Source of the DNA: Nitrospirota bacterium
GTDB taxonomy: Bacteria > Nitrospirota > JACRHL01
Direction: 5' to 3'
Assembly: GCA_029881725.1 (NCBI GenBank)
Contig: JAOUMB010000011.1
Span: 1 to 64,000, forward strand
Length of the DNA stretch: 64,000 nt
The notes beneath the pieces are model-generated. The model was given only the letters and a program-made list of their open reading frames with translations. It had not been told where the DNA came from and made no database searches. The translations under genes and the position numbers were made by a program. Position 1 is the stretch's first letter. Every line of letters begins with the position of its first letter. Positions 1-64,000 of this stretch are shown piece by piece.

Positions 1-78
1 CCCTACGAGGTGTTCGTGAAAGGGCTGCCGAAGCCCGAAGTCGAGGAGAAGGCAGCGGCGAAGAAGAAAGCCGCTTAA
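1..78 (+). CDS. C-terminal tail of a probable IS transposase (partial)
   Basis: An open frame enters from the left edge and ends at TAA 76-78. It encodes a 25-residue tail beginning PYEVFVKGLPKPEVEE and ending in a Lys/Ala-rich stretch. The PYEVFVKGLPKP segment resembles the C-terminal end of integrase-core (IS481/IS3-like) transposases, where a TPY-x-F motif precedes a basic tail. This is recalled similarity, not a search. The position supports it: the frame stops just before a hairpin and a terminal-repeat-like sequence that breaks pglX. The rest of the gene is outside the window. Confidence 0.45.
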   Translation, partial: PYEVFVKGLPKPEVEEKAAAKKKAA

Positions 79-82
79 ACCA

Positions 83-104
83 ACACCCGCCAGGGGGCGG
101 GTGT
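83..104 (+). terminator. Hairpin after the transposase tail
   Basis: A perfect 9-bp stem (ACACCCGCC at 83-91, complement at 96-104) with loop AGGG lies 4 nt after the transposase stop. There is no T-tract, so it may be a weak terminator or a structure shielding the IS from outside transcription. Confidence 0.4.
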
Positions 105-127
105 CAGGTAATTACTGTCACTGTACA
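102..127. repeat. Putative terminal end of the insertion sequence
   Basis: Read from the pglX side, the element would begin with TGTACAGTGACAGTAATTAC and continue inward. Many IS families start with TGT. PglX homology stops at this point (about position 128), which places the IS/pglX junction here. The other IS end is outside the window, so the inverted repeat and target duplication cannot be confirmed. Confidence 0.45.
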
Positions 128-2461
128 AACATTCTGCCAATGGCCCAGGTTGAAAGGCACTTTCACAAGTGTGGCGTTGGTAACTTTTAGACTCTGATCA
201 ACCTGCCTTACCACCTCGTTGTATTCGGAGGAAGAACAAAAGCACCAGATGGCGGGAAGGTTTGCCTCGTCTTTCGGGACAATAACTGCGACATTCTGGT
301 GAAAGCGCTCTTTCCCATAATGGTAGGCGAACAATGTTCCCATTCGGTGGATTGCAACACCGGGTCTACCGACGGCCTTTAGGCCTTTTGTTGGATAGGC
401 TGTTGGGAGGGAAAGTAGCAGTCCGTTTCCCTGCTCCCATTTAACCAGCCACGACCACCCGTCAAACCCATGAAACCTGTCGGGCGTTGCTTGCAGGAAT
501 TCCCAGGTAGCCTTGTCAACGCTTCCCTGCTCCCAAAAGGCTTCGACAAACATGGGGTCGTCGCTGGTTTGCATCCCAACTAGCCCATCAGCATATTTAC
601 TCAGGGTAGACTGCTCCGCAGTTTCCTCAAGCGCAATCCGCGCATCTGGATTCCCTAACTGACCCCGCTGCCCCACCGCCACCACCTTGTCAGCGATCAG
701 CTTTGCAGCCTTCTCTCTCGCCGTGCGCGGTTCACTCACATCCAGGCCGTGTATTTGCTGCCCGGTGTCGGGCCGAGCATGGGTGAGGGTAAGCAACTGG
801 ACGTTGAAGTCCCACATTGGAGTTTGAAACCCTTTTGCACCCAAGCGCACCAGCAGGTTCCATGTCTCTCGAGTCAGGAGACGCTCACGCTGCTTCTTAT
901 AGCTGGTGAGGAACAGCCAATTCTGGGGCATTACGATCTGGGTGACGCCCCCCTCACTGCACATTTCTAGCAAGCGCTCCAGGAATACGTTGGCCAAGTC
1001 GTTCTTGGCGTTGGCGTAGCGCTTGGCGCAGAACTCCTTGAGCGCATCCGTCTGCTTGCCCCTCGCCAGATATGGCACGTTGGTGATGACCAAGTGGTAA
1101 CGCTGGCCCAACAGGTGCGCAGCCACGGCCAAACCCTTGGCGGCAATGGCCGTCTCCTCGAACTCCACCTCTCCCTGGTGTTCCGTGAGGGCGATTTCCA
1201 ATGTCTTCTGAAGCTCGTCGAAACCGGCCGTGAACAGGTTCTCCCGCACCGCCCGGCGGGGATCGATGAGGCTGCCCAAGAGTGGCGCCTCGCGGAACGT
1301 GTCGTACAGGTCCATCATACCGGTGCGCAGGTCCTCGTCCCCGCCGGCCAACTCCAGCCACGCCTCCCGTTTGCCCGTCACTGGCTGACCGCACCAGGCC
1401 AGGTTCAGGGACGGCAGCGGGCGGTACTCGCCGGCACCGGGGTAGCGCCACGCCTCCAGGGCCAGGGCGAAGGCGGCGATTTCCACGCAGCGCCGGTCAA
1501 TCTCCAGGCCGTGGAGGTTGTCCCGCAGCACGGCGTCCACCGCCTCCCGCGCCGCAACCCCCTCCAGTGCCATGCGCATGGGCACCAGCAGGTGGAACGC
1601 CGCCACCAGGAAGTGCCCCGACCCGCAGCACGGATCGAGCAGCTTGAATTCGGTCAGGTCGTCCGGCCACGCGGGGAAGGTCCCCGCCGCCGGTGTGCCG
1701 TCCTCCAGCGTGCGCAGGTAGGTGAGCTTCACCGGGCAGGCACTGTCGGGATGCCGGCTAACCCACCACGCCCCCAGGGAGTTGTGCAGGAGGAACCGCA
1801 CCATGTAAGGCTCGGTGAAAAGCTGGGTGACCGCCGGCAGCTCGTCCGCACCGATCTTCACCTCCGAGGCGTTGACCTCCTCCTTCCGCTTGCTCTGCCA
1901 GAACTGGTAAACCCACCCCAGGGCGTCCGTCGCCTCGAAAGTCTCGGCGGGGAGCCCCTCCAGCAGCTTTTCCAGCTTGATCCGGTGTTCGCGCGCGAAG
2001 GTGACCCCGAAGGCCGGGTGACCGGCGCGGAAAACCTGGGGCAGCATCCGCTGGGCGAAGCGGCCAGCGAGGGTCCACGGGTCGGTGCTCTGCTCCTTGG
2101 CGAGGTGCTCACACTCCTCCAGGGTGATTGCGACCCCCAGCTCTGGCTCCATCAGTAGGTGGTTCTCGGCCAGGAACCGGGCGAATAGCATCCGGTGCCA
2201 GTGCTCATAGGCACACTCCTGCACCAGGTGGCCGATTCCTTGCGTGCCTGCCTTGGGGTCACGCGGATCTCCGAGTTGCCGGCCATGTGCCCGCAAGCGG
2301 TTCCGTAGCGTGCGCTGGTCCACCCCCATGTGGCCGTAGGGCTCGTGGTGGTGGACCGCCAGCGCCTCCAGGGCGGCCCGTGCCCCCTCCTCGGCCACGT
2401 CCCGGGCCTGAACGATCACGCGGGAGAGTTGGCTACGAAGCTCTGAGGACAGGACTGGCAT
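104..2461 (-). CDS. pglX: BREX adenine-specific DNA methyltransferase PglX, 3'-truncated by IS insertion
   Basis: PglX is the site-specific N6-adenine methyltransferase of BREX phage defence; it marks host DNA and is needed for exclusion. Seen: SAM-binding motif I DPCCGSGHF (residues 276-284) and the motif IV region as NVPY (461-464) in place of canonical NPPY. The start is ATG 2461, with AAGGGGG 5 nt upstream and 10 nt after the original end of brxC. The frame is 785 aa against roughly 1,150-1,200 for complete PglX. The last recognisable residues are HWQNV, after which seven residues come from the IS end. The C-terminal part, which in this family contributes to target recognition, is lost, so the product is probably inactive or altered. 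Confidence 0.85.
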   Translation of the reverse strand: MPVLSSELRSQLSRVIVQARDVAEEGARAALEALAVHHHEPYGHMGVDQRTLRNRLRAHGRQLGDPRDPKAGTQGIGHLVQECAYEHWHRMLFARFLAENHLLMEPELGVAITLEECEHLAKEQSTDPWTLAGRFAQRMLPQVFRAGHPAFGVTFAREHRIKLEKLLEGLPAETFEATDALGWVYQFWQSKRKEEVNASEVKIGADELPAVTQLFTEPYMVRFLLHNSLGAWWVSRHPDSACPVKLTYLRTLEDGTPAAGTFPAWPDDLTEFKLLDPCCGSGHFLVAAFHLLVPMRMALEGVAAREAVDAVLRDNLHGLEIDRRCVEIAAFALALEAWRYPGAGEYRPLPSLNLAWCGQPVTGKREAWLELAGGDEDLRTGMMDLYDTFREAPLLGSLIDPRRAVRENLFTAGFDELQKTLEIALTEHQGEVEFEETAIAAKGLAVAAHLLGQRYHLVITNVPYLARGKQTDALKEFCAKRYANAKNDLANVFLERLLEMCSEGGVTQIVMPQNWLFLTSYKKQRERLLTRETWNLLVRLGAKGFQTPMWDFNVQLLTLTHARPDTGQQIHGLDVSEPRTAREKAAKLIADKVVAVGQRGQLGNPDARIALEETAEQSTLSKYADGLVGMQTSDDPMFVEAFWEQGSVDKATWEFLQATPDRFHGFDGWSWLVKWEQGNGLLLSLPTAYPTKGLKAVGRPGVAIHRMGTLFAYHYGKERFHQNVAVIVPKDEANLPAIWCFCSSSEYNEVVRQVDQSLKVTNATLVKVPFNLGHWQNVCTVTVIT

Positions 2462-2471
2462 AAGTTCCCCC

Positions 2472-2642
2472 TTACGAAATCACCACCGGACCGTCTTTGA
2501 GCTTGCCGGCCAGCGCCTTACGGGTCTCGTCCAGCCAGGCTTCGACATCCTCCTGGGTGCGCAGGGTGCCGCTGGTCAGCTTCATGCGCTGGATCTTGGG
2601 CTCCAGCAGCCTCTCCGCCTCCAGTCGGGCATCGGCGAACTG
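2472..2642 (-). pseudogene. brxC: Detached 3' end of brxC downstream of a premature stop
   Basis: Directly after the TAA at 2643-2645 the same frame stays open for 56 codons to a second TAA at 2472-2474. The translation begins QFADARLEAERLLEPKIQRM and ends GPVVIS, which reads like the natural BrxC C-terminus. The natural stop sits 10 nt before the pglX start, as expected in this operon. The intact gene would encode about 1,148 residues, so this is a nonsense mutation and not the native end. Confidence 0.75.
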
Positions 2643-5600
2643 TTATGGCAAAGCCTGGGTCTTGGTCACCCAGCCGTCCAGGGGAATGCGATCAAGCGAC
2701 TCCAACACCTGCTGGTCGGCACCCAGCGCGCCCTTGTCCAGCTTGGTCACGCCCACCCGAGCAAGGATGGCGACGCGGTCACCCTCCTTGATCTTCTGCC
2801 AGCACTCCGCGCCCTCCAATGCCGCCATCTCGGCGTCGAAGGTCTTCTCATACACCGCATGTCTGGCGGTAACCTCCTGCCGCAGCCCGTCCACAAGCGC
2901 CTTGGTCAGGTTCGGCACCGGATCAGACTCGTCCAGCAGGCTGCGCTCGGAGAGCACGGCGTCGTACTGCGGCTGGATCTCACCCCCAAACACCTGACCC
3001 TCCGCGTGCCCCATGAAGGCAGACAGGCGCTGAAAGGCAGGCAGGCGTTTCTCGGCCAGGGCCCTGGCCTTTGTCCACTGCTCCAGGTTGGCCGTAAGGT
3101 CGGCCTGCTTCTCGACGATGGCTAGCAACTGCTCGTTACCGGCCAGAGAACGCAGTTCGGTCAGGTGCCCGGTGCCGGGCCGCTGCGGCAAGGGCGGCTC
3201 GCCTCCGGCCCCGCTGGCAAGCTCCAAAAGTCTGTCCAGCAAGGGAGCTGCCGCGGCTCCCTCCTCGTTGGGCTTGCACGGAATGCCCGCCTGCTGGTAA
3301 AGCTTACGCAACGCCAGGCGCTGGTGGGTGGTGACGGTCGCCGACTCGACCCGGAAATCCGTCTGGGAGACCTTGGCCTGGTCGAGTCCTCTCGGCTGCA
3401 ATGCCACGCCGCCGCTGGCGGCACGGAGGTGCCCCCCGGCAAACAGGCTGATCAGAGCGGCGTCAACCGCGTCCCGTGGCCAACCGTAGGGCGCCTCGGA
3501 AAAATGCGCGCGCACGTCCTTGCCCTTCTTGCCGGATCCAATGAAGGAACGCACCGCCGAGCAAACGGAATGGTCCTCGGTCTTGCCGTTGAAGTCGATC
3601 GCCTCCAGAGGATGCTCGGCACCCTCCCTGGCCCGCTCGATCACCTTCGGCCAGTTCTTGTGGTCGGCCTGGGCAAATTCGTGGAACAGACGGTCCAGCG
3701 ACGCCTCGGCAGTAGCCTGTATTTTCTCGACCAGGGTGGTTTCAAAGCGCTCGTTGCCGCCACCCTGGATCACCTTGGCGCCATCGATGACGCTGGCAAT
3801 CAGCGTCTTGCGGGTGCGCTCGGCTTCCAGCAGGCGGGTCCGCATGGCCTCCTGGGCCTCTTCCCCTTCCTTGGTGCCGGGGACTCCCTTGAAGTCCAGG
3901 GTCTCCTTGGCCGCCGTCTCCTCGGCGATCGCCTTGCGGAGCGAGTCGGATTGCGCCTTGGGGATGAACACCGAAATGACCGGACTGTCCGGACCCGCCG
4001 CACGGGCATCGGCGACCACCGACTTAGCCTCGGTCGACCATTCGTCCCGGATCCACACAGGGATGTCGTGTCCGGTGGGGGCTGGGGCCTCCGAACCAAA
4101 GTAAAGGGAAAGCTTGCGTGGTTCCTTGCATTTGCCGTGCGTGAGCTTGAGCGAGCCAACCGCCACCTGGACTGCCCCCGTGAGGTGCTGGCCTCGTTTG
4201 CTGCCCATCCGCGCCGTGTCGTTTGACAACGTGTCGCGTCGGTTGCGGAACTCCTGCTCCCATTCACTGCTCTCGCGCGTTTGCAGGCTGAACTCGTTGT
4301 CCACCTTGATCAGTGTGCCGGTCTGGACCAAGGCGTCGAGCAGTTGCGGTACCTTGGCGCGCAACGCCGAGCTTCGGCCCGCAAGGTCGGATACCAGCAG
4401 GTCCGAAAGGGTTTCAGCCGTGGCCCGGACGCCGATGTCGACGCCCGGATCACGCGGGATCTTGCGGATCAGGAACACCAACGCGCACATGCGCGACCTG
4501 AGCTTGCCATCCTCGGTGCCGTCGTCCTGCCGCCGGATGATCTCGTGGATTTCCCGCAGGAGGACGCCGGATTGCAGCAGGTTCGCGGCGAGTTCATCAA
4601 ACAGGAAGTCAGCCGGGACCACCGTGCCCAAAGGGGCGTCGGCGGTCTGCCGGATGGCGTCATACACGATGCGCAACTGGGTCCGCAGCTGCCCGGCCGT
4701 GCCGGCCTTGTCCACGGCCCGCAACACGTGTTCCCAGAACCGGCGCCGGACCGGCAGGAGCGGGTAGTCGTCCACGACAACCGCCTTGTCCTCCGTCCGG
4801 GGACCGATCTTGGTTCCGGTAAGCTGGCGGTCGATTTCACCGGAGTTGGCTTCGAGGACCGACTTTACCGCCGTGATCCGGTCGGGGCGTTTGGCGAGAA
4901 CCACGCGGCGGGTCACGGTTTCCACATCGTGGTCCGATAGCTCCACGTTGACCGTGAAGCGGCCTTGCAACCGCTGGAGCGCCGGCGTTCCGGACAAGGC
5001 CGTCTGTCCCGTACCGACGAACAACAGGCGGTCTCCAAAGCGCTTGCTGCAGGCCTCCACCACCTCCTGCACCACATAGGACCGCGCCGTATCCTCGCCG
5101 ATGTACTGCTGGACCTCGTCGAGAATGACCACCGTACAGGGCATTTCCATACCTGCCGGGGCGAGCACGTCCTGCATGGCGCCCACGAACTCATCGTTGG
5201 TGATGTCCTTCGGCTTGGGGAACTGGGCCCGCAAGCTCGTCTTGGCTTCGCGCTCGTCTGCCGCAAAGGCGGGGTCCGCCGCGAGTAAGGCCTTGGCGAT
5301 CAGCGGGCTGACATAGAGGTCGTTCAGTTCCCGGCGGAAGTCGCGTCCCGCTTCCTCCACCTCCGCACAGACCTGGTCGTACATCCCGTTTTTCTTGAGC
5401 CACAGGCAGAAGCGAGCCTGGGGGTAGCTCTCTGGCAGCTCGGCCGACTTGAACACGATGCCGAGGAGCGCGAGCCGCACACTCTCACCCGATCCAGACC
5501 CGAGGGTGCCCGCTGCGGCGCGTAGACCTCCGTAGCGCTTGCCCAAGGTGGACATCTCCTTGAGCAGGTCCAACACATCATCGGGCAGCCGCGCCAGACC

Positions 5601-5918
5601 GCGGGCGGTTGCGCCGTCTTCCAGAAAGGTGTAGTCGACCCACAGGTAGCGGAGCATCTTCACGAGGTGCGATTTGCCGCTGCCAAAGAACCCGCTCACC
5701 CACGCTGCCGGCTGTTCCGGCTGCCCAATATTGGTGGTGTAGGACTCGAGAATCCTGACCAACCCCCGCTGGTACTCGCCTTCACAGACAAAGTGCTCCA
5801 GCTCGAACCGGAGGGTAAGACGTTCCTCATCCGTCAGGACGTCGGTAACGGCCGCCACGCCGTTATTCAACAGCGCGATCGAATCCGGGTCGCGCTGGTA
5901 GATTTCACGATTGTTCAT
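2643..5918 (-). CDS. brxC: BREX ATPase BrxC (P-loop), ended by a premature stop
   Basis: BrxC is the large P-loop ATPase of type-1-like BREX. Seen: Walker A GFFGSGKS at residues 76-83, within a typical BrxC N-terminus starting MNNREIYQRDPDSIALLNNG, and a long helical C-terminal half. It starts at ATG 5918, overlapping the end of brxB by 4 nt (ATGA), which indicates translational coupling. The frame is 1,091 aa and ends in an in-frame TAA, with 56 further family-like codons following. Loss of the last 5% of the protein may or may not abolish function. Gene order brxA-brxB-brxC-pglX matches BREX type 1. Confidence 0.9.
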   Translation of the reverse strand: MNNREIYQRDPDSIALLNNGVAAVTDVLTDEERLTLRFELEHFVCEGEYQRGLVRILESYTTNIGQPEQPAAWVSGFFGSGKSHLVKMLRYLWVDYTFLEDGATARGLARLPDDVLDLLKEMSTLGKRYGGLRAAAGTLGSGSGESVRLALLGIVFKSAELPESYPQARFCLWLKKNGMYDQVCAEVEEAGRDFRRELNDLYVSPLIAKALLAADPAFAADEREAKTSLRAQFPKPKDITNDEFVGAMQDVLAPAGMEMPCTVVILDEVQQYIGEDTARSYVVQEVVEACSKRFGDRLLFVGTGQTALSGTPALQRLQGRFTVNVELSDHDVETVTRRVVLAKRPDRITAVKSVLEANSGEIDRQLTGTKIGPRTEDKAVVVDDYPLLPVRRRFWEHVLRAVDKAGTAGQLRTQLRIVYDAIRQTADAPLGTVVPADFLFDELAANLLQSGVLLREIHEIIRRQDDGTEDGKLRSRMCALVFLIRKIPRDPGVDIGVRATAETLSDLLVSDLAGRSSALRAKVPQLLDALVQTGTLIKVDNEFSLQTRESSEWEQEFRNRRDTLSNDTARMGSKRGQHLTGAVQVAVGSLKLTHGKCKEPRKLSLYFGSEAPAPTGHDIPVWIRDEWSTEAKSVVADARAAGPDSPVISVFIPKAQSDSLRKAIAEETAAKETLDFKGVPGTKEGEEAQEAMRTRLLEAERTRKTLIASVIDGAKVIQGGGNERFETTLVEKIQATAEASLDRLFHEFAQADHKNWPKVIERAREGAEHPLEAIDFNGKTEDHSVCSAVRSFIGSGKKGKDVRAHFSEAPYGWPRDAVDAALISLFAGGHLRAASGGVALQPRGLDQAKVSQTDFRVESATVTTHQRLALRKLYQQAGIPCKPNEEGAAAAPLLDRLLELASGAGGEPPLPQRPGTGHLTELRSLAGNEQLLAIVEKQADLTANLEQWTKARALAEKRLPAFQRLSAFMGHAEGQVFGGEIQPQYDAVLSERSLLDESDPVPNLTKALVDGLRQEVTARHAVYEKTFDAEMAALEGAECWQKIKEGDRVAILARVGVTKLDKGALGADQQVLESLDRIPLDGWVTKTQALP

Positions 5919-6478
5919 GGGGCGTGCACTCCGTCATGTGCCGTGATCGGAACCGCAAGGTAATTCCAGCCATCACGTGCGTCCAGCAAACGATAATTGT
6001 TGTTTTCGTAATCACCTGGAAAGAAAACGACGATCCGACCCCGGATATCGTTCTCAACGTCTTTCATAAGGTCGGAAACATGCGCAAACCCAAGAAGTGA
6101 CGCCAGGCCAAACACGGCCACCACGGTCTGTTCATCCGCATCGTCAGCGGTGAGTTGCCGCCGGACCCGCTCTGCAACGTGCTCCCGAAACTCCTCTTCC
6201 AGTTTTAGGCCGAGATCTTCCGGGTAGTTGAAGTACTCCTCTTGGTATTCGGTAGCCCCCATCCATTCCGGGAAAGCGGGGGTAAGATCGCATTCCTTCC
6301 AGGGGTGGCCGGATTCCTCTGTGGCCAATGCAAATAGCTCCCTCCGCGAGCGCAACCGCCTCTCGTCCGTTTTGTCATAGACCACAAATACGGCCTTCTG
6401 AGCGCCGGCCAAGTCCTTCTGCCACGGCAGTGATATGTAGCTCTTGTAGCTCTCGACAAGCTTCTCGATACGCCCCAT
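5915..6478 (-). CDS. brxB: BREX protein BrxB (DUF1788 family)
   Basis: This 187-aa protein has the size and character of BrxB/DUF1788, a small conserved BREX component of unknown biochemical role. Seen: N-terminus MGRIEKLVESYKSYISLPWQ, a central RRELFALATEES segment, and a C-terminal RIVVFFPGDYENNNYRLLDA segment typical of the family. It begins 5 nt after the brxA stop and its last 4 nt overlap the brxC start. The tight spacing makes brxA-brxB-brxC one translational unit. No catalytic motif is visible. The reading frame looks intact. Confidence 0.88.
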   Translation of the reverse strand: MGRIEKLVESYKSYISLPWQKDLAGAQKAVFVVYDKTDERRLRSRRELFALATEESGHPWKECDLTPAFPEWMGATEYQEEYFNYPEDLGLKLEEEFREHVAERVRRQLTADDADEQTVVAVFGLASLLGFAHVSDLMKDVENDIRGRIVVFFPGDYENNNYRLLDARDGWNYLAVPITAHDGVHAP

Positions 6479-6483
6479 ACCTG

Positions 6484-7290
6484 CTAACCCTCCAACCGTC
6501 CGAGCAACTCGGGGAAAGACACGTCAACAATCGACCCGGACTGTTTTAACTCCAGTAGCCCCAGCCGTTTGGCGTCAGCGGCGAGGTTGATCAGTTCCGC
6601 CGGCGGCGTGTCCAGAACAGCAGCCCAAGGCGTCTCGAAAAGCAGGGGCCCGCGCCGCCCGAGCAGGTAGCCGAGCGCCAAGGCGAACGCGCATGCCGCC
6701 GGCGTAGGTTGCACCCGCTGGCGAATCTTTCGGACACGCCCAGACAGATGGCCGGCCTGCGCCCAGGAGGAAGCCGCGTTTCGGGCCACCTTATCGATGA
6801 TCGATTCATTCATCCGGTGGCCGATTGTGCGCACAAGGTCGTCTGTCAGGCGTTTTCTCGACAACTCCTCGCCAACCGGCGTCCCCAAGATGGTGGGGGC
6901 ACTGGCCCTCAGTAGGGGATCACGCGCCAGCGCTGTAAGCAGGGCGAGGAGGGGTCGGCTTGACTCGTGGTGCCCCCAGATATCCCGCAGGATGCGGAAG
7001 AGGGGAACCGCTGGATCGAGGCCATACAGCTCGCTCAATCTCTGTAGCGAGAGTTTTCGGGTGGCCGAAGTGCGCTTGGCGAGGCAGTTGCCTTCCAGGA
7101 CAGCATGGGCATAGTCAGCTCGCCCCGCCTGGCCCGGAACAACGTCAAGAAGCATGGTGAGCTCCTTGAGCATGATGGTTCGGCTGGTATGGGTACCCTT
7201 GTCGCCGAGCCGGAAGCCCCAACGCTCCGTAATCACGGCTGACCCCGGGCCGAATGCCCCCTGAAAATCAATGCTGGCCAATCTCGTCAT
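6484..7290 (-). CDS. brxA: BREX protein BrxA (DUF1819-like), probable leaderless start
   Basis: This is the first gene of the BREX operon, 268 aa from ATG 7290 (MTRLASIDFQGAFGPGSAV). Position and size fit BrxA, a small helical DNA-binding BREX protein; the sequence itself is divergent and the call rests largely on context. The frame can be extended to ATG 7350, adding 20 residues. I prefer 7290 because a good promoter (TTGACA, 16 nt, TATAAC) lies inside that extension, with its -10 box only 7 nt before ATG 7290, implying a leaderless mRNA. No Shine-Dalgarno sequence precedes either start. Confidence 0.75.
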   Translation of the reverse strand: MTRLASIDFQGAFGPGSAVITERWGFRLGDKGTHTSRTIMLKELTMLLDVVPGQAGRADYAHAVLEGNCLAKRTSATRKLSLQRLSELYGLDPAVPLFRILRDIWGHHESSRPLLALLTALARDPLLRASAPTILGTPVGEELSRKRLTDDLVRTIGHRMNESIIDKVARNAASSWAQAGHLSGRVRKIRQRVQPTPAACAFALALGYLLGRRGPLLFETPWAAVLDTPPAELINLAADAKRLGLLELKQSGSIVDVSFPELLGRLEG

Positions 7291-7297
7291 AAAGTGG

Positions 7298-7348
7298 GTT
7301 ATAGCGGCCAGAATCGGACTGTCAATTTTCGCCGGCAAACTTGCCGGC
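7298..7348 (-). promoter_or_regulatory. BREX operon promoter with upstream palindrome
   Basis: On the minus strand, -35 TTGACA (7320-7325) and -10 TATAAC (7298-7303) are 16 nt apart. Just upstream of the -35 box is an 18-bp palindrome, GCCGGCAA (7331-7338) with spacer AC and its complement TTGCCGGC (7341-7348), flanked by TTTTC/GAAAA arms. The position suits a repressor or activator site. No brxR-like regulator gene is next to it. Confidence 0.55.
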
Positions 7349-7350
7349 AT

Positions 7351-7846
7351 GAAAATCTAGTTATTCGGTTCGTGCTGGCGCATCTCGGCTCTCCGAGCAA
7401 TTACCAGCTCACTTGATTGTCACCTTACCCGTACGATGGCCCTCCTCAACCGCACGGCCGATCGGCGACCAAGGCAGTGGCTACGCTGGTCGAGACTGGC
7501 TCGTTTACCGAACCCCCCTGCAAGCGGCCCGGCCCCGCGAGTGTTTTGCGGCGCACCTCGAACTGCCTCAAGCGGGCACATCGAATCGTGCTGGGTGTTG
7601 CGAGGCCCAGCTCCACTACGGAAAGGCGGGCCAGTTGGCCCACCCTCCGACGGAAATAGGATTCCAGTCGGTTTCCGTTTTTTAGCCAGCCGCAGCCATG
7701 GTGAGAACACCGCCAAGCCCTTTAAACAAGGGCTACTTCGCCATTCCGACTGGATTCAAGGGCGGAAGGAAATCCGACTTTTTGTTTCTCTCTCTGGTGG
7801 AACTTCGCGGCTACGCGACCGCGCAGGGATTTGCCGTGAAGGTACC
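7351..7846. other. Gene-free stretch between brxA and fic
   Basis: No convincing gene is seen here. Overlapping short frames exist in several phases, but none has a good start, known motif or supporting context. A short CGGAAA/TTTCCG inverted repeat followed by six T lies near 7650-7685 and could be a weak rightward terminator. The stretch may contain remnants of a deleted gene, for instance a BREX regulator, but nothing recognisable remains. Confidence 0.5.
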
Positions 7847-8974
7847 TTACGCCGCCGGTGGATCATTCAACGCGTAGCTGGTACTGCGCCCACCCGCTTC
7901 GGACTTGCGCAATGCGCCGTGGGCCAGCAGTTCGTTGATGTCGCGTAACGCGGTATCCGGCGAGCACTTGGCGATGGCCGCCCACTTGCTGGTCGTGAGC
8001 TTGCCCTCGAAGCCGTCGAGCAGCCGGTTGAGCAGCTTTACCTGCCGTGGGTTCATCGGTGTGCCGGCAAAGTGCTGCCAGAAGCGCGCCTTCGCCAGGA
8101 CCGCATCGAGGGCGTGCTGTGCCTGATCGACCGCGCGGCGCAAGGTGTCGAGGAACCAGGCGAGCCATTCGGTGACGTCAAGTGTTCCCTTCTGGGTGCG
8201 CTCCAGGATGCCATAGTAGGCCTTGCGTTCACGCTGGATCTGCGCCGAAAGGCTGTAGAAACGTTGCGGACTGCCGTCAGCGCGCGCCAGCAGCAGGTCA
8301 CCGATGGCGCGGGCGATGCGGCCGTTGCCGTCGTCGAACGGGTGCAGGGTGACGAACCATAAATGGGCGAGCCCCGCCTTGATGAGGGACGGTTCACCCG
8401 TCTCGCCATTGATCCAGCCGAGAAAACGGTCCACCTCCGATTCGATGTACGCCGCCGGCGGTGCCTCGAAATGCACGCGCTGGCGGCCAACAGGCCCCGA
8501 CACCACCTGCATCGGGCCGCTGGCATCGTCCCGCCAACCGCCGACCGTGATCCGGCCAAGGCCGGAGTAGCCAGTGGGAAAGAGCGCCGCATGCCAACCG
8601 AACAACCGCTCCCGCGTCATCGGGTCATCCCGATTGGCCGTGGCATCGAGCACCATCTCAACCACGCCTTCGACATGCCGGTCCACTGGTGCCACGGCAC
8701 CGATGTCCACTCCCAGACGGCGGGCGATGGACGAGCGCACGGACTCGGCGTCGAGCCGCTCACCCTCGATCTCGCTGGTCTTGACCACGTCCTCGGTGAG
8801 CGCCGAGAGGCTCGCCTGATCGCGCAAGGCCATGCCGACATCGGCCAGGCGTCCCATGAGCAGACCCTGGGCACGGCTGACCTCGGCCAGGAGGCCGGCA
8901 AGCGCGCCCAGGTCGAAACGCCAGGCGGGCCAATCGTCAGCCTGCCAAATGTAAGCATAATCACCGCGATTCAT
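7847..8974 (-). CDS. fic: Fic family protein adenylyltransferase with N-terminal inhibitory helix
   Basis: Fic enzymes transfer AMP from ATP to hydroxyl side chains of target proteins. Seen: complete Fic core HPFDDGNGRIAR at residues 211-222 with catalytic His211, and an N-terminal inhibitory motif TSEIEG at 66-71 fitting [S/T]xxxE[G/N], so this is a class II (self-inhibited) Fic. The first 60 residues look like the DUF4172 domain often found with it, and the last 80 resemble a winged-helix DNA-binding domain. ATG 8974 lies inside a perfect inverted repeat, suggesting autoregulation by that C-terminal domain. It is intact (375 aa) and lies within the island between BREX and the replication module. 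Its target is unknown. Confidence 0.9.
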   Translation of the reverse strand: MNRGDYAYIWQADDWPAWRFDLGALAGLLAEVSRAQGLLMGRLADVGMALRDQASLSALTEDVVKTSEIEGERLDAESVRSSIARRLGVDIGAVAPVDRHVEGVVEMVLDATANRDDPMTRERLFGWHAALFPTGYSGLGRITVGGWRDDASGPMQVVSGPVGRQRVHFEAPPAAYIESEVDRFLGWINGETGEPSLIKAGLAHLWFVTLHPFDDGNGRIARAIGDLLLARADGSPQRFYSLSAQIQRERKAYYGILERTQKGTLDVTEWLAWFLDTLRRAVDQAQHALDAVLAKARFWQHFAGTPMNPRQVKLLNRLLDGFEGKLTTSKWAAIAKCSPDTALRDINELLAHGALRKSEAGGRSTSYALNDPPAA

Positions 8975-9053
8975 GCGGTGATTATAAGCGCCATTCTCCG
9001 CATAAGCAATCTAATCACCGCATTAAAGGCGGAGAATAGGCGCCCTATTCTCC
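8957..9053. promoter_or_regulatory. Operator array upstream of fic (repeated GCGGWGAWTA motif)
   Basis: Two perfect palindromes flank this region. ATAATCACCGC (8957-8967) and its complement (8975-8985) enclose the fic start codon. GGAGAATAGG (9031-9040) and its complement (9044-9053) lie 60-80 nt upstream. Between them are further half-sites: ATTCTCCGC (8993-9001), TAATCACCGC (9012-9021) and GCGGAGAAT (9029-9037). All fit one 10-bp motif, GCGGWGAWTA, in either orientation, giving about six copies in under 100 bp. This is a strong candidate for cooperative autorepression. Confidence 0.7.
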
Positions 9054-9286
9054 ACTCTGCCGGCCGCACAAGCCCATGAATCCGCGACATGGGATTCCAG
9101 GACATTTCGTTATTCCGCCCTTTTTTCGAACACCCTGGCGGTGCCCCCTTACCCGAGAGCCACACGGATTTCCCGCGCTCCGATTACTCCGGGAAACCGA
9201 AACGAAATCGGTTTGCCAGCCCTGGCGCTGGCGGAATCCCGCGCCGCCGCGCACCCGCGAGCAAAGTGGCAGGGAAGTACCTTAAA

Positions 9287-9321
9287 CCCACGCCGCCGCA
9301 GATCAACCGCGACGGCGTGGG
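9287..9321 (-). terminator. Hairpin downstream of the AlpA-primase operon
   Basis: A 9-bp perfect stem, CCCACGCCG (9287-9295) and complement (9313-9321), lies 11 nt after the stop of the last operon gene. In the leftward direction it is followed by only TTT, so it would be a weak terminator. The surrounding 9054-9332 segment contains no gene I can support. Confidence 0.4.
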
Positions 9322-9332
9322 TCACCAGGTCG

Positions 9333-9608
9333 CTACCCCTTGCCGCGCCTCCACCCTTTCCGGGCGACCCACTTACCCGGGCTCTTGTGTGTCTCACAAC
9401 GCCGGTTGAGGTCACGCACCGTCAGGCTGCTCGTGGCGATGAACGGCGCGTTGCAGTCCGGGCAGTGGGTATGCCAGTGCAACAGCGTGGAGTCTTTGCC
9501 ATCCTTTCGTTGGTACGGCTCCATCGAGATGAGGTCGTAACGCTGCGGGCCCACCAGGAGGATGGTGCCCAGGGGCGGCGGCTCGGGGAATTGCAGGGCC
9601 ATGTTCAT
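9333..9608 (-). CDS. Small Cys-containing protein (possible zinc ribbon), unknown function
   Basis: This 91-aa protein begins MNMALQFPEPPPLGTILLVG. Its start codon follows the stop of the upstream primase gene by 1 nt, so it is almost certainly translationally coupled to it. Seen: HCPDC (C-x2-C) and, about 25 residues later, RRCETH, which together could bind one zinc ion. No known family is recognised. The coupling suggests a role in the replication or regulation of the integrative element. The gene ends 11 nt before a hairpin, so it is the last gene of the AlpA-primase operon. Confidence 0.65.
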   Translation of the reverse strand: MNMALQFPEPPPLGTILLVGPQRYDLISMEPYQRKDGKDSTLLHWHTHCPDCNAPFIATSSLTVRDLNRRCETHKSPGKWVARKGWRRGKG

Positions 9609-9609
9609 G

Positions 9610-12321
9610 TCACGCCCCCTCCCCTCTGCCCGGCAAAGCCCATGCCGGCCTGCGGCGGTCGGCGGGCTCCCGAGCCTCATCGGTGCTGACCGCAATGCCG
9701 GAGATGTGACCGCTGCCATTTTTCCCCAGCGACCCGGTGGAAACCGATTTAACCGATGAAACCGATTCCGCCTGCCACGCCTCCGCCGAGCGGCTCCCCC
9801 CGGCGCGGACGAATTTGAGGCCGTCCACGATCCGCCCCTCGTGGCGCTTGATCCACCGGCCCAGGCGGCGCCGGTTGATGTTGCCGCGCTCGTCGGCGAT
9901 GTCGTGCAGCACCTCCTTCAACTCGGCGTTCTCGTCACCGTACCCCAAGGCCCGGTTCACCGCCTCCCGCACCATCGCAGGACGGTTGTAGAAGGCCTGG
10001 CGCCACGCGGTGAGCAGCCGCCCCAGGGTTTCCCGGTCCGGATCCTCGCCCATGGCCTCGAACACCGAGGTCGCCGGGTCCTCCATTCCCAGCCACAGCA
10101 GCGGCTGCCGGCACAGGTCGGACCAGAGCCCGTAGGTCGCCAGGGACCGGCATTCAGTTTTCGGCCGCCCTGCCTCGATCCACGCCCGCACAATGGTGAG
10201 CGCCGCCGACACATACCGGCCCCGGTCCTTCAGCACCTCCCGCACCAGATCGGGCCGATTGAAGGTCCGGGCTGCCGGCACCTCGCAGGCCGGGTCCAGG
10301 TTGATGGTGATGCAGCGCCGGGTCATGTCTTGGATCGGCCCCACGTTGTTGCCGCTGGACAGGAACAGGGCGCGGGTGCTGACGGTCGCCGTCTTGGAGA
10401 CCCCCAGGATACGGCCGCTCATGTGCTCCGAGGTCAGCGCCGTGCACAGGCTCTTGTGAGCCAACAGGTCGCCGGTGAGGTTGTCGAACTCCACCACCGC
10501 CGGCGCTCTCAGAAGTTCCGCCAGGATCAGCTTGCGGCACTCCTCGTCGTCCGCCGGGAAGGTAGTGGGTGTGCCCCGCTGCGGCGTGGCGAAGGCGGTC
10601 ACCAGCTCGCAATGGTATGACTTGCCCGAGCCCAGCGTGTGCGCCCGCATATGGATCATGGGGGCGGTGGGCAGGCTGGGACGGGTAGATGCGGTGAGCA
10701 TCGCCGATACCGATGCCGCCAGGTCCATCGGTGTGGCGAAAGCGAACTCGCGGACCAGGTCCAGCAGTACCGCCAGTGCAACCTCCGCTTCCTCCCGGGT
10801 GGGATGGTCCGGAACGGAGAAGTGCCGGGCGTCGAACACCCCGAACATCCCCGAGTCCGGGTCGTAACCCGCCTCCATCATCAGGGAGCCGTCCTCCCGC
10901 AAGTACGGCTGCCGGGTCAGGCCGTTCAGCACCGGCAGGTGGGCGTAGCCGGTGGCGTCGTACAGCACCGCCACGTGGCGGTCCGGCGGGTCGACCCGAT
11001 ACCACTCGTCGTCCCGTTTGCTGTACTTCTCCCACGTGGCCACCCCGGCTAGGTCACGCACCAGGGCCGGCTTGCTGACCTCCTGCACCCGCGTCTCCCG
11101 GGTGCCGGGGTCCGTCACCACGGTGACCACCAGACCGCCCCGCTGGTAGTGGCGCCGGGATTGGGAAAGCTCCCGTTCCGCCGCGTCCACCACCCGGTGG
11201 ATGTCGCCGGAGATCAGCCGGATGGTCGGCTTCATCCGCGCCGCGCTGACCTCCACCGCCAGGAAGCCCAGCAGGTCGCGGATGTGCCGGTTGGTACAGT
11301 GGGCATGCTGGCACTTGAACCCGCCGATGGGCCACTTGTCATCCGGCTCGAAGTAGGCGGTCCCGCCGTCCGTTCCCCCGGTGTGCTCCGCCACCCAGGG
11401 GCAGGTGATGTCGTGCTTGCACTCGCCGAGGGGCGCCTTGTACAGCCCCCGCGCCCGCAGGGTGGTGATCACCGCATTTTCCTGCGGACGAGGGATCCAG
11501 ACCGAATCCTCCTGGAAGGACCGCTCCTGCTCCGGGGAGCGTTCGCGCTTGGCTTTGGTCCGCACCGCCAGATCCACCTGGAGGCCGTCCACGATCTCCT
11601 TTACGTTGTAGCGGAGGTCCGGTTCCCACACCGCCATCCGACAGGGGAACGGCGGGTCGTGCTTACCATTGATGGCCTCCGGCAACCGGGCGAGCCGGGC
11701 GCGAGGGCCGTTCGCCCCCGGGTCGCACAGGCCGGCGGCCACGATGGCGGCCATGAGCTTATCCGCCGTATCGCCGTGGGTGAGCCCTTTCTGCAACAGG
11801 TAGCCCGCCTGGTAGTTGCCCTCGGAGGTTTCCAGCAGCCAGGAGGGAGGCAGGGTCAGCCGCTCTATCTCCACCTTGGTGCCCACGTCATCCAGCATCA
11901 CCGCGTGAAGGGCGCGGAAGTGGGTCTTGCGCCGCCGGTAGGTGCCCGCCTCATCCGGCCGGAACACCGACAGGGAGAAGTAGTTGTTGGCATCCGCCGG
12001 CAGCGGATCGTCCCCCTCCTGCCACGGCCTGCCGGACCAGGCACCACCCGAAACATCCGCCGGGCTGCCCTTGAAGCTGACCACCATCGGCCGCGCGTCG
12101 CCGGTGTCGCCGAACACCGCCTGGAGGAAGTCCTCGTTGCTGATGTTGTCGGTTACATCGGTTTTCTCGGTTTCCTCCAGGCCGGTGGGCAAATTTGGCG
12201 TGTCCGTGCCCTCGGGCCCCGTTGCCCCTTTAATTGTGGTAGGATCGTTTTCGAGTTTGGTTTCGTCACCCGACTCACCCCGAGCCCCGGTTGCCGCCGG
12301 GGCTTTTTCTTTTCCTGCCAT
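9610..12321 (-). CDS. Integrative-element primase/P-loop ATPase (RepB-primase-like with zinc domain)
   Basis: This is a 903-aa replication-type protein. Domains in order: a low-complexity N-terminus (about 1-60); an archaeo-eukaryotic-primase-like region with the acidic motif HAVMLDDVGTK near residue 140; a zinc-binding segment near 300-345 with C-x5-CPW-x3-H and FKCQHAHC; and a P-loop domain with LGSGKS near 563-568, possibly a helicase. This layout is typical of primase-helicase proteins of satellite-like and integrative elements and would permit self-replication after excision. I chose ATG 12321, preceded by GGAGG at 8 nt; a GTG at 12327 overlaps the alpA stop. It is followed at 1 nt by the small Cys protein. 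No frameshift is seen. Confidence 0.75.
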   Translation of the reverse strand: MAGKEKAPAATGARGESGDETKLENDPTTIKGATGPEGTDTPNLPTGLEETEKTDVTDNISNEDFLQAVFGDTGDARPMVVSFKGSPADVSGGAWSGRPWQEGDDPLPADANNYFSLSVFRPDEAGTYRRRKTHFRALHAVMLDDVGTKVEIERLTLPPSWLLETSEGNYQAGYLLQKGLTHGDTADKLMAAIVAAGLCDPGANGPRARLARLPEAINGKHDPPFPCRMAVWEPDLRYNVKEIVDGLQVDLAVRTKAKRERSPEQERSFQEDSVWIPRPQENAVITTLRARGLYKAPLGECKHDITCPWVAEHTGGTDGGTAYFEPDDKWPIGGFKCQHAHCTNRHIRDLLGFLAVEVSAARMKPTIRLISGDIHRVVDAAERELSQSRRHYQRGGLVVTVVTDPGTRETRVQEVSKPALVRDLAGVATWEKYSKRDDEWYRVDPPDRHVAVLYDATGYAHLPVLNGLTRQPYLREDGSLMMEAGYDPDSGMFGVFDARHFSVPDHPTREEAEVALAVLLDLVREFAFATPMDLAASVSAMLTASTRPSLPTAPMIHMRAHTLGSGKSYHCELVTAFATPQRGTPTTFPADDEECRKLILAELLRAPAVVEFDNLTGDLLAHKSLCTALTSEHMSGRILGVSKTATVSTRALFLSSGNNVGPIQDMTRRCITINLDPACEVPAARTFNRPDLVREVLKDRGRYVSAALTIVRAWIEAGRPKTECRSLATYGLWSDLCRQPLLWLGMEDPATSVFEAMGEDPDRETLGRLLTAWRQAFYNRPAMVREAVNRALGYGDENAELKEVLHDIADERGNINRRRLGRWIKRHEGRIVDGLKFVRAGGSRSAEAWQAESVSSVKSVSTGSLGKNGSGHISGIAVSTDEAREPADRRRPAWALPGRGEGA

Positions 12322-12323
12322 CG

Positions 12324-12542
12324 TCACGCCTCCACCCGCAAGGCCACGCGCGGACGCGAGACGATCCAGTCGTCAATCTCGGCTTCCCACCAGCCGACCC
12401 GGCGGCCGCCGAGGGAGACGGGGGCGGGGAAGTCCCCGACCGAAATCTTCTGGTAGATGGTGGAGCGGCTCAGGCCGACGCGGGTGCTGACCTCCCGCAG
12501 GCGGATGATCCGTTTGGGTTTGTGGTGTGTGCTTTCGTCCAT
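12324..12542 (-). CDS. alpA: AlpA family transcriptional regulator
   Basis: This 72-aa MerR/AlpA-type helix-turn-helix protein has core IRLREVSTRVGLSRSTIYQK followed by GDFPAPVSLGGRRVGWWEAE, a classic AlpA layout. AlpA proteins act as activators of integrase/excision functions or as excisionase-like DNA-binding proteins in P4-type islands. ATG 12542 has a textbook GGAGG 5 nt upstream; an upstream in-frame ATG (12572) lacks one. Its stop lies 2 nt before the primase start, so it heads the replication operon and may control both excision and replication. Confidence 0.9.
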   Translation of the reverse strand: MDESTHHKPKRIIRLREVSTRVGLSRSTIYQKISVGDFPAPVSLGGRRVGWWEAEIDDWIVSRPRVALRVEA

Positions 12543-12613
12543 TCTCGCCTCCATTGGATGGGCCCGGGACATCCGGGCTGAGGTGAGAATGGCCGAGGAA
12601 ATCGATGGCGTAA

Positions 12614-12658
12614 AAAAACCAAGATTCCGCTATTTAGGATGAAAAAACCTTGGTTTTT
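12614..12658 (-). terminator. Leftward rho-independent terminator after the integrase operon
   Basis: In the leftward transcript, AAAAACCAAG (12658-12649) pairs with CTTGGTTTTT (12623-12614), ending in further T residues. A smaller nested hairpin (GAAAAACC, loop AA, GGTTTTTTC) sits at its start. It directly overlaps the stop of the upstream gene and separates the integrase operon from alpA. Confidence 0.6.
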
Positions 12659-13536
12659 CAGTCCACCCAGTAGCGGCGTCGATTCTTGGTGCGAAGCTCG
12701 GTTACGTGGTTCGGCGTGAGCTCATCAGCGCCGTGAAGCCCCAGCATGATGTTGGTGGCGATTGCGGTTTCGGTGTTGGGTGCGCGGCCGGGGCTTTTCT
12801 TGGTGGTGCCGTCCTCGTATTCGATCATGGGATTGACCCATCCATCCAGGACATCGAACACATGGAGCGCCACAAAGGTACGGAGCGCAGTTTCGGCCCG
12901 CTTCTTGGTCGGGACGTACTTGCGCGTCGCCTCGTCAAACGCGTTGGGCCAATCCCCGTACCTCAGGCATTCGGCCAGACCGGTAAGGTATTCCGCCAGC
13001 GTTGGAACGGCATATTCGCCTGTAAATGGGCCGTTCCGAATGGTCACATGGTGGCGAGTGGGGTGTTCTCCGGGGACCCTTGCCAAAAACAGCGGTGTGA
13101 TATCCACCCCCTCTTCCGCCAAGGTCTTTAGGTCGGCCGTTCGGGCATAGGAGTCAACCAGAACGTCCCCATCCAAAATGGTGACCGGAGCAACGTCCAT
13201 ATCGTCCGCCAACTCCCGCGCCAACGCACCGACTTTTTCGGCCAGGATCTCTAGACGCTCTTTCCGGTCCTGGGTCCGCTCGTCTTTCATGGACTCCCAC
13301 TTTCCGGGAATCTCGGTCAGGCTCTTGATGAAGAAGGTGGCCGTGGCCGCCCATTCCTCATCTTCCTCATCGGAGGCCCTTTGGCGTAGCCGCTGGAGCA
13401 ACTCGGGGGTCCGCTCGTCCCTATCCAGGAGGGCGAAATACGGATTGGACTCCCGCCAGCCTTCGTAGTCAGCCTCTTCAGACCAACCCTCCCCGAACAG
13501 GGGACGCAGATGACCGTCGGCGGGCTCGCTCTCCAT
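12658..13536 (-). CDS. Unknown 292-aa protein coupled to the integrase
   Basis: I do not recognise the family. The start ATG 13536 shares one base with the integrase stop (TGATG), so translation is coupled and the protein is likely to serve the element, for example in excision, maintenance or cargo. Seen: an acidic, Glu/Asp-rich soluble protein without signal peptide or membrane segments. The first third is charged and probably helical, the middle contains PVTILDGDVLVDSY, and the C-terminus is basic (LRTKNRRRYWVD). No catalytic signature is apparent. The gene is intact and ends within a terminator-like hairpin. Confidence 0.7.
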   Translation of the reverse strand: MESEPADGHLRPLFGEGWSEEADYEGWRESNPYFALLDRDERTPELLQRLRQRASDEEDEEWAATATFFIKSLTEIPGKWESMKDERTQDRKERLEILAEKVGALARELADDMDVAPVTILDGDVLVDSYARTADLKTLAEEGVDITPLFLARVPGEHPTRHHVTIRNGPFTGEYAVPTLAEYLTGLAECLRYGDWPNAFDEATRKYVPTKKRAETALRTFVALHVFDVLDGWVNPMIEYEDGTTKKSPGRAPNTETAIATNIMLGLHGADELTPNHVTELRTKNRRRYWVD

Positions 13537-14753
13537 CACGCCTCCCGCCGTAGCGGCACGATCTCCGCACCGTTCTTCAGCCGCTCCAGGTAGTCCGCCC
13601 ACTGCTGCATCATGGCGCGGCGCTCCTTGAGGAACTTGGTGCGGTTGTAGGCGGTGCCGAGGATGTCCGGTACCTTGTGGGCGAGCTGGTGCTCGATCAC
13701 CTCCGGCTTCACGTGCAGTTCCTCTGCGATGATGGTGCGGGCCATGGCGCGGAAGCCGTGGCCGGTGATGTCGGTCTTGGTGTCGTAGCCCAGGCGGCGC
13801 AGGGCCGCGTTCACCGCAGCCTCGCTCATGGGTTGTTTGGGATCCCGGCCGGGGAAAACGAAGCGCCCCTCCCCGCTCAAGGGGTACAGCTCCCTCAGGA
13901 CGGCCACCGCCTGTCGGGCCAGGGGGACCAGGTGCTCGGTGCGGGTCTTGGTGGCGGTGAAACGCCACTCGGCCCGGTCCAGGTCGATCTGGCTCCATTC
14001 CGCCTTGCGCAACTCGCCGGGGCGGACGAAGAACAGAGGGGACAGGCGCAGGGCGCATTGCACCACGAAGGTGCCCTTGAAGCCGTCGATGGCCCGCAGC
14101 AACTCACCCACCATCTTGGGATCGGTGATGGAGGCGAAGTGTGTGCTCCGCGCCGGCGGCAGGGCGTCCTTCAGGTCGGCGGAGGGATCCCGCTCCGCCC
14201 GGCCGGTGGCGATGGCGTAGCGAAAGATCTGGCCGCAGGTCTGCTTGGCCTGGTGGGCGGTGTTGATGGCGCCCCGGTCCTCGATGCGCTGCAGCACCTT
14301 CAAGAGTTCCGGCGGGGTGATTTCTCCCACCGGACGGTCGCCGAGCCAGGGGAACAGGTCCACCTCCAGCCGGCGGGCTACCTTCTTACTATAGGAAGAG
14401 GCCCACCCCTTGCGAGACGACATCTTCGGCAGCCACTCCAGGGCCACCGACTTGAAGCTGCTGGTGACCACCTCCTCCTCTTCCCGCCTGGCCGCCTGGC
14501 GGTGGGCACTGGGGTCGATGCCATTGGCCACCAGCCTTCGCGCCTCGTTGAGCCGGATGCGGGCGTCCTTCAATGAGATATCGGGATAGACCCCCAGGGA
14601 GATGGTCTTCTCCTTGCCATCGAAGCGGTATCGGAAGCGCCACCACTTGCCTCCGCCGGGGCTGACCAAAAGGGACAGGCCCCGCCCGTCCGTCAATTTG
14701 TACTGTTTTTCCCGAGGCTTGGCGTTTCGAACAGCGGTGTCGGTGAGGGGCAT
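13536..14753 (-). CDS. int: P4-type tyrosine integrase
   Basis: This site-specific recombinase integrates and excises the island at tRNA-Phe. Seen: an N-terminal DUF4102/arm-binding domain (about 1-90, starting MPLTDTAVRNAKPREKQYKL), a core-binding domain (100-200), and a catalytic domain with Arg244 (RPGEL), His332-x-x-Arg335 (HGFR), His359 (QLAH) and nucleophile Tyr369 (AYNRT). At 405 aa it has full family length and all catalytic residues, so it is probably active. It lies 163 nt from the tRNA 3' end and reads away from it. The start codon is embedded in a 14-bp inverted repeat, so integrase binding could repress its own expression. Confidence 0.95.
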   Translation of the reverse strand: MPLTDTAVRNAKPREKQYKLTDGRGLSLLVSPGGGKWWRFRYRFDGKEKTISLGVYPDISLKDARIRLNEARRLVANGIDPSAHRQAARREEEEVVTSSFKSVALEWLPKMSSRKGWASSYSKKVARRLEVDLFPWLGDRPVGEITPPELLKVLQRIEDRGAINTAHQAKQTCGQIFRYAIATGRAERDPSADLKDALPPARSTHFASITDPKMVGELLRAIDGFKGTFVVQCALRLSPLFFVRPGELRKAEWSQIDLDRAEWRFTATKTRTEHLVPLARQAVAVLRELYPLSGEGRFVFPGRDPKQPMSEAAVNAALRRLGYDTKTDITGHGFRAMARTIIAEELHVKPEVIEHQLAHKVPDILGTAYNRTKFLKERRAMMQQWADYLERLKNGAEIVPLRREA

Positions 14754-14803
14754 GCGGGTAACTCATTTTGTGGGCAACCGAGTTACCCGCATGGTTACCC
14801 GCA
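14751..14803. repeat. Inverted and direct repeats at the integrase start (putative arm-type sites)
   Basis: CATGCGGGTAACTC (14751-14764, containing the int start codon) is perfectly repeated inverted at 14780-14793, 15 nt apart. GTTACCCGCA occurs at 14782-14791 and again in direct orientation at 14794-14803, a 12-nt period. Three copies of one 10-bp motif next to the att region fit arm-type binding sites for integrase or an AlpA-like excision factor. Confidence 0.65.
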
Positions 14804-14848
14804 CACGCCCCGGATGTCAACGGATTGAGCCAGACACCCCCAGACACC

Positions 14849-14882
14849 AAAAAGCCCGCACAACCTTTGGTTATGCGGGCTT
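14849..14882 (-). terminator. Terminator downstream of tRNA-Phe
   Basis: The stem TGCGGGCTT/AAGCCCGCA (9 bp) has an additional inner AACC/GGTT pairing and is followed by five T in the leftward direction. It lies 35 nt beyond the tRNA 3' end, as expected for a tRNA terminator. Confidence 0.8.
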
Positions 14883-14916
14883 CACGGTCATTCCCGGACG
14901 GTGCCGGAAATCGAAA

Positions 14917-14992
14917 TGGTGCCGAGACACAGAATCGAACTGTGGACACGAGGCTTTTCAGGCCTCTGCTCTACCGACTGAGCTATCTCGGC
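14917..14992 (-). tRNA. tRNA-Phe (anticodon GAA)
   Basis: The 76-nt minus-strand gene begins GCCGAGATAGCTCAG and ends TCTCGGCACCA, with encoded CCA. The 7-bp acceptor stem, D-loop AGTCGGTAGA, anticodon loop CTGAAAA (GAA) and T-arm with TTCGATT are all present. The integrase lies just beyond its 3' end, so this tRNA is the probable island attachment site, and the intact sequence shows that integration regenerated the gene. Confidence 0.97.
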
Positions 14993-15002
14993 GGGGACGA
15001 AC

Positions 15003-15032
15003 AAAGTATCGTTTTGGAAGCCCTCGTGTCAA
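15003..15032 (-). promoter_or_regulatory. tRNA-Phe promoter
   Basis: On the minus strand, TTGACA (15027-15032) and TACTTT (15003-15008) are separated by 18 nt. The -10 box ends 10 nt before the tRNA 5' end. It is divergent from the rimP promoter. Confidence 0.6.
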
Positions 15033-15050
15033 CTGTTAACACGGAATCGC

Positions 15051-15080
15051 TTGCAATTGCAGTGGCACCCCCCGTACTAT
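15051..15080 (+). promoter_or_regulatory. Probable promoter of the rimP-nusA-infB operon
   Basis: TTGCAA (15051-15056), 18 nt, TACTAT (15075-15080), about 80 nt before the rimP start. It is moderate in strength by eye and is the best candidate between the divergent tRNA and rimP. Confidence 0.45.
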
Positions 15081-15160
15081 ATTTGGGATAATTTGTCTGC
15101 GCGTTACGAGTCGGCGGGCGAGCAGGCCCGCCGTTGTCGTTTAAAGAGAGTCCGAACGGG

Positions 15161-15613
15161 GTGGATGACACGCTGAAACAACGGATTCTGGAGCTGGCCG
15201 CGCCCGTACTGGATGAGCGCGGGCTGGAAGTGTGGGATATTGAGCGGGTCGGTCAGGTCCTGAAGGTGACCCTTGATCGACTCGACGATGCGGTCGGAAT
15301 CGAAGACTGCGCGGCGGTGAGCCGGTTTTTGTCCCACGCACTGGACGTGGAGGATCCGATCCCCGGTGCATACCGCCTGGAGGTTTCCTCACCAGGAATG
15401 GACCGCCGCCTGAGGGGGCTGGACGATTTTCGTCGATTCTCCGGGAAGTTGTGCCGCATCAAGCTTCGGCACGCCGAGAACGGGGACTACCTGGCGATCG
15501 GTCGGATCCACGGCGCGGACGATGAACGAATTACCCTGGAGGGCCCAAAGGGGGCGCTCCGGGATGTTGATATTGACAACATGGCCGAGGCCCGGCTGGA
15601 AGTGGAATTCTAA
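15161..15613 (+). CDS. rimP: Ribosome maturation factor RimP
   Basis: RimP assists 30S subunit maturation. The 150-aa protein shows the family pattern: LELAAPVLDERGLEVWDIE near the start, SRFLSHALDVEDPIPGAYRLEVSSPG in the middle (the SSPG turn is a family hallmark) and a C-terminal SH3-like barrel. I chose GTG 15161, preceded by AAAGAGAG at 10 nt, which gives normal family length; an in-frame TTG at 15134 would add nine residues and lacks a ribosome binding site. It is the first gene of the conserved rimP-nusA-infB-rbfA-truB-rpsO-pnp order. Confidence 0.93.
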   Translation: MDDTLKQRILELAAPVLDERGLEVWDIERVGQVLKVTLDRLDDAVGIEDCAAVSRFLSHALDVEDPIPGAYRLEVSSPGMDRRLRGLDDFRRFSGKLCRIKLRHAENGDYLAIGRIHGADDERITLEGPKGALRDVDIDNMAEARLEVEF

Positions 15614-15693
15614 ACCCCTTCCCGCTGCGGCAGTGGTCGATTGCAGGTGCCTCGCGGGCCCTGCCCAAAGTTGTTTTAAGGAGTTGCGAGACC

Positions 15694-17013
15694 ATGAGTC
15701 GCGAAATGATGTCCGCCATTGAGCAGATCAGCCGCGAAAAGGGCATCGACCAGGCCAAGATCATTTCCGCCGTCGAAACGGCGATGGAAACGGCTGCCCA
15801 GAAGCGCTACCCGAACGAGGGGAACATCCAGGCCACCATCGACACCGAAACCGGTGAAGTGGAGATCGTCTCGTTCAAAGCGGTGGTGGAGGAGGTCCTC
15901 GACCCGATGGTGGAGATCGGCCTGGAGGAGGCACTGGATGCCGATCCAGACGCCCAGATCGGCGACGAGGTGGGCTTTCTGCTTGAGATGGATGGCTTCG
16001 GCCGCATCGCCGCGCAAGCCGCAAAGCAGGTGATCTTCCAGCAGGTTCGCGCGGCCGAATGGGAGGCCATTTACGGTGAGTACCTCGGTCGCGAGGGGCA
16101 TCTGGTCACCGGCATGATCCTGGGCCAGGAACGCCGCAACTACATCGTCGAGCTTGGCCGCACCGAGGCGTTGCTTCCTTACTCCGAGCAGATCCCGCGC
16201 GAAACCTACCGCCGCGGCGACCGGGTTCGCGCACTGCTTCTGGAGGTGCGCACGACGCCCCGCGGTCCGCAGTTGATCCTTTCCCGCAACCACCCGACGT
16301 TCGTGCAGAAACTGTTCGAAATGGAGGTTCCGGAAATCGCCGAGGGCATCGTGACCATTCAGGCCATCGCACGCGACGCGGGCGACCGCACCAAGATGGC
16401 CGTTTGGTCCAAGGAGCGCGGCGTGGACCCGGTTGGTGCCTGCGTGGGAATGAAGGGCTCCCGCGTTCAAGCAGTCGTACGGGAACTGCACGGTGAAAAA
16501 ATCGACATCATCGCCTGGACCGAGGATCCCCAGCGGTTCATTGCCGAGGCCCTGTCCCCGGCTGAAATCGACCGGGTGGGCATCACGGAGGAAGAGGGGT
16601 CGGCCATCGTCATTGTGCGCGACGACCAACTCTCCCTGGCAATCGGGAAGAAGGGGCAGAACGTGCGTCTGGCAAGCCGCCTGACCGGCTGGAACCTGGA
16701 CATCCTGTCGGAGAACGAGTACCGCGAGGACGCGTTTGAAGGCAAGGACGGCGAGTTGGAGGCGGCACTGTTAGACCATGCCCGTTCCAAGGCCCAGGGC
16801 CTGACTGACGCCGAGGCACTGTTCTCGGGGTTTCCGGAGCGCCTGGAGGATGACGGTGAGGCCGCGACACCGGAGGCCGGGGCGGCCGACTCCGAAGCGT
16901 CCACCGAGGAGAATGCTCCGGAAAAGGCGCATGCAGATGCTGAAAAGCAGGACGTGGCCCAGGCAGAGGCCGGAGCCACGTCGCAGGAAGGAACCCCGGA
17001 AGCAAAGGGGTAA
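15694..17013 (+). CDS. nusA: Transcription elongation/termination factor NusA
   Basis: NusA binds RNA polymerase and modulates pausing, termination and antitermination. Seen: an N-terminal polymerase-binding domain (1-130), an S1 domain (about 136-200), KH1 with GMKGSRV (252-258), KH2 with IGKKGQN (317-323) and a short acidic Ala/Glu-rich C-terminal tail after residue 375. The tail is low complexity and lacks the duplicated acidic repeats of E. coli NusA, so the protein is 439 aa. The ATG is preceded by AAGGAG. It follows rimP by 80 nt in the conserved operon. Confidence 0.97.
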   Translation: MSREMMSAIEQISREKGIDQAKIISAVETAMETAAQKRYPNEGNIQATIDTETGEVEIVSFKAVVEEVLDPMVEIGLEEALDADPDAQIGDEVGFLLEMDGFGRIAAQAAKQVIFQQVRAAEWEAIYGEYLGREGHLVTGMILGQERRNYIVELGRTEALLPYSEQIPRETYRRGDRVRALLLEVRTTPRGPQLILSRNHPTFVQKLFEMEVPEIAEGIVTIQAIARDAGDRTKMAVWSKERGVDPVGACVGMKGSRVQAVVRELHGEKIDIIAWTEDPQRFIAEALSPAEIDRVGITEEEGSAIVIVRDDQLSLAIGKKGQNVRLASRLTGWNLDILSENEYREDAFEGKDGELEAALLDHARSKAQGLTDAEALFSGFPERLEDDGEAATPEAGAADSEASTEENAPEKAHADAEKQDVAQAEAGATSQEGTPEAKG

Positions 17014-17118
17014 CACCCGGGCAGGAAACGCCGTGTTCGGCGAAATCGCCCGGGAGTATAATCACGTTCGGAAACACCGGACGGAAGACGAGGCGCAAAG
17101 GAGCGCAGAGAATCGCAA

Positions 17119-19845
17119 ATGAGGGTTTTTGAACTGGCGCGAGACCTAAGGGTAACCAGCCGGGAATTGCTGGCTGCTCTCGGAAAAATGGGCGTATCGG
17201 TGGAAGACCACGCGTCACGCCTGTCCGACGACGATGTCGAGAAGGTCCGCCAGAAACTGGGCAAGGCCGCTTCGGCACCCAAGAAGAAAGTTGTGAAAAA
17301 AGCCGCCGCCAAACCGGTGGAAGACACAACAGTGCACACTCCCGCAGCCAAGGCCCGCGTGGTGGTAAAGCGCCGCCGGGCTGCCGAGCCGGAGGCTCCG
17401 GCCCCGATTGTCGATGCCCCTGCGCCTATCGCGGAACCGACGGAATCTCCTGTAAAATTAGATACTTCGCAGCCGGTTGCACGGAAACCGTCGGTAAAGA
17501 GTGTGGCCGCCCATGAGGCGCCCACTCCTCCCGGCCTCACGCCACACATGGTGCCGGGGGAGGAAAACGCACCCGCGCAACGCAAGCGCGTGGTGATTGA
17601 CCTGGAGGCCCATAAGCCGAAAAAGGTCGTGCCTCAGGCCAAGGCCCCGGAAGCGGCGCCGACTCCGGAACCAGCGCCAGCACCAAGAAAACCGGTCTCT
17701 TTGCCGTCCGCCGGGGACCGGGTGCGCACCGCGCGTACTGGGGAAATTGCCACGCCCGAAGGGCTCACGCCCCATGTCGGTACCCACCCTGGGGAAAAAA
17801 GGGAGCGGGTAGTCATTGACCTGCCGCAAGCCGCCCCCCCCGCTTCCAAGGTCAAGCCCGAAAAACGCGAGCGCAAGAAGCGTGACGGCGCGGCCCCCGC
17901 GGATGCCGCGACAACCGAAGCGCAGCGCCCCGGCAGCCCGCCCCGCCCCGCGGCATTGCCCGCCCACAAGCGCAAATGGCAAAGCTTCAAGGGGAAAAAG
18001 GGCAAAGGGCGTGGCCGCGATGAGTTTGACGACCAGTTTTCCCGCCCCAACCGCAAACAGGCGATGGCCGCGGAAGGCTCCCGTCCGCGCGTCAAGGCGA
18101 TCCGCATCCAGGAGGGAACAACCGTCAAGGAGTTCGCTGACGCCTTGGGCATCAAGGTCTCGGCAATCATCGGCGAGTTGATGAAAATGGGGGCCATGGC
18201 CACCCTGAACGACCCCATCGACATGGACGCCGCACAGTTGATCGCCACCGACCTGGGGGTCAACATGGAGGTCGTGCTCGACAAGACCGAGGACGAACTG
18301 CTGGACGTCGTGGTGGACGACCCCGGGTCGCTCAAGGAACGGGCCCCGGTGGTCACCATCATGGGCCACGTGGACCACGGCAAAACCTCACTGTTGGATG
18401 CCATCCGCGCTTCGCGGGTGGCGGCCAAGGAGGCTGGCGGTATCACCCAGCACATCGGCGCCTACGCGGTGGAAACCGATCGCGGCCAAGTGGTGTTTCT
18501 GGATACCCCGGGCCACGAGGCGTTTACCGCGATGCGTGCCCGTGGCGCCCAGGTCACGGACATTGTGGTGCTGGTGGTGGCGGCCGATGACGGCGTCATG
18601 CCGCAGACGGTAGAAGCCATCAACCACGCCAAAGAAGCGAAGGTGCCCATAATCGTGGCGATCACCAAGGTCGACCGTCCGGAAGCCAATCCGGACCGCG
18701 TCACCCAGATGATCACCGAGCACGGCCTGGTGCCCGAGGAATGGGGCGGCGACGTCATGTTCCAGAAGGTATCCGCCCATACCCGTGAAGGCCTTGACGC
18801 GCTGCTGGAAAAGATACTGTTGCAGGCCGAGGTCATGGAGCTCAAGGCCAACCCGGACAAACCGGCCATCGGCCACGTGGTGGAAGCGCGCCTGGATCGT
18901 GGCCGCGGCCCGGTGGCCACTGTGCTGATCCAGGCCGGAACGCTCAAGGTTGGCGATTTCTTTGTGGTCGGCCCGCACACCGGGCGCGTGCGTGCCATGC
19001 AGGATGACCTGGGCAGCCGGGTGGAAACGGCAGGCCCCAGCTACCCGGTGGAAATCATCGGACTCGAGGGTGTTCCCGGCGCCGGAGACCCGTTTAACGC
19101 GGTGGTCAACGAAAAGGCCGCCAAGGAAGTCGCCCAGTCACGCGGCGCCCTGGAGCGTAGCCGGGAACTGGCGCGCGAAAAGAAAATGTCCCTCGACGAC
19201 CTGTTCTCCAAAATGCAGGAAGTCGAAGTCCTGGAGCTTCCGCTGGTGCTGCGCGCCGACGTGCAGGGGAGCGTGGAGGCGATTCAGGACGGGCTGCTCA
19301 AACAGTCCACGGACCAGGTCAAGGTAAAGGTGCTGCACACCGGCGTGGGCGGCATCACCGAAACCGACGTGATGCTGGCCTCGGCCTCCAACGCGATCAT
19401 CCTCGGGTTCTCGGTACGCCCGGAGCCGAAAGCGGCCCGTCTGGCGGAACAGGAAGGGGTAGACATTCGCCTGTACAGCGTGATCTACAACCTGCTGGAC
19501 GACGTTCACTCCGCCATGGAGGGGCTGCTTGCTCCGGAGTTCAAGGAAAAATCCCTGGGCCGCGCCGAAGTGCGCGAGGTGTTCCAGGTCCCCAAGGTGG
19601 GTGCGGTGGCTGGCTGCTCCGTGGTGGATGGTGTCATCCTGCGGAACTGCGCGGGCTTGCGCGTGATCCGCGACAACATCGTGGTCCACGAGGGAAGCCT
19701 TGCCCAGTTGCGTCGTTTCAAGGAGGACGTGAAGGAGGTCAAGCAAGGCTACGAGTGCGGCATCTCCTTTGAGCGCTTCAACGATATCAAGGTGGGTGAC
19801 ATCATCGAGGCGTATGCCTTGGAAGAGTTTGCCGCAAAGCTGTAG
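17119..19845 (+). CDS. infB: Translation initiation factor IF-2
   Basis: IF-2 is the GTPase that delivers initiator tRNA to the ribosome. The 908-aa protein has an N-terminal IF2_N module ([20 protein letters not shown]), a long Pro/Ala/Lys-rich linker (about 50-330), a second IF2_N motif, a GTPase domain with GHVDHGKT near residue 416 and DTPGHE (G3), and C-terminal domains II-IV. The G4 motif reads TKVD rather than the usual NKxD. A TATAAT sequence at 17057-17062 in the 105-nt gap after nusA might be an internal promoter, but its -35 box is poor. Confidence 0.97.
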
Positions 19846-19882
19846 CGGCCGGGTAATTATGGTTTACGCCACGGGGCATGCG

Positions 19883-20266
19883 ATGACATCGGGACACGGC
19901 GCGGATTACCTGCGCAAGAAAGGCTACCGGCGCCACACGCGGGTGGCCGATACCCTGCGCGAGGTGATCGCCGAGGCCGTGGAGCGCCGTCTCGACGTGC
20001 TCGGTGACGGCCTGGTCACCATCACCGGTGTGGACGCCGCGCCAGATCTCAAGACCGCCCGCGTCAGCGTCAGCGTTTTGGGGGGTGACATTGACGCCGC
20101 CGTGAAGGGTTTGAACGAGGCCGCTCCGCGCATCCAGAGTGAAATTGCCAATACCATGCGCATGAAGTGGACCCCTCGCCTGACGTTCACCGGTGACGAC
20201 ACGCCCGAGCGTGCCGACCGCATCGGTCGGTTGCTGTCCGACACCACCCCGGAGGAGGAGCATTGA
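19883..20266 (+). CDS. rbfA: Ribosome-binding factor A
   Basis: RbfA is a 30S maturation and cold-adaptation factor that binds the 16S rRNA 5' region. The 127-aa protein shows the KH-like core: RVADTLREVIAEAVERRLD, then VTITGVDAAPDLKTARVSVS and a C-terminal MRMKWTPRLTFTGDDTPERA segment, matching the family LRYTPEL-F-D pattern. ATG 19883 is preceded by GGGG and gives family length; an in-frame ATG at 19859 adds eight residues and is possible. The last 4 nt overlap the truB start. Confidence 0.92.
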   Translation: MTSGHGADYLRKKGYRRHTRVADTLREVIAEAVERRLDVLGDGLVTITGVDAAPDLKTARVSVSVLGGDIDAAVKGLNEAAPRIQSEIANTMRMKWTPRLTFTGDDTPERADRIGRLLSDTTPEEEH

Positions 20267-21255
20267 ACACCGTCATTGCCCCTCAAAAGCGGAAAATTGA
20301 CCAAGGCCCGTCCGGCGTGCTGGTGATCGACAAACCCGAAGGGTGGACCAGCCACGACGTGGTGGCTCGGGTCCGCCGCATTCTGCACACCCGCAAAGTG
20401 GGCCACACCGGCACCCTGGACCCGCTGGGCACCGGGGTACTTCCGGTGTGTGTGGGCGACGCCACCAAGGTAGCCGGGTACGCCCAGACCGCCGACAAGG
20501 TGTATCGCGTCACCATGCAACTTGGAACGGCCACGGATACCCAGGACAGCACCGGTACCGTAACCGCAAGCCACCCGCTTACCCCCGGAGTGGACTGGGA
20601 AGCGCGCGCGCGTGCCGCCCTGGACGATGTCGTGGGAGATCAGTGGCAGACGCCGCCCATGTATGCCGCGGTAAAAGTGGACGGCGAAGCCCTCTACAAA
20701 AAGGCGCGCCGTGGCGAGACCGTAGAGCGCAAGGCGCGCCCGATCACGATTTTTGAAATTTGCGACGTGCAGGTGGCGCTTCCCGATGTCACCTTCACCA
20801 TGCACTGCACCAAGGGCACCTATGTGCGCACAGTGGCCTCCGATATCGGAGAAACCCTGGGCGTGGGTGCCCACATGACCGCTTTGAACCGCCTGGCGTC
20901 CGGGCCGATTCGCATCGAAGATGCGATCACCCTGGAAGACCTGGCGCAGGCGGTCGATGAAGAGCGGCTTGCGGATATACTGCACACTGAGGATCACCTG
21001 CTGACCGACCAGCCGGTGGTGCAGGTGAGCGAGTTCACCGCCGGTCGCATGGTCCAGGGGATTGCTCCCCATGTTTCGGAAGTCCGTTTTACCGACGGAC
21101 AAGGCGGACGGCCCGCCGGAACCATCGCACCCGCCACCCTGTGTCGTGTTTACGGGGAACAGCGAGGGTTTTTCGCGCTGGCGGAAACCCAAAGCGACCC
21201 GGTGCATCCGGTACGGATCCGTCGTATTATCAAACTACCTGGTCAATCGAACTGA
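20263..21255 (+). CDS. truB: tRNA pseudouridine-55 synthase TruB
   Basis: TruB makes pseudouridine 55 in the tRNA T-loop. The 330-aa protein has catalytic Asp53 in [12 protein letters not shown], the [12 protein letters not shown]-terminal motif, [16 protein letters not shown] and a C-terminal PUA-like region. The start is TTG 20263, overlapping the rbfA stop (TTGA) with GGAGGAGGAG just upstream inside rbfA, so translation is coupled despite the weak start codon. Confidence 0.96.
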
Positions 21256-21274
21256 GATTAGAGGAATCGACTGC

Positions 21275-21544
21275 ATGTCCATCACCAAGGAACACAAGAC
21301 CGAACTCATCGGCACCTACCGCAACCACGAGACCGACACCGGCTCGCCGGAGGTGCAGGTGGCAATCCTTTCCAAGCGGATCGCCCATCTGACCGAGCAC
21401 TTCCGCTCGCACAAGAAGGACCACCACTCGCGTCGCGGGCTGCTGAAGATGGTTGCCCGCCGTCGCAAGTTGCTCGATTACGTGAAGAGCAAGGATGATG
21501 CGGGCTACCGCAAGCTGATCGGCGAACTGGGCATCCGCCGCTAA
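21275..21544 (+). CDS. rpsO: 30S ribosomal protein S15
   Basis: S15 is a primary 16S rRNA-binding protein of the central domain. The 89-aa protein has the standard sequence: [35 protein letters not shown] and [20 protein letters not shown]. It follows truB by 19 nt with a GAGGAA ribosome binding site. A strong hairpin follows directly. In many bacteria S15 represses its own translation; I saw no clear mRNA mimic here. Confidence 0.98.
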
Positions 21545-21550
21545 TCCCCT

Positions 21551-21579
21551 CCCTCCCGGAAATTTGTTTTCCGGGAGGG
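21551..21579 (+). terminator. Hairpin between rpsO and pnp
   Basis: A 12-bp perfect stem, CCCTCCCGGAAA (21551-21562) and complement (21568-21579), with a 5-nt loop, 6 nt after the rpsO stop. There is no T-tract, so it may be an attenuator or an RNase III processing site controlling pnp, as known for the rpsO-pnp junction in enterobacteria. Confidence 0.6.
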
Positions 21580-21698
21580 GCAACCACCCCACGGCGCCCG
21601 ACCACAAGGTGGACACACGACAGGCGTGCCATCCGCGCACCCCTTTCCTGTGGTCATCTTTGGTCGGCGCGCACCCACGGCCTGATGGAGAGAGATAG

Positions 21699-23807
21699 AT
21701 GAAATTTGATGTAAAAACCGTTTCGGCCCCCTACGGGAGCGAGACACTGACCCTGGAGACCGGCCGCATGGCCAAGCAGGCCCACGGGTCTGTGCTGGCC
21801 ACCTGGGGCGACGTGATGGTGCTGGCCACCGTCGTGTCCGACTATGCCCCCAAGCCGGGCACCGATTTTTTCCCCCTGATGGTGGATTACCGCGAGAAGT
21901 TCTACGCCGCCGGCAAGATTCCGGGCGGCTTCTTCAAGCGCGAAGGGCCTCCCACCGAGCGTGAGACCCTCACCTGCCGCCTGATTGACCGGCCCATCCG
22001 GCCGCTGTTCCCCAAGGGGTACTGGCACGAGACCATCGTGACCATCAACACCATCTCGGCGGACGACTCGGGACGTGCCGACGTGCTGGCCCTGATCGCT
22101 TCTTCCGCGGCCCTGTCCATTTCCGACATCCCTTTCGCCGGCCCGGTGGGTGGCGTGCGCGTGGGCCGGATCGACGGCAAGCTGGTGGCCAACCCCACCA
22201 TCGCCCAGTTGCAGGACAGCGATATCGACATGCTGGTGGCGGGCACCGCCGAGGCCATCATGATGGTGGAAGGCGGCGCCAAGGAGGTGCCGGAGGCCGA
22301 GATGCTGGCGGCGCTGGACTTCGCCCACGACCAGATCAAGCAAAACGTGGCCATGCAGTCCGAACTGGTGGCGCAGGCGGGAGTGCCTACCCGCGAGCTT
22401 CCGGGCGCCCAGGACAGCTCGGAAATCGAAGCCCGGGTCGCCACCCTGGCCAAAGACAAGATGACCGCCGCCGTGCAGGTGGCCGAAAAAATGGAGCGCT
22501 ACGCCGCCGTCAAGGCCGTGGCCCAGGAAACCCTGGAAGCCCTCGGCCTGGAAGAGGAAGAGGCCATCGACGAGGCCAAGGAGGCGATTCACGGCCTGGA
22601 AGCCAGCGTCATGCGCAATCTGGTGCTGGACAAAGGCGTGCGCGCCGATGGCCGCGACACCAAGACCGTGCGCCCGATCCTGATCGACGTGGGGCTGCTG
22701 CCCCGTTCCCACGGCTCCACCCTGTTCACCCGCGGTGAAACCCAGGCGCTGGTCACCACCACCCTGGGCACCAAGGAAGACAATCAGCGCATGGACAACC
22801 TGGAAGGCAACACCTTCCGCAACTTCCTGCTGCACTACAACTTCCCGCCGTTCTCGGTGGGTGAGGCTCGCGCGGGCCGCCCGCCGGGCCGTCGCGAAAA
22901 GGGTCACGGCGCACTCGCCCAGCGCGCCCTGGAACCGGTCATCCCGGATCACGCCGACTTCCCGTACACCATCCGCATCGTCTCCGACATTCTGGAGTCA
23001 AACGGTTCGTCTTCCATGGCCTCGGTCTGCGGCGGCGCGCTGTCTCTGATGGACGCCGGCGTCCCGATCAAGCGGCCGGTGGCGGGCATCGCCATGGGGC
23101 TGATCAAGGAAGGGGATCGCACCGCCATCCTGTCCGACATCCTCGGGGTGGAAGACCACCTGGGCGACATGGACTTCAAGGTGTGCGGCACTGATCAGGG
23201 CATCACCGCCCTGCAGATGGACATCAAGATCACCGGCATCACCGCCGAACTGATGGCCGAGGCGCTGGAGCAGGCCCGTCAGGGACGGCTGCACATCCTC
23301 GGCAAGATGGCCGAAGCCCTGTCCAGCCCGCGCACGGAAATGTCCGCTCACGCACCGCGCATTACCACCGTGAAGGTGCCTTCCGACAAGGTGCGGGAAG
23401 TGATCGGCGCCGGCGGCAAGGTGGTGCGGGGCATCGTGGAGGAGTGCGGCGTCAAGATCGACATCGAAGACGACGGAACCATCCATGTGGCCGCCACCGA
23501 CGGCACCGCCGCCGAAAAGGCGATCAACATGATCAAGGCCATCGTTTCGGAGCCCGAGATCGGCACCATCTACGAGGGCACGGTTCGCAAGCTCATGGAC
23601 TTCGGCGCCTTCGTGGAGTTCCTGCCCGGCAAGGACGGCCTGGTGCACATCTCGCAGCTGGCCGATTACCGGGTGGCTCAGGTCTCCGACGTGGTCAAGG
23701 AGGGCGACCGCATCTTCGTGAAGGTGCTGGAGGTGGACCGCCAGGGCAAGGTACGCCTTTCCAAGCGCGAGGCCGACGCCGACCGCGAGGCGCAGGCAGC
23801 CGGTTAG
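21699..23807 (+). CDS. pnp: Polyribonucleotide nucleotidyltransferase (PNPase)
   Basis: PNPase is a 3'-5' phosphorolytic exoribonuclease of the RNA degradosome. The 702-aa protein has two RNase PH-like domains (about 1-230 and 320-545; second-core motif [20 protein letters not shown]), a helical linker between them, a KH domain ([12 protein letters not shown] near 570) and an S1 domain ([20 protein letters not shown] near 630). ATG 21699 has GGAGAGAG 6 nt upstream. All domains are intact. Confidence 0.98.
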
Positions 23808-23873
23808 GGCTTCCCCCTTCGGGGACGCCACCCGTCGCCCCTTTCCCCTCGGGAAAGGGAACGAGCGAAAAAC

Positions 23874-23911
23874 GGGGCCCGGACGCAGTCCGTCCGGGCC
23901 CCCCTTTTTTT
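23874..23911 (+). terminator. Rho-independent terminator of pnp
   Basis: A perfect 11-bp GC stem, GGGGCCCGGAC (23874-23884) and complement (23892-23902), is followed by a seven-T tract at 23905-23911. The next start codon lies only 6 nt after the T-tract. Confidence 0.9.
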
Positions 23912-23917
23912 AAGACC

Positions 23918-25189
23918 ATGACCGACCCGATCCATACCCGCCTGCTGGACAACGGCATCCCGCTGATCACCGAGCCAATCCCGCAGTTGCGGTCGGCTTC
24001 GCTGGGCATCTGGGTGGATACCGGAACGCGCGACGAGTATCCGCACGAACACGGCATTTCCCACTTTCTTGAACATACCTTCTTCAAGGGAACCGACACC
24101 CGCACCGCGCGCGACATCGCCGAGCAGATAGACGCCCTGGGGGGGGACCTGAACGCCTTTACCGGCAGGGAGCAGACCGCCTTCTACGTGCGCTTCCTGT
24201 CCGACGGCATGCATGCCGCCGCCGACCTCCTGTTCGACGTGTTCACCCGCTCCACCTTCCCGGAAGAGGAACTGGCCCGGGAACGGCAGGTGGTGATCGA
24301 GGAGATCCGCATGGTGGAGGACGACCCGGAGGAGTGGGTTCACGACCTGCACGCCGGCAACATGTGGAACCCCACCAGTCCCCTGGGGCGCACGATTCTC
24401 GGCACCGAAGCATCCGTGAACGCCATGGACGGCGCCGCCATCCAGGCCTATCTCGCCCGCCGCTACACGTCGGCCAATATCGTGGTCAGCGCCGCCGGAA
24501 ATCTGGACCCCGAGGCCCTTTACCGGCTGGCGAACACCACCATCGGCCAGATTTCCCGCCCGGAGGTGCCGGTGCCTGAAACCCCGCTCCCCGTGCGTGG
24601 GCCGGCGGGCAGTCACGTGCATCACCGCGCCCTCGAGCAGGTTCACCTGTGCGTCGGCGGCCAGGGCCTGGCCGCCGGGCACGAAGACCGCTTCGCCATG
24701 TACATCCTCAACGACCTGCTGGGCGGCGGCAGCAGCTCACGCCTGTTCCAGGAAATCCGCGAGCAGCGGGGATTGGCATACAGTGTCTATTCCGGTCACA
24801 CCTCGTACCGGGATTGCGGTGAGGTCACCGTCTACGCCGGATGCAGCCCGGAATCGGCCCCCCAGGTGCTCGGACTGATCGACACAGAACTGGACCGGGT
24901 CTGCACGGAACCAGTGCCGGAACCTGAACTGGAACGGACCCGCGGTCACCTGAAAGGGTCTCTGATGCTGGGCATGGAAAGCACCTTCAACCGCATGAGC
25001 CGGCTGGCGCAGGATCAGTTCCTGTGGGGAGCACCGCAGCCGATCGAAATCCTGTTGAACGGCATCAATCAGGTGGATTCTGCCCAGGTGCTGCGCATGG
25101 CCCGCCTGGCATTCGACCCCTCCGGCCGTTGCGTGACCGCCCTGGGGGCTCTGGACGCCCTTCCGGAGTCCTCCCCTGCCCCGGGCTGA
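23918..25189 (+). CDS. M16 family zinc metalloprotease
   Basis: This is a processing-peptidase-like protein of family M16 (pitrilysin/MPP type), 423 aa. Seen: inverted zinc motif HFLEH (His49, Glu52, His53) with the downstream acidic ligand region RERQVVIEEIRM, and the C-terminal M16 half with GGGSSSRLFQEIREQRGLAY. There is no signal peptide, so it is probably cytoplasmic. M16 genes of this type often follow pnp. The start is odd: ATG 23918 lies immediately after the pnp terminator, with only AAG-like pairing as a ribosome binding site, so expression may depend on terminator read-through or on a leaderless-type message. Confidence 0.93.
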   Translation: MTDPIHTRLLDNGIPLITEPIPQLRSASLGIWVDTGTRDEYPHEHGISHFLEHTFFKGTDTRTARDIAEQIDALGGDLNAFTGREQTAFYVRFLSDGMHAAADLLFDVFTRSTFPEEELARERQVVIEEIRMVEDDPEEWVHDLHAGNMWNPTSPLGRTILGTEASVNAMDGAAIQAYLARRYTSANIVVSAAGNLDPEALYRLANTTIGQISRPEVPVPETPLPVRGPAGSHVHHRALEQVHLCVGGQGLAAGHEDRFAMYILNDLLGGGSSSRLFQEIREQRGLAYSVYSGHTSYRDCGEVTVYAGCSPESAPQVLGLIDTELDRVCTEPVPEPELERTRGHLKGSLMLGMESTFNRMSRLAQDQFLWGAPQPIEILLNGINQVDSAQVLRMARLAFDPSGRCVTALGALDALPESSPAPG

Positions 25190-25260
25190 ACCCGCCCCGA
25201 AAAACACATTCAGGAGCGTATTTCCCACGGATGAGGGGGTTTTGGCACCCCACATCAACC

Positions 25261-25290
25261 TTGACAGGTTTTTCGGTCTGCCCATATTCT
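25261..25290 (+). promoter_or_regulatory. clpC promoter
   Basis: TTGACA (25261-25266), 18 nt, TATTCT (25285-25290), about 140 nt before the clpC start. It matches the housekeeping sigma consensus; I see no clear heat-shock-specific operator. Confidence 0.55.
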
Positions 25291-25432
25291 TGGAAGTGGC
25301 GGTGTGTTGTCTCCGCCTTAAGGAGCACCACCGTCACGGCGCGGCACCCGCCGCCCTTTCACACGTCGTATTTTTCCGGCTGGAAAACACGGCCACGCAA
25401 CAAGCCAGCCACGGCTGGCGGACGGAGGTCAA

Positions 25433-27865
25433 ATGTTCGAACGGTTTACCGACCGGGGGCGCAAGATCATCATTCTCGCCCGCGAGGAATCGGAAAAACA
25501 CCATAACGATTATCTGGGCACCGAACACCTGGTGCTCGCGTTTCTGCGGGAAAGCGACGGTATCGCGCTGGCCATCCTCAAGAAGATGGGCCTGTCGGCG
25601 GATCACATAAAGCTTGAAGTGGAGCGCAACCTGCCCTCCGGCGGTCAGAGCGTCACCTTCGGTGAGATCCCGTTCACCCCGCGGGTGAAAAAGGTCATCG
25701 AGTACGCCATTGAAGAAGCGCGTCTGCTGGGCCACAACTACATCGGCAGCGAGCATCTGCTGCTGGGTGTTCTGCGGGAGGAGGAGGGCATCGGCGGCAA
25801 GATTCTGCGCAGCCTGGGCGCCAACCTCCTTACCGCCCGCCAGTTGACCGTAAGTTTTTTGCGCAAGGCCGCCAACCGCGAAAAAGAGAAAAAGAGCAAC
25901 ACCCCGGCACTGGACGAGTTCGGGCGCGACCTGACCCAGATGGCCAGCGAGGGCTCCCTTGACCCAGTGATCGGCCGCGAGGACGAAGTGGAACGCCTGC
26001 TGCAAATCCTCTCCCGGCGCTCGAAAAACAACCCGGTTCTGGTGGGCGAGTCCGGCGTGGGCAAAACCGCCATCGTCGAGGGCCTGGCCCAGCGCATCGT
26101 CGGTAGCGAGGTTCCGGATAACCTGCTCAACCGGCGGGTGATTGCCCTGGACCTGGGCTCCCTGGTGGCCGGCACCAAATACCGTGGGCAGTTCGAGGAG
26201 CGCCTCAAGGTGATCATGAAGGAGATTTCCCAGGCCGGGAACATCATCATTTTCATCGACGAGTTGCACACGCTGGTGGGCGCCGGAGCCGCCGAGGGGT
26301 CCATCGACGCCTCCAACATGCTCAAGCCGGCCCTGTCCCGTGGCGAAATCCAGTGCATCGGCGCCACCACCCTGGACGAGTATCACAAGCACATTGAAAA
26401 GGACGGCGCACTGAAGCGCCGTTTCCAGACCATCCACGTGGCCCCGCCTTCGGTGGAGGACACCATCTCCATCCTCAGTTCCCTGCGGGAGCGGTACGAG
26501 GAACACCACCGGGTGGAAATTTCCGACGACGCCATCTCCGAGGCGGTGCGCCTGTCGGCCCGGTACATTACCGACCGTTTCCTGCCGGACAAGGCCATCG
26601 ACGTCATCGACGAGGCGGGATCGCGGGCCAAACTGGAGTACTACTCCCTGCCCGAGTCCCTCAAGTCCATCAAGAGTGAACTGGCCCGGGTTTCCAAGGA
26701 AAAGGAGATGGCCATCACCCTGCAGAATTTCGAGCAGGCGGTCCGCTTCCGGGAGGAAGAAGAGCGCCTCAAGAAGCTGCTGGACGACGAGAAGGCCTCC
26801 TGGAAGCAACAGCAGGAAGAAAAAAAGCCCGTCATCGGAAAGGACGAGGTCGCCTATGTGATCTCCAAGATGACCGGCATCCCGCTGTACAAGATGGAGG
26901 AGGCGGAGACCCAGAAACTCATCCGCATGGCCGAAGAGCTGCACAAGCGCATTGTTGGTCAGGAGGAGGCCATTCAAGCCGTCAGCCAGGCCATCCGGCG
27001 TTCCCGCGCCGGCCTCAAGGACGCCAACAAGCCGATTGGAACCTTTATCTTCCTGGGACCCACTGGCGTCGGCAAAACCGAGCTGGCCCGCGGCCTTGCC
27101 GAGTTCCTGTTCGACGACGAGGATTCGCTGGTGCGCATCGACATGTCGGAGTATATGGAGCGCTTTTCGGGCAGCCGCCTGACCGGCGCCCCTCCCGGCT
27201 ATGTGGGATACGAAGAGGGCGGCCAGTTGACCGAAAAAGTGCGCCGACGCCCCTATTCGGTCATCCTGTTCGACGAGATCGAAAAGGCTCACCCGGACAT
27301 GTTCAACATGTTGTTGCAGGTGCTTGACGACGGCCAGCTTACGGATGGACTGGGCCGTAAGGTCGACTTCCGCAACACCATCATCATCATGACCTCCAAC
27401 GTGGGTGCCCGTCAGATCGAGGGCGACACCCATGTGGGCTTCAAGCGGGAGAGTTCTGAAGATGTGTTCAAGCGCATCCAGGAGGATGTGTCCGGCGCCC
27501 TGAAGCGGACCTTCAATCCGGAATTCCTCAACCGCATCGACGAAATCGTCACCTTCCACCCGCTGGAGAAGGAGCACCTGATCCAGATCGTGGATATCCA
27601 GCTCGGGCGCCTCAACCTCCGGGTCAAGGAGCAGGGCCTGGATCTCGTGTTCGACGACACGATCCGGGACTGGATCACCGAAAAGGGCTTCGACCCGGCG
27701 TATGGTGCACGCCCCATGCGCCGCACCATTCAGAAATACATCGAAGCCCCCCTGTCGGACGAGATCATCAAGGGCACCTTCGGCACCGCCGAAAAAGTGC
27801 GGGTATACGTGGACAAGAAAGGCAACATCGCCTTCAAGGAGGAGCCCGCCCTGGCCGAGGTGTAA
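25433..27865 (+). CDS. clpC: ATP-dependent Clp protease ATPase subunit ClpC
   Basis: This Hsp100 unfoldase feeds substrates to ClpP. The 810-aa protein has an N-domain with two Clp_N repeats (1-145), AAA1 with GESGVGKT near residue 207, a UVR-like coiled linker (about 415-445, [20 protein letters not shown]), AAA2 with GPTGVGKT near 546, and a C-terminal D2-small domain. The UVR-type linker marks ClpC and distinguishes it from ClpA (no linker) and ClpB (longer middle domain). ClpC is common in Firmicutes, cyanobacteria and several deep lineages. ATG 25433 is preceded by GGAGG. Adaptor genes (mcsA/mecA) are not nearby. Confidence 0.94.
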
Positions 27866-27903
27866 CCCCGGCGGAACAAGCCATCCTCCCGGTCTTCCTT
27901 GCA

Positions 27904-27944
27904 AAGGGGGAACGGCCTGCGCAAATGCGCAGCCGTTCCCCCTT
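27904..27944 (+). terminator. clpC terminator-like hairpin
   Basis: A long stem of about 18 bp with one bulged C (arms AAGGGGGAACGGCCTGCGC and its near-complement), loop AAAT. There is no T-tract beyond TT. It ends where the -35 box of the next promoter begins. Confidence 0.65.
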
Positions 27945-27971
27945 GACGTATGCGCCCATTTTTTTTAGCAT
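27943..27971 (+). promoter_or_regulatory. Promoter of the SH3b protein gene
   Basis: TTGACG (27943-27948), 17 nt including an eight-T run, TAGCAT (27966-27971), about 85 nt before the start codon. Confidence 0.5.
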
Positions 27972-28059
27972 GCATGTTCCTGTATCAGATTGTGGGCGGC
28001 CGGACCTGTGTAGGTTTTCCGGTCCGCAGCGTCGGAACCTGTTGTGGAGTGAGGCCCGA

Positions 28060-28629
28060 ATGCTCGTCAGACAGATTAAATTGTGGGGAATGCTCGCCGT
28101 GATCGGACTGCTGGCGCTGCCGGAAACGGCACCGGCGCAGCAATTTGTGACCGAAAATCCGGACCCGCCCACCTATGCGGAAGTGGTGGTGGACAAGTTG
28201 AACGTGCGGGACAAAGGCTCCACGGACGCCACCGTGCTGATTCAGCTCAACAAGGGTGACCGGGTTCCGGTGAAGGCCGTCAAGGAAGGGTGGGCGCAAC
28301 TCGCCTGGTCTTCGCAAAAGGCGTATGTATCCTTGCAGGGACTACGGATTCCGGAAGGCAAGCCAAACAAAAAACCACGCTATGAAGACATGCGCGAGGC
28401 ATTCATTGCCCATGCACGCTCCCTGGATTCCACCATCCAGTGGCTGGAAGTACCCCGTCAAACGGGCATCCAGGTGCGCTTCCACTGGCGGGAGTACAAG
28501 GACAAACAGGCGCTGGTGGCCCGCTGCGAGGAACTGGCCCGCCTGTACTCGGTGATGACCACCGGCGACAAGGGTGTCGAGGTCGAGATCGTCAACGGAA
28601 ACACCCCATGGGCCAAGGCGTTCTACTGA
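28060..28629 (+). CDS. Secreted SH3b-domain protein, unknown function
   Basis: This 189-aa protein has a Sec signal peptide (MLVRQIKLWGMLAVIGLLAL, cleavage probably after PAQ) and a bacterial SH3 (SH3b) domain at about 35-95 (VVVDKLNVRDKGSTDATVLI and DRVPVKAVKEGWAQL). The C-terminal 90 residues contain no recognised motif. SH3b domains usually bind peptidoglycan or periplasmic partners. ATG 28060 has GGAG/GAGG pairing upstream. It is a single gene between its own promoter and a bidirectional terminator. Confidence 0.8.
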   Translation: MLVRQIKLWGMLAVIGLLALPETAPAQQFVTENPDPPTYAEVVVDKLNVRDKGSTDATVLIQLNKGDRVPVKAVKEGWAQLAWSSQKAYVSLQGLRIPEGKPNKKPRYEDMREAFIAHARSLDSTIQWLEVPRQTGIQVRFHWREYKDKQALVARCEELARLYSVMTTGDKGVEVEIVNGNTPWAKAFY

Positions 28630-28652
28630 CGCGCTAACGCCCGGGGGGTTGA

Positions 28653-28717
28653 CCCGGAACACAAAAAAGGCCGCCCGTGCATACCATCAGCACGGGCGGC
28701 CTTTTTTGTGTTCCGGG
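28653..28717. terminator. Bidirectional terminator, 28-bp perfect palindrome
   Basis: The arms at 28653-28680 and 28690-28717 are perfectly complementary over 28 bp around a 9-nt loop, with A6 and T6 tracts inside the arms. It therefore works on both strands, between the convergent SH3b and PilZ genes. Confidence 0.92.
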
Positions 28718-28727
28718 GATCCGGAAG

Positions 28728-29087
28728 CTACGAGTCGATAAAGCTGAGCACCCCCACCAGAATTGGGTGCACCTCCTCGCTCAAATCCTTGAACTCGACA
28801 CTGATCTTGTGCCGATTGCCCATGGGGGCCACCCGCTTGACCACCGCCTGGATAAACTCCACTGGAGAATCGTCGTCCTCCGACGCGTTTTCGTCCGCCA
28901 CCACCGGATCAAAATGCACCGCCACGGTGACCTCGCTTCCCACGCGCATCTCGTGATCTGCTTCCAGTGCCAGCCCCCCCTGGCTCATATCCGTGGGATA
29001 CCCCTCCAATGGTTCGCCGCCATCGGCGGGAAATATCTCGGTGTATGGGGCAAGGCTTTCGCGCCTGTGCTTGCGGCGTTCTTTCAT
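28728..29087 (-). CDS. PilZ-domain protein (c-di-GMP receptor type)
   Basis: This single-domain 119-aa PilZ protein has N-terminal RRKHRRE (fits the RxxxR c-di-GMP clamp) and, about 20 residues on, DMSQGG (fits D/NxSxxG), so ligand binding is expected. An acidic insertion (ADENASEDDDSP) sits in the beta-barrel. ATG 29087 is preceded by AGGGA at 5 nt. It lies 18 nt after glgP, the last gene of the pckA-EVE-membrane protein-glgP-pilZ run. Its partner is unknown. Confidence 0.88.
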   Translation of the reverse strand: MKERRKHRRESLAPYTEIFPADGGEPLEGYPTDMSQGGLALEADHEMRVGSEVTVAVHFDPVVADENASEDDDSPVEFIQAVVKRVAPMGNRHKISVEFKDLSEEVHPILVGVLSFIDS

Positions 29088-29105
29088 CGGTTCCCTGTTT
29101 GTGTC

Positions 29106-31736
29106 TTAAACGGTCGATTTTCTGCGACCGGATTTTTTGGAGTGGGTCCCCTGTCCCCCATGGCCGTCGGACAGCCAGCACACCAGACCCAATTCGCGGG
29201 CCTGCACCAGTTCCGGGTGAACCGGGGTCACACGAACGGTCATAGTATACCGTCCGGAGTCCGGCGGGACGAACGCGCCTGAAAAACCCAACCAGCCGTC
29301 CTCCGCTTCGAGCCCGGAAGGCTGCAACGGAATGTAGAAATCCTCGGCCTCGTCCGCTTCATGCCAGGTGTCCTTCACACACGCCTCGACAACCACGTCC
29401 GAAGCCGGAATGTTTCCCAGGCGCACCTGAGCCCGCACCTCGATCTCCTCTCCAAACCGGACCACGCCGGGGGCGTCACCTTCCGGCGCCGATTCCCAGC
29501 GCACCGCAACCTCGTGCCAGTGGGTGCGCACAAAGTGCTTCCACCCGGCCAACTCCCGGGCCACGGTATACCCGTCCCGTTCCTGGAAGCGCCCCTTGGT
29601 AACTGCGGGGAAATAAAACCGGCGGGCATATTCACCGACCATGCGGTTGGTATTGAATACCGGAGGAACGGTCTTCATGGATGCCTTGGCCACCTGGATC
29701 CACCCCTCGGGGACACCATTGCTGTTGCGCTGGTAGTAGAGGGGAATAATCTGCTCCTCAAGCTGCTGATAAAGGTTGCGCGCATCCTGTTCCGCCTGCA
29801 ACTCCTCATCTTCCGAGTCGCGCTCATTGCCGATCGACCATCCGTTCACGCCGTCCTTGGCGGCCTCGCACCACCAGCCATCCAGCACGCTGAAATTAAT
29901 GGCGCCGTTCATGGCGGCCTTCATGCCGCTGGTGCCACTGGCTTCAAACGGACGGCGCGGTGTGTTCAGCCACACGTCAACGCCGGACACCAGGTAACGG
30001 GCAATGGCAATGTCGTACCCCTCCACCAGAATCACCCGCCCCTTGAACGGCCAGCGCTTGGAAATCTGATGGATTTCCTGCAGAAATTTTTGCCCCGGGA
30101 TATCCGCCGGATGCGCCTTTCCGGCAAATACAAACTGCACCGGACGATCAACATCGGAAAGAATGCTGGTGAGGCGCTCCATGTCGTTGAACAGCAGAGT
30201 GGCCCGTTTGTACGTGGCAAACCGGCGCGCAAAACCGATGGTCAGGGTATCCGGGTCGAGCAGGTTTTCCAGGTCGTGCAATTCCGCCGCGCCCTCGCCG
30301 TTGCGTACCAACTGGGCTTCGATGCGCTCCCGAATCCGGCCGATCATGCGCCGCTTCAGCGACTGGTGCACTCCCCACAGCAAGTTATCCGGAATCTCGT
30401 CCACACGGTTCCAGAACGCCTCGTCGGTGATGTTGGCCCGCCACTCCTCTCCCAGTTGCTGATCGAACAGGTCGATCATTTCCGGAGCCAGCCAGCTGAG
30501 CGTGTGCACGCCGTTGGTCACATAGGTAAGTGGATTTTCCTCCGGCGGGGTGCCGGGCCACATATTTTCCCACATCTGGCTCGACACCTGGCCGTGCAAC
30601 CGGCTGACCCCATTGCACCAGCCCGAAATATTCAGCGCCAACACCGTCAGTGAAAACACCTCATGCCCCTGCGGAACCGATTCCAGCCCCAACGCCATGA
30701 ACTGGGTGCGGGACAGCCCCATGGATTCCCAGTACGACTTGAAATACTTGTCCTTCAGGTCCAGCGGAAAGGCATCGTGTCCGGCAGCCACCGGCGTATG
30801 GGTGGTGAATACCGTTGTCGGACGCACCACCTCCAGCGCTTCATAAAAGCTCAGGCCGTCCTTCTGCACCAGGGTGCGGATGCGCTCCAACCCGAGGAAC
30901 ACGGAGTGCCCTTCGTTCATGTGCCACACGGAAGGGCGCACACCCATGGCTTCCAGCGCGCGCACCCCGCCCATACCGAGGACAATCTCCTGACAGATGC
31001 GCATTTCCATGTCACCGCCATACAGCTGATGGGTGATCAGACGGTCGGAAAAGCTGTTTTGAGGAATGTCGGTGTCCAGCAGGTAGAGCGGGTTTCGGCC
31101 AATGCTGGCCTCCCACACCTTCACATGCACCGTGCGATCGGCCATTTCCACCGGCACCACCAGCGGATGCCCATCCCCATTGGGCACCTCGCGCACCGGC
31201 ATTTCGCCGAAATCGTGGTCTTCATACAGGTCGTGCTGTCGGCCCATGGAATCGATGTGCTGGATGAAGTAGCCCTTGCGATACAGCAGACCGACGGCAA
31301 CCAGCGGCAAACCCATGTCCGACGCGCTTTTAAGGTGGTCCCCGGCCAGCACCCCAAGCCCCCCGGAGAAAATCGGCAGGCTCTCGTGAATACCGAACTC
31401 AGCGGAAAAATAGGCGATGGTCCCCCGCGATTCCTCGCCGCATTCCTCCGCATACCAGGTGTGCTGATCCGACTTGTACACATCGAACCCGGCCATCACC
31501 CGGTTGTAGTGCTCCAGATAGGTGCGATCTTTTGCGGCCGCATTCAGTTTCTTCTGACTGATTGCGCGCAGGAACACGATCGGGTTGTGCCCCACCCGCC
31601 GCCACAGGGAGCGATCCAGCCGAAAAAACAGCGACCGGGCATCCGCATTCCACGAAAACCACAGGTTGCGTGACAGCTCTTCGAGCCGGGCGATCCGCTC
31701 CGGCAGCGCAGGGCGTACCTCAATCTTCTGCTGCAC
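29106..31736 (-). CDS. glgP: Alpha-glucan (glycogen/maltodextrin) phosphorylase, GT35
   Basis: The enzyme phosphorolyses alpha-1,4-glucans to glucose-1-phosphate. At 876 aa it belongs to the long bacterial/archaeal alpha-glucan phosphorylase type with an N-terminal DUF3417-like region (LEELSRNLWFSWNADARSLF). Seen: IAYFSAEFGIHESLPIFSGG and the PLP-site region EASGTSGMKAAMNG near residue 606, where the Lys would carry pyridoxal phosphate. A C-terminal beta-rich extension of about 130 residues ends in a basic tail. The start is GTG 31736 with AGAGGG 8 nt upstream. No other glycogen genes are in the window. Confidence 0.95.
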   Translation of the reverse strand: MQQKIEVRPALPERIARLEELSRNLWFSWNADARSLFFRLDRSLWRRVGHNPIVFLRAISQKKLNAAAKDRTYLEHYNRVMAGFDVYKSDQHTWYAEECGEESRGTIAYFSAEFGIHESLPIFSGGLGVLAGDHLKSASDMGLPLVAVGLLYRKGYFIQHIDSMGRQHDLYEDHDFGEMPVREVPNGDGHPLVVPVEMADRTVHVKVWEASIGRNPLYLLDTDIPQNSFSDRLITHQLYGGDMEMRICQEIVLGMGGVRALEAMGVRPSVWHMNEGHSVFLGLERIRTLVQKDGLSFYEALEVVRPTTVFTTHTPVAAGHDAFPLDLKDKYFKSYWESMGLSRTQFMALGLESVPQGHEVFSLTVLALNISGWCNGVSRLHGQVSSQMWENMWPGTPPEENPLTYVTNGVHTLSWLAPEMIDLFDQQLGEEWRANITDEAFWNRVDEIPDNLLWGVHQSLKRRMIGRIRERIEAQLVRNGEGAAELHDLENLLDPDTLTIGFARRFATYKRATLLFNDMERLTSILSDVDRPVQFVFAGKAHPADIPGQKFLQEIHQISKRWPFKGRVILVEGYDIAIARYLVSGVDVWLNTPRRPFEASGTSGMKAAMNGAINFSVLDGWWCEAAKDGVNGWSIGNERDSEDEELQAEQDARNLYQQLEEQIIPLYYQRNSNGVPEGWIQVAKASMKTVPPVFNTNRMVGEYARRFYFPAVTKGRFQERDGYTVARELAGWKHFVRTHWHEVAVRWESAPEGDAPGVVRFGEEIEVRAQVRLGNIPASDVVVEACVKDTWHEADEAEDFYIPLQPSGLEAEDGWLGFSGAFVPPDSGRYTMTVRVTPVHPELVQARELGLVCWLSDGHGGQGTHSKKSGRRKSTV

Positions 31737-31816
31737 CGAAATTCCCTCTCATTTGTTTGTAACCCACGTGTCTCCCCGGTTCCAGGCGGTCGATCCGCCC
31801 CATTCCAAGGATTACG

Positions 31817-32980
31817 TCAGCTTCCAGGCGCTACCGCTTCGAACCTTTCGGCCACCCGCGGCACCGCCAATCCTTCAAGATACCTGAGGACAGGCAAAAC
31901 AGCCAGCAATCCCGCCACATGGAGGGTACCCAATGCCGTCACCAGAATCACCGACAACAACGCAACCATCGAAGCCAGCAGGGGCCGTCCATCCCCCTCC
32001 ATGACCGCCGCCCCCGTGATCGCCCCCGCGGCGAGCCCTCCCAACGGAAAATGCCACGCGGCGGACGGCGAAACCGGCAGCCAGATCAGTGCCGCAGCCA
32101 GCCCGGCTCCGGCTCCCAGCAGCGCACCAAGGGCTACCCGGGCGCTCCAGAAGTCCCGCGCCAACACCCCGGCATCCGCCTCCACCCAGCAACGCGGCCA
32201 CCGGTCACAGGTCAGGGGAAAGACGGCAGCCGCAGCGGCCCACGCACCGATCGCGCCGCACAACAGCGCCGCCCGGGGGCGGGGAACCTCCCCGACAATT
32301 CCCGTGCAGGCGGCCACCGCCAGCAACGAAAGTGCACATCCGGCCAGCGCCACGCCCGCCCCCGGCACCCCGCCGCGCACCAGCAGGGTGAAATCCCGGC
32401 GAACATGCGACCGCACCCTTCCGGGCGTCAGCAACACCACCCCCGCCGTCACCCGGCCCACGCGACCGCGCCGAAGAGGATGGACGTCCACCATGCCCAC
32501 GGGCACAATGCGCCCAAGGAGCGGGAAAAAAAGTGCCAGGGCAAGGACCCCCGACCACCGCATCAGGGTGCCCTCCGTAACCCCCACGACCACCGCCGCC
32601 ACCAGCACAACCGGGGCCAGTCGCCCCATCGCGGAAAAATAGCCATCCAGACGCCGGGCGGTGCCTCCCAACGGCTGCAAACCGACCAGATCGACCCGTA
32701 CCCGCGGCCCCACCCCACGGCGCACGGCCGCCAACGCCAACAGCACAGCGCATCCCCACGCCGCCGCTTCGGTACCATCCAGGATTCCCTTCAGGTCGGC
32801 ACTGATCCGCGCCAACAGCACCAGCATGGTGCCGCCAATCAACGGCATCAGCACCAGCAGCGGCAATGCGTGCGCCTTTAATCGGCGCGCCATGGCGATG
32901 GACCGCAGCCGCAGCAGCCGCCAGGCGGGCGCTCTCCTCGTGCCGAGCCCGGATGGGGAACCGCCCGGAGAGCCGTTCAT
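31817..32980 (-). CDS. Multi-pass inner-membrane protein, unknown function
   Basis: This 387-aa, very hydrophobic Ala/Gly/Val/Leu-rich protein has about nine or ten candidate transmembrane segments, for example ALPLLVLMPLIGGTMLVLLA near residue 40 and GLAAGAITGAAVMEG near 320. It has Arg-rich cytoplasmic loops and an Arg-rich N-terminus. I do not recognise the family. The start ATG 32980 uses GGAGG overlapping the end of the EVE gene 4 nt upstream, so the two are co-translated. An ATG at residue 30 (MARRLKAHALP) is an alternative start. It could be a transporter or ABC-type permease relative, but nothing specific supports that. Confidence 0.65.
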   Translation of the reverse strand: MNGSPGGSPSGLGTRRAPAWRLLRLRSIAMARRLKAHALPLLVLMPLIGGTMLVLLARISADLKGILDGTEAAAWGCAVLLALAAVRRGVGPRVRVDLVGLQPLGGTARRLDGYFSAMGRLAPVVLVAAVVVGVTEGTLMRWSGVLALALFFPLLGRIVPVGMVDVHPLRRGRVGRVTAGVVLLTPGRVRSHVRRDFTLLVRGGVPGAGVALAGCALSLLAVAACTGIVGEVPRPRAALLCGAIGAWAAAAAVFPLTCDRWPRCWVEADAGVLARDFWSARVALGALLGAGAGLAAALIWLPVSPSAAWHFPLGGLAAGAITGAAVMEGDGRPLLASMVALLSVILVTALGTLHVAGLLAVLPVLRYLEGLAVPRVAERFEAVAPGS

Positions 32981-32984
32981 GCCG

Positions 32985-33470
32985 CTACCCTCCGGCCAGA
33001 CCGAGAACGATGTCCCACTCCTGGTCGGATACCGGTTGCACGGAAAGTCGCTGCCCCTTCTGGATCACCTTCATCCCTTCCAGGCCGGGCACGGTTTTCA
33101 GTTCATCCAGCGGAATCAGGCGGGGAAAGCGGCGCACGAAGCGCACGTCCACCATGAACCAGCGCGGATTTCCCGGGTCCGATTTGGGATCGTAATACTT
33201 GCCGTGGGGATCAAAGGCCGTATGGTCCGGATACGCCGCACCGGCAATTTCCGCCACCCCGGCGATACCGGGAGGGGTGGCGTTGCTGTGGTAAAACAGC
33301 ACGCCGTCACCGGGTTTCATCTCATCGCGCATGAAATTACGCGCCTGGTAGTTCCGCACCCCATCCCAGTGGTCGATCCCGTCCGGGCAGGCCGCCAGAT
33401 CGTCGATGGAAAAGACGTTGGGCTCCGACTTCATCAGCCAGTAACGCCGCGTCCCGATTTCCTCCGCCAC
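32985..33470 (-). CDS. EVE domain-containing protein
   Basis: This 161-aa protein belongs to the EVE/PUA-like superfamily (thymocyte nuclear protein 1 type), which reads modified bases in nucleic acids. Seen: YWLMKSEPNVFSIDDLAA, WDGVRNYQARNFMRDEMKPG, VLFYHSNATPPGIAG and a C-terminal RLSVQPVSDQEWDIVLGLAG, all diagnostic. The start is GTG 33470; the usual family start corresponds to a few residues further in. It lies 9 nt after pckA and 4 nt before the membrane protein. It is in core DNA, not in the defence island. Confidence 0.93.
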   Translation of the reverse strand: MAEEIGTRRYWLMKSEPNVFSIDDLAACPDGIDHWDGVRNYQARNFMRDEMKPGDGVLFYHSNATPPGIAGVAEIAGAAYPDHTAFDPHGKYYDPKSDPGNPRWFMVDVRFVRRFPRLIPLDELKTVPGLEGMKVIQKGQRLSVQPVSDQEWDIVLGLAGG

Positions 33471-33479
33471 CGCTCCGGG

Positions 33480-35066
33480 TCAGCCGACCAGCGGGCCCGC
33501 GCCCCGGATTTCGTCGGTTACACCATCGGCGTACTGGGCAAAATTGTCGTGGAACAGCTTCGCCAGTTCCTTGGCCTTGGCATCGTAGGCCGACGGATCG
33601 GTCCAGGTATTGCGCGGATGCAGCACATCGGCCGGCACGCCAGCCACCGACTGGGGGATGGCCAAGCCAAAAATCGGATCTGCTTCCAACGCGACATTCT
33701 TCAACTTGCCGTCCAGCGCGGCGTGCACAATGGCACGGGTATAGCCGATGGAAATACGGTTGCCAACGCCATAGCCGCCCCCGGTCCAGCCGGTGTTGAC
33801 CAGCCAGCAGTCGGCCCCGTGGCGCTCGATTTTCTCGCCCAGCAGCTTCGCATACACCCCCGGATGCAACGGCATGAACGGCGCTCCGAAACAGGTGGAG
33901 AAGGTGGCCCGCGGCTCCTTCACACCCGCCTCGGTGCCCGCCACCTTGGCCGTGTAACCGGACAGGAAGTGGTACATGGCCTGCTCCGGGGTCAGCCTGG
34001 AGATCGGAGGCATCACCCCGAAGGCATCGCAGGTCAGAAAAATGACGTTCTTCGGATGGCCACCCCGCCCGGAAGGAACCTGATTGGGGATGAAGTGGAT
34101 CGGATAGGCGGCGCGGGTGTTTTCCGTGATGTGCGCCGCGTCCAGGTCCAGTTCCCGGGAGCCGTCGTCCATGACGACATTTTCGAGCACGGTGCCGAAA
34201 CGGCGGGTGCAGGCATAAATCTCGGGTTCCGCCTTGGGCGAGAGGTTGATCACCTTCGCATAGCAGCCACCCTCGTAGTTGAACACACCGGTATCAGACC
34301 AACCGTGCTCATCGTCACCGATCAGGCCGCGCTCCGGATCCGCCGACAGGGTGGTCTTGCCGGTGCCGGAAAGGCCGAAGAACAGCGCGGTATCCCCATT
34401 GCCGCCAATATTGGCCGAGCAGTGCATGGACATCACACCCTGCAGCGGCAGCAGATAATTGAGGGAGGAAAAAATCGATTTTTTGATCTCGCCCGCGTAA
34501 TGGGTACCGCCGATCAACACCAGGCGGCGCCCCAGATGCAGCATGACGAAGGTGCCGGACCGGGTGCCGTCCTCCTTCGGATCCGCCTCGAAGCCGGGGG
34601 CATGCAGCACCGTGAATTGCGGTTCGTGGCCCGCCTGCTCCTCGGCCGTGGTGCGTACAAACAGGTTGTTAGCAAACAGGTTGTGCCAGGCGGTCTGGTT
34701 GATCACCCGGATGGGCATCCGGAAACGCTCATCCTGCCCCGCGTACAGGTCCTGAACAAACGCCTCGCGATCCTGGTAGTAGGCACACACCTTGTCCAGC
34801 AGGCGGTCAAACACCTCCTCGGACACCGGTTTGTTCACCTCACCCCAATCCACGTGATCGCGGCTGGAGGGCTCATCGACGATGTACTTGTCGTTGGCGG
34901 CGCGGCCGGTGAAGGTGCCGGTACGCACCACCAGGGGGCCGTTGGCGGCCACCTGGCCTTCACCGCGACGGACGGCCTCTTCATAAAGGGCTGCGGGCGA
35001 AAGGTTCCAGTGGACCTCCCCCAACCCATGAAGCCCGAGAACCTCCAGTTGTTTCGCCCTGTCCAT
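33480..35066 (-). CDS. pckA: Phosphoenolpyruvate carboxykinase (ATP)
   Basis: PckA converts oxaloacetate and ATP to PEP, CO2 and ADP in gluconeogenesis. The 528-aa protein has normal length. Seen: N-terminal PLVVRTGTFTGRAANDKYIV (substrate site), HYAGEIKKSIFSSLNYLLP, P-loop GLSGTGKTTLS near 230-240 and GDDEHGWSDTGVFNYEGGCY (metal/kinase-2 region). ATG 35066 has GGGGAGA upstream; an upstream in-frame ATG would add 34 atypical residues. It heads the leftward cluster with the EVE and glgP genes, so the group has a carbon-storage/gluconeogenic flavour. Confidence 0.97.
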   Translation of the reverse strand: MDRAKQLEVLGLHGLGEVHWNLSPAALYEEAVRRGEGQVAANGPLVVRTGTFTGRAANDKYIVDEPSSRDHVDWGEVNKPVSEEVFDRLLDKVCAYYQDREAFVQDLYAGQDERFRMPIRVINQTAWHNLFANNLFVRTTAEEQAGHEPQFTVLHAPGFEADPKEDGTRSGTFVMLHLGRRLVLIGGTHYAGEIKKSIFSSLNYLLPLQGVMSMHCSANIGGNGDTALFFGLSGTGKTTLSADPERGLIGDDEHGWSDTGVFNYEGGCYAKVINLSPKAEPEIYACTRRFGTVLENVVMDDGSRELDLDAAHITENTRAAYPIHFIPNQVPSGRGGHPKNVIFLTCDAFGVMPPISRLTPEQAMYHFLSGYTAKVAGTEAGVKEPRATFSTCFGAPFMPLHPGVYAKLLGEKIERHGADCWLVNTGWTGGGYGVGNRISIGYTRAIVHAALDGKLKNVALEADPIFGLAIPQSVAGVPADVLHPRNTWTDPSAYDAKAKELAKLFHDNFAQYADGVTDEIRGAGPLVG

Positions 35067-35186
35067 TACGTCTCCCCTGAAGAAACGCTGCTCCACCGCC
35101 GGAAAATTCTGGCGCCGGAAATCGTATGACCGCCACGCCTTCCCCCAACTAAAAAAGGCGCGCCTCAATGAAACCCTGTGCCCAGT

Positions 35187-35216
35187 ACGTTAGGGGTTGA
35201 CGCCGAACATTGTCAA
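35187..35216 (-). promoter_or_regulatory. pckA promoter
   Basis: Minus strand TTGACA (35211-35216), 18 nt, TAACGT (35187-35192), about 120 nt upstream of pckA. Confidence 0.5.
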
Positions 35217-35346
35217 GCCAAAATCGGCGGAATGGCGGCCGTTGAAGCGCACGCCCCGCGAGTCCACAAACCGGCCTCAATCCGGTATCCTATGGGCGAT
35301 CGTCGCGGCACGCCCTCTGCCTTCAACCGGGAGAACCCGCCAGTCA

Positions 35347-36078
35347 ATGCCCAATCTTTACGCACGTACTCGCGACCACACTCCGGAATGCTGCGTGGTG
35401 GTTCCAGCCGGGGGCCAGGGTACCCGGATGGGCAGCGGCATTCCCAAGCAGTTTCTTGAAATCGACGGGGTACCGATCCTGATCCATACCGTGCGCGCAC
35501 TGATGCGCTGCCCCCTGGTTCGACACGTGATCCTGGTGGCTCCCGCGAGTGAACTGGAACGCACCCGGGAAATCCTTGCAACATACCGGATCCAGGGCGT
35601 CATCGGGCCGGTCGCCGGGGGCGCCACCCGGCTGGTTTCGGTGCGCAACGGCATCCGCCAGGTTCCGGAATCGGCGCGGGTCATCGCGGTGCACGATGCG
35701 GCCCGCCCGTTTCCGGACCCGGCCGTGCTGGAAGCCGCCATCCGCCGCGCAGATCAGGGAGTGGGCGTGGTGGTGGGACGCCCGGCGGCGGACACCATCA
35801 AGCAGGTAAACGGGAACGCAGTGACCGGCACCCCGGAACGCGCACAATTGTGGCAGGCTTTCACCCCCCAGGTGTTTCCCGCTAAGATGATCGCCGATGT
35901 GTACCGGAACACCGCCCCGGATACCGCCGCCACCGACGACGCGCAGCTGGTGGAGTGGGCTGGACACCCGGTTGAAATGATCGAAGGAACCACCGAATCC
36001 CTCAAGGTAACCACCCCCCGCGACCTGATCACCGCGCGGGCCTGGCTGCAGGCGGCAGGAACAGCGGAGGGGCAGTGA
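35347..36078 (+). CDS. ispD: 2-C-methyl-D-erythritol 4-phosphate cytidylyltransferase
   Basis: IspD is the third enzyme of the MEP isoprenoid pathway (MEP + CTP to CDP-ME). The 243-aa protein has the nucleotide-binding loop [28 protein letters not shown] and a C-terminal ATDDAQLVE and [15 protein letters not shown] segment. I used ATG 35347 ([11 protein letters not shown]), which gives family length; the ribosome binding site is weak (GGGAGAA about 13 nt away). The final 4 nt overlap the GTG start of ispF, an arrangement that often precedes fusion of the two enzymes. Confidence 0.95.
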
Positions 36079-36548
36079 GAATCGGCATCGGATACGACAT
36101 TCACCCGTTCGCCGGCGGTCGCAGTCTGATTCTGGGCGGGGTGGACATCCCGCACCCCCAGGGGCTGGCCGGCCATTCGGACGCCGACGCCCTGGCCCAC
36201 GCCGTGGCCGACGCGGTACTCGGGGCCCTCGGGCTGGGCGACATCGGCCGCCACTTCCCGGATACGGATCCCGCCTGGGCGGGGGCGGACAGCATCGGCT
36301 TGCTGGCACGGGTAGCCGACCACATGCAGCAGGCGGGTTACCGCATCGGCAATGTGGACGCGGTCATCATCGCCCAGGCACCGAAAATGGCGCCCCACGT
36401 CGCGGCCATGCAGAATAACCTCGCGCAGACCCTCGGTTGTGCGCCCGAGCAGGTGAACGTCAAGGCCACCACCCACGAGCGGCTGGGCACCCTGGGGCGC
36501 GGTGAGGGCATCGCGGTGCAGGCGGTTTGCCTGCTGACGGAAAAGTAA
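36075..36548 (+). CDS. ispF: 2-C-methyl-D-erythritol 2,4-cyclodiphosphate synthase
   Basis: IspF cyclises CDP-ME-2-phosphate in the MEP pathway. The 157-aa protein has the zinc-site motif GIGYDIHPF (Asp and His ligands), [31 protein letters not shown] and [17 protein letters not shown]. The GTG start 36075 overlaps the ispD stop (GTGA) with GGAGGGG just upstream. It is intact and co-translated with ispD. Confidence 0.97.
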
Positions 36549-36600
36549 CGCCACCACCGGTCGCGCCTCGTGACCGGCGCATGAGAAACGGAACACCCGG

Positions 36601-37386
36601 ATGGGAAGCCTGCTGAAAACCCTGCAAGCCGATTTTGCCGCCATCTTCGAACGCGACCCGGCGGCGGTCAGCCGCGTGGAAGTAATGCTGCTCTACAGCG
36701 GCTGGCACGCGATCCTGTCGCACCGCATCGCCCACGCCCTGAAAAACATTGGGCTACCCGTTCTGCCGCGCCTGCTCAGCCAGGCGGCCCGGCTGCTGAC
36801 CGGGATCGAAATCCATCCCGGAGCCACCATCGGCCCGGCCTTCTTCATCGACCACGGCATGGGGGTGGTAATCGGCGAAACCGCCGAACTGGGCCATCAC
36901 GTGACCCTGTATCAGGGGGTGACCCTGGGCGGCACCGGCAAGGAGCGGGGCAAGCGCCACCCGACGCTGGGCGATCACGTGGTGGTGGGCGCCGGAGCCA
37001 AGGTACTGGGCGGCATCGTCATTGGCAACAACGTCAAGATTGGCGCGAACAGCGTGGTGCTCAAGCCGGTCCCGGACAACTGCACGGTGGTGGGCATTCC
37101 GGGGCGAATCATCCACAAGGCCGAAATCGCGTTTCCCGAACAGACCCTGGATCACACGGAAATGCCCGATCCGACCATGGAGCGCATCCGCGCCCTGTAT
37201 GACGAGGTCGAGGACCTGAAGATCGAGTTTCATGACGCCTGCGAAAAGGCCATGAGTTCGATTCAGAAGGTATCCGGAAAGACCACGCGAAAGACGCCGG
37301 CAAAGCCGAAAAAGGACGCCCTGGGCGAAAAACCGGCCACTACCCGCACCCGCAAAAAGCCGGAGCCGGACACCGGAGACGACTAG
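36601..37386 (+). CDS. cysE: Serine O-acetyltransferase
   Basis: CysE acetylates serine for cysteine synthesis. The 261-aa protein has an N-terminal helical region (RDPAAVSRVEVMLLYSGWHA), a left-handed hexapeptide-repeat core (IEIHPGATIGPAFFIDHGMG with the catalytic His/Asp, ETAELGHHVTLYQGVTLGGT) and a Lys/Thr-rich C-terminal tail of about 45 residues not typical of E. coli CysE. It resembles the shorter EpsC/SRPG-like type. It follows ispF by 52 nt. Regulation by cysteine feedback is known for the family, not visible here. Confidence 0.95.
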   Translation: MGSLLKTLQADFAAIFERDPAAVSRVEVMLLYSGWHAILSHRIAHALKNIGLPVLPRLLSQAARLLTGIEIHPGATIGPAFFIDHGMGVVIGETAELGHHVTLYQGVTLGGTGKERGKRHPTLGDHVVVGAGAKVLGGIVIGNNVKIGANSVVLKPVPDNCTVVGIPGRIIHKAEIAFPEQTLDHTEMPDPTMERIRALYDEVEDLKIEFHDACEKAMSSIQKVSGKTTRKTPAKPKKDALGEKPATTRTRKKPEPDTGDD

Positions 37387-37454
37387 AACCCACACCCCGC
37401 CGCTCCGGGGGTAACCGTTTCGTAGCGGAACCGCCAGTTGGAAACGGGCCGCGG

Positions 37455-37979
37455 TCAGCCCCCGCGGCGGCGGCGCTCGGCCTCCAGGTCGATGTCGAGA
37501 ATCTGCTTCAGATCCTGACGCAGCGCCTCGTTGTCGGCATTGAGCTTGTCCAGCTTTTCCAGCAGGTCCGCCAGCGCGTGGGCCGCATGGCGGTGGGTGG
37601 AGCGCGGGTGTTTTTTCAGCAGCTGATTCAGCACTTCGCGGGCACGCGGATAATCGGCCACCTCGGGGGAGGCGAGCACCATCCCCAGTTCAAGCAACAG
37701 CACATCTTCCGCGCCGGACTTTCTGGCCAACGCACGCTCCAGTTCCGCCACCGCGTCCTGGTGACGTCCTTTGGACACGAGGCTGCGGGCGCCATCCACC
37801 GCCGCCACCCGCACCGGGGGCGGCTGCACCGCGTTCGCCGTGGCCGGCACCGGCGCGGCCGTGTCCTGCCCGGCATCGCCGGCGGGGCGCGGTTGCAGCA
37901 AGGTACAGCCCGACAGGGTGACGGCAAGTGCCGTCACTGACAAAACATGAGCAACTTTTCGCAAACAAATCACGTACAT
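37455..37979 (-). CDS. Lipoprotein with TPR-like repeats
   Basis: This is a 174-aa predicted lipoprotein. The signal peptide ends in lipobox LSGC (VTLSGCTLLQP), followed by a Pro/Ala-rich linker and a helical region (ARSLVSKGRHQDAVAELERA, then YPRAREVLNQLLKKHPRSTH) resembling two TPR units, and a charged coiled C-terminus. I used ATG 37979 with AGGG 9 nt upstream; a GTG at 37988 is also in frame. It probably works in envelope assembly or as a scaffold; no specific partner is evident. It is convergent with cysE and lies just downstream of malic enzyme on the same strand. Confidence 0.8.
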   Translation of the reverse strand: MYVICLRKVAHVLSVTALAVTLSGCTLLQPRPAGDAGQDTAAPVPATANAVQPPPVRVAAVDGARSLVSKGRHQDAVAELERALARKSGAEDVLLLELGMVLASPEVADYPRAREVLNQLLKKHPRSTHRHAAHALADLLEKLDKLNADNEALRQDLKQILDIDLEAERRRRGG

Positions 37980-37996
37980 CGATAACACCCTACACC

Positions 37997-39409
37997 TTAA
38001 TGGTCCCTTCGCGCCACCCCTGTCAACCGGGCGGCCTCCACCACGGCCTCGGCCACGGCGGGAGCCACCTGCCGGTTGAAGGTGCTGGGGATAATGTAAT
38101 CCTCGCTGAGCTCATCTTCCGGAATCACATCGGCGATGGCCCGGGCAGCGGCCAGTTTCATGGCCTCGTTCACCTCCCGCGCCCGGCAGTCCAGAGCGCC
38201 GCGAAAAATCCCGGGAAAGCAAAGGACGTTGTTGATCTGGTTCGGAAAGTCCGAGCGGCCGGTGGCGATGATCCGGGCCCGGCCCATCGCCTGCTCGGGC
38301 ATGATTTCCGGCACCGGGTTGGCCAACGCGAATACGATCGGGTCCGACGCCATCCGGTCCAGCATCCACGGCTCAAGCAATCCGGCGGACGATACACCCA
38401 GAAACAGGTCCGCACCGACCAGCGCATCGCCCAGCCCGCCCCGGAGGCCATCCCGGTTGGTATTTTCCGCGTACCACTCCTTGAGCGGGTTCATGCCTTC
38501 CGTGCGGCCCCGATAGATGATACCGGTGCGATCCACGCCGATAAAATCCTCCACTCCGGCCAGCATCATGATCTTGGTGCAGGCCACCCCGGCGGCGCCG
38601 ATGCCGCTGACCACCACCTTCAACTCGTTGATTGGCTTGGGCACGATTTTCAGGGCATTGTACAGAGCCGCCAGCACCACCACGGCGGTGCCGTGCTGGT
38701 CGTCGTGAAACACCGGAATATCAAGCCGGTCCTTCAGCCGCTGTTCGATCTCGAAGCAGCGCGGCGCCGAGATGTCCTCCAGGTTGATGCCGCCGAAAAC
38801 CGGCGCGATCATCTCCACGGCGCGCACCACTTCATCCGGGTCCGTGGTGTCCAGGCAAATGGGGAACGCATCCACCCCGGCGAATTCCTTGAACAGCATG
38901 GCCTTGCCCTCCATCACCGGCAGGGCGGCGGCGGGGCCGATATCCCCCAGCCCGAGCACCGCGGTACCGTCGGTCACCACCGCCACGGTGTTGCGCTTGA
39001 TGGTGAGGGTATACACCTCCTCCGGGTTCTTGTGAATGGCCTCACAGATGCGTGCCACCCCCGGAGTGTAGGCGCGGGAAAGATCTTCGCGGGTTTTGAG
39101 GGGGGTCTTGTTGGTGACCTCGATCTTGCCCCCCAGATGCATCAGAAAGGTGGGATCGGAAACGTGCACCACGCGCAGGTAATCAAGGGAGCCCAATCGC
39201 TCCATGACCCGGTCGCCGTGGGCCGCGTCCTCGGTTTCAACGGTGATGTCGCGGGTCACGTGGCCGTCCTTGACGGCCACCAGATCCATGCCGAGCACGG
39301 TAGCGCCCGAATCGCCGATGGCTTCCATCACCTCACCCAGAAAACCGGGCCGGTTTCGAAACCCTACACGTATGGTGATGATGTGGCTGCCCGTGGATAC
39401 CGGTGCCAT
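37997..39409 (-). CDS. NAD(P)-dependent malic enzyme with N-terminal ACT domain
   Basis: The enzyme decarboxylates malate to pyruvate. The 470-aa protein has an ACT-like regulatory domain (1-80, [20 protein letters not shown]), then the malic domain ([53 protein letters not shown]) and an NAD-binding domain ([34 protein letters not shown]). It lacks the C-terminal phosphotransacetylase domain of E. coli MaeB. ATG 39409 with GGAGGGA upstream is preferred; an upstream frame extension has no homology features. The ACT domain suggests allosteric control by a small metabolite. Confidence 0.95.
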
Positions 39410-39603
39410 GATCCCTCCCCTCCCCGCAACAGTTGCGGGCGCCAAAAGCCCCCGCCAAAAAGAAAAACCCGCCCCCAGCCCGCGCCCGATCCCTTCAGCA
39501 TAATTGATTTTGCCGAATTTTGTCCGCCGCTTCCGCCCCGCCCGGGTCCGTGGCCCGCGCAATCGGTGCCCACCCGATCCTACCGGCGGCGCCATAGCTG
39601 GTG

Positions 39604-39609
39604 TAAAAT
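39604..39609 (+). promoter_or_regulatory. -10 box of ispG, leaderless geometry
   Basis: TAAAAT preceded by TG (extended -10) ends 8 nt before the ispG ATG. No Shine-Dalgarno sequence is present between them. The -35 region is poor. Confidence 0.4.
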
Positions 39610-39617
39610 GCACCGCT

Positions 39618-40739
39618 ATGCAGATTACCCGCAAAAAGACCCGGCAGATCGACGTGGGCGGCGTGAAAATCGGCGGCGATGCCCCGGTCAGCGTCCAGTC
39701 CATGACCGTCACCGACACCCGAGACGTGCCCGGCACCGTGGCCGAAATCGATCGTCTGGCGGAGGCCGGCTGCGAACTGGTGCGGGTGGCGGTGGTGGAT
39801 ACGGATGCCGCCGGATGCCTGGGCACCATCCGCGCCCGCAGCCCGATCCCGCTGATCGCCGACATTCACTTCGACCACAAGCTGGCGCTGATGGCGATCG
39901 AGTCCGGCGTGGACGGCCTGCGCCTCAACCCGGGCAACATCGGCGGCGCGCACAAGGTGCGGGAGGTGGTGGCCGCCTGCAAGGATCGCGGCATCCCCAT
40001 CCGCATCGGTGTGAACGCCGGGTCGCTGGAGCGGGAACTGCTGGAGCGGTATGGCTATCCAACCGCCGAGGCCATGGTGGAGTCCGCCGCCACCCATATC
40101 CGCATTCTGGAAGACCTGGACTTTTTCGACATCAAGGTGTCGCTCAAGGCCTCCCACCCCGGCATGATGATCGATGCCTGCCGGCTGTTCGCCGCGCGCT
40201 TCGACTACCCGCAGCATCTGGGGGTGACCGAGGCGGGCACCCTGCAAACCGGCTCGGTCAAAAGCGCCGTGGCCATGGGCGTGCTGCTGGCGGAAGGAAT
40301 CGGCGACACCCTGCGCGTGTCCCTTTCCGCCGACCCGGTGGAGGAGGTGAAGGTCGGTTTCGGCATTTTAAAAAGCCTGGGCCTGCGCACCCGCGGGGTG
40401 AACGTGATCTCCTGCCCCACCTGCGGGCGGCTGGAAATCGATGTGGTCAGGATCGCCTCCGAAGTGGAATCGCGACTGGCCCACATCAGGGAGCCCCTCG
40501 ACGTGGCCATTCTGGGCTGCGTGGTGAACGGCATCGGCGAAGGCAAGGAGGCCGATATCGGCATTGCCGGCGGACGTGACCACGGCATCCTGTTCAAGGA
40601 AGGGCGTCTCGACCGCAAGGTGAGCGAGGCCGAACTGGTCGATCTGCTGGTGAACGAAGCCGAACAGATGGCCGAAAAGCGCCGCAACCAGGCGGACTCG
40701 CCCCTCAAAGTCATCTCCGCCAACCAGCAACAAACCTGA
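39618..40739 (+). CDS. ispG: 4-hydroxy-3-methylbut-2-en-1-yl diphosphate synthase (IspG/GcpE)
   Basis: IspG is the 4Fe-4S enzyme of the penultimate MEP-pathway step. The 373-aa protein has the TIM-barrel N-terminal half (VSVQSMTVTDTRDVPGTVAE, ADIHFDHKLAL, NPGNIGG, IRIGVNAGSLE) and the iron-sulfur C-terminal half with SCPTCGR and AILGCVVNGIGEGKEADIGI, giving the three cluster cysteines. ATG 39618 is immediately preceded by a -10-like TAAAAT at 8 nt with no ribosome binding site, so the mRNA may be leaderless. It is followed by proS after 45 nt. Confidence 0.97.
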   Translation: MQITRKKTRQIDVGGVKIGGDAPVSVQSMTVTDTRDVPGTVAEIDRLAEAGCELVRVAVVDTDAAGCLGTIRARSPIPLIADIHFDHKLALMAIESGVDGLRLNPGNIGGAHKVREVVAACKDRGIPIRIGVNAGSLERELLERYGYPTAEAMVESAATHIRILEDLDFFDIKVSLKASHPGMMIDACRLFAARFDYPQHLGVTEAGTLQTGSVKSAVAMGVLLAEGIGDTLRVSLSADPVEEVKVGFGILKSLGLRTRGVNVISCPTCGRLEIDVVRIASEVESRLAHIREPLDVAILGCVVNGIGEGKEADIGIAGGRDHGILFKEGRLDRKVSEAELVDLLVNEAEQMAEKRRNQADSPLKVISANQQQT

Positions 40740-40784
40740 TTCGCCGCAACGGTTCGCGGCACAAACCCAACGGAAGGGAGCGGG

Positions 40785-42527
40785 ATGCGCTACTCGGAAA
40801 CCTTTATCCCCACCCTGCGTGACGATCCGGCCGACGCCGAGGTGGTCAGCCACAAACTGATGGTGCGCGCCGGCATGATCCGCAAGGTGGCGGCCGGTGT
40901 GTATAACTACCTGCCGCTGGGATGGCGGGTGATCGGCAAGGTGGAGCAGATTGTCCGCGAGGAAATGACCCGCGGCGGCGCCCAGGAGTTGCGCATGCCC
41001 GCCGTGCAACCGGCCGAACTGTGGCAGGAAAGCGGCCGCTGGGGGGTGTACGGCAAGGAATTGTTGCGGATGTCCGACCGCCACGGGCGGGATTTCTGCA
41101 TCGGCCCCACCCACGAGGAGATCATCACCGACCTGGTGCGCGGCGAGGTGCGCAGCTACAAACAGCTCCCGCTCAACCTGTACCAGATCCAGACCAAGTT
41201 CCGCGACGAGATCCGCCCCCGCTTCGGCCTGATGCGCGGGCGCGAGTTCATCATGAAGGACGGCTACAGTTTCGATGCCGACGAGGCCGGAGCGGAAGCC
41301 ACCTACCGGCGCATGGAGGAAGCCTACCACCGCATTTTCGCGCGCATGGGGCTGGATTTCCGCGCGGTGGAGGCCGACTCGGGACAGATCGGCGGCAGCT
41401 TTTCCCACGAGTTCATGGTGCTGGCCGCCACCGGCGAGGACGATGTGGTGTCGTGCACCACCTGCGACTACGCCGCCAACAGCGAAAAGGCCACCAGCCG
41501 GGTGAGCCCCCCGGAAGAGCGGGAAACCCCCGCGCTGAAAACCGTGGACACCCCCGGCGTGCACAGTGTGGAGGAGGTGGCGGAGTTCCTGAAAACCAGC
41601 CCCGACCGGCTGATCAAGACGCTGATCTTCGATACCGGCACCGAGGGGGACGGCCGCTTTGTCGCGGTGCTGATCCGGGGCGACCGGGAAGTGAACGAGG
41701 TCAAGCTGGTGAATACCCTGGGGGCCGACGGAGAGCGTCTGACGCTGGCCGCCAACCCGGACATCGAGCGCATCACCGGGGGCGCAGTGGGCTTTTCCGG
41801 GCCGGTGGGCCTGAAGGGGGTGCGCGTGGTGGCCGACCGGTCGGTGGCCGACCTGACCGATGCGGTCACCGGCGCCAATCAGGCTGACCGGCATCACACG
41901 CATGTCCTCCCGGGGCGCGATTTCCCGCTGGGGGAAACCGCCGACCTGGACACCGCCCGGGCGGGAGACGGCTGCCCCCGGTGCGCCACCGGGAAGCTGG
42001 TCATCCAGCGCGGCATCGAAGTGGGGCACATCTTCAAGCTGGGCACCAAATACAGCGAGGCCATGCAGGCCACCTTTCTCGATCCCCAGGGCAAGAAGCA
42101 GCCGTTCGTCATGGGCTGTTACGGCATTGGCATCGGCCGCACCGCCGCCGCGTCCATCGAGCAGAACCACGATGGCAACGGCATCCTCTGGCCCATGGCC
42201 ATTGCCCCGGCCCACGTGGTGCTGATCGGCATGAACATGAAATCGGAAGCGGTGCGCGACACCGCCGAACGCCTGTACGTGGAACTGCGGAAACGGGGGG
42301 TGGAAGTGCTGTTCGACGACCGCGCGGAACGCGCCGGGGTGAAGCTGACCGATTTCGAGTTGCTGGGAATCCCGCTGGCGCTGCTGGTGGGCGACCGGGG
42401 GGTGGAAAAGGGCAGCCTGGAACTCAAGGAGCGCAAAGACGGCAGCACCACCGAGGTGCCCATGGACGATGTGGTCGACCGGGTGGCCGACAAGGTTCGC
42501 GAGGCGCTTGGCGGTCATGGTGGCTGA
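40785..42527 (+). CDS. proS: Prolyl-tRNA synthetase (bacterial type, with editing domain)
   Basis: ProS charges tRNA-Pro. The 580-aa class II synthetase has motif 1 region GMIRKVAAGVYNYLPLGWRV, motif 2 with TKFRDEIRPRFGLMRGREFIMKD split across the active site, an INS/YbaK-like editing insertion (about 225-400) and motif 3 GCYGIGIGRTAAASIEQNHD, then an anticodon-binding domain (FELLGIPLALLVGDRG). ATG 40785 has GGAAGGGAG upstream. The 3' end overlaps rnc by 11 nt. Confidence 0.97.
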   Translation: MRYSETFIPTLRDDPADAEVVSHKLMVRAGMIRKVAAGVYNYLPLGWRVIGKVEQIVREEMTRGGAQELRMPAVQPAELWQESGRWGVYGKELLRMSDRHGRDFCIGPTHEEIITDLVRGEVRSYKQLPLNLYQIQTKFRDEIRPRFGLMRGREFIMKDGYSFDADEAGAEATYRRMEEAYHRIFARMGLDFRAVEADSGQIGGSFSHEFMVLAATGEDDVVSCTTCDYAANSEKATSRVSPPEERETPALKTVDTPGVHSVEEVAEFLKTSPDRLIKTLIFDTGTEGDGRFVAVLIRGDREVNEVKLVNTLGADGERLTLAANPDIERITGGAVGFSGPVGLKGVRVVADRSVADLTDAVTGANQADRHHTHVLPGRDFPLGETADLDTARAGDGCPRCATGKLVIQRGIEVGHIFKLGTKYSEAMQATFLDPQGKKQPFVMGCYGIGIGRTAAASIEQNHDGNGILWPMAIAPAHVVLIGMNMKSEAVRDTAERLYVELRKRGVEVLFDDRAERAGVKLTDFELLGIPLALLVGDRGVEKGSLELKERKDGSTTEVPMDDVVDRVADKVREALGGHGG

Positions 42528-43257
42528 GCCCGGCACCGGGGAGGGCGTGGCCGAGCCGGACCTGGACGCCCTGCAAAAAAAGCTCGGCTACTGCTTTGCC
42601 ACCCCCGCCCTCCTGCGCACCTCGCTGGTGCATCGCTCGGCCCCCAACGAGCGCGGCGCCGACTGCCCCGAGTCCAACGAGCGGCTTGAATTTCTCGGAG
42701 ACGCGGTCCTCGACCTGGTAATCGCCTGCGAGCTGTTCGAGCGCTTTCCCCAGGCCCCCGAGGGGGAACTGACGCGCTACAAGGCCACCCTGGTAAGTGA
42801 AACCGCGCTGGCCCAGGTGGCCCTGCGCATTGGCCTGGGCCAGCACCTGATCCTTGGGCGCGGGGAGGACGAAACCCTGGGGCGGGAAAAGCCGTCCATC
42901 CTGTCCGATGCCCTGGAGGCCGTGTTCGGCGCGCTCTATCGGGATGGCGGCATGGACGCCGCCGACCGGACCATTCGCAAGCTGTTCGCCGTCGAACTGA
43001 AAACCGTGTCGGACCGCAGCGCCCCGCGCGGCGACTACAAAACCGCCCTGCAGGAGTGGACCCAGGCCCAGGGAATGGGCCTGCCCAGCTATCGGCTGGT
43101 GAACACCGAAGGCCCGGACCACGCCCGCGAGTATACGGTGGCCGTACTGCTCAAAAAGCAGGAACTGGCGCAGGGAACCGCCCGCAGCAAGCGCGAGGCG
43201 GAGCGCAGCGCGGCTCAGCAGGCACTGGAGCAGCTCACCGGCCAGCCCGACGGCTGA
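42517..43257 (+). CDS. rnc: Ribonuclease III
   Basis: RNase III cleaves double-stranded RNA in rRNA processing. The 246-aa protein has signature ERLEFLGDAVLDLV with catalytic acidic residues, the second acidic pair in ILSDALEAVFGALY, and a C-terminal dsRNA-binding domain (GDYKTALQEWTQAQG to the end). I used ATG 42517, inside the proS end (11-nt overlap); the upstream in-frame extension lies wholly in proS. The common rnc-era pairing is absent here; a sensor gene follows instead. Confidence 0.95.
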   Translation: MVAEPGTGEGVAEPDLDALQKKLGYCFATPALLRTSLVHRSAPNERGADCPESNERLEFLGDAVLDLVIACELFERFPQAPEGELTRYKATLVSETALAQVALRIGLGQHLILGRGEDETLGREKPSILSDALEAVFGALYRDGGMDAADRTIRKLFAVELKTVSDRSAPRGDYKTALQEWTQAQGMGLPSYRLVNTEGPDHAREYTVAVLLKKQELAQGTARSKREAERSAAQQALEQLTGQPDG

Positions 43258-43410
43258 AGTCATTGCGCCATTTTTGTCGCACCCCTTTCCACAAGGTGGG
43301 GATGCCGACGTCCGTGCCGCCTTCCCCCGCCCCCGAACCCCCCGCACACAAACTAATTATCTCTTTTAGTTCAATCGGTTATCGGATTCTATCGGCCTCC
43401 CTCCCGCCGA

Positions 43411-43426
43411 TGGCACAGACCTTGTT
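43411..43426 (+). promoter_or_regulatory. Sigma54-like -24/-12 element upstream of the GAF gene
   Basis: TGGCACAGACCTTGTT matches the sigma54 consensus TGGCAC-N5-TTGCW except that the -12 dinucleotide is GT instead of GC. It is about 70 nt before the start codon. No enhancer-binding protein gene is adjacent. Confidence 0.35.
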
Positions 43427-43494
43427 ATGAACCGGGTATCGGGCGCGGACGGCCCGCTCGGGACCGCGCCCCTGGCCGCACAAGGAAAACCAAC

Positions 43495-44583
43495 ATGACC
43501 GCACCCACCCACCCGGCAGACATCACCCGGGAACTTGAACACGCACTGGCCCGCCACCAGACCCGGCTGGCCGAACTGCACTACGCCCTGGACCGCATCT
43601 CCGACTCGGTGCTCGAAATGCCGGCGCGCCTGAATGCGGTGACCCAGGTGATTCGCGTCAAACTGGGATGCGACGCCTGCTCGGTCTACCTGATGGACCG
43701 TGAGGAGGACGCCCTGGTGCTGGAGGCCAGCACCGGCCTGGCCCCGGAAGCCGTGGGGCACGCCCGGTTGAAACGCGGCGAAGGGGTGACCGGCTGGGTG
43801 GCGGAGCACCTGGAGGCCGTGGCGCTGGCGGACGCCCCCTCCGACCCACGCTTCAAATACCTCCCGGAAACCCATGAGGAAGCGTTCCGCTCGCTGCTTT
43901 CGGTGCCGGTGGTCGCCGATCAAAACTTCGTGGGCGTGATCAACGTACAGCATCGCCAACCGCACCCCTTCACCGAATACGAGCGATTGCTGGTGGGCGC
44001 CATCGGCTACAAGGTGGGTGCCATGGTGAAGAGCGACCGCCTGGAGCATGAAGCCGCACGGCATGAAGCGGCGGTGGAAACCCTGCTATGGGTGGCGGCA
44101 CACACAGCCGCGGAATCCCCACAGGCAGACATGGTCACCGAACTGGTATCCCGCGCGCGACGCACCCTGTTCGCCACCGGCGCCGTGCTGCGTACGCTGG
44201 AGCCGGATAGCGGACGACTGGAGGTGGTCTGCGCCGACGGCCTGGAAGCCGCCTCCGCGGCGCTGGCGCCCCTGCTGCCCGGCGAAGGCATTGCCGGAAC
44301 GGTGCTGGCCAGCGGAGCCCCGGTGCGCAACAACCATTACGGCACCTTCGCCCGTCAGCTCAAGGCGGTCCCGGCGGTGTCCGCCTCCATCCTGTGCATC
44401 CCGGTGCGGCACCGGGATGGAACCGTGTTTGGCACCCTGTCATTCTTCGACAAGGTGGCTCCCGGCGGAACCCGCCACTTCGACAGCGCCGATCAGCGGT
44501 TGGCCGAGGGGCTGGTCCGCCTCACCTCGGAGCGCATCGCACAGTTGGTCCTCCCACGGCGCGCCCGCGCCGCGTCCGCATAA
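43495..44583 (+). CDS. Tandem GAF-domain protein, putative cytoplasmic sensor
   Basis: This 362-aa soluble protein has two GAF domains and no output domain. GAF1 (about 36-175) resembles the PtsP/NifA type (LGCDACSVYLMDREEDALVL, GEGVTGWVAE, SLLSVPVVADQNFVGVINVQ). GAF2 (about 195-345) carries FATGAVLRTLEPDSGRLEV, GEGIAGTVLASGAPV and SILCIPVRHRDGTVFGTLSF. A short coiled segment joins them. It could bind a small ligand or act as a partner for a kinase or cyclase elsewhere. A hairpin, GGGCGCGG with complement CCGCGCCC, lies in the leader. A sigma54-like element precedes it. Confidence 0.85.
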   Translation: MTAPTHPADITRELEHALARHQTRLAELHYALDRISDSVLEMPARLNAVTQVIRVKLGCDACSVYLMDREEDALVLEASTGLAPEAVGHARLKRGEGVTGWVAEHLEAVALADAPSDPRFKYLPETHEEAFRSLLSVPVVADQNFVGVINVQHRQPHPFTEYERLLVGAIGYKVGAMVKSDRLEHEAARHEAAVETLLWVAAHTAAESPQADMVTELVSRARRTLFATGAVLRTLEPDSGRLEVVCADGLEAASAALAPLLPGEGIAGTVLASGAPVRNNHYGTFARQLKAVPAVSASILCIPVRHRDGTVFGTLSFFDKVAPGGTRHFDSADQRLAEGLVRLTSERIAQLVLPRRARAASA

Positions 44584-44867
44584 GCGGCAAAACGGAACGT
44601 TACGGGGCCGGTGGGCATTCGGAACGACGGTGCATATTCGGTGGAGGGGGGCACGGCGACGGGCCGGCGAGGGTGCCGTACTCCACCCAGAGCGGCACCA
44701 CCCGCTTGCAAATATCGCCGTGCGCGTGGCACCGCACAACGGTATGTGACGGTGGGGGACGGAGTGGGGGCATCGAGGGGCTTCATTGCCCCGCGTGGGA
44801 GGGAACGGGCGAATCGGTAACACATCCGTCACAATCTCCCCTGCGAACCGTTAACGCACCGGTAACT

Positions 44868-44895
44868 TAGCCCCGTGCGACGTGCACGGGAGCTA
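44868..44895 (+). other. Stable hairpin in the intergenic region
   Basis: TAGCCCCGTGC (44868-44878) pairs with GCACGGGAGCTA (44884-44895) with one bulge and a 5-nt loop. It is not followed by a T-tract, so not an obvious terminator. Confidence 0.4.
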
Positions 44896-45186
44896 CGCAC
44901 ACGACGATATTGGCTGGCGTGGCAATCCGGCCTCGCGTCGAGCAACGCCCGGCGAGGGGGAGACGAGCAGCATCCCCATGGCCCTGCACAACCATTTGAA
45001 AACAATACGGTTCCAACAACCATTCTCTCCCCCCGATGCAGCGGCATTGGGGCCAAAACACCCGCCCCACTCCGTTCCGTAAATTCATTTAATTTGTCGT
45101 TAAATAAAATGAATTCCAGCCGTCACCCCCTTCCGGCCCTCGGAAACCCCCATTGCCCAACCGGACCTCACCGTGTGCCCATCCCC

Positions 45187-45530
45187 CACAAATCTAATTT
45201 TTCACACGTTTTCAATCCCTTCTGCACGTTTCGTTTCGCAAACCAACCCCACCACAAGGGCATTTTTTCTCCACGTTTTCAACGGGTTCTGAGTTTCCTC
45301 TGAAAATCCACCGTCTAAACCACACTGATCGTGCTACCGGCCTTCAGAACCCATTGATATTCCGTTCCGAGGTCACCGTGAACATGCGAAATCCACGGTG
45401 CGAAACGCCACCACAAATGCACTTTTTCACCACAGTTTCAACTGGTTCTGCACGCAAAAACCGTTATTTTTCACCGTGTTTTACTTCGCAACCACAAACG
45501 CGTTTTTTCCTGTATAAACAGCCTGTTCTG
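45187..45530 (+). repeat. Four degenerate direct repeats (about 40 bp)
   Basis: Copies begin at about 45187, 45247, 45407 and 45487. The shared pattern is CCACAA, a short GC step, a run of five or six T, then CCACGTTTTCAAC and GGTTCTG. Copies 2 and 3 are closest to each other; 1 and 4 are more diverged. TTCGCAA precedes copies 2 and 4, and CTGCACG follows copies 1 and 3, suggesting duplication of a two-unit block. Spacing is irregular (about 60-160 bp), unlike CRISPR. Confidence 0.55.
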
Positions 45531-46042
45531 ATTTTTCAGCCGATTTTTTGCGAAACAATCCCGCCGTGCCCACAAACGGCCAACACCTCCACATTGTCAG
45601 TGTGTTATGCTTGGTGTTTTACCGTGACCCGCGGTTTAGCTTTGCCGTTTGCGAAGCGGAATCACACGATTTCCGCACCGCCAGGCCGCGCCGCCACCCC
45701 AGGAAATTCCCCCGCACCCCCTATTTTTCAACCGATCGACTCCTCACAACCCACTGATCCTTTACGGCATTAACAGGAGTGATGAAGGCGTTGCGCCAGA
45801 TTCACAGGGCGCTCAGGGCCGCTTCGGGAGCACAATGACTCCGGGATCGGAGTGCCCGCGGGGAGGCTCCAACCGGAGCCGCCATGGTGGGGGCCGCCAT
45901 GGGTGACGGGACGGCCGTAGTTCTTTGATATGCTCACCAGCCCATCCGGTGGGGTGCGGCCGGCGATGGTCAGTGGGGTGCAAGATTTCCCGCCCACTCC
46001 CGGACCAGGCAGTGCCTTCCCCACCGCGCGGAACGAATTAAT

Positions 46043-46071
46043 TTGATCTCCACCCCCTCACCGGATATAGT
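46043..46071 (+). promoter_or_regulatory. rpsA promoter
   Basis: TTGATC (46043-46048), 17 nt, TATAGT (46066-46071). It gives a leader of about 175 nt before the TTG start of rpsA. Confidence 0.6.
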
Positions 46072-46251
46072 ATGTAGCTTCGCGATTTTTTGCCGAAGGC
46101 TGCGTTTGACGGTCGCCCACGGGGGCACCGGACGCGCCTTCGGACGTTGCGCGATGCAGTCTCCGTGATGCATGCCGCCCACGGAACCCGCACCGCGCTT
46201 CGCCAGCGACATTCACCATCTAGACCGGCGGCAACTTGGAGTCCAGGCAAC

Positions 46252-48015
46252 TTGTCCACACAGCAAACCACTACCGAACCGATCGCGGCCGAACCGGTCA
46301 CCATCGATCAATTCGACCACGTTCCGGCCAACGAGATCACTGCCGAGCAGATGCTCCAGCTGATCGATGCCACCTTCCGTAACTTTGATGAGGGCGAAGT
46401 CGTCGAGGGAACCGTTGTTCTCCGGCAGCCGGATGGCGTGCTGGTCGATATCGGCTTCAAAATGGAAGCCGTCATCTCCCGCAGCGAATTCAGCCCCGAG
46501 GAGTGGGAGACGCTGGAACCCGGCGCCACCCTGCAGGTGTTCATCGAGAATCCGGAAAACCGCGACGGCAAGATGGTCCTCTCCAAGGAGAAGGCCGACC
46601 GTATGAAGGTATGGGAGGCCCTCAAGGAGGCGCATGACGATGAGACCCCGGTGGAGGGCACCATTCTGTCGCGCATCAAGGGTGGCCTCATTGTGGACGT
46701 GGGTGGCGTGAAAGGCTTCCTGCCCGGCTCCCAGATCGACCTGCGCCCGGTACGCGACCTGGACGCCCTGATCGGCCAGAACCTGGCCATGCAGGTGATC
46801 AAGATCAACCGCCGCCGCAACAACATCGTGCTCTCCCGCCGGGTTCTGCTGGAGGAGGAGCGCGACAAGATGCGCGAGTCCACCCTGTCCAACCTGGAGC
46901 CGGGTCTGCTGATCGACGGCGTGGTCAAGAACATCACCGACTACGGCGCTTTTGTGGACCTGGGCGGGATCGACGGACTGCTGCACATCACCGATATTTC
47001 CTGGGGGCGGATCAACCACCCCAACGAGGTACTCAAGGTGGGCGAGAAGCTGCAGGTGGTGGTGCTGCGTTTCGACCGCGACAGCCAGCGCGTGTCGCTG
47101 GGTCTCAAGCAGAAGACCCCGGATCCCTGGACCACCGCCGCCGAAAAGTACCCGGTGGACTCCCGTTTGCAGGGCCGGGTGGTCAGCCTCACCGACTACG
47201 GCGCGTTCATCGAGCTGGAGAAGGGTGTCGAAGGCCTATGCCACGTCTCCGAAATGTCCTGGACCTCGGATGTGAAACACCCGTCCAAGGTGGTCAACGC
47301 CGGGGACGAGGTGGAAGTGGTGGTGCTGTCCATCAACCCGGAGACCCGCAAGATCTCCCTGGGCATGAAGCAGACCCAGCCCAATCCGTGGGATTTGGTG
47401 GAAACCAACTATGCCCCCGGCCAGCGCATCAAGGGCGTGATTCGCAACCTGACCGACTTCGGCGCCTTTGTCGGCTTGCCGGAGGGCATCGACGGCCTGA
47501 TCCACGTCTCGGATATCTCCTACACCAAGCACATCAAGCATCCGTCCGAACTGTTCCAGAAGGGGCAGGAAGTGGAAGCCGTGGTGCTCAAGGTGGACCG
47601 GGCCAAGGAGCGCATTTCCCTCGGCTTCAAGCAACTCGAGGGTGACCCCTGGGAAACCCGGATTCCGGGCACCTACCCGGTGGGCAGCATCCACAAGGCC
47701 AAGGTGGTGAAGATTGCCGACTTCGGGGTGTTTGCGGAACTGGAAGAGGGTGTCGAAGCCCTTATCCCGGCCAGCGAGATGCCCACCGAGGAAGGTAAGC
47801 GCATGAGCGACATGGTCACCGTGGGCGAGTCGGTGGATGCCAAGGTGATTCGCCTGGACCTGGAAGAGCAGAAGATCGCCCTGTCGATCCGCGCCCTGTC
47901 CTCCGATTCGGAAGCCGGTGACATGGCCGACTACGTGTCGCGCAACACCTCCGGCCCGGCGACCACCACCCTGGGCAGCCTGATTCAGGATCAGCTCAAG
48001 AAGGACCAGGATTAA
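46252..48015 (+). CDS. rpsA: 30S ribosomal protein S1
   Basis: S1 binds mRNA on the 30S subunit. The 587-aa protein has six S1 repeats, seen as recurring motifs VVKNITDYGAFVDLGGIDGL, RVVSLTDYGAFIELEKGVEG, VIRNLTDFGAFVGLPEGIDG and VVKIADFGVFAELEEGVEA, plus two degenerate N-terminal repeats. I chose TTG 46252, preceded by GGAG, because the upstream frame has no S1 character and falls in the leader. A weak TTG start and long leader fit the known autoregulation of rpsA. sppA follows after 39 nt. Confidence 0.95.
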   Translation: MSTQQTTTEPIAAEPVTIDQFDHVPANEITAEQMLQLIDATFRNFDEGEVVEGTVVLRQPDGVLVDIGFKMEAVISRSEFSPEEWETLEPGATLQVFIENPENRDGKMVLSKEKADRMKVWEALKEAHDDETPVEGTILSRIKGGLIVDVGGVKGFLPGSQIDLRPVRDLDALIGQNLAMQVIKINRRRNNIVLSRRVLLEEERDKMRESTLSNLEPGLLIDGVVKNITDYGAFVDLGGIDGLLHITDISWGRINHPNEVLKVGEKLQVVVLRFDRDSQRVSLGLKQKTPDPWTTAAEKYPVDSRLQGRVVSLTDYGAFIELEKGVEGLCHVSEMSWTSDVKHPSKVVNAGDEVEVVVLSINPETRKISLGMKQTQPNPWDLVETNYAPGQRIKGVIRNLTDFGAFVGLPEGIDGLIHVSDISYTKHIKHPSELFQKGQEVEAVVLKVDRAKERISLGFKQLEGDPWETRIPGTYPVGSIHKAKVVKIADFGVFAELEEGVEALIPASEMPTEEGKRMSDMVTVGESVDAKVIRLDLEEQKIALSIRALSSDSEAGDMADYVSRNTSGPATTTLGSLIQDQLKKDQD

Positions 48016-48054
48016 CGCCCCAACGGGCGTAAACAACTCAAGGAGAGGGGAACC

Positions 48055-48948
48055 ATGCGGGCACCGTCCGGCAAGGCGTTGAAACTCGGCTTCGGGATCT
48101 TCGTCGCCCTCTCCGTTCTGGTCTTTGCCGCCAGTTTTCTGGGAGTCCACCTGTCCGTGTCCGGCGGACACGGACAGGTGGCCCTGGTGCGGGTGGAAGG
48201 CAAGATCATGGATGCGCGCAACACCGTCGAGGAAATTCGACGGTTTGAGCGCAACCCGCGCATTCGCGCCCTGGTCCTGCGGGTGGACAGCCCCGGCGGC
48301 GGGGTGGTTCCCTCCCAGGAAATTCACGACGCGGTCGTCAACTTCAAGGCCGCCGGCAAGCCGGTGGTCACCTCCATGGGCACCGTTGCCGCCTCCGGCG
48401 GGTATTACGTGGCCGCCCCCTCCGACGTCATTATGGCCAACCCCGGCACCCTCACCGGCAGCATCGGGGTCATCATGACCACCGTCAACCTGGAAGGGTT
48501 GATGGACAAGGTGGGGGTTGAAAACATCACCATAAAAGCAGGCAAGAACAAAGACATAGCCTCCCCCTTCCGGCAGATGACCGATGCCGAGCGGCGCTTG
48601 CTGCAGGAGGTGATGGACGATATTCACGCCCAGTTCATCGAGGCCGTGGCCGACGGCCGGGGACGCACCATCGACGAGGTGAAACCGATGGCGGATGGCC
48701 GCATTTTCAGCGGCCGTCAGGCCATGGAGCAGGGCCTGGTGGACGAACTGGGCACCCTGGACGAGGCCATCGAAAAAGCCGGGAAACTGGCTGGGATCGA
48801 AGGCCGCCCGCGCGTGGTCGAATTCCACCCCAGCCCCCTTCAGGAGTTGCTGGGGGGAGCCAAGCAGATGTTCCCGTGGCTGCCGTCCGCATTGAATGGC
48901 ACACCGGTCTGGACGCAAGTTCGCGCTTTGTATATGATGTCGTTATAA
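48055..48948 (+). CDS. sppA: Signal peptide peptidase SppA (short S49 form)
   Basis: SppA degrades cleaved signal peptides at the inner membrane. The 297-aa protein has one N-terminal transmembrane anchor (FGIFVALSVLVFAASFLGV) and a single S49 domain. Seen: RVDSPGGGVVPSQEI, the nucleophile-Ser motif TVAASGGYYVA, PGTLTGSIGV and a Lys in NITIKAGKNKDI likely to be the general base. At half the length of E. coli SppA it is the octamer-forming short type. GGAGAGGGG precedes ATG 48055. It lies between rpsA and an IHF gene. Confidence 0.94.
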   Translation: MRAPSGKALKLGFGIFVALSVLVFAASFLGVHLSVSGGHGQVALVRVEGKIMDARNTVEEIRRFERNPRIRALVLRVDSPGGGVVPSQEIHDAVVNFKAAGKPVVTSMGTVAASGGYYVAAPSDVIMANPGTLTGSIGVIMTTVNLEGLMDKVGVENITIKAGKNKDIASPFRQMTDAERRLLQEVMDDIHAQFIEAVADGRGRTIDEVKPMADGRIFSGRQAMEQGLVDELGTLDEAIEKAGKLAGIEGRPRVVEFHPSPLQELLGGAKQMFPWLPSALNGTPVWTQVRALYMMSL

Positions 48949-49000
48949 CAGGCAACCGGCGCAGGTGTTTGCAAGGGTTTAACCCAAAACGAGGGGTGAC

Positions 49001-49279
49001 ATGACCAAGGCTGAACTCGTAGACCAGATCACGCGAAAAGTGGACGGTCTCACGCGTACCCAGGTAGACGTTCTGGTGGGGACTGTATTTACCAGCATCA
49101 AGGATGCGCTTACCGTGGGCGACAAGGTGGAGATCCGTGGCTTCGGAAGCTTCCGCCTTCGTGACCGCGCGGCCCGCGAGGGGCGTAATCCGAAAACCGG
49201 TGAGATTGTAAAGGTTCCCGCCAAGAAGGTGCCGTTCTTCAAGGCCGGCAAGGAACTCAAGGAACTGGTAGACAGCTAG
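49001..49279 (+). CDS. ihfB: Integration host factor / HU-family DNA-bending protein
   Basis: This 92-aa nucleoid protein has core DKVEIRGFGSFRLRDRAARE then GRNPKTGEIVKVPAKKVPFF, including the DNA-intercalating RNPKTG arm. The RGFGSF and C-terminal KELKELVDS resemble IHF-beta more than HU, and the rpsA-(sppA)-ihfB order supports IHF-beta; an HU assignment cannot be excluded. Its stop overlaps the convergent hisS stop through the shared palindrome CTAG. Confidence 0.85.
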   Translation: MTKAELVDQITRKVDGLTRTQVDVLVGTVFTSIKDALTVGDKVEIRGFGSFRLRDRAAREGRNPKTGEIVKVPAKKVPFFKAGKELKELVDS

Positions 49280-50586
49280 GCGTCCGCCGCCTTCACGATT
49301 TCGCAAACGGCATCCGCAAGACCGGCCAGCGGGATCTCCCGCTGGTCGCGTTTGGCCATATCCCGCAGAATGGCCTGACCACGGGCCAACTCATCCCCTC
49401 CCACAATCAAACAGAAGGCCGCGCCGCTCTTTCCGGCCCGCTTCATCTGGCTCTTCAGGCTGCCCTCAAAGGCCCGATCAACCCGAATCCCGGCATTGCG
49501 CACCTGCCGCAGCACTGGCACCATCGCCACTTCCGCCTCATCCCCCACAAGCGCACAGAACAGGTGCGGCGGATCCTCCCGGGTTTCATCCATCAGCAGC
49601 AGCAATCGCTCCACACCCAGGGCAAAGCCGATCCCCGGTTTTGACTGCCCCCCCAGGCGCTCCACCAGACGATCATAGCGCCCACCCGCAGCCACCGTGC
49701 TCTGGGCCCCCAGATCGCTAGAGGTCCACTCGAAAGCGGTCCGGGTGTAGTAGTCCAAACCTCTCACCATGCGCGGATTCACCGCGTACGCCACCCCGGC
49801 TGCGGAAAGGTGGGTGCGCACCTGGGAAAAATGAGCGGAGCACCCCTCACACAGGTGATCGATGATTTCCGGTGCGGCGGTCGTATGCGTGCGGCAGGAT
49901 TCCACCTTGCAGTCGAGCACCCGCAACGGGTTGGTCTCTTTTCGCCGGCCACAGTTCTCGCAGAGATGTTCCGCCACACCCGCCAGAAACCCCTTCAGGG
50001 CTGCTGTGTACCGGGGGCGACAGGCCGGGCAGCCGATGGAGTTGATTTCCAGACTCAGGCCGTCCAGCAGCCCGAGGGAATCGAACAAATCTGCGGTGAG
50101 CACCAGCACCTCGGCGTCCAGCGCCGGGCTCTCGGAACCCAGGGCTTCCGCCCCGATCTGATGAAATTGCCGCAGTCGCCCGGCCTGCGGGCGTTCGTGC
50201 CGGAACATGGGACCCAGATAATAGAGGCGGGTGAGGGATTCCCGTTGCAGGCCGCTCTGGATATAGGCGCGGATCACGCCGGCGGTTCCCTCCGGCCGCA
50301 GGGAAAGCATCTGTCCGTTGCGATCCTCGAAGGTGTACATTTCCTTCTCGACGATGTCAGTGGCTTCACCAATGCTGCGGGCAAACAACTGGGTCACTTC
50401 GAACACGGGAACCCGCACTTCGCCGAACCCGTAGCGCGCAAAGAAATCGCGGCAAATCCGCTCCAGCCGTTGCCACGCGGGAGATTCGTCGGGCAGCACA
50501 TCCTTGACCCCACGCACCGCCTGGATGGCCTGCACCCGACCGCCTGAAACGGCTTGGGCGGAATCATTTTCGGACCGGTCGGACAC
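49276..50586 (-). CDS. hisS: Histidyl-tRNA synthetase
   Basis: HisS charges tRNA-His. The 436-aa class II synthetase has motif 2 region RPEGTAGVIRAYIQSGLQRE and MFRHERPQAGRLRQFHQIGA, the HisA motif region MVRGLDYYTRTAFEW, AAGGRYDRLVERLGG and a C-terminal anticodon-binding domain. A Cys-rich insertion (CPACRP, CENCGRRK) is visible in the middle. The start is uncertain: GTG 50586 has GGAG 7 nt upstream; GTG 50535 just before IQAVRGVKDVLP would also give a normal enzyme. It is convergent with ihfB, with stops sharing CTAG. Confidence 0.95.
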   Translation of the reverse strand: MSDRSENDSAQAVSGGRVQAIQAVRGVKDVLPDESPAWQRLERICRDFFARYGFGEVRVPVFEVTQLFARSIGEATDIVEKEMYTFEDRNGQMLSLRPEGTAGVIRAYIQSGLQRESLTRLYYLGPMFRHERPQAGRLRQFHQIGAEALGSESPALDAEVLVLTADLFDSLGLLDGLSLEINSIGCPACRPRYTAALKGFLAGVAEHLCENCGRRKETNPLRVLDCKVESCRTHTTAAPEIIDHLCEGCSAHFSQVRTHLSAAGVAYAVNPRMVRGLDYYTRTAFEWTSSDLGAQSTVAAGGRYDRLVERLGGQSKPGIGFALGVERLLLLMDETREDPPHLFCALVGDEAEVAMVPVLRQVRNAGIRVDRAFEGSLKSQMKRAGKSGAAFCLIVGGDELARGQAILRDMAKRDQREIPLAGLADAVCEIVKAADA

Positions 50587-50716
50587 GGCGTTGCTCCACA
50601 AAAAGGCCCCAAGGAATCGGAGAGCATACGGAGTCCCAACCATTCCCGTCAACGGACTGACACCCTTCCGGGCACCAACGGCAGGCCGGCTCTCGCGTTC
50701 CGGGTTCGCCTTCCGC

Positions 50717-50722
50717 TATAAT
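50717..50722 (+). promoter_or_regulatory. -10 box of the redox operon, leaderless geometry
   Basis: A perfect TATAAT ends 8 nt before the ATG of the monoheme lipoprotein gene, leaving room for at most 1-3 leader nucleotides. No clear -35 box or ribosome binding site is seen. Confidence 0.5.
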
Positions 50723-50730
50723 TGGCGGTT

Positions 50731-51033
50731 ATGAAGCGGTTTCTCCGGGGTATTCGCTGGTGGCTTGCCATCCCGTTAATCACCGGATGCATGCAACCGT
50801 TCGAGGTTCCCGATGCCGAGACCGCCGACGGCAAAATATATGTCCGCCGGTGCAGTCTGTGCCACGCCCTGCCCGACCCGGCGCGGATGACTTACACCCA
50901 GTGGGTGGGGGTGGTGGGGCGGATGGCTCAAAACATTCGCTCCCAGAACGTCCCCCAGGTCAGCGACGAAGAATTCCAGCAGATACTGCTCTACCTGAAA
51001 CGCCATGCAAAGCCAGCCGAAATCGCTCACTAA
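50731..51033 (+). CDS. Monoheme c-type cytochrome lipoprotein
   Basis: This 100-aa protein has a signal peptide (MKRFLRGIRWWLAIPLITGC) with lipobox ITGC, so it is predicted to be anchored to a membrane facing the periplasm. A single heme site, CSLCH, follows at about residue 46, with downstream Met residues (RMTYTQW, GRMAQNI) as possible axial ligands. Such small lipoprotein cytochromes shuttle electrons. It is the first gene of a tight five-gene redox operon, and the next gene starts 29 nt before its end. A TATAAT box lies directly upstream. Confidence 0.85.
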   Translation: MKRFLRGIRWWLAIPLITGCMQPFEVPDAETADGKIYVRRCSLCHALPDPARMTYTQWVGVVGRMAQNIRSQNVPQVSDEEFQQILLYLKRHAKPAEIAH

Positions 51034-51631
51034 ATTTCTTGTGCCCGCCCTGCTGGCCATAACGCTTGCGTGTCCGATGCCGTCCTCCGGGGCGTCCCTC
51101 CTCGCCGTGGACGAGGCGTTGTTCACCCGTGCCCAGATCCTGCGGGTGGACACGGACCGCGCGGCCCCCTCCTTCGAGCTTCCCGACCTGCAAGGCACTA
51201 CGGTCACGCTGGAGGATTACCGGGGCAAACTGGTGGTCCTCAATTTCTGGGCCACCTGGTGCCGCCCGTGCATTCGAGAGATGCCGGCTCTGGAGCGCCT
51301 GTCCCGGCAGTTGGGCCCGGACGGCCTGATCGTACTCGCCATCTCGCTGGACCGGGACAACAAAGAGTCCGTGCAGGCCTTCGTGGAAGGATACGGCTGG
51401 AAATTGCCGGTGCTGCTGGACCCGTTTGCCGACGTGGGCGACGCCTACCTGGTGTCGGCCATGCCATCCACCTATGTAATCGGCCCGGAGGGCACGATCT
51501 ATGGCCGCGCGCTGGGCCCCCGCGAGTGGGACGGCGAAGCGGCCCTCACCCTGTTTCGTGCCCTTCTGGCACCGGAGCCGGGCGCTCCGGACGCCTCATC
51601 CCGTTTAATCGAATCCAAAGACAGGAGTTGA
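51005..51631 (+). CDS. TlpA/ResA-like thioredoxin-fold protein (periplasmic)
   Basis: This 208-aa protein has a Sec signal (LTKFLVPALLAITLACPMPS, possibly a lipoprotein signal) and an AhpC/TlpA-type thioredoxin fold: APSFELPDLQGTTVTLEDYR, active site WCRPC near residue 100 and cis-Pro loop SAMPSTYVIGPEG. Such proteins reduce disulfides in apocytochrome c or copper-site proteins. It overlaps the preceding cytochrome gene by 29 nt and precedes the DsbA-like gene by 5 nt. Confidence 0.88.
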   Translation: MQSQPKSLTKFLVPALLAITLACPMPSSGASLLAVDEALFTRAQILRVDTDRAAPSFELPDLQGTTVTLEDYRGKLVVLNFWATWCRPCIREMPALERLSRQLGPDGLIVLAISLDRDNKESVQAFVEGYGWKLPVLLDPFADVGDAYLVSAMPSTYVIGPEGTIYGRALGPREWDGEAALTLFRALLAPEPGAPDASSRLIESKDRS

Positions 51632-51636
51632 ATCCC

Positions 51637-52284
51637 ATGTTCAAAACCATCGCACGCTGGCTGATGCCGGCACTGCTGGCCGTCACGCTCGCACCCGCCG
51701 CGGCATTGTCCGCCGACGCCCCGGACGGGGCCGCAAACAAAGAAGACCTTGCCCCGTTTGTGGTACTGGATCGCAAAAGTACCCACAAGAAGGGCCAGGT
51801 GAATGTAACCGTCTACTTCGATTTCTACTGCAGCCACTGCCATGAGTTCGACAACAAGGTGTGGCCGGTGCTGGTCAAGGAGCACGGTGACACGTTGCAT
51901 GTTACCTGGGTGGGCATGCCGATCGTCGACCCGGCTGCCTCACCGGTGACCGTTCTCGCCTTTTATCTGGCAGACGCGCAGGGCAAGGGGGAAGAAATGC
52001 GAAACGCCCTGTTTTCGGCCATCTGGAACCACCGGCTGGACCCGTCAAAGCCCGACGTCCTGCTCGGGATTGCCACCCAGCTGGGGCTGGATCTGAATCG
52101 TTTCAAGCGCGAATTCAATGAAAACGTGATGGTGGAGCGCATGGAGGACGGCATCAAGCAGGCCCGCGCCATCGGCGCCCGTGGCACCCCGACCGTTCTG
52201 CTCGACAACCATATCCGGGTCACCGGTTACGGCATCAAAAACGTCGAGGCGGCCATCGCCGAGGCATTGAAAGCCGACGGCTGA
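51637..52284 (+). CDS. DsbA-like thiol:disulfide oxidoreductase/isomerase
   Basis: This 215-aa protein has a signal peptide (MFKTIARWLMPALLAVTLAP) and a DsbA-family thioredoxin fold: VYFDFYCSHCHEFDNKVWPV with CSHC active site and cis-Pro segment GARGTPTVLLDNHIRVTG, with a helical insertion between. The His-rich active site (CSHCH) resembles DsbA/DsbG-type proteins. Its stop shares one base with the next start (TGATG). The ribosome binding site is GGAG. It could oxidise or isomerise substrates that the neighbouring TlpA-like protein reduces. Confidence 0.9.
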   Translation: MFKTIARWLMPALLAVTLAPAAALSADAPDGAANKEDLAPFVVLDRKSTHKKGQVNVTVYFDFYCSHCHEFDNKVWPVLVKEHGDTLHVTWVGMPIVDPAASPVTVLAFYLADAQGKGEEMRNALFSAIWNHRLDPSKPDVLLGIATQLGLDLNRFKREFNENVMVERMEDGIKQARAIGARGTPTVLLDNHIRVTGYGIKNVEAAIAEALKADG

Positions 52285-53108
52285 TGCACCGCTTGCTGCC
52301 CATGGCCCTTGCGGCACTCTGCCTGACCATACTGCACGCGTGTGCCGGTCTTGCCGTGACCGAAGATGCGCCGCCAGGAACCACGGCGCAGGCCGTTGTG
52401 GGACCACGGCTGCAATTCGAAAACCTGGAGCACCACTTCGGCACCATCACCCAGGGCAAGCTCGTGGAGCACCGGTTCCCGTTCACCAACGTGGGCGATC
52501 AAGACCTGACCATCTCCGAGGTTTCCACTCCCTGCGGTTGCACCGCCGTGCTTGCGGACCAGGAAGTGGTTCCCCCCGGCAGCTCCAGCTTTGTGGACGT
52601 GACCTACGACTCCGCCGCACGCAGTGGCGAGGTGGTGCGCATTATCACCGTCATCTCCAACGATGCCGAACAACCGGAAATGGAGTTGAAGGTGGTGGCC
52701 CAGGTGGATGCCTCCCAGCACGCGGGCTTCATGGTGGGCGACACCCTGTTCGGACCCAAGTGCGGTAGCTGCCACTACGACACCGCCGCGGAAAAAAGTG
52801 GCCAGGAGTTGTACGACGCGGTGTGCTGGTTCTGCCATGGCACGCACCGCCAGGGCAATACCGCCACCGCTCTGGACGCTTACCAGCCGGCCATGGACGG
52901 CTATCTGCGCAAGGTCATTTCGGACGGGCTTCCTGGCACGGAAATGCCGGGATTTGCAAGAAACCATGAAGGTCCCCTGTTCCCCGAACAAATCGACTCA
53001 CTCGTGGATCTGCTGCATGACCCTCCCCCGCCCCCGCCCGACCCTGAACCCGGAGTGGAAGAGGAACCGAAGGATGGCTTCGACCCGTCCCGCCCGTTCT
53101 TCCAATAG
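52284..53108 (+). CDS. DUF1573 domain fused to diheme cytochrome c
   Basis: This 274-aa exported protein has a signal peptide with a possible lipobox (LTILHACAG). Residues about 40-150 form a DUF1573/immunoglobulin-like domain (PRLQFENLEHHFGTITQGKL, FPFTNVGDQDLTI, STPCGCTAVL, where the CGC pair is typical). Residues about 155-250 contain two heme sites, CGSCH and CWFCH, with Met residues downstream (TEMPGFARNHEG). A Pro-rich acidic tail ends it. The fusion of a DUF1573 domain to cytochrome c is unusual in my experience. It is translationally coupled to the DsbA-like gene and overlaps the next gene by 35 nt. Confidence 0.85.
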   Translation: MHRLLPMALAALCLTILHACAGLAVTEDAPPGTTAQAVVGPRLQFENLEHHFGTITQGKLVEHRFPFTNVGDQDLTISEVSTPCGCTAVLADQEVVPPGSSSFVDVTYDSAARSGEVVRIITVISNDAEQPEMELKVVAQVDASQHAGFMVGDTLFGPKCGSCHYDTAAEKSGQELYDAVCWFCHGTHRQGNTATALDAYQPAMDGYLRKVISDGLPGTEMPGFARNHEGPLFPEQIDSLVDLLHDPPPPPPDPEPGVEEEPKDGFDPSRPFFQ

Positions 53109-53505
53109 GGTTTTCCGATGCATGGTCGGGCTGGCTGCCCTGCTGTGTGCCGCGTGCACGGCACCCGCCGACCACACGGGCACGGCGGGCACGTACACCG
53201 TTACCGTGCGCGCGGAACCCAATCCGGCCGCCCTTGGTGACACTCACCTGACCGTGACCGTGACCGACGCCAACGGAAAGGCGGTACCCGATGCCATGGT
53301 AACGGCCCGCATGTTCATGGCCGGCATGCCAATGAACACCGACGACGACCTTCTGCCCGGAACCCCTCAGGGCAAGGGACGCTATGTCGCCGCCGGAGAG
53401 TTTTCCATGGGTGGAAACTGGCAGGTGGAGGTGTCCGTCACCCCGGACAATGGAAAAAGCGTCACCGCCACATTCCCCTACACCATTGAATGGAAACTGG
53501 ATTAG
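53074..53505 (+). CDS. YtkA-like periplasmic/lipoprotein domain, Met-rich
   Basis: This 143-aa exported protein has an Arg-containing N-region and hydrophobic segment (MVGLAALLCAACTAP) and then a YtkA-like beta-sandwich (YTVTVRAEPNPAALGDTHLT, AVPDAMVTARMFMAGMPMNT, GRYVAAGEFSMGGNWQVEVS). The MFMAGMPM stretch and later SMGG are possible Cu(I)/Cu(II) ligands, as in related FixH/YtkA and CopC-like proteins. ATG 53074 has GAGGAACCGAAGG just upstream; ATG 53122 is an alternative. It is the last gene of the redox operon and suggests a copper link. Confidence 0.75.
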   Translation: MASTRPARSSNRVFRCMVGLAALLCAACTAPADHTGTAGTYTVTVRAEPNPAALGDTHLTVTVTDANGKAVPDAMVTARMFMAGMPMNTDDDLLPGTPQGKGRYVAAGEFSMGGNWQVEVSVTPDNGKSVTATFPYTIEWKLD

Positions 53506-53569
53506 ACCCTCTCCCGGTGCCGTCCATGGGAACCGGGACAAAGTCCGGAATTTCGCCGGGACCAACGGT

Positions 53570-54499
53570 TCACGGCAGCAATCCGCCGTCAGAGAGGCAC
53601 GCAGCCAGACCGCTGCGGTAATCCGGATACCGCAGCTTTACTCCAAGCACCTCGATCAGACGGGTATTGCGGCACCGTTTGCTGTCTGCGATCAGGTGAA
53701 AATTGGCTTCGCCCATGCGCGCCCACGCCTCCTCCAGGGTTTCACTTTCAGGAGGCGGGACTCCCATCAGTCTGGCGGCATAATCGGCCACCTCCCGCAG
53801 GCTCGCCGGGTGGCCATCGGAAACCACCACCACATCCCCATTTTGGCCTCGCTCAATGGCTGCGACCACCGTTTGCGCCACATCCGCCACATGGATCCGG
53901 TTGACCACCAGCGGTGGATCGGCGTCCACTACCCGATAATTACCTTCCTTCAGGCGCAGCCCGATATGACGGCCGGGCCCATAAATACCGGTAAGGCGCA
54001 GAATGCGCACGGGCAGGCCCCGGCTTCGGCACCGCTCCAGAAGGCCGTTCTCCACCTGTATGCGGATTTTTCCTCGCGGGCCGGGGGATGTGGCCATCGG
54101 CGTTTCTTCGTCCACCCAATCGCCATTGCGGGCACCATAAACTCCGGTGCTGGACAGATAGACAAATGCCTCGATGCCAGGCACCTCACTCACCAGGTCC
54201 GCAAAAGCGAGCGTGTGATCGACAAAACGTTCTCCAGCTTCCCGCTCCGGACCAATTGCGTAGACGACCGCCCGGTGTCGGCTTATCAATTTCCGGGCAG
54301 CTTCCCGCGCCTTGCCGGATAGCGCATCCGGCAGGGACAATCGTTCCGCGACGGCCCCGGTGGCCGCCACAGCCCCCAGATGCGCCGGGTCGCCCACGGT
54401 ACCGGTGACCGGAACTCCGGCCTCCAGCAGCTCCAGGGCCACCGCACGACCGGAATAGCCACAGCCGACGATCAGGACACCTTTGCGCATGACGTTCAT
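53570..54499 (-). CDS. NAD(P)-dependent epimerase/SDR-type protein (YeeZ-like)
   Basis: This extended short-chain dehydrogenase-like protein of about 309 aa has nucleotide-binding loop VLIVGCGYSGRAVALELLEA, FVYLSSTGVYG and LRLTGIYGPGRH. The YxxxK pair is replaced by a GVYG-type arrangement like YeeZ/SDR_a5 proteins, whose substrates are unknown. The start is uncertain (ATG 54499, ATG 54490 or GTG 54514). It stands alone, convergent with the redox operon and divergent from radC. Confidence 0.82.
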   Translation of the reverse strand: MNVMRKGVLIVGCGYSGRAVALELLEAGVPVTGTVGDPAHLGAVAATGAVAERLSLPDALSGKAREAARKLISRHRAVVYAIGPEREAGERFVDHTLAFADLVSEVPGIEAFVYLSSTGVYGARNGDWVDEETPMATSPGPRGKIRIQVENGLLERCRSRGLPVRILRLTGIYGPGRHIGLRLKEGNYRVVDADPPLVVNRIHVADVAQTVVAAIERGQNGDVVVVSDGHPASLREVADYAARLMGVPPPESETLEEAWARMGEANFHLIADSKRCRNTRLIEVLGVKLRYPDYRSGLAACLSDGGLLP

Positions 54500-54568
54500 G
54501 AACTGCCGCACCACTCCTCAAATCGGGTAAACTGGCCTCTTCCGAGGCACACGATAACAGGAACGGCC

Positions 54569-55273
54569 ATGCCGGAGAAGCAACCAAGTCATCCGCACAC
54601 CGGGCATCGGGACCGCCTGCGCAGCCGCGCGGCGCGCGAAGGACTGGATGGATTTGCCGATCACGAAGTGCTGGAGTTGCTGCTGTTCGCGGTCATGCCC
54701 AGAGTGAACACCAACCCGCTGGCACATGGGTTAATGCACCGCTTTGGAAGTCTGTCGGCGGTACTCGAGGCCGATCCGAAGGATCTCGCCTCGGTTCCGG
54801 GCATTGGCGACCGGGGCGCCGCGTTCCTGGCCAACGTGCCCCATATCTCCCGTCGCTATCTCCACGACCGAGCCACACGTGACGATCCACCGCTTACCAG
54901 CCCGCGCGCAGTCGCCGACTATCTGGTGCCGTTAATGGCCGGACGGCCGGAAGAAGTGGTCTACCTTTTGTGTCTGGATACGCGCTGCCGCGTGCAATTT
55001 CCGGCACTGCTCAGTTCAGGCACCGTGAACGAGGCCCACGTCCACCCCCGACAGGCGGTGGAGGCTGCCCTACGACATCGCGCGTCGTCGGCCATTCTGG
55101 CCCACAATCACCCGTCCGGAAACCCCCACCCGTCGAGTTCCGACCTGGACCTCACCCGCCGTCTGGCACAGGCATTGGAAGCGGTGGATATTCCGCTTCT
55201 GGACCACGTGATTGTCGGTGGAGAGTCCACCTTCAGTTTCGAGCAGGAGGGGCTGCTGGGCGCCCGCTCCTGA
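54569..55273 (+). CDS. radC: RadC/YicR family JAB-domain protein
   Basis: This 234-aa protein has an N-terminal helix-hairpin-helix (SVPGIGDRGAAFL) and a JAMM/MPN domain with metal motif AHNHPSGNPHPSSSD and a Glu upstream (NEAHVHPRQAVEAAL). The historical name implies DNA repair, which is not well supported; biochemical function is unknown. ATG 54569 is preceded by AGGAA. Its location in core DNA, not in the island, fits the chromosomal form. Confidence 0.93.
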   Translation: MPEKQPSHPHTGHRDRLRSRAAREGLDGFADHEVLELLLFAVMPRVNTNPLAHGLMHRFGSLSAVLEADPKDLASVPGIGDRGAAFLANVPHISRRYLHDRATRDDPPLTSPRAVADYLVPLMAGRPEEVVYLLCLDTRCRVQFPALLSSGTVNEAHVHPRQAVEAALRHRASSAILAHNHPSGNPHPSSSDLDLTRRLAQALEAVDIPLLDHVIVGGESTFSFEQEGLLGARS

Positions 55274-55287
55274 CGCGCCCAACGAAA

Positions 55288-56961
55288 TCAACTTCCGCGG
55301 GGACGGATCACCAGGCGTTGGCCGGGACGCAGCACGCTGCTGGTGGTCAGCCCGTTCCAGGCCATCAGGTCGCGCAGTTGGACCTTGTACTGGTTGGCGA
55401 TCTTCCACAGGCTGTCGCCGCTCCGCACCCGGTGATGCACGGTCTGCGCCGAGGCGCTTTCCGGCGCATAGTAACGACCGGTGGGAATCATCAGAATGGC
55501 GCCCTCGCGAATCACCGTCCGACGCCCCATGTTGTTGGCCCGCTGAATGGATGAAACCCGCGTGCGGTACCGGGAGGCGATCGTGGAGAGGGTCTCGCCG
55601 CGCCGCACCCGGTGGCGTACCAACTGATTGTTGGTGCCCATGTTGCGCGATTTTTTGGCCCACTCGGCCCCTTCCACTTCGCGAATGGACGGGAAGTTGG
55701 TGGCGAACAGGTCCACCGTGCCCACCGGCACATGCACCGTGTAGGGCTTGGTCCCCGGAGGGGTCAGATTGCGCCGCAGATGCGGGTTGAGAAACTTGAT
55801 TTCGTCCTCGCTCACACCCACCGCGCGGGCAATCGCCTCAAGGGAGGTGGGGGCCGATACCGTCACGTCATCAAAGGCCATGGGCGGATGCGGCTCCACA
55901 AAGAAGCCGTACTCCTCCGGATTTTTGGCGATGATCGTCGCCGCGATAAACTTGGGAACATAATCACGGGTTTCACGCGGCAGGGCATAGGCCTCATGCA
56001 GCTCCCAGAAGGTGGTGCCACCGGTGCGGCGCATCGCCCGTGCCACGGCACCCTCCCCGGCGTTGTAGGAGGCCAGTGCCAGATACCAGTCTCCAAAGCG
56101 GTCATACAGCTCATTCAGATAGGCGGCCGCCGCGCGCGTGGAAGCCTCCACATCACGCCGCTGGTCCTCCCAGTAATCCTGCTGCAAGCCGTAGCGCTTC
56201 CCGGTACTGGAAATAAACTGCCAGGGACCGCTGGCCCGGGCGCGGGAAAACGCGTACGGGTTATAACCACTCTCGATCATCGAGAGGTAAACCATGTCCT
56301 CCGGGATCCCCTCCTCGCGGAAGATTTCCTTCATGATCGGAACATAGCGACCGGCCCGGATCAGATAACGGGAAAAAACCGGGCGGATGCGGGTCTGGAA
56401 ATATTCCAGATACACCTGAACCTGCTCGTTGACCTCCACCGCCATGTCATAGGGAACGTCGTACAGGGGGTCGATGGAGGCCCCATTTTCTCCGGAACGG
56501 GCCGGAAGGTGCACGATGCGCGGCTTTCTTTTGCCCGGGGAGGCCACCGGAACCTCATCCAGCGCCGCGTCCAAATCCTCATCCTCCGGCTCCACGGCCG
56601 GCCCGTCCAGCAAGCGGGGAACTTCCGGAAAACGCAAGGAAACCGGCACCGGGGCGGCACGCCGTTTGTCGAGCAGGGCGCCCTCCTCGAACGGCACATC
56701 ACCATCCTGGGCACCCTGCCAGTCAGCCGGGGTGGCCCACACGTCCTCAACCACCAGATTAACCAGACCCTCATCCTGTGGGAGGACTTCCGGGGCCTCC
56801 TCCGGCAGCATAACACCCGCGTCCGCAACCATCTCAAAGGGGGGATCATCGGTTACCGGGGCGCCTGGAGCGGCCGCCAGTTTGGCGCCGCCGGACGCAC
56901 AGGCCGAGAGGGCCAGCGCCGCGGTGATCGCCACGGCATGCCGGATCAGGTTGCTACGCAT
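55288..56961 (-). CDS. mltD: Membrane-bound lytic murein transglycosylase D (MltD-like, LysM)
   Basis: The enzyme cleaves peptidoglycan glycan strands to anhydromuropeptides. The 557-aa protein has a lipoprotein signal (LALSACASG), an acidic low-complexity region, an SLT domain with YLSMIESGYNPYAFSRARAS (catalytic Glu) and ASGPWQFISSTGKRYGL, then two C-terminal LysM repeats (RRGETLSTIASRYRTRVSSI and RSGDSLWKIANQYKVQLRDL). ATG 56961 is chosen because it begins the signal peptide; an upstream frame extension has no export signal. It is convergent with radC and divergent from the TolC-like gene. Confidence 0.93.
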   Translation of the reverse strand: MRSNLIRHAVAITAALALSACASGGAKLAAAPGAPVTDDPPFEMVADAGVMLPEEAPEVLPQDEGLVNLVVEDVWATPADWQGAQDGDVPFEEGALLDKRRAAPVPVSLRFPEVPRLLDGPAVEPEDEDLDAALDEVPVASPGKRKPRIVHLPARSGENGASIDPLYDVPYDMAVEVNEQVQVYLEYFQTRIRPVFSRYLIRAGRYVPIMKEIFREEGIPEDMVYLSMIESGYNPYAFSRARASGPWQFISSTGKRYGLQQDYWEDQRRDVEASTRAAAAYLNELYDRFGDWYLALASYNAGEGAVARAMRRTGGTTFWELHEAYALPRETRDYVPKFIAATIIAKNPEEYGFFVEPHPPMAFDDVTVSAPTSLEAIARAVGVSEDEIKFLNPHLRRNLTPPGTKPYTVHVPVGTVDLFATNFPSIREVEGAEWAKKSRNMGTNNQLVRHRVRRGETLSTIASRYRTRVSSIQRANNMGRRTVIREGAILMIPTGRYYAPESASAQTVHHRVRSGDSLWKIANQYKVQLRDLMAWNGLTTSSVLRPGQRLVIRPRGS

Positions 56962-57190
56962 GGTTGGTGCTCCGCATCGGTGGGCGCGTGGCGCCCTGAA
57001 AATCGTATTATCGCTTACCCGCGCCGGCTCCAGACCGGACAGGCGATTCCCCTCCCCCGAGAGGCCCCGGGACGATCCCGAGGGATATAAGGGTACCATG
57101 TGTCAGTGAATTCAACGGAATGGGGCGAACCCCTTTTTTTATGCCGCTGAATACACGGCCCCTTTCCCCACAGAGTTCCCCCTGTCTCTC

Positions 57191-57212
57191 TTATCGGCAC
57201 GACGGCCGATAA
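57191..57212. promoter_or_regulatory. Palindromic operator candidate upstream of the tolC-like gene
   Basis: TTATCGGC (57191-57198) and its perfect complement GCCGATAA (57205-57212) with a 6-nt spacer lie in the mltD/tolC intergenic region. Size and position suit a TetR/MarR-type repressor. Confidence 0.4.
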
Positions 57213-57247
57213 ACTTCGGGGCTTTTGCCGCAATTTTCGAACCGGAC

Positions 57248-57276
57248 TTGCCCTGACTGCGGCCAGTACGCAAAAT
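57248..57276 (+). promoter_or_regulatory. Possible promoter of the tolC-like gene
   Basis: TTGCCC (57248-57253), 17 nt, CAAAAT (57271-57276), 22 nt before ATG. It is of weak-to-moderate match. Confidence 0.35.
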
Positions 57277-57298
57277 ATCGGTTCAACAGAGGTTTTCC

Positions 57299-58648
57299 AT
57301 GTGCCTGATTCAACGTTCCCTGGTTCTCCTGCTCGCTATCTCCCCACTGCTCTTGCCGCTTCCAGGGCATACGCAGTCCATTGATTTTGTGGACCTGTAC
57401 CGTCAGGCTGAGCAATTTCACGAATCCGTGGGCGAAGCCGCCGCGCGCGCCAGTCAACTCACTGAGGAGCGGCGCAAGGTGCTGGCCCAATTGCTTCCCA
57501 CGCTAAGTGTGGACGGGCGTTACAACCGTCGGCAGGATGAGGTTATCAACGGCGGTTTTACATTACGGCCAAAGACCAGCTGGGACACCACCGTGCGCCT
57601 GAATCAGGCCTTGTACACAGGCGGTCGCGCCAGTACCCGATACAAGATGGCCACGATTGCCCACGAGAGCGGCCAACTGGGCGAAGTGGTGGCCCGCGAA
57701 CAGCTGATCTTCACGCTGGCCGAAGCCTTTTTCAGCGAACTCAAGGCGCAGGAAAATCTGACCGCCGTGGCCGAACGCCACGAGGGCATGAAGCGCCATC
57801 TAACCGCCGCCCGGGCGCGCGTCCGGCTGGGGGCCGATGTACGCGCCTCCGCCCTGCGGCTGGAGGCCGAAGTAGCCCAGTTGGCCGCCCAGCGGTTGGC
57901 CGCCGAAAACGAGCTACAATCCGCCCGTGAGTCCCTCGCAGTTCTGTCCGGCCTTCCGCCTGAGATGGAGTTGGGCACCCCGCCAGACCTGTCCACCATC
58001 GCCACGGTGGCTAATTCGGAAAATACCGCACTGGCAGCCCGCACCGACTTGGGAATTCTGGCCGGGGAAACCGCCGCAGCGGCCTTGGGCATCCGCTTCA
58101 CCACCGGAACCTTTCTGCCGTTCATCAGCGCCGAGGCACGTTACGAGAAAAGCGGGGAAAAATCCTCCGCCGTCAGTTTCCTGGTGGATGCCGACAAGGT
58201 GGTCACCCTGTCCGCCACCTGGGATCTGTATACTGGCGGCGAAAACGCGGCCGAGCGCCGCCGGACCCGCGCCGCCTACCGCGAAAAAAAACTGCAACTG
58301 GAACGCACTGAACGGGAGGTACGCGTGGCCGTGCAGCAAGCCCAGCGGCGGGTGGATGTGGCCGGGCGCATTGTCGAGTCGCTCACCGACCGGGTGAACT
58401 ACGCCACCGAAAATCACCGGATTGTCACTGAAACCTACAAGGCGGGCGCCGCCACCTATCTGGACGTGATCGACGCCAGCAACGCGCTGGGTGACGCCCG
58501 CTCCGATCTGGCCAACGCCCGCTTCGACCATAGCTTGGCGCTGCTCGGGCTGGCTGGAGCCACCGGCCAACTGATGACCATCATCGGTGAGCCGGCCCCG
58601 GACCTCTCCGCCATTCACAATTGGCTGGCCCGCTACGGCAAGGAATAA
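57299..58648 (+). CDS. TolC-family outer-membrane efflux/type I secretion channel
   Basis: This 449-aa protein has signal peptide MCLIQRSLVLLLAISPLLLP and two outer-membrane-efflux repeats: LPTLSVDGRYNRRQDEV with NQALYTGGRASTRYKMA in the first half, and LPFISAEARYEKSG with WDLYTGGENAAERRRTRAAY in the second, each followed by long coiled helices. The paired YTGG motifs are typical. It has no adjacent membrane-fusion protein or inner-membrane pump, so its partner is elsewhere. AGAGG precedes ATG 57299. A palindrome lies about 90 nt upstream. Confidence 0.92.
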   Translation: MCLIQRSLVLLLAISPLLLPLPGHTQSIDFVDLYRQAEQFHESVGEAAARASQLTEERRKVLAQLLPTLSVDGRYNRRQDEVINGGFTLRPKTSWDTTVRLNQALYTGGRASTRYKMATIAHESGQLGEVVAREQLIFTLAEAFFSELKAQENLTAVAERHEGMKRHLTAARARVRLGADVRASALRLEAEVAQLAAQRLAAENELQSARESLAVLSGLPPEMELGTPPDLSTIATVANSENTALAARTDLGILAGETAAAALGIRFTTGTFLPFISAEARYEKSGEKSSAVSFLVDADKVVTLSATWDLYTGGENAAERRRTRAAYREKKLQLERTEREVRVAVQQAQRRVDVAGRIVESLTDRVNYATENHRIVTETYKAGAATYLDVIDASNALGDARSDLANARFDHSLALLGLAGATGQLMTIIGEPAPDLSAIHNWLARYGKE

Positions 58649-58686
58649 ACCGCTCCCCTGCTCCTTCTGCCTGGCGGTTCCGGTTG

Positions 58687-59784
58687 CTATGGCGCGGTTG
58701 CGGGCGGATCGGAGGGAAGCTCGGGGGCGGCTATCGGATGCAGATCACCGGTAAGTGCGTTCAGAAAAGCAATCAGATCAGCCTTTTCCGCATCGGTCAG
58801 TTCGAACGGCTGGATGTTGATATCCAGATTCGGATTTGGAGTGGCGCCCCGAATGTAGAAATCGACCACCTGTTCCAGGGTGGCAAAGCGGCCATCGTGC
58901 ATATAGGGAGCAGTTGCCGCCACATTGCGTAGCGTGGGGGTGCGAAAGGCACCCCGGTCTTCCGGGTTTCCCGTCACCGCCTGTCGGCCAATATCCGGCT
59001 GCGGGTGATCCATGCCCACACCAACGTTGTGGAAGCGGAAATCCGTCAGATCGGCGGAAAAATCGTCAAACCGGTGGCACTTGGCACAGTTGGCGCGCTC
59101 CTTTTCGCGGAACAACTCCATGCCACGAATCTGTGAGGCGGTCAGGGCGGATCGCTCCCCTTTGTATTTGTAGCGGTCAAAGGGTGAAGCTCCCGACACC
59201 AGCGTTCGCTCAAAGGCAGCAATGGCCTGGACAATCCGCTCCACAGTCACCTTGCGGTCGCCAAAGGCGCTTTCAAAGAACGGCCCGTACGCGGGGATGC
59301 TGCTTATGGCATCCACCACCCCGGACAGGGTATTGCCCATCTCCACCGGATTCACCAGCGGGCCCGTAGCCTGCTCCTCCAGCGAACCAGCCCGCCCATC
59401 CCAGAACAGGGTGTCCGCATAGGCGGCGTTGAGAATCGTGGGAGCACTGCGGATACCGGTCTGTCCGCGCACACCGAAGGCCAGTGACAGGCCGTTGCTC
59501 CATCCCAGAGCCGGATTGTGGCAGGAGGCGCACGCCACGGTACCATCTCCCGACAGGCGCGGATCGAAAAAAAGCCGTGTTCCCAGCGCCACCTTCTCCG
59601 ACGTCTGTGGGTTTCCCGCCGGAAACGCAACCGGGTCCAGACCTGCTGGAGCCTCCCCGTGCTGCCCGGGATGAATCTGAATACGATGCACCTTGGGCGC
59701 TTCCAGTTCACCTGCGTGCCCGGCCAGAGGCGCGGACCAAGATACTGCACACAACAGCAGGCCGAAAATCCAGAACCCACGCAT
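58687..59784 (-). CDS. Diheme cytochrome c peroxidase (CcpA/MauG family)
   Basis: This periplasmic 365-aa protein has signal peptide FWIFGLLLCAVSWSAPLAGH, two heme sites CASCH and CAKCH, and conserved LFWDGRAGSLEEQATGPLVN, ALTASQIRGMELF and FRTPTLRNVAATAPYMHDGR (Met ligand). These fit bacterial cytochrome c peroxidase, which reduces H2O2 using cytochrome electrons. MauG-type enzymes are close relatives and cannot be excluded. ATG 59784 starts the signal peptide. It follows nadK by 56 nt at the end of a leftward gene run. Confidence 0.93.
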   Translation of the reverse strand: MRGFWIFGLLLCAVSWSAPLAGHAGELEAPKVHRIQIHPGQHGEAPAGLDPVAFPAGNPQTSEKVALGTRLFFDPRLSGDGTVACASCHNPALGWSNGLSLAFGVRGQTGIRSAPTILNAAYADTLFWDGRAGSLEEQATGPLVNPVEMGNTLSGVVDAISSIPAYGPFFESAFGDRKVTVERIVQAIAAFERTLVSGASPFDRYKYKGERSALTASQIRGMELFREKERANCAKCHRFDDFSADLTDFRFHNVGVGMDHPQPDIGRQAVTGNPEDRGAFRTPTLRNVAATAPYMHDGRFATLEQVVDFYIRGATPNPNLDINIQPFELTDAEKADLIAFLNALTGDLHPIAAPELPSDPPATAP

Positions 59785-59840
59785 GGTCGGCGCATGGACC
59801 CGGTCGGCACACCCCATCGACCGGGGGGCACCACGGGGGA

Positions 59841-60716
59841 TCATGGGATCAATTCACCGCCCCACTTGAGCTTGGTGCGCAACACCTCGAAGTAGTTGCG
59901 CTCCGGGGAGACAATCAGATTCAGGCGGTTCTCCGCGGCACGCACCTGAATCACATCTCCGGAACGCAGCGAAAATCCTACCTGGCCATCGAAGGTAACC
60001 ATCGACGCCTCCTCCTCACTGACCAGTTGGATTTCGATATTCGACCCATGGGGCAGGATGACCGGGCGGTTGGTCAGCACATGAGGTGAAATGGGAGTAA
60101 GGACAATCACGTCGTTTTCCGGATGCACAATCGGCCCGCCCGCCGACAAGCAGTAGGCGGTGGAGCCGGTGGGCGTGGCAACAATCAAGCCATCGGAACG
60201 TAGCCCGGTCATGAACTGCCCGTCCACCGAAATGTGCAGCCGGATCATGCGCGCCAGGGTTCCCTTGCTGACCACCACATCGTTCAGGCAATAGGAGGAG
60301 GCCACGACCTCTCCCTGCCTGAGCACCTCCGCTTTCAGCAGCAGGCGCTTTTCGATGGAGACGTCTCCCGCCAGCACTTTTTCTAACGTGGAGAGCATTT
60401 CGTGGGTAGGGATTTCAGTGAGAAAGCCCAAGGATCCCAAGTTAATGCCCAGCAGCGGGATCTCAAAATCCACCAGCAGGCGGGCCATGGAAAGCAGGGT
60501 GCCGTCACCCCCCAGCACAATGATCAGATCGACCATGCTGGGAATATCCGCCTTGCGGTGGGGCGAGGTTTCACCGATCAGCTTGGCGGTCATGTTGTCC
60601 ATGAACACCTGGTGATCCCGCTCATCCAGCCACGCGCGCAGGTCTTTGAGCACCGTCGCGGCACCGTCATGGTGCAGCTTGGCAATGATGCCGATTTTCT
60701 GGATTGGCAGGTTCAC
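59841..60716 (-). CDS. nadK: NAD kinase
   Basis: NadK phosphorylates NAD to NADP. The 291-aa protein has GGDGT at 69-73, the LLGINLGSLGFLTEI segment, CLNDVVVSKG and GLIVATPTGSTAYCLSAGGP, all family hallmarks. The start is GTG 60716, with GGGGG about 11 nt upstream. It lies 30 nt after the TPR lipoprotein gene, which suggests co-transcription. Confidence 0.97.
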   Translation of the reverse strand: MNLPIQKIGIIAKLHHDGAATVLKDLRAWLDERDHQVFMDNMTAKLIGETSPHRKADIPSMVDLIIVLGGDGTLLSMARLLVDFEIPLLGINLGSLGFLTEIPTHEMLSTLEKVLAGDVSIEKRLLLKAEVLRQGEVVASSYCLNDVVVSKGTLARMIRLHISVDGQFMTGLRSDGLIVATPTGSTAYCLSAGGPIVHPENDVIVLTPISPHVLTNRPVILPHGSNIEIQLVSEEEASMVTFDGQVGFSLRSGDVIQVRAAENRLNLIVSPERNYFEVLRTKLKWGGELIP

Positions 60717-60746
60717 GGGAAAAAGCCCCCTGGTACCGCAGCGCGG

Positions 60747-61451
60747 TTACCCGGATTCGTCCCCACTCGCCGGAGCTGTCTGTTCAGAACCGGCATCCCG
60801 CCGCAATCGAATGGCGGCAGCCTTGCGCCGCGCTGCCTCGGCCTCCTGCTTGAGGCCCTTCTTGTCATAGGCATCGGCCAGGTTTTCATGCGCCCGCACA
60901 TGGTCCGGCGTAATCGCGATGGCTTGCTCAAACGCCTGAATCGCCCGATCCAGTTCGCCCAGGTCCATATACGCCACCCCCACATTGTTACGCACAGTAG
61001 GCAGGTTCGGCTGGCGGGAAAGCAGTTCTTCCCAGGAAGCGATTGCCTTGACCGGCTCGCCTTTTTGGAAATACGCGTTACCCAATGTCATGCGCACCTG
61101 TGGCGGAAGGGCTGGCTGCTCGTTGAGGGCGTGGTTCAGATTCTCAATCGCCAGGTCCATCTTTCCCGCGCGATAGGCGATCTGCCCCAAATACGCATAG
61201 GAAAAAGCACGTTCCGGCGCCTTTTCATAGGCACCTTTTATGATCGCGGAAAACCCGGCAATCGCAGCTTCCACGCGACCTTCACGCAGGTCGGCCTCGG
61301 CCTTCCGGAATACCTCGTTAACCGTCGGCTGGCGCTGGGCGGAAGATTCCGCCTGAACCGGAGCAGATTCCTCCGGCTTGCTGCACCCCGCGGCGAACAA
61401 CATGCCGCCCAGCAGCATTACGCCCAAAAATCCATACACGCGGCTGGTCAT
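60747..61451 (-). CDS. TPR-repeat lipoprotein
   Basis: This 234-aa predicted lipoprotein has signal GVMLLGGMLFAAGCSKPEES with lipobox AAGC, then about four tetratricopeptide repeats (AEADLREGRVEAAIAGFSAI, SYAYLGQIAYRAGKMDLAIE, MTLGNAYFQKGEPVKAIASW, NNVGVAYMDLGELDRAIQAF), and a charged C-terminus. ATG 61451 with AGGA 9 nt upstream is preferred; ATG 61460 is also possible. It probably has a scaffolding role in the envelope; no partner is evident. It resembles PilW-type TPR lipoproteins in layout only. Confidence 0.88.
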   Translation of the reverse strand: MTSRVYGFLGVMLLGGMLFAAGCSKPEESAPVQAESSAQRQPTVNEVFRKAEADLREGRVEAAIAGFSAIIKGAYEKAPERAFSYAYLGQIAYRAGKMDLAIENLNHALNEQPALPPQVRMTLGNAYFQKGEPVKAIASWEELLSRQPNLPTVRNNVGVAYMDLGELDRAIQAFEQAIAITPDHVRAHENLADAYDKKGLKQEAEAARRKAAAIRLRRDAGSEQTAPASGDESG

Positions 61452-61543
61452 GCGGATCATTCCTACACCCCAATTCACTAAAACAAAGATCCCGGTGCTG
61501 CCTCCCCAAGTCCGCCAGAACCTACCATTTGCGGCTCCCCGCG

Positions 61544-62089
61544 TCAAATTGAGGGAGGTCGCCGTGCACTCGACTGTTGCTGATCCTGGCGCAGTTTGTC
61601 CAGTTCCTGGAAGTGCTGGTTTCCGGCCTCAACGCCGGACCGATAGACTTGGGACAGTTCATCGAAAGCGCCACGATCATCCTCCTGTACCTCGGCAGCA
61701 AGTGCTTCGTACATTTCCAGGGTGATCGCAAACAGGTCGCGCTTGGCCCGTTGCGCATCAAGGTCCATGTGATACAGCACCCGGGTATCCACCGAGTGCT
61801 CCAACGCAGCCAGTTCCAGGATGCCTTCCTCCACGCGAATGCGCTCTTCCTGATCTGCCAGGATATCCGTCATGCCCGCACGGGCAGCATCCAGCGCATC
61901 GACCAACCCCTTCCGGTCGTCCCATGAATCTTCGGTGAACACCTTGCCATTGTGGACCGCGACCCGATCGAATCCGGCATCCACTTGCGCCGCCAACTGG
62001 TCCATCCGTTGCACCGCCTGATCGTAGCGGGCATGATCGTCCACGCATCCCGCCTGCCCAACCAGCAGCAGGGCACAAAGCCACCTCAC
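61544..62089 (-). CDS. Small lipoprotein with coiled-coil, unknown function
   Basis: This 181-aa protein has a short signal peptide and lipobox QAGC (LLLVGQAGCVDDHARYD). The rest is strongly helical and charged, with likely coiled-coil segments (ARYDQAVQRMDQLAAQVDAG, EERIRVEEGILELAALEHSV). I do not recognise the family. The GTG start overlaps the thrB stop by 4 nt (GTGA), so it is translationally coupled to thrB, although the products seem functionally unrelated. Confidence 0.78.
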   Translation of the reverse strand: MRWLCALLLVGQAGCVDDHARYDQAVQRMDQLAAQVDAGFDRVAVHNGKVFTEDSWDDRKGLVDALDAARAGMTDILADQEERIRVEEGILELAALEHSVDTRVLYHMDLDAQRAKRDLFAITLEMYEALAAEVQEDDRGAFDELSQVYRSGVEAGNQHFQELDKLRQDQQQSSARRPPSI

Positions 62090-63015
62090 GGGGACAGGGT
62101 GCGTGCGCCGTCCGGATCAATGCGCGCCAGGGTGACGGTGGTATCAACACCATCCCGCGCAAAGGCAGCGGCCATTGCCTGGCCGATGGACTCGGTCAGT
62201 TTCGAATCGTCGGTCACCGCAAATACCGATGCACCCGCTCCGCTGATTGAACATCCCAACGCTCCCGCATCCAGCGCCGCTGATTTCACCCGCTTGAAGC
62301 CACGGATCAGTCCGGCACGCTGCGGTTCCACTACCCGGTCGTCAATCGCGCGACCAAAGGTGGCAGCGTCTCCACGCGCCACAGCGGCTACCATGGCACA
62401 TGCGGCCGCCATGTTGTGCACAAAACCGGCCAGCGGCACGTTGTTGGTTAGCTTGCCACGGCTGTCGCGGGTGAGCACCTGCGTGGCGGGGGTCACCACC
62501 ACCACCTCAAGCTGCTCCAGAACGCCCACCTTCCAGGCCATCTCCATCGCCGTATGGCAGGTAACCACACCGCCATACAGTGCTGCGGCTAGGTTATCCA
62601 GAAACACCCCGCCGGATACGTATTTTTCACCCTCGATACAGGAGGGAAGCACTTCCTCCTTGGAATACCGTTCGCCCAAAAGAACGTTTACCGCCCAGGC
62701 TCCGGCAACTGCGGATGCAGCACTGCTGCCCAAGCCGGTGCCCGGCACTCCCTTGTGAAGGATCAGGCGCACGCCGCGCTCTTCCTCCGACAACCGCAGC
62801 AGATGAGCGGCCGCGATGCCGCAGGTGTTCTTGCGGGCTTCGCGTGGCAAACGGCCACGATCCCCGGTGATGTCGACAATGTGCACCCCGGGCTCATCGG
62901 TCCATTCGGCTTCCACTGTATCCCCCGGACCGGTGATAGCCATGCCCACGACGTCAAATCCCGGCCCTACGTTGCCCACCGAAGCGGGAACAAACACTTT
63001 TACGCGGTCGGTCAC
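62086..63015 (-). CDS. thrB: Homoserine kinase (GHMP family)
   Basis: ThrB phosphorylates homoserine in threonine synthesis. The 309-aa protein has N-terminal VFVPASVGNVGPGFDVVGMA, the GHMP phosphate loop KGVPGTGLGSSAASAVAG and a C-terminal GCSISGAGASVFAVTDD. This is the GHMP type, distinct from the APH-fold ThrB of many alpha-proteobacteria. The GTG start 63015 overlaps the mltB stop by 4 nt and its own stop overlaps the lipoprotein start, so three genes are translationally coupled. Confidence 0.95.
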   Translation of the reverse strand: MTDRVKVFVPASVGNVGPGFDVVGMAITGPGDTVEAEWTDEPGVHIVDITGDRGRLPREARKNTCGIAAAHLLRLSEEERGVRLILHKGVPGTGLGSSAASAVAGAWAVNVLLGERYSKEEVLPSCIEGEKYVSGGVFLDNLAAALYGGVVTCHTAMEMAWKVGVLEQLEVVVVTPATQVLTRDSRGKLTNNVPLAGFVHNMAAACAMVAAVARGDAATFGRAIDDRVVEPQRAGLIRGFKRVKSAALDAGALGCSISGAGASVFAVTDDSKLTESIGQAMAAAFARDGVDTTVTLARIDPDGARTLSP

Positions 63016-64000
63016 GTGCGGCTCCCAAAATAGTCGTCAAGCTCCTTCGCCACCATGGCGTAATTCACACTGGTGTTATACCGCATGATGGCAAAGAAGT
63101 TGGTGAAGATCACAAAATAGCGGGTGCTCCCATCCGCCTCGTCGTAGGAGACCACAGCCACCTTGTCGGAGGGGTCCACCGGGGCGAACTCGGATGCGTT
63201 GATCCCCGCCTGTTGCAGTTCCCTCAACTTCAGTTTTTCTTTGTGACCACCGTCGAAGCGTGCCGCCTGCTCAGGGGTGAGATTCACCTCCACCGCCAGC
63301 GGCTCACCGTTTTTCCAACCGTGCCGCTTCAGATAATTACCGATGCTGCCCGCCACATCCGCGTGGTTTTTCCAGATGTCGCGCCGCCCGTCCGCATCGA
63401 AATCCACCGCATAGGCACGAAACGAACTGGGCATGAACTGAGGCATGCCCAGCGCCCCGGCATAGGAGCCGTCAAAGTCAAACGGATCGGCTCCCTCCTC
63501 GCGGCACAGCAGTAGAAACTCGATCAGTTCCTTGCGGAAGAAGGCGCGGCGGCTGGGGTACAGGGCAAAGGCTGAGTTCAGCGCGTCAAAGGCGTGGTAA
63601 CCGCCCTTAACACTGCCGAATTTGGTTTCGATGCCCATGATGGCAGCCACCGCAGTGGCCTCCACCCCAGTGCGGCGCTCCACCTCGGCGAGCATTTCGG
63701 CGTGCTCGTGCAAATATCGGCGTCCCAGCTTCTGCACCCTGTCGGAAATGAACAGACCACGGTAGACGTGATACGGCTTTGCTTCTGCCGGTCGGTCGAA
63801 GTAAACCGGAATCTTGCCGTGCAGGGTCACGTGCCGGAACCACTTCCACAGCTGGGAGCGATCAAAGCCGTGCTTGGTGGCTAGTTCGTCGATCAATTCA
63901 GTGTATTCAGGATGTTGCAGATATTCGCCAATATCGGGGTTGACGATTTTTTCGTCCTTTCCAGCCCACGCCGGAACGGACACCACCAACGTAATCAGGG
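63012..64000 (-). CDS. mltB: Lytic murein transglycosylase B (MltB-like), 5' end beyond window
   Basis: This is a periplasmic peptidoglycan lytic transglycosylase of the SLT_2/MltB family. Seen: the end of a signal peptide (LITLVVSVPAWAG) continuing off the right edge, AIMGIETKFGSVKGGYHAFD with the catalytic Glu, AGALGMPQFMPSSFRAYAVD, WKNHADVAGSIGNYLKRHGW, and a C-terminal NFFAIMRYNTSVNYAMVAKE. About 325 residues are visible; only part of the signal peptide is missing. It is the upstream gene of the thrB-lipoprotein run. Confidence 0.93.
   Translation of the reverse strand, partial: LITLVVSVPAWAGKDEKIVNPDIGEYLQHPEYTELIDELATKHGFDRSQLWKWFRHVTLHGKIPVYFDRPAEAKPYHVYRGLFISDRVQKLGRRYLHEHAEMLAEVERRTGVEATAVAAIMGIETKFGSVKGGYHAFDALNSAFALYPSRRAFFRKELIEFLLLCREEGADPFDFDGSYAGALGMPQFMPSSFRAYAVDFDADGRRDIWKNHADVAGSIGNYLKRHGWKNGEPLAVEVNLTPEQAARFDGGHKEKLKLRELQQAGINASEFAPVDPSDKVAVVSYDEADGSTRYFVIFTNFFAIMRYNTSVNYAMVAKELDDYFGSRT

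Follow-up and report, generated by a model that had tools for sequence, protein, structure and literature searches.

A putative periplasmic redox operon of Nitrospirota pairs a DsbA-like protein with a DUF1573-diheme protein that has predicted selenocysteine-containing relatives

The DNA analysed here, a 64,000-nt stretch of a Nitrospirota genome that we refer to as the window, carries at 50731-53505 five genes, all on the + strand and partly overlapping, as judged from the list of open reading frames and the sequence itself, Table 1. According to the ORF coordinates, g1 and g2 overlap by 29 nt, g3 and g4 by 1 nt and g4 and g5 by 35 nt, and g2 and g3 are spaced by 5 nt; the 35-nt overlap holds with the g5 start at 53074, and an alternative in-frame ATG at 53122 abolishes it. 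A five-gene operon with these overlaps and domains had been described in an initial annotation, and the ORFs and Pfam matches confirm it, with g1 being recognised from motifs. That annotation had placed the locus at 50717-53505; the end stands, while the start falls at the TATAAT box and is replaced by a probable start codon of g1 at 50731. The box lies 7-11 nt upstream of the g1 start in 4/4 genera of the host family, f1, and this spacing suggests a leaderless or nearly leaderless operon mRNA.

Table 1 Features of the operon and their positions in the window
Feature	Position	Strand	Basis or remark
TATAAT, -10-like box	50718-50723	+	7 nt upstream of g1 start codon; near-leaderless promoter candidate
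g1, small lipoprotein, one CxxCH heme motif (CSLCH), lipobox LITGC	50731-51033	+	Sequence motifs
g2, TlpA/ResA-like thioredoxin-fold protein, WCRPC	51005-51631	+	Pfam AhpC-TSA/Redoxin
g3, DsbA-like thiol oxidoreductase, CSHC, cis-Pro TPT, signal peptide	51637-52284	+	Pfam DSBA
g4, DUF1573 (TPCGCT; C84, C86) followed by c-type cytochrome region with two heme motifs	52284-53108	+	Pfam; alignment
g5, Met-rich YtkA/CrdA-like probable copper-binding lipoprotein, FMAGMPMN	53074-53505	+	Pfam YtkA/FixH

We read g1 as a probable monoheme lipoprotein from its lipobox and its one CxxCH motif; its family hits in Pfam and NCBIfam were all sub-threshold and consisted of weak cytochrome profiles only. The thioredoxin/AhpC-TSA fold, the WCxxC motif and the signal peptide of g2 place it among TlpA/ResA-like proteins, its nearest NCBIfam profiles being ResA and TlpA, at scores short of the equivalog cut-offs, and its nearest solved structures 3kcm, ResA and TlpA. 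It is not the sole TlpA-like protein of the host, since another is found in a single cluster elsewhere in the genome together with CcmF, a CcmG-like protein, CcmH and CcdA. At the other end of the operon, g5 matches YtkA (2e-14) and FixH (1.5e-5) in Pfam and Helicobacter CrdA (9ll2) by phmmer (E 8e-5), and its structural model (pLDDT 81) retrieves CrdA (E 2e-7) and PmoD (E 3e-4) in Foldseek. We assign it a YtkA domain with a predicted CrdA-like fold, and this match by sequence and fold makes the copper binding that had earlier been named as possible a likely role.

The two central genes are more firmly anchored in known families. With a DSBA match (PF01323) at 2.9e-18, a CSHC active site and the cis-Pro TPT, g3 belongs to the DsbA family, and it has DsbA relatives among the solved structures. 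In g4, a DUF1573 domain (PF07610; 85.3 bits against a gathering score of 26.1, E 3e-24) is combined with a Cytochrome_CBB3 domain (PF13442; 33.9 bits against a cut-off of 27), and the protein has two CxxCH motifs, CGSCH and CWFCH (C160xxCH and C181xxCH), as well as Met221. From the domain and the motifs we take g4 to be a c-type cytochrome with two predicted heme attachment sites. All 13 aligned homologues (alignment A1) keep C84, G85 and C86 of the T-P-C-G-C-T motif, and likewise the two CxxCH motifs, unchanged. The AlphaFold model of g4 is confident for the DUF1573 domain and not for the heme region, and gives no confident arrangement or distance between the CGC motif and the hemes; Foldseek recovered only Ig/ASH-type domains with it, and the only solved structure matched in sequence over the DUF1573 domain was 2qsv, an uncharacterised protein.

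The gene order is conserved beyond the host genome. All four sampled genera of f1 (4/4 genomes) keep the order g1-g4 and have the operon adjoining hisS, HU and sppA, and g5 follows g4 in three of the four, the contig of the fourth genome (G002) stopping at that point. In a close relative (G001), g1 and g2 are fused into a single 288-residue protein. The initial annotation had asked for a neighbourhood survey and allowed that the order might not be conserved outside this genome; the survey dismisses that caveat and bears out the description of a conserved periplasmic redox operon of thiol-disulfide and heme proteins. When neighbourhoods were compared across families, f8 and f2 were found to retain just the core of DsbA (g3) and DUF1573-diheme protein (g4), without the TlpA-like g2 and without the copper-like g5. 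In f8, six loci carry the two genes downstream of lon-like and thiL-like genes (neighbours read by eye), and the pair overlaps by 4 nt, as at 1882-1885 in L024. In f2, the DUF1573-diheme gene lies downstream of a YajQ-like gene and continues in frame into DsbA: at L041 the cytochrome reads on into KYIVLKDLKNSHEKGKVKMTVFFDFYCGHC, with 21/30 residues identical to the f8 DsbA at the junction, and the fusion extends to FFDFYCGHC, where the contig ends, so that it is seen intact only to that point. In a second copy (L039) the junction is the same; after it the reading frame changes and the CxxC part of DsbA is lost. The contigs of three f2 genomes (L031, L032 and L033) stop within or just past the DUF1573-diheme gene, near the DsbA fusion, perhaps as a result of an assembly problem.

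The g3-g4 linkage is thereby found in three Nitrospirota families (f1, f8 and f2), each time with different neighbours, and this recurrence in three contexts, with at least one fusion, is the strongest sign in the sequences of a joint function. A chance run of ORFs was ruled out, because the pairing recurs in these three contexts and the organisation in other genera. A scan of genome contigs returned no match with a single protein as query and 39 loci with the alignment as query, the full-length DUF1573-diheme forms among them coming from Nitrospirota and one oddly titled metagenome contig. L042, titled Slackia heliotrinireducens and derived from a mine metagenome, is a GC-rich contig whose title may not match its sequence, and its DUF1573-diheme gene is interrupted by a single stop at the C84 position.

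The identity of residue 84 differs between families. By profile search, DUF1573 or DUF1573-cytochrome matches occur in 105/396 Nitrospirota genomes, and in the full-length forms of f4, f20, f21, f27, f30 and f34 a TGA stands in place of the C84 codon, and homology continues past it. On the 3' side of the TGA we find a hairpin with an AGUU loop in which 94% of cells are paired over 19 distinct sequences and 6/7 pairs have changed on both sides (0/500 for shuffles; slid controls at most 49%). Strong matches to tRNA-Sec, above the cut-off, are present in most of the Sec-form genomes, and none above the cut-off in the f1 or f8 genomes, including G000. In-frame UGA, covarying SECIS and tRNA-Sec together identify the DUF1573-diheme proteins of these sister families as predicted selenoproteins, so that one and the same predicted polypeptide carries a selenocysteine or cysteine site and two c-type heme motifs; selenocysteine at position 84 argues for a redox site. 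The g4 of the window is not itself a selenoprotein, its codon 84 being TGC (L087), and most plausibly represents the cysteine form of this selenoprotein family, because the sister families have the TGA, the SECIS hairpin and tRNA-Sec and no tRNA-Sec is found in f1 or f8. L091-L106 and more Nitrospirota loci, whose DUF1573-diheme genes contain a TGA in frame and a conserved SECIS hairpin, apparently represent an undescribed family of heme-containing selenoproteins.

Checking the neighbours, we found the Sec forms to be single genes with no DsbA directly adjacent, and the 32 genomes with stand-alone forms (mostly Sec) have DsbB in 0/32 and a VKOR-like match in 5/32. Given these two observations, we take the DsbA link of DUF1573-diheme proteins to be clade-specific. 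At L119, a Sec-form locus, a DsbA-like match lies about 1.3 kb from the DUF1573-diheme gene with another ORF in between, and the stretch at about 6300-8175 near that gene holds the DsbA-like match and, by eye, a probable MauG-like cytochrome.

A DsbA-family oxidant needs to be reoxidised, usually with DsbB or VKOR in mind as partner. Neither was detected in 14/14 f1, f2 and f8 genomes with a linked or fused g3-g4 pair, including G000-G003. Relatives without a linked pair have DsbB or VKOR in 10/47 genomes, against 0/14 for those with one, a difference of about p 0.06 (one-sided) if kinship among the genomes is ignored. The absence is consistent with transfer from DsbA to g4 and is not decisive; it is weak evidence, because most relatives without the linked pair lack both proteins too. 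Across the phylum, complementarity between DUF1573-diheme proteins and DsbB/VKOR is weak. The f1, f2 and f8 genomes contain DsbD_TM/CcdA-type matches and COX1-family proteins, and two more DsbA-like proteins are encoded in the host genome, one periplasmic, with its gene next to secDF-like genes, the other probably cytosolic.

We tentatively propose, with somewhat less than even confidence, that the operon encodes two periplasmic thiol-heme redox pairs, and that g4 accepts electrons from DsbA and feeds them via its hemes into the cytochrome chain. DsbA (g3) would oxidise exported proteins, its presumed substrates, and would then be reoxidised, presumably by direct contact, by g4 at Cys84-Gly-Cys86 (with selenocysteine at 84 in the sister families); from this site the electrons would move to the g4 hemes and on to a cytochrome c / cbb3 oxidase chain, a route that would take the place of quinone-linked DsbB or VKOR. 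The oxidase at L154 in the host genome is read as probably cbb3-type from its FixO and COX1 matches. A redox partnership of DsbA and g4 is supported by their pairing and fusion and by the Sec form. Other families conserve DsbA and the DUF1573-diheme protein without TlpA or copper-like proteins, which suggests that electrons passing between thiol and heme, and not the delivery of copper, are the core of the system. The second pair, the TlpA-like g2 and the one-heme lipoprotein g1, adjoins g5 and is confined to f1; this pair would probably hold the cysteines or the copper of a metal site in the proper redox state, and it and g5 are f1-specific additions, perhaps for such a site. More doubtful is the broader claim that Nitrospirota form disulfides independently of DsbB, through DsbA, a thiol or selenol DUF1573 protein with c-type hemes and a cytochrome c chain, with the DUF1573-diheme proteins constituting a new family of heme selenoproteins.

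The initial annotation suggested that the operon could serve specifically to mature a copper- or heme-containing enzyme. In its present form, this idea would have g5 carry copper, g2 keep the cysteines of the copper or heme site reduced and g3 with g4 tune the redox state, for instance for CuB of a cbb3-type oxidase. TlpA-type proteins are known reductases of copper sites, FixO and COX1 genes are present in the genome, and g5 resembles CrdA, more weakly PmoD, and has weak FixH similarity; for Bacillus YtkA/CtaK, a role together with Sco in CuA assembly has been postulated (PMC13344008). Against this, the operon has no gene for an oxidase, a nitrite reductase or an N2O reductase next to it within the 64-kb window, and none is apparent at its side in the relatives examined; the annotation had advised looking for such linked genes. 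In addition, f8 and f2 retain g3-g4 without g2 or g5, and general cytochrome c maturation is provided for by a separate CcmF/CcmG-like/CcmH set with CcdA at another place in the genome. CuA assembly as the target of the operon was rejected, there being no CuA-type COX2 subunit in any f1 genome and none near the operon. Taken as a whole, we consider enzyme maturation somewhat unlikely, and as a dedicated function it is not supported.

One could also let the electrons run in the opposite direction, with the diheme protein reducing the DsbA-fold protein and g1 reducing TlpA, as a CcdA-independent reductase or isomerase arm. The g1-TlpA fusion in G001 would fit such an arm, and periplasmic heme-thiol electron transfer has a precedent in Shewanella, where the c-type cytochrome NapB is proposed to exchange electrons with the thioredoxin-fold CcmG by reducing it (PMC8782879), although NapB is a nitrate reductase subunit and this direction is opposite to the one favoured here. 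We regard such a reversal as improbable, CcdA being present and able to serve TlpA. Heme-to-thiol flow would also be uphill, because oxidants typically have a CxHC motif like that of DsbA, and Met ligation in the cytochrome region points to a high-potential heme. Equally improbable, in our view, is that the CGC or UGC motif of g4 binds a metal or a reactive sulfur or selenium species that the hemes oxidise or reduce, DsbA only maintaining the cysteine pair or the heme cysteines. The existence of Sec forms without adjacent DsbA speaks for this, as do the uncharacterised state of 2qsv and a literature search that found no established biochemistry for DUF1573, whereas the in-frame fusion with DsbA and the lasting association of the two proteins speak for a closer partnership.

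Compared with DsbA-DsbB and DsbA-VKOR, the favoured arrangement of DsbA and g4 shares a DsbA-family oxidant that requires reoxidation and, in f2, an in-frame fusion with its presumed partner, VKOR-DsbA fusions being known; it differs in that DsbB and VKOR are not detectable, the partner is a DUF1573-diheme protein and the electrons would reach cytochrome c, not quinone. Thiol electrons also go to cytochrome c in the mitochondrial Mia40-Erv1-cytochrome c relay, which consists of unrelated, flavin-based proteins. As to TlpA/ResA/CcmG with CcdA, g2 has their fold and WCxxC and CcdA is in the genome, but g2 is an additional copy associated with a heme lipoprotein, distinct from the Ccm cluster and its CcdA-adjacent TlpA-like protein. 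CrdA, YtkA (CtaK) and PmoD share the fold and Met-rich loop of g5, but f1 lacks a CuA oxidase subunit, and the operon a copper pump and a Sco-type gene. Reviews list DUF1573 (PF07610) selenoproteins with the motif UGC (PMC13188914, PMC9312934), the NCBIfam counterpart being OS_HP2; the domain is the same, with Sec or Cys in the matching motif, whereas the protein described here combines it with a two-heme-motif cytochrome and has DsbA as a linked or fused partner. We found no heme or DsbA link for these selenoproteins in the literature searched.

The individual domains are known. Neither their combination nor the DsbA fusion nor the selenocysteine-diheme form appears to have been described in the literature searched, which left out preprints and most subscription journals; it likewise yielded no named system of the same composition, in agreement with the initial annotation. 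Many Nitrospirota have DsbA-family proteins and no detectable DsbB or VKOR, and a g4-type protein, linked or fused to DsbA and equipped with heme motifs as well as a Cys/Sec site, offers a concrete candidate for the reoxidant. If this is true, disulfide formation in bacteria would have cytochrome c as a further electron acceptor, and the DUF1573 selenoproteins, an uncharacterised family, would gain a function.

Elsewhere in the window, BREX-like defence genes (PglX, BrxC and BrxA) and a Fic-family gene occupy 104-8974 on the - strand, and a phage-type integrase gene (13536-14753) adjoins a tRNA-Phe gene (14917-14992), suggesting a genomic island. A MauG-like di-heme cytochrome c peroxidase gene lies 5 kb from the operon, at 58687-59844 on the - strand.
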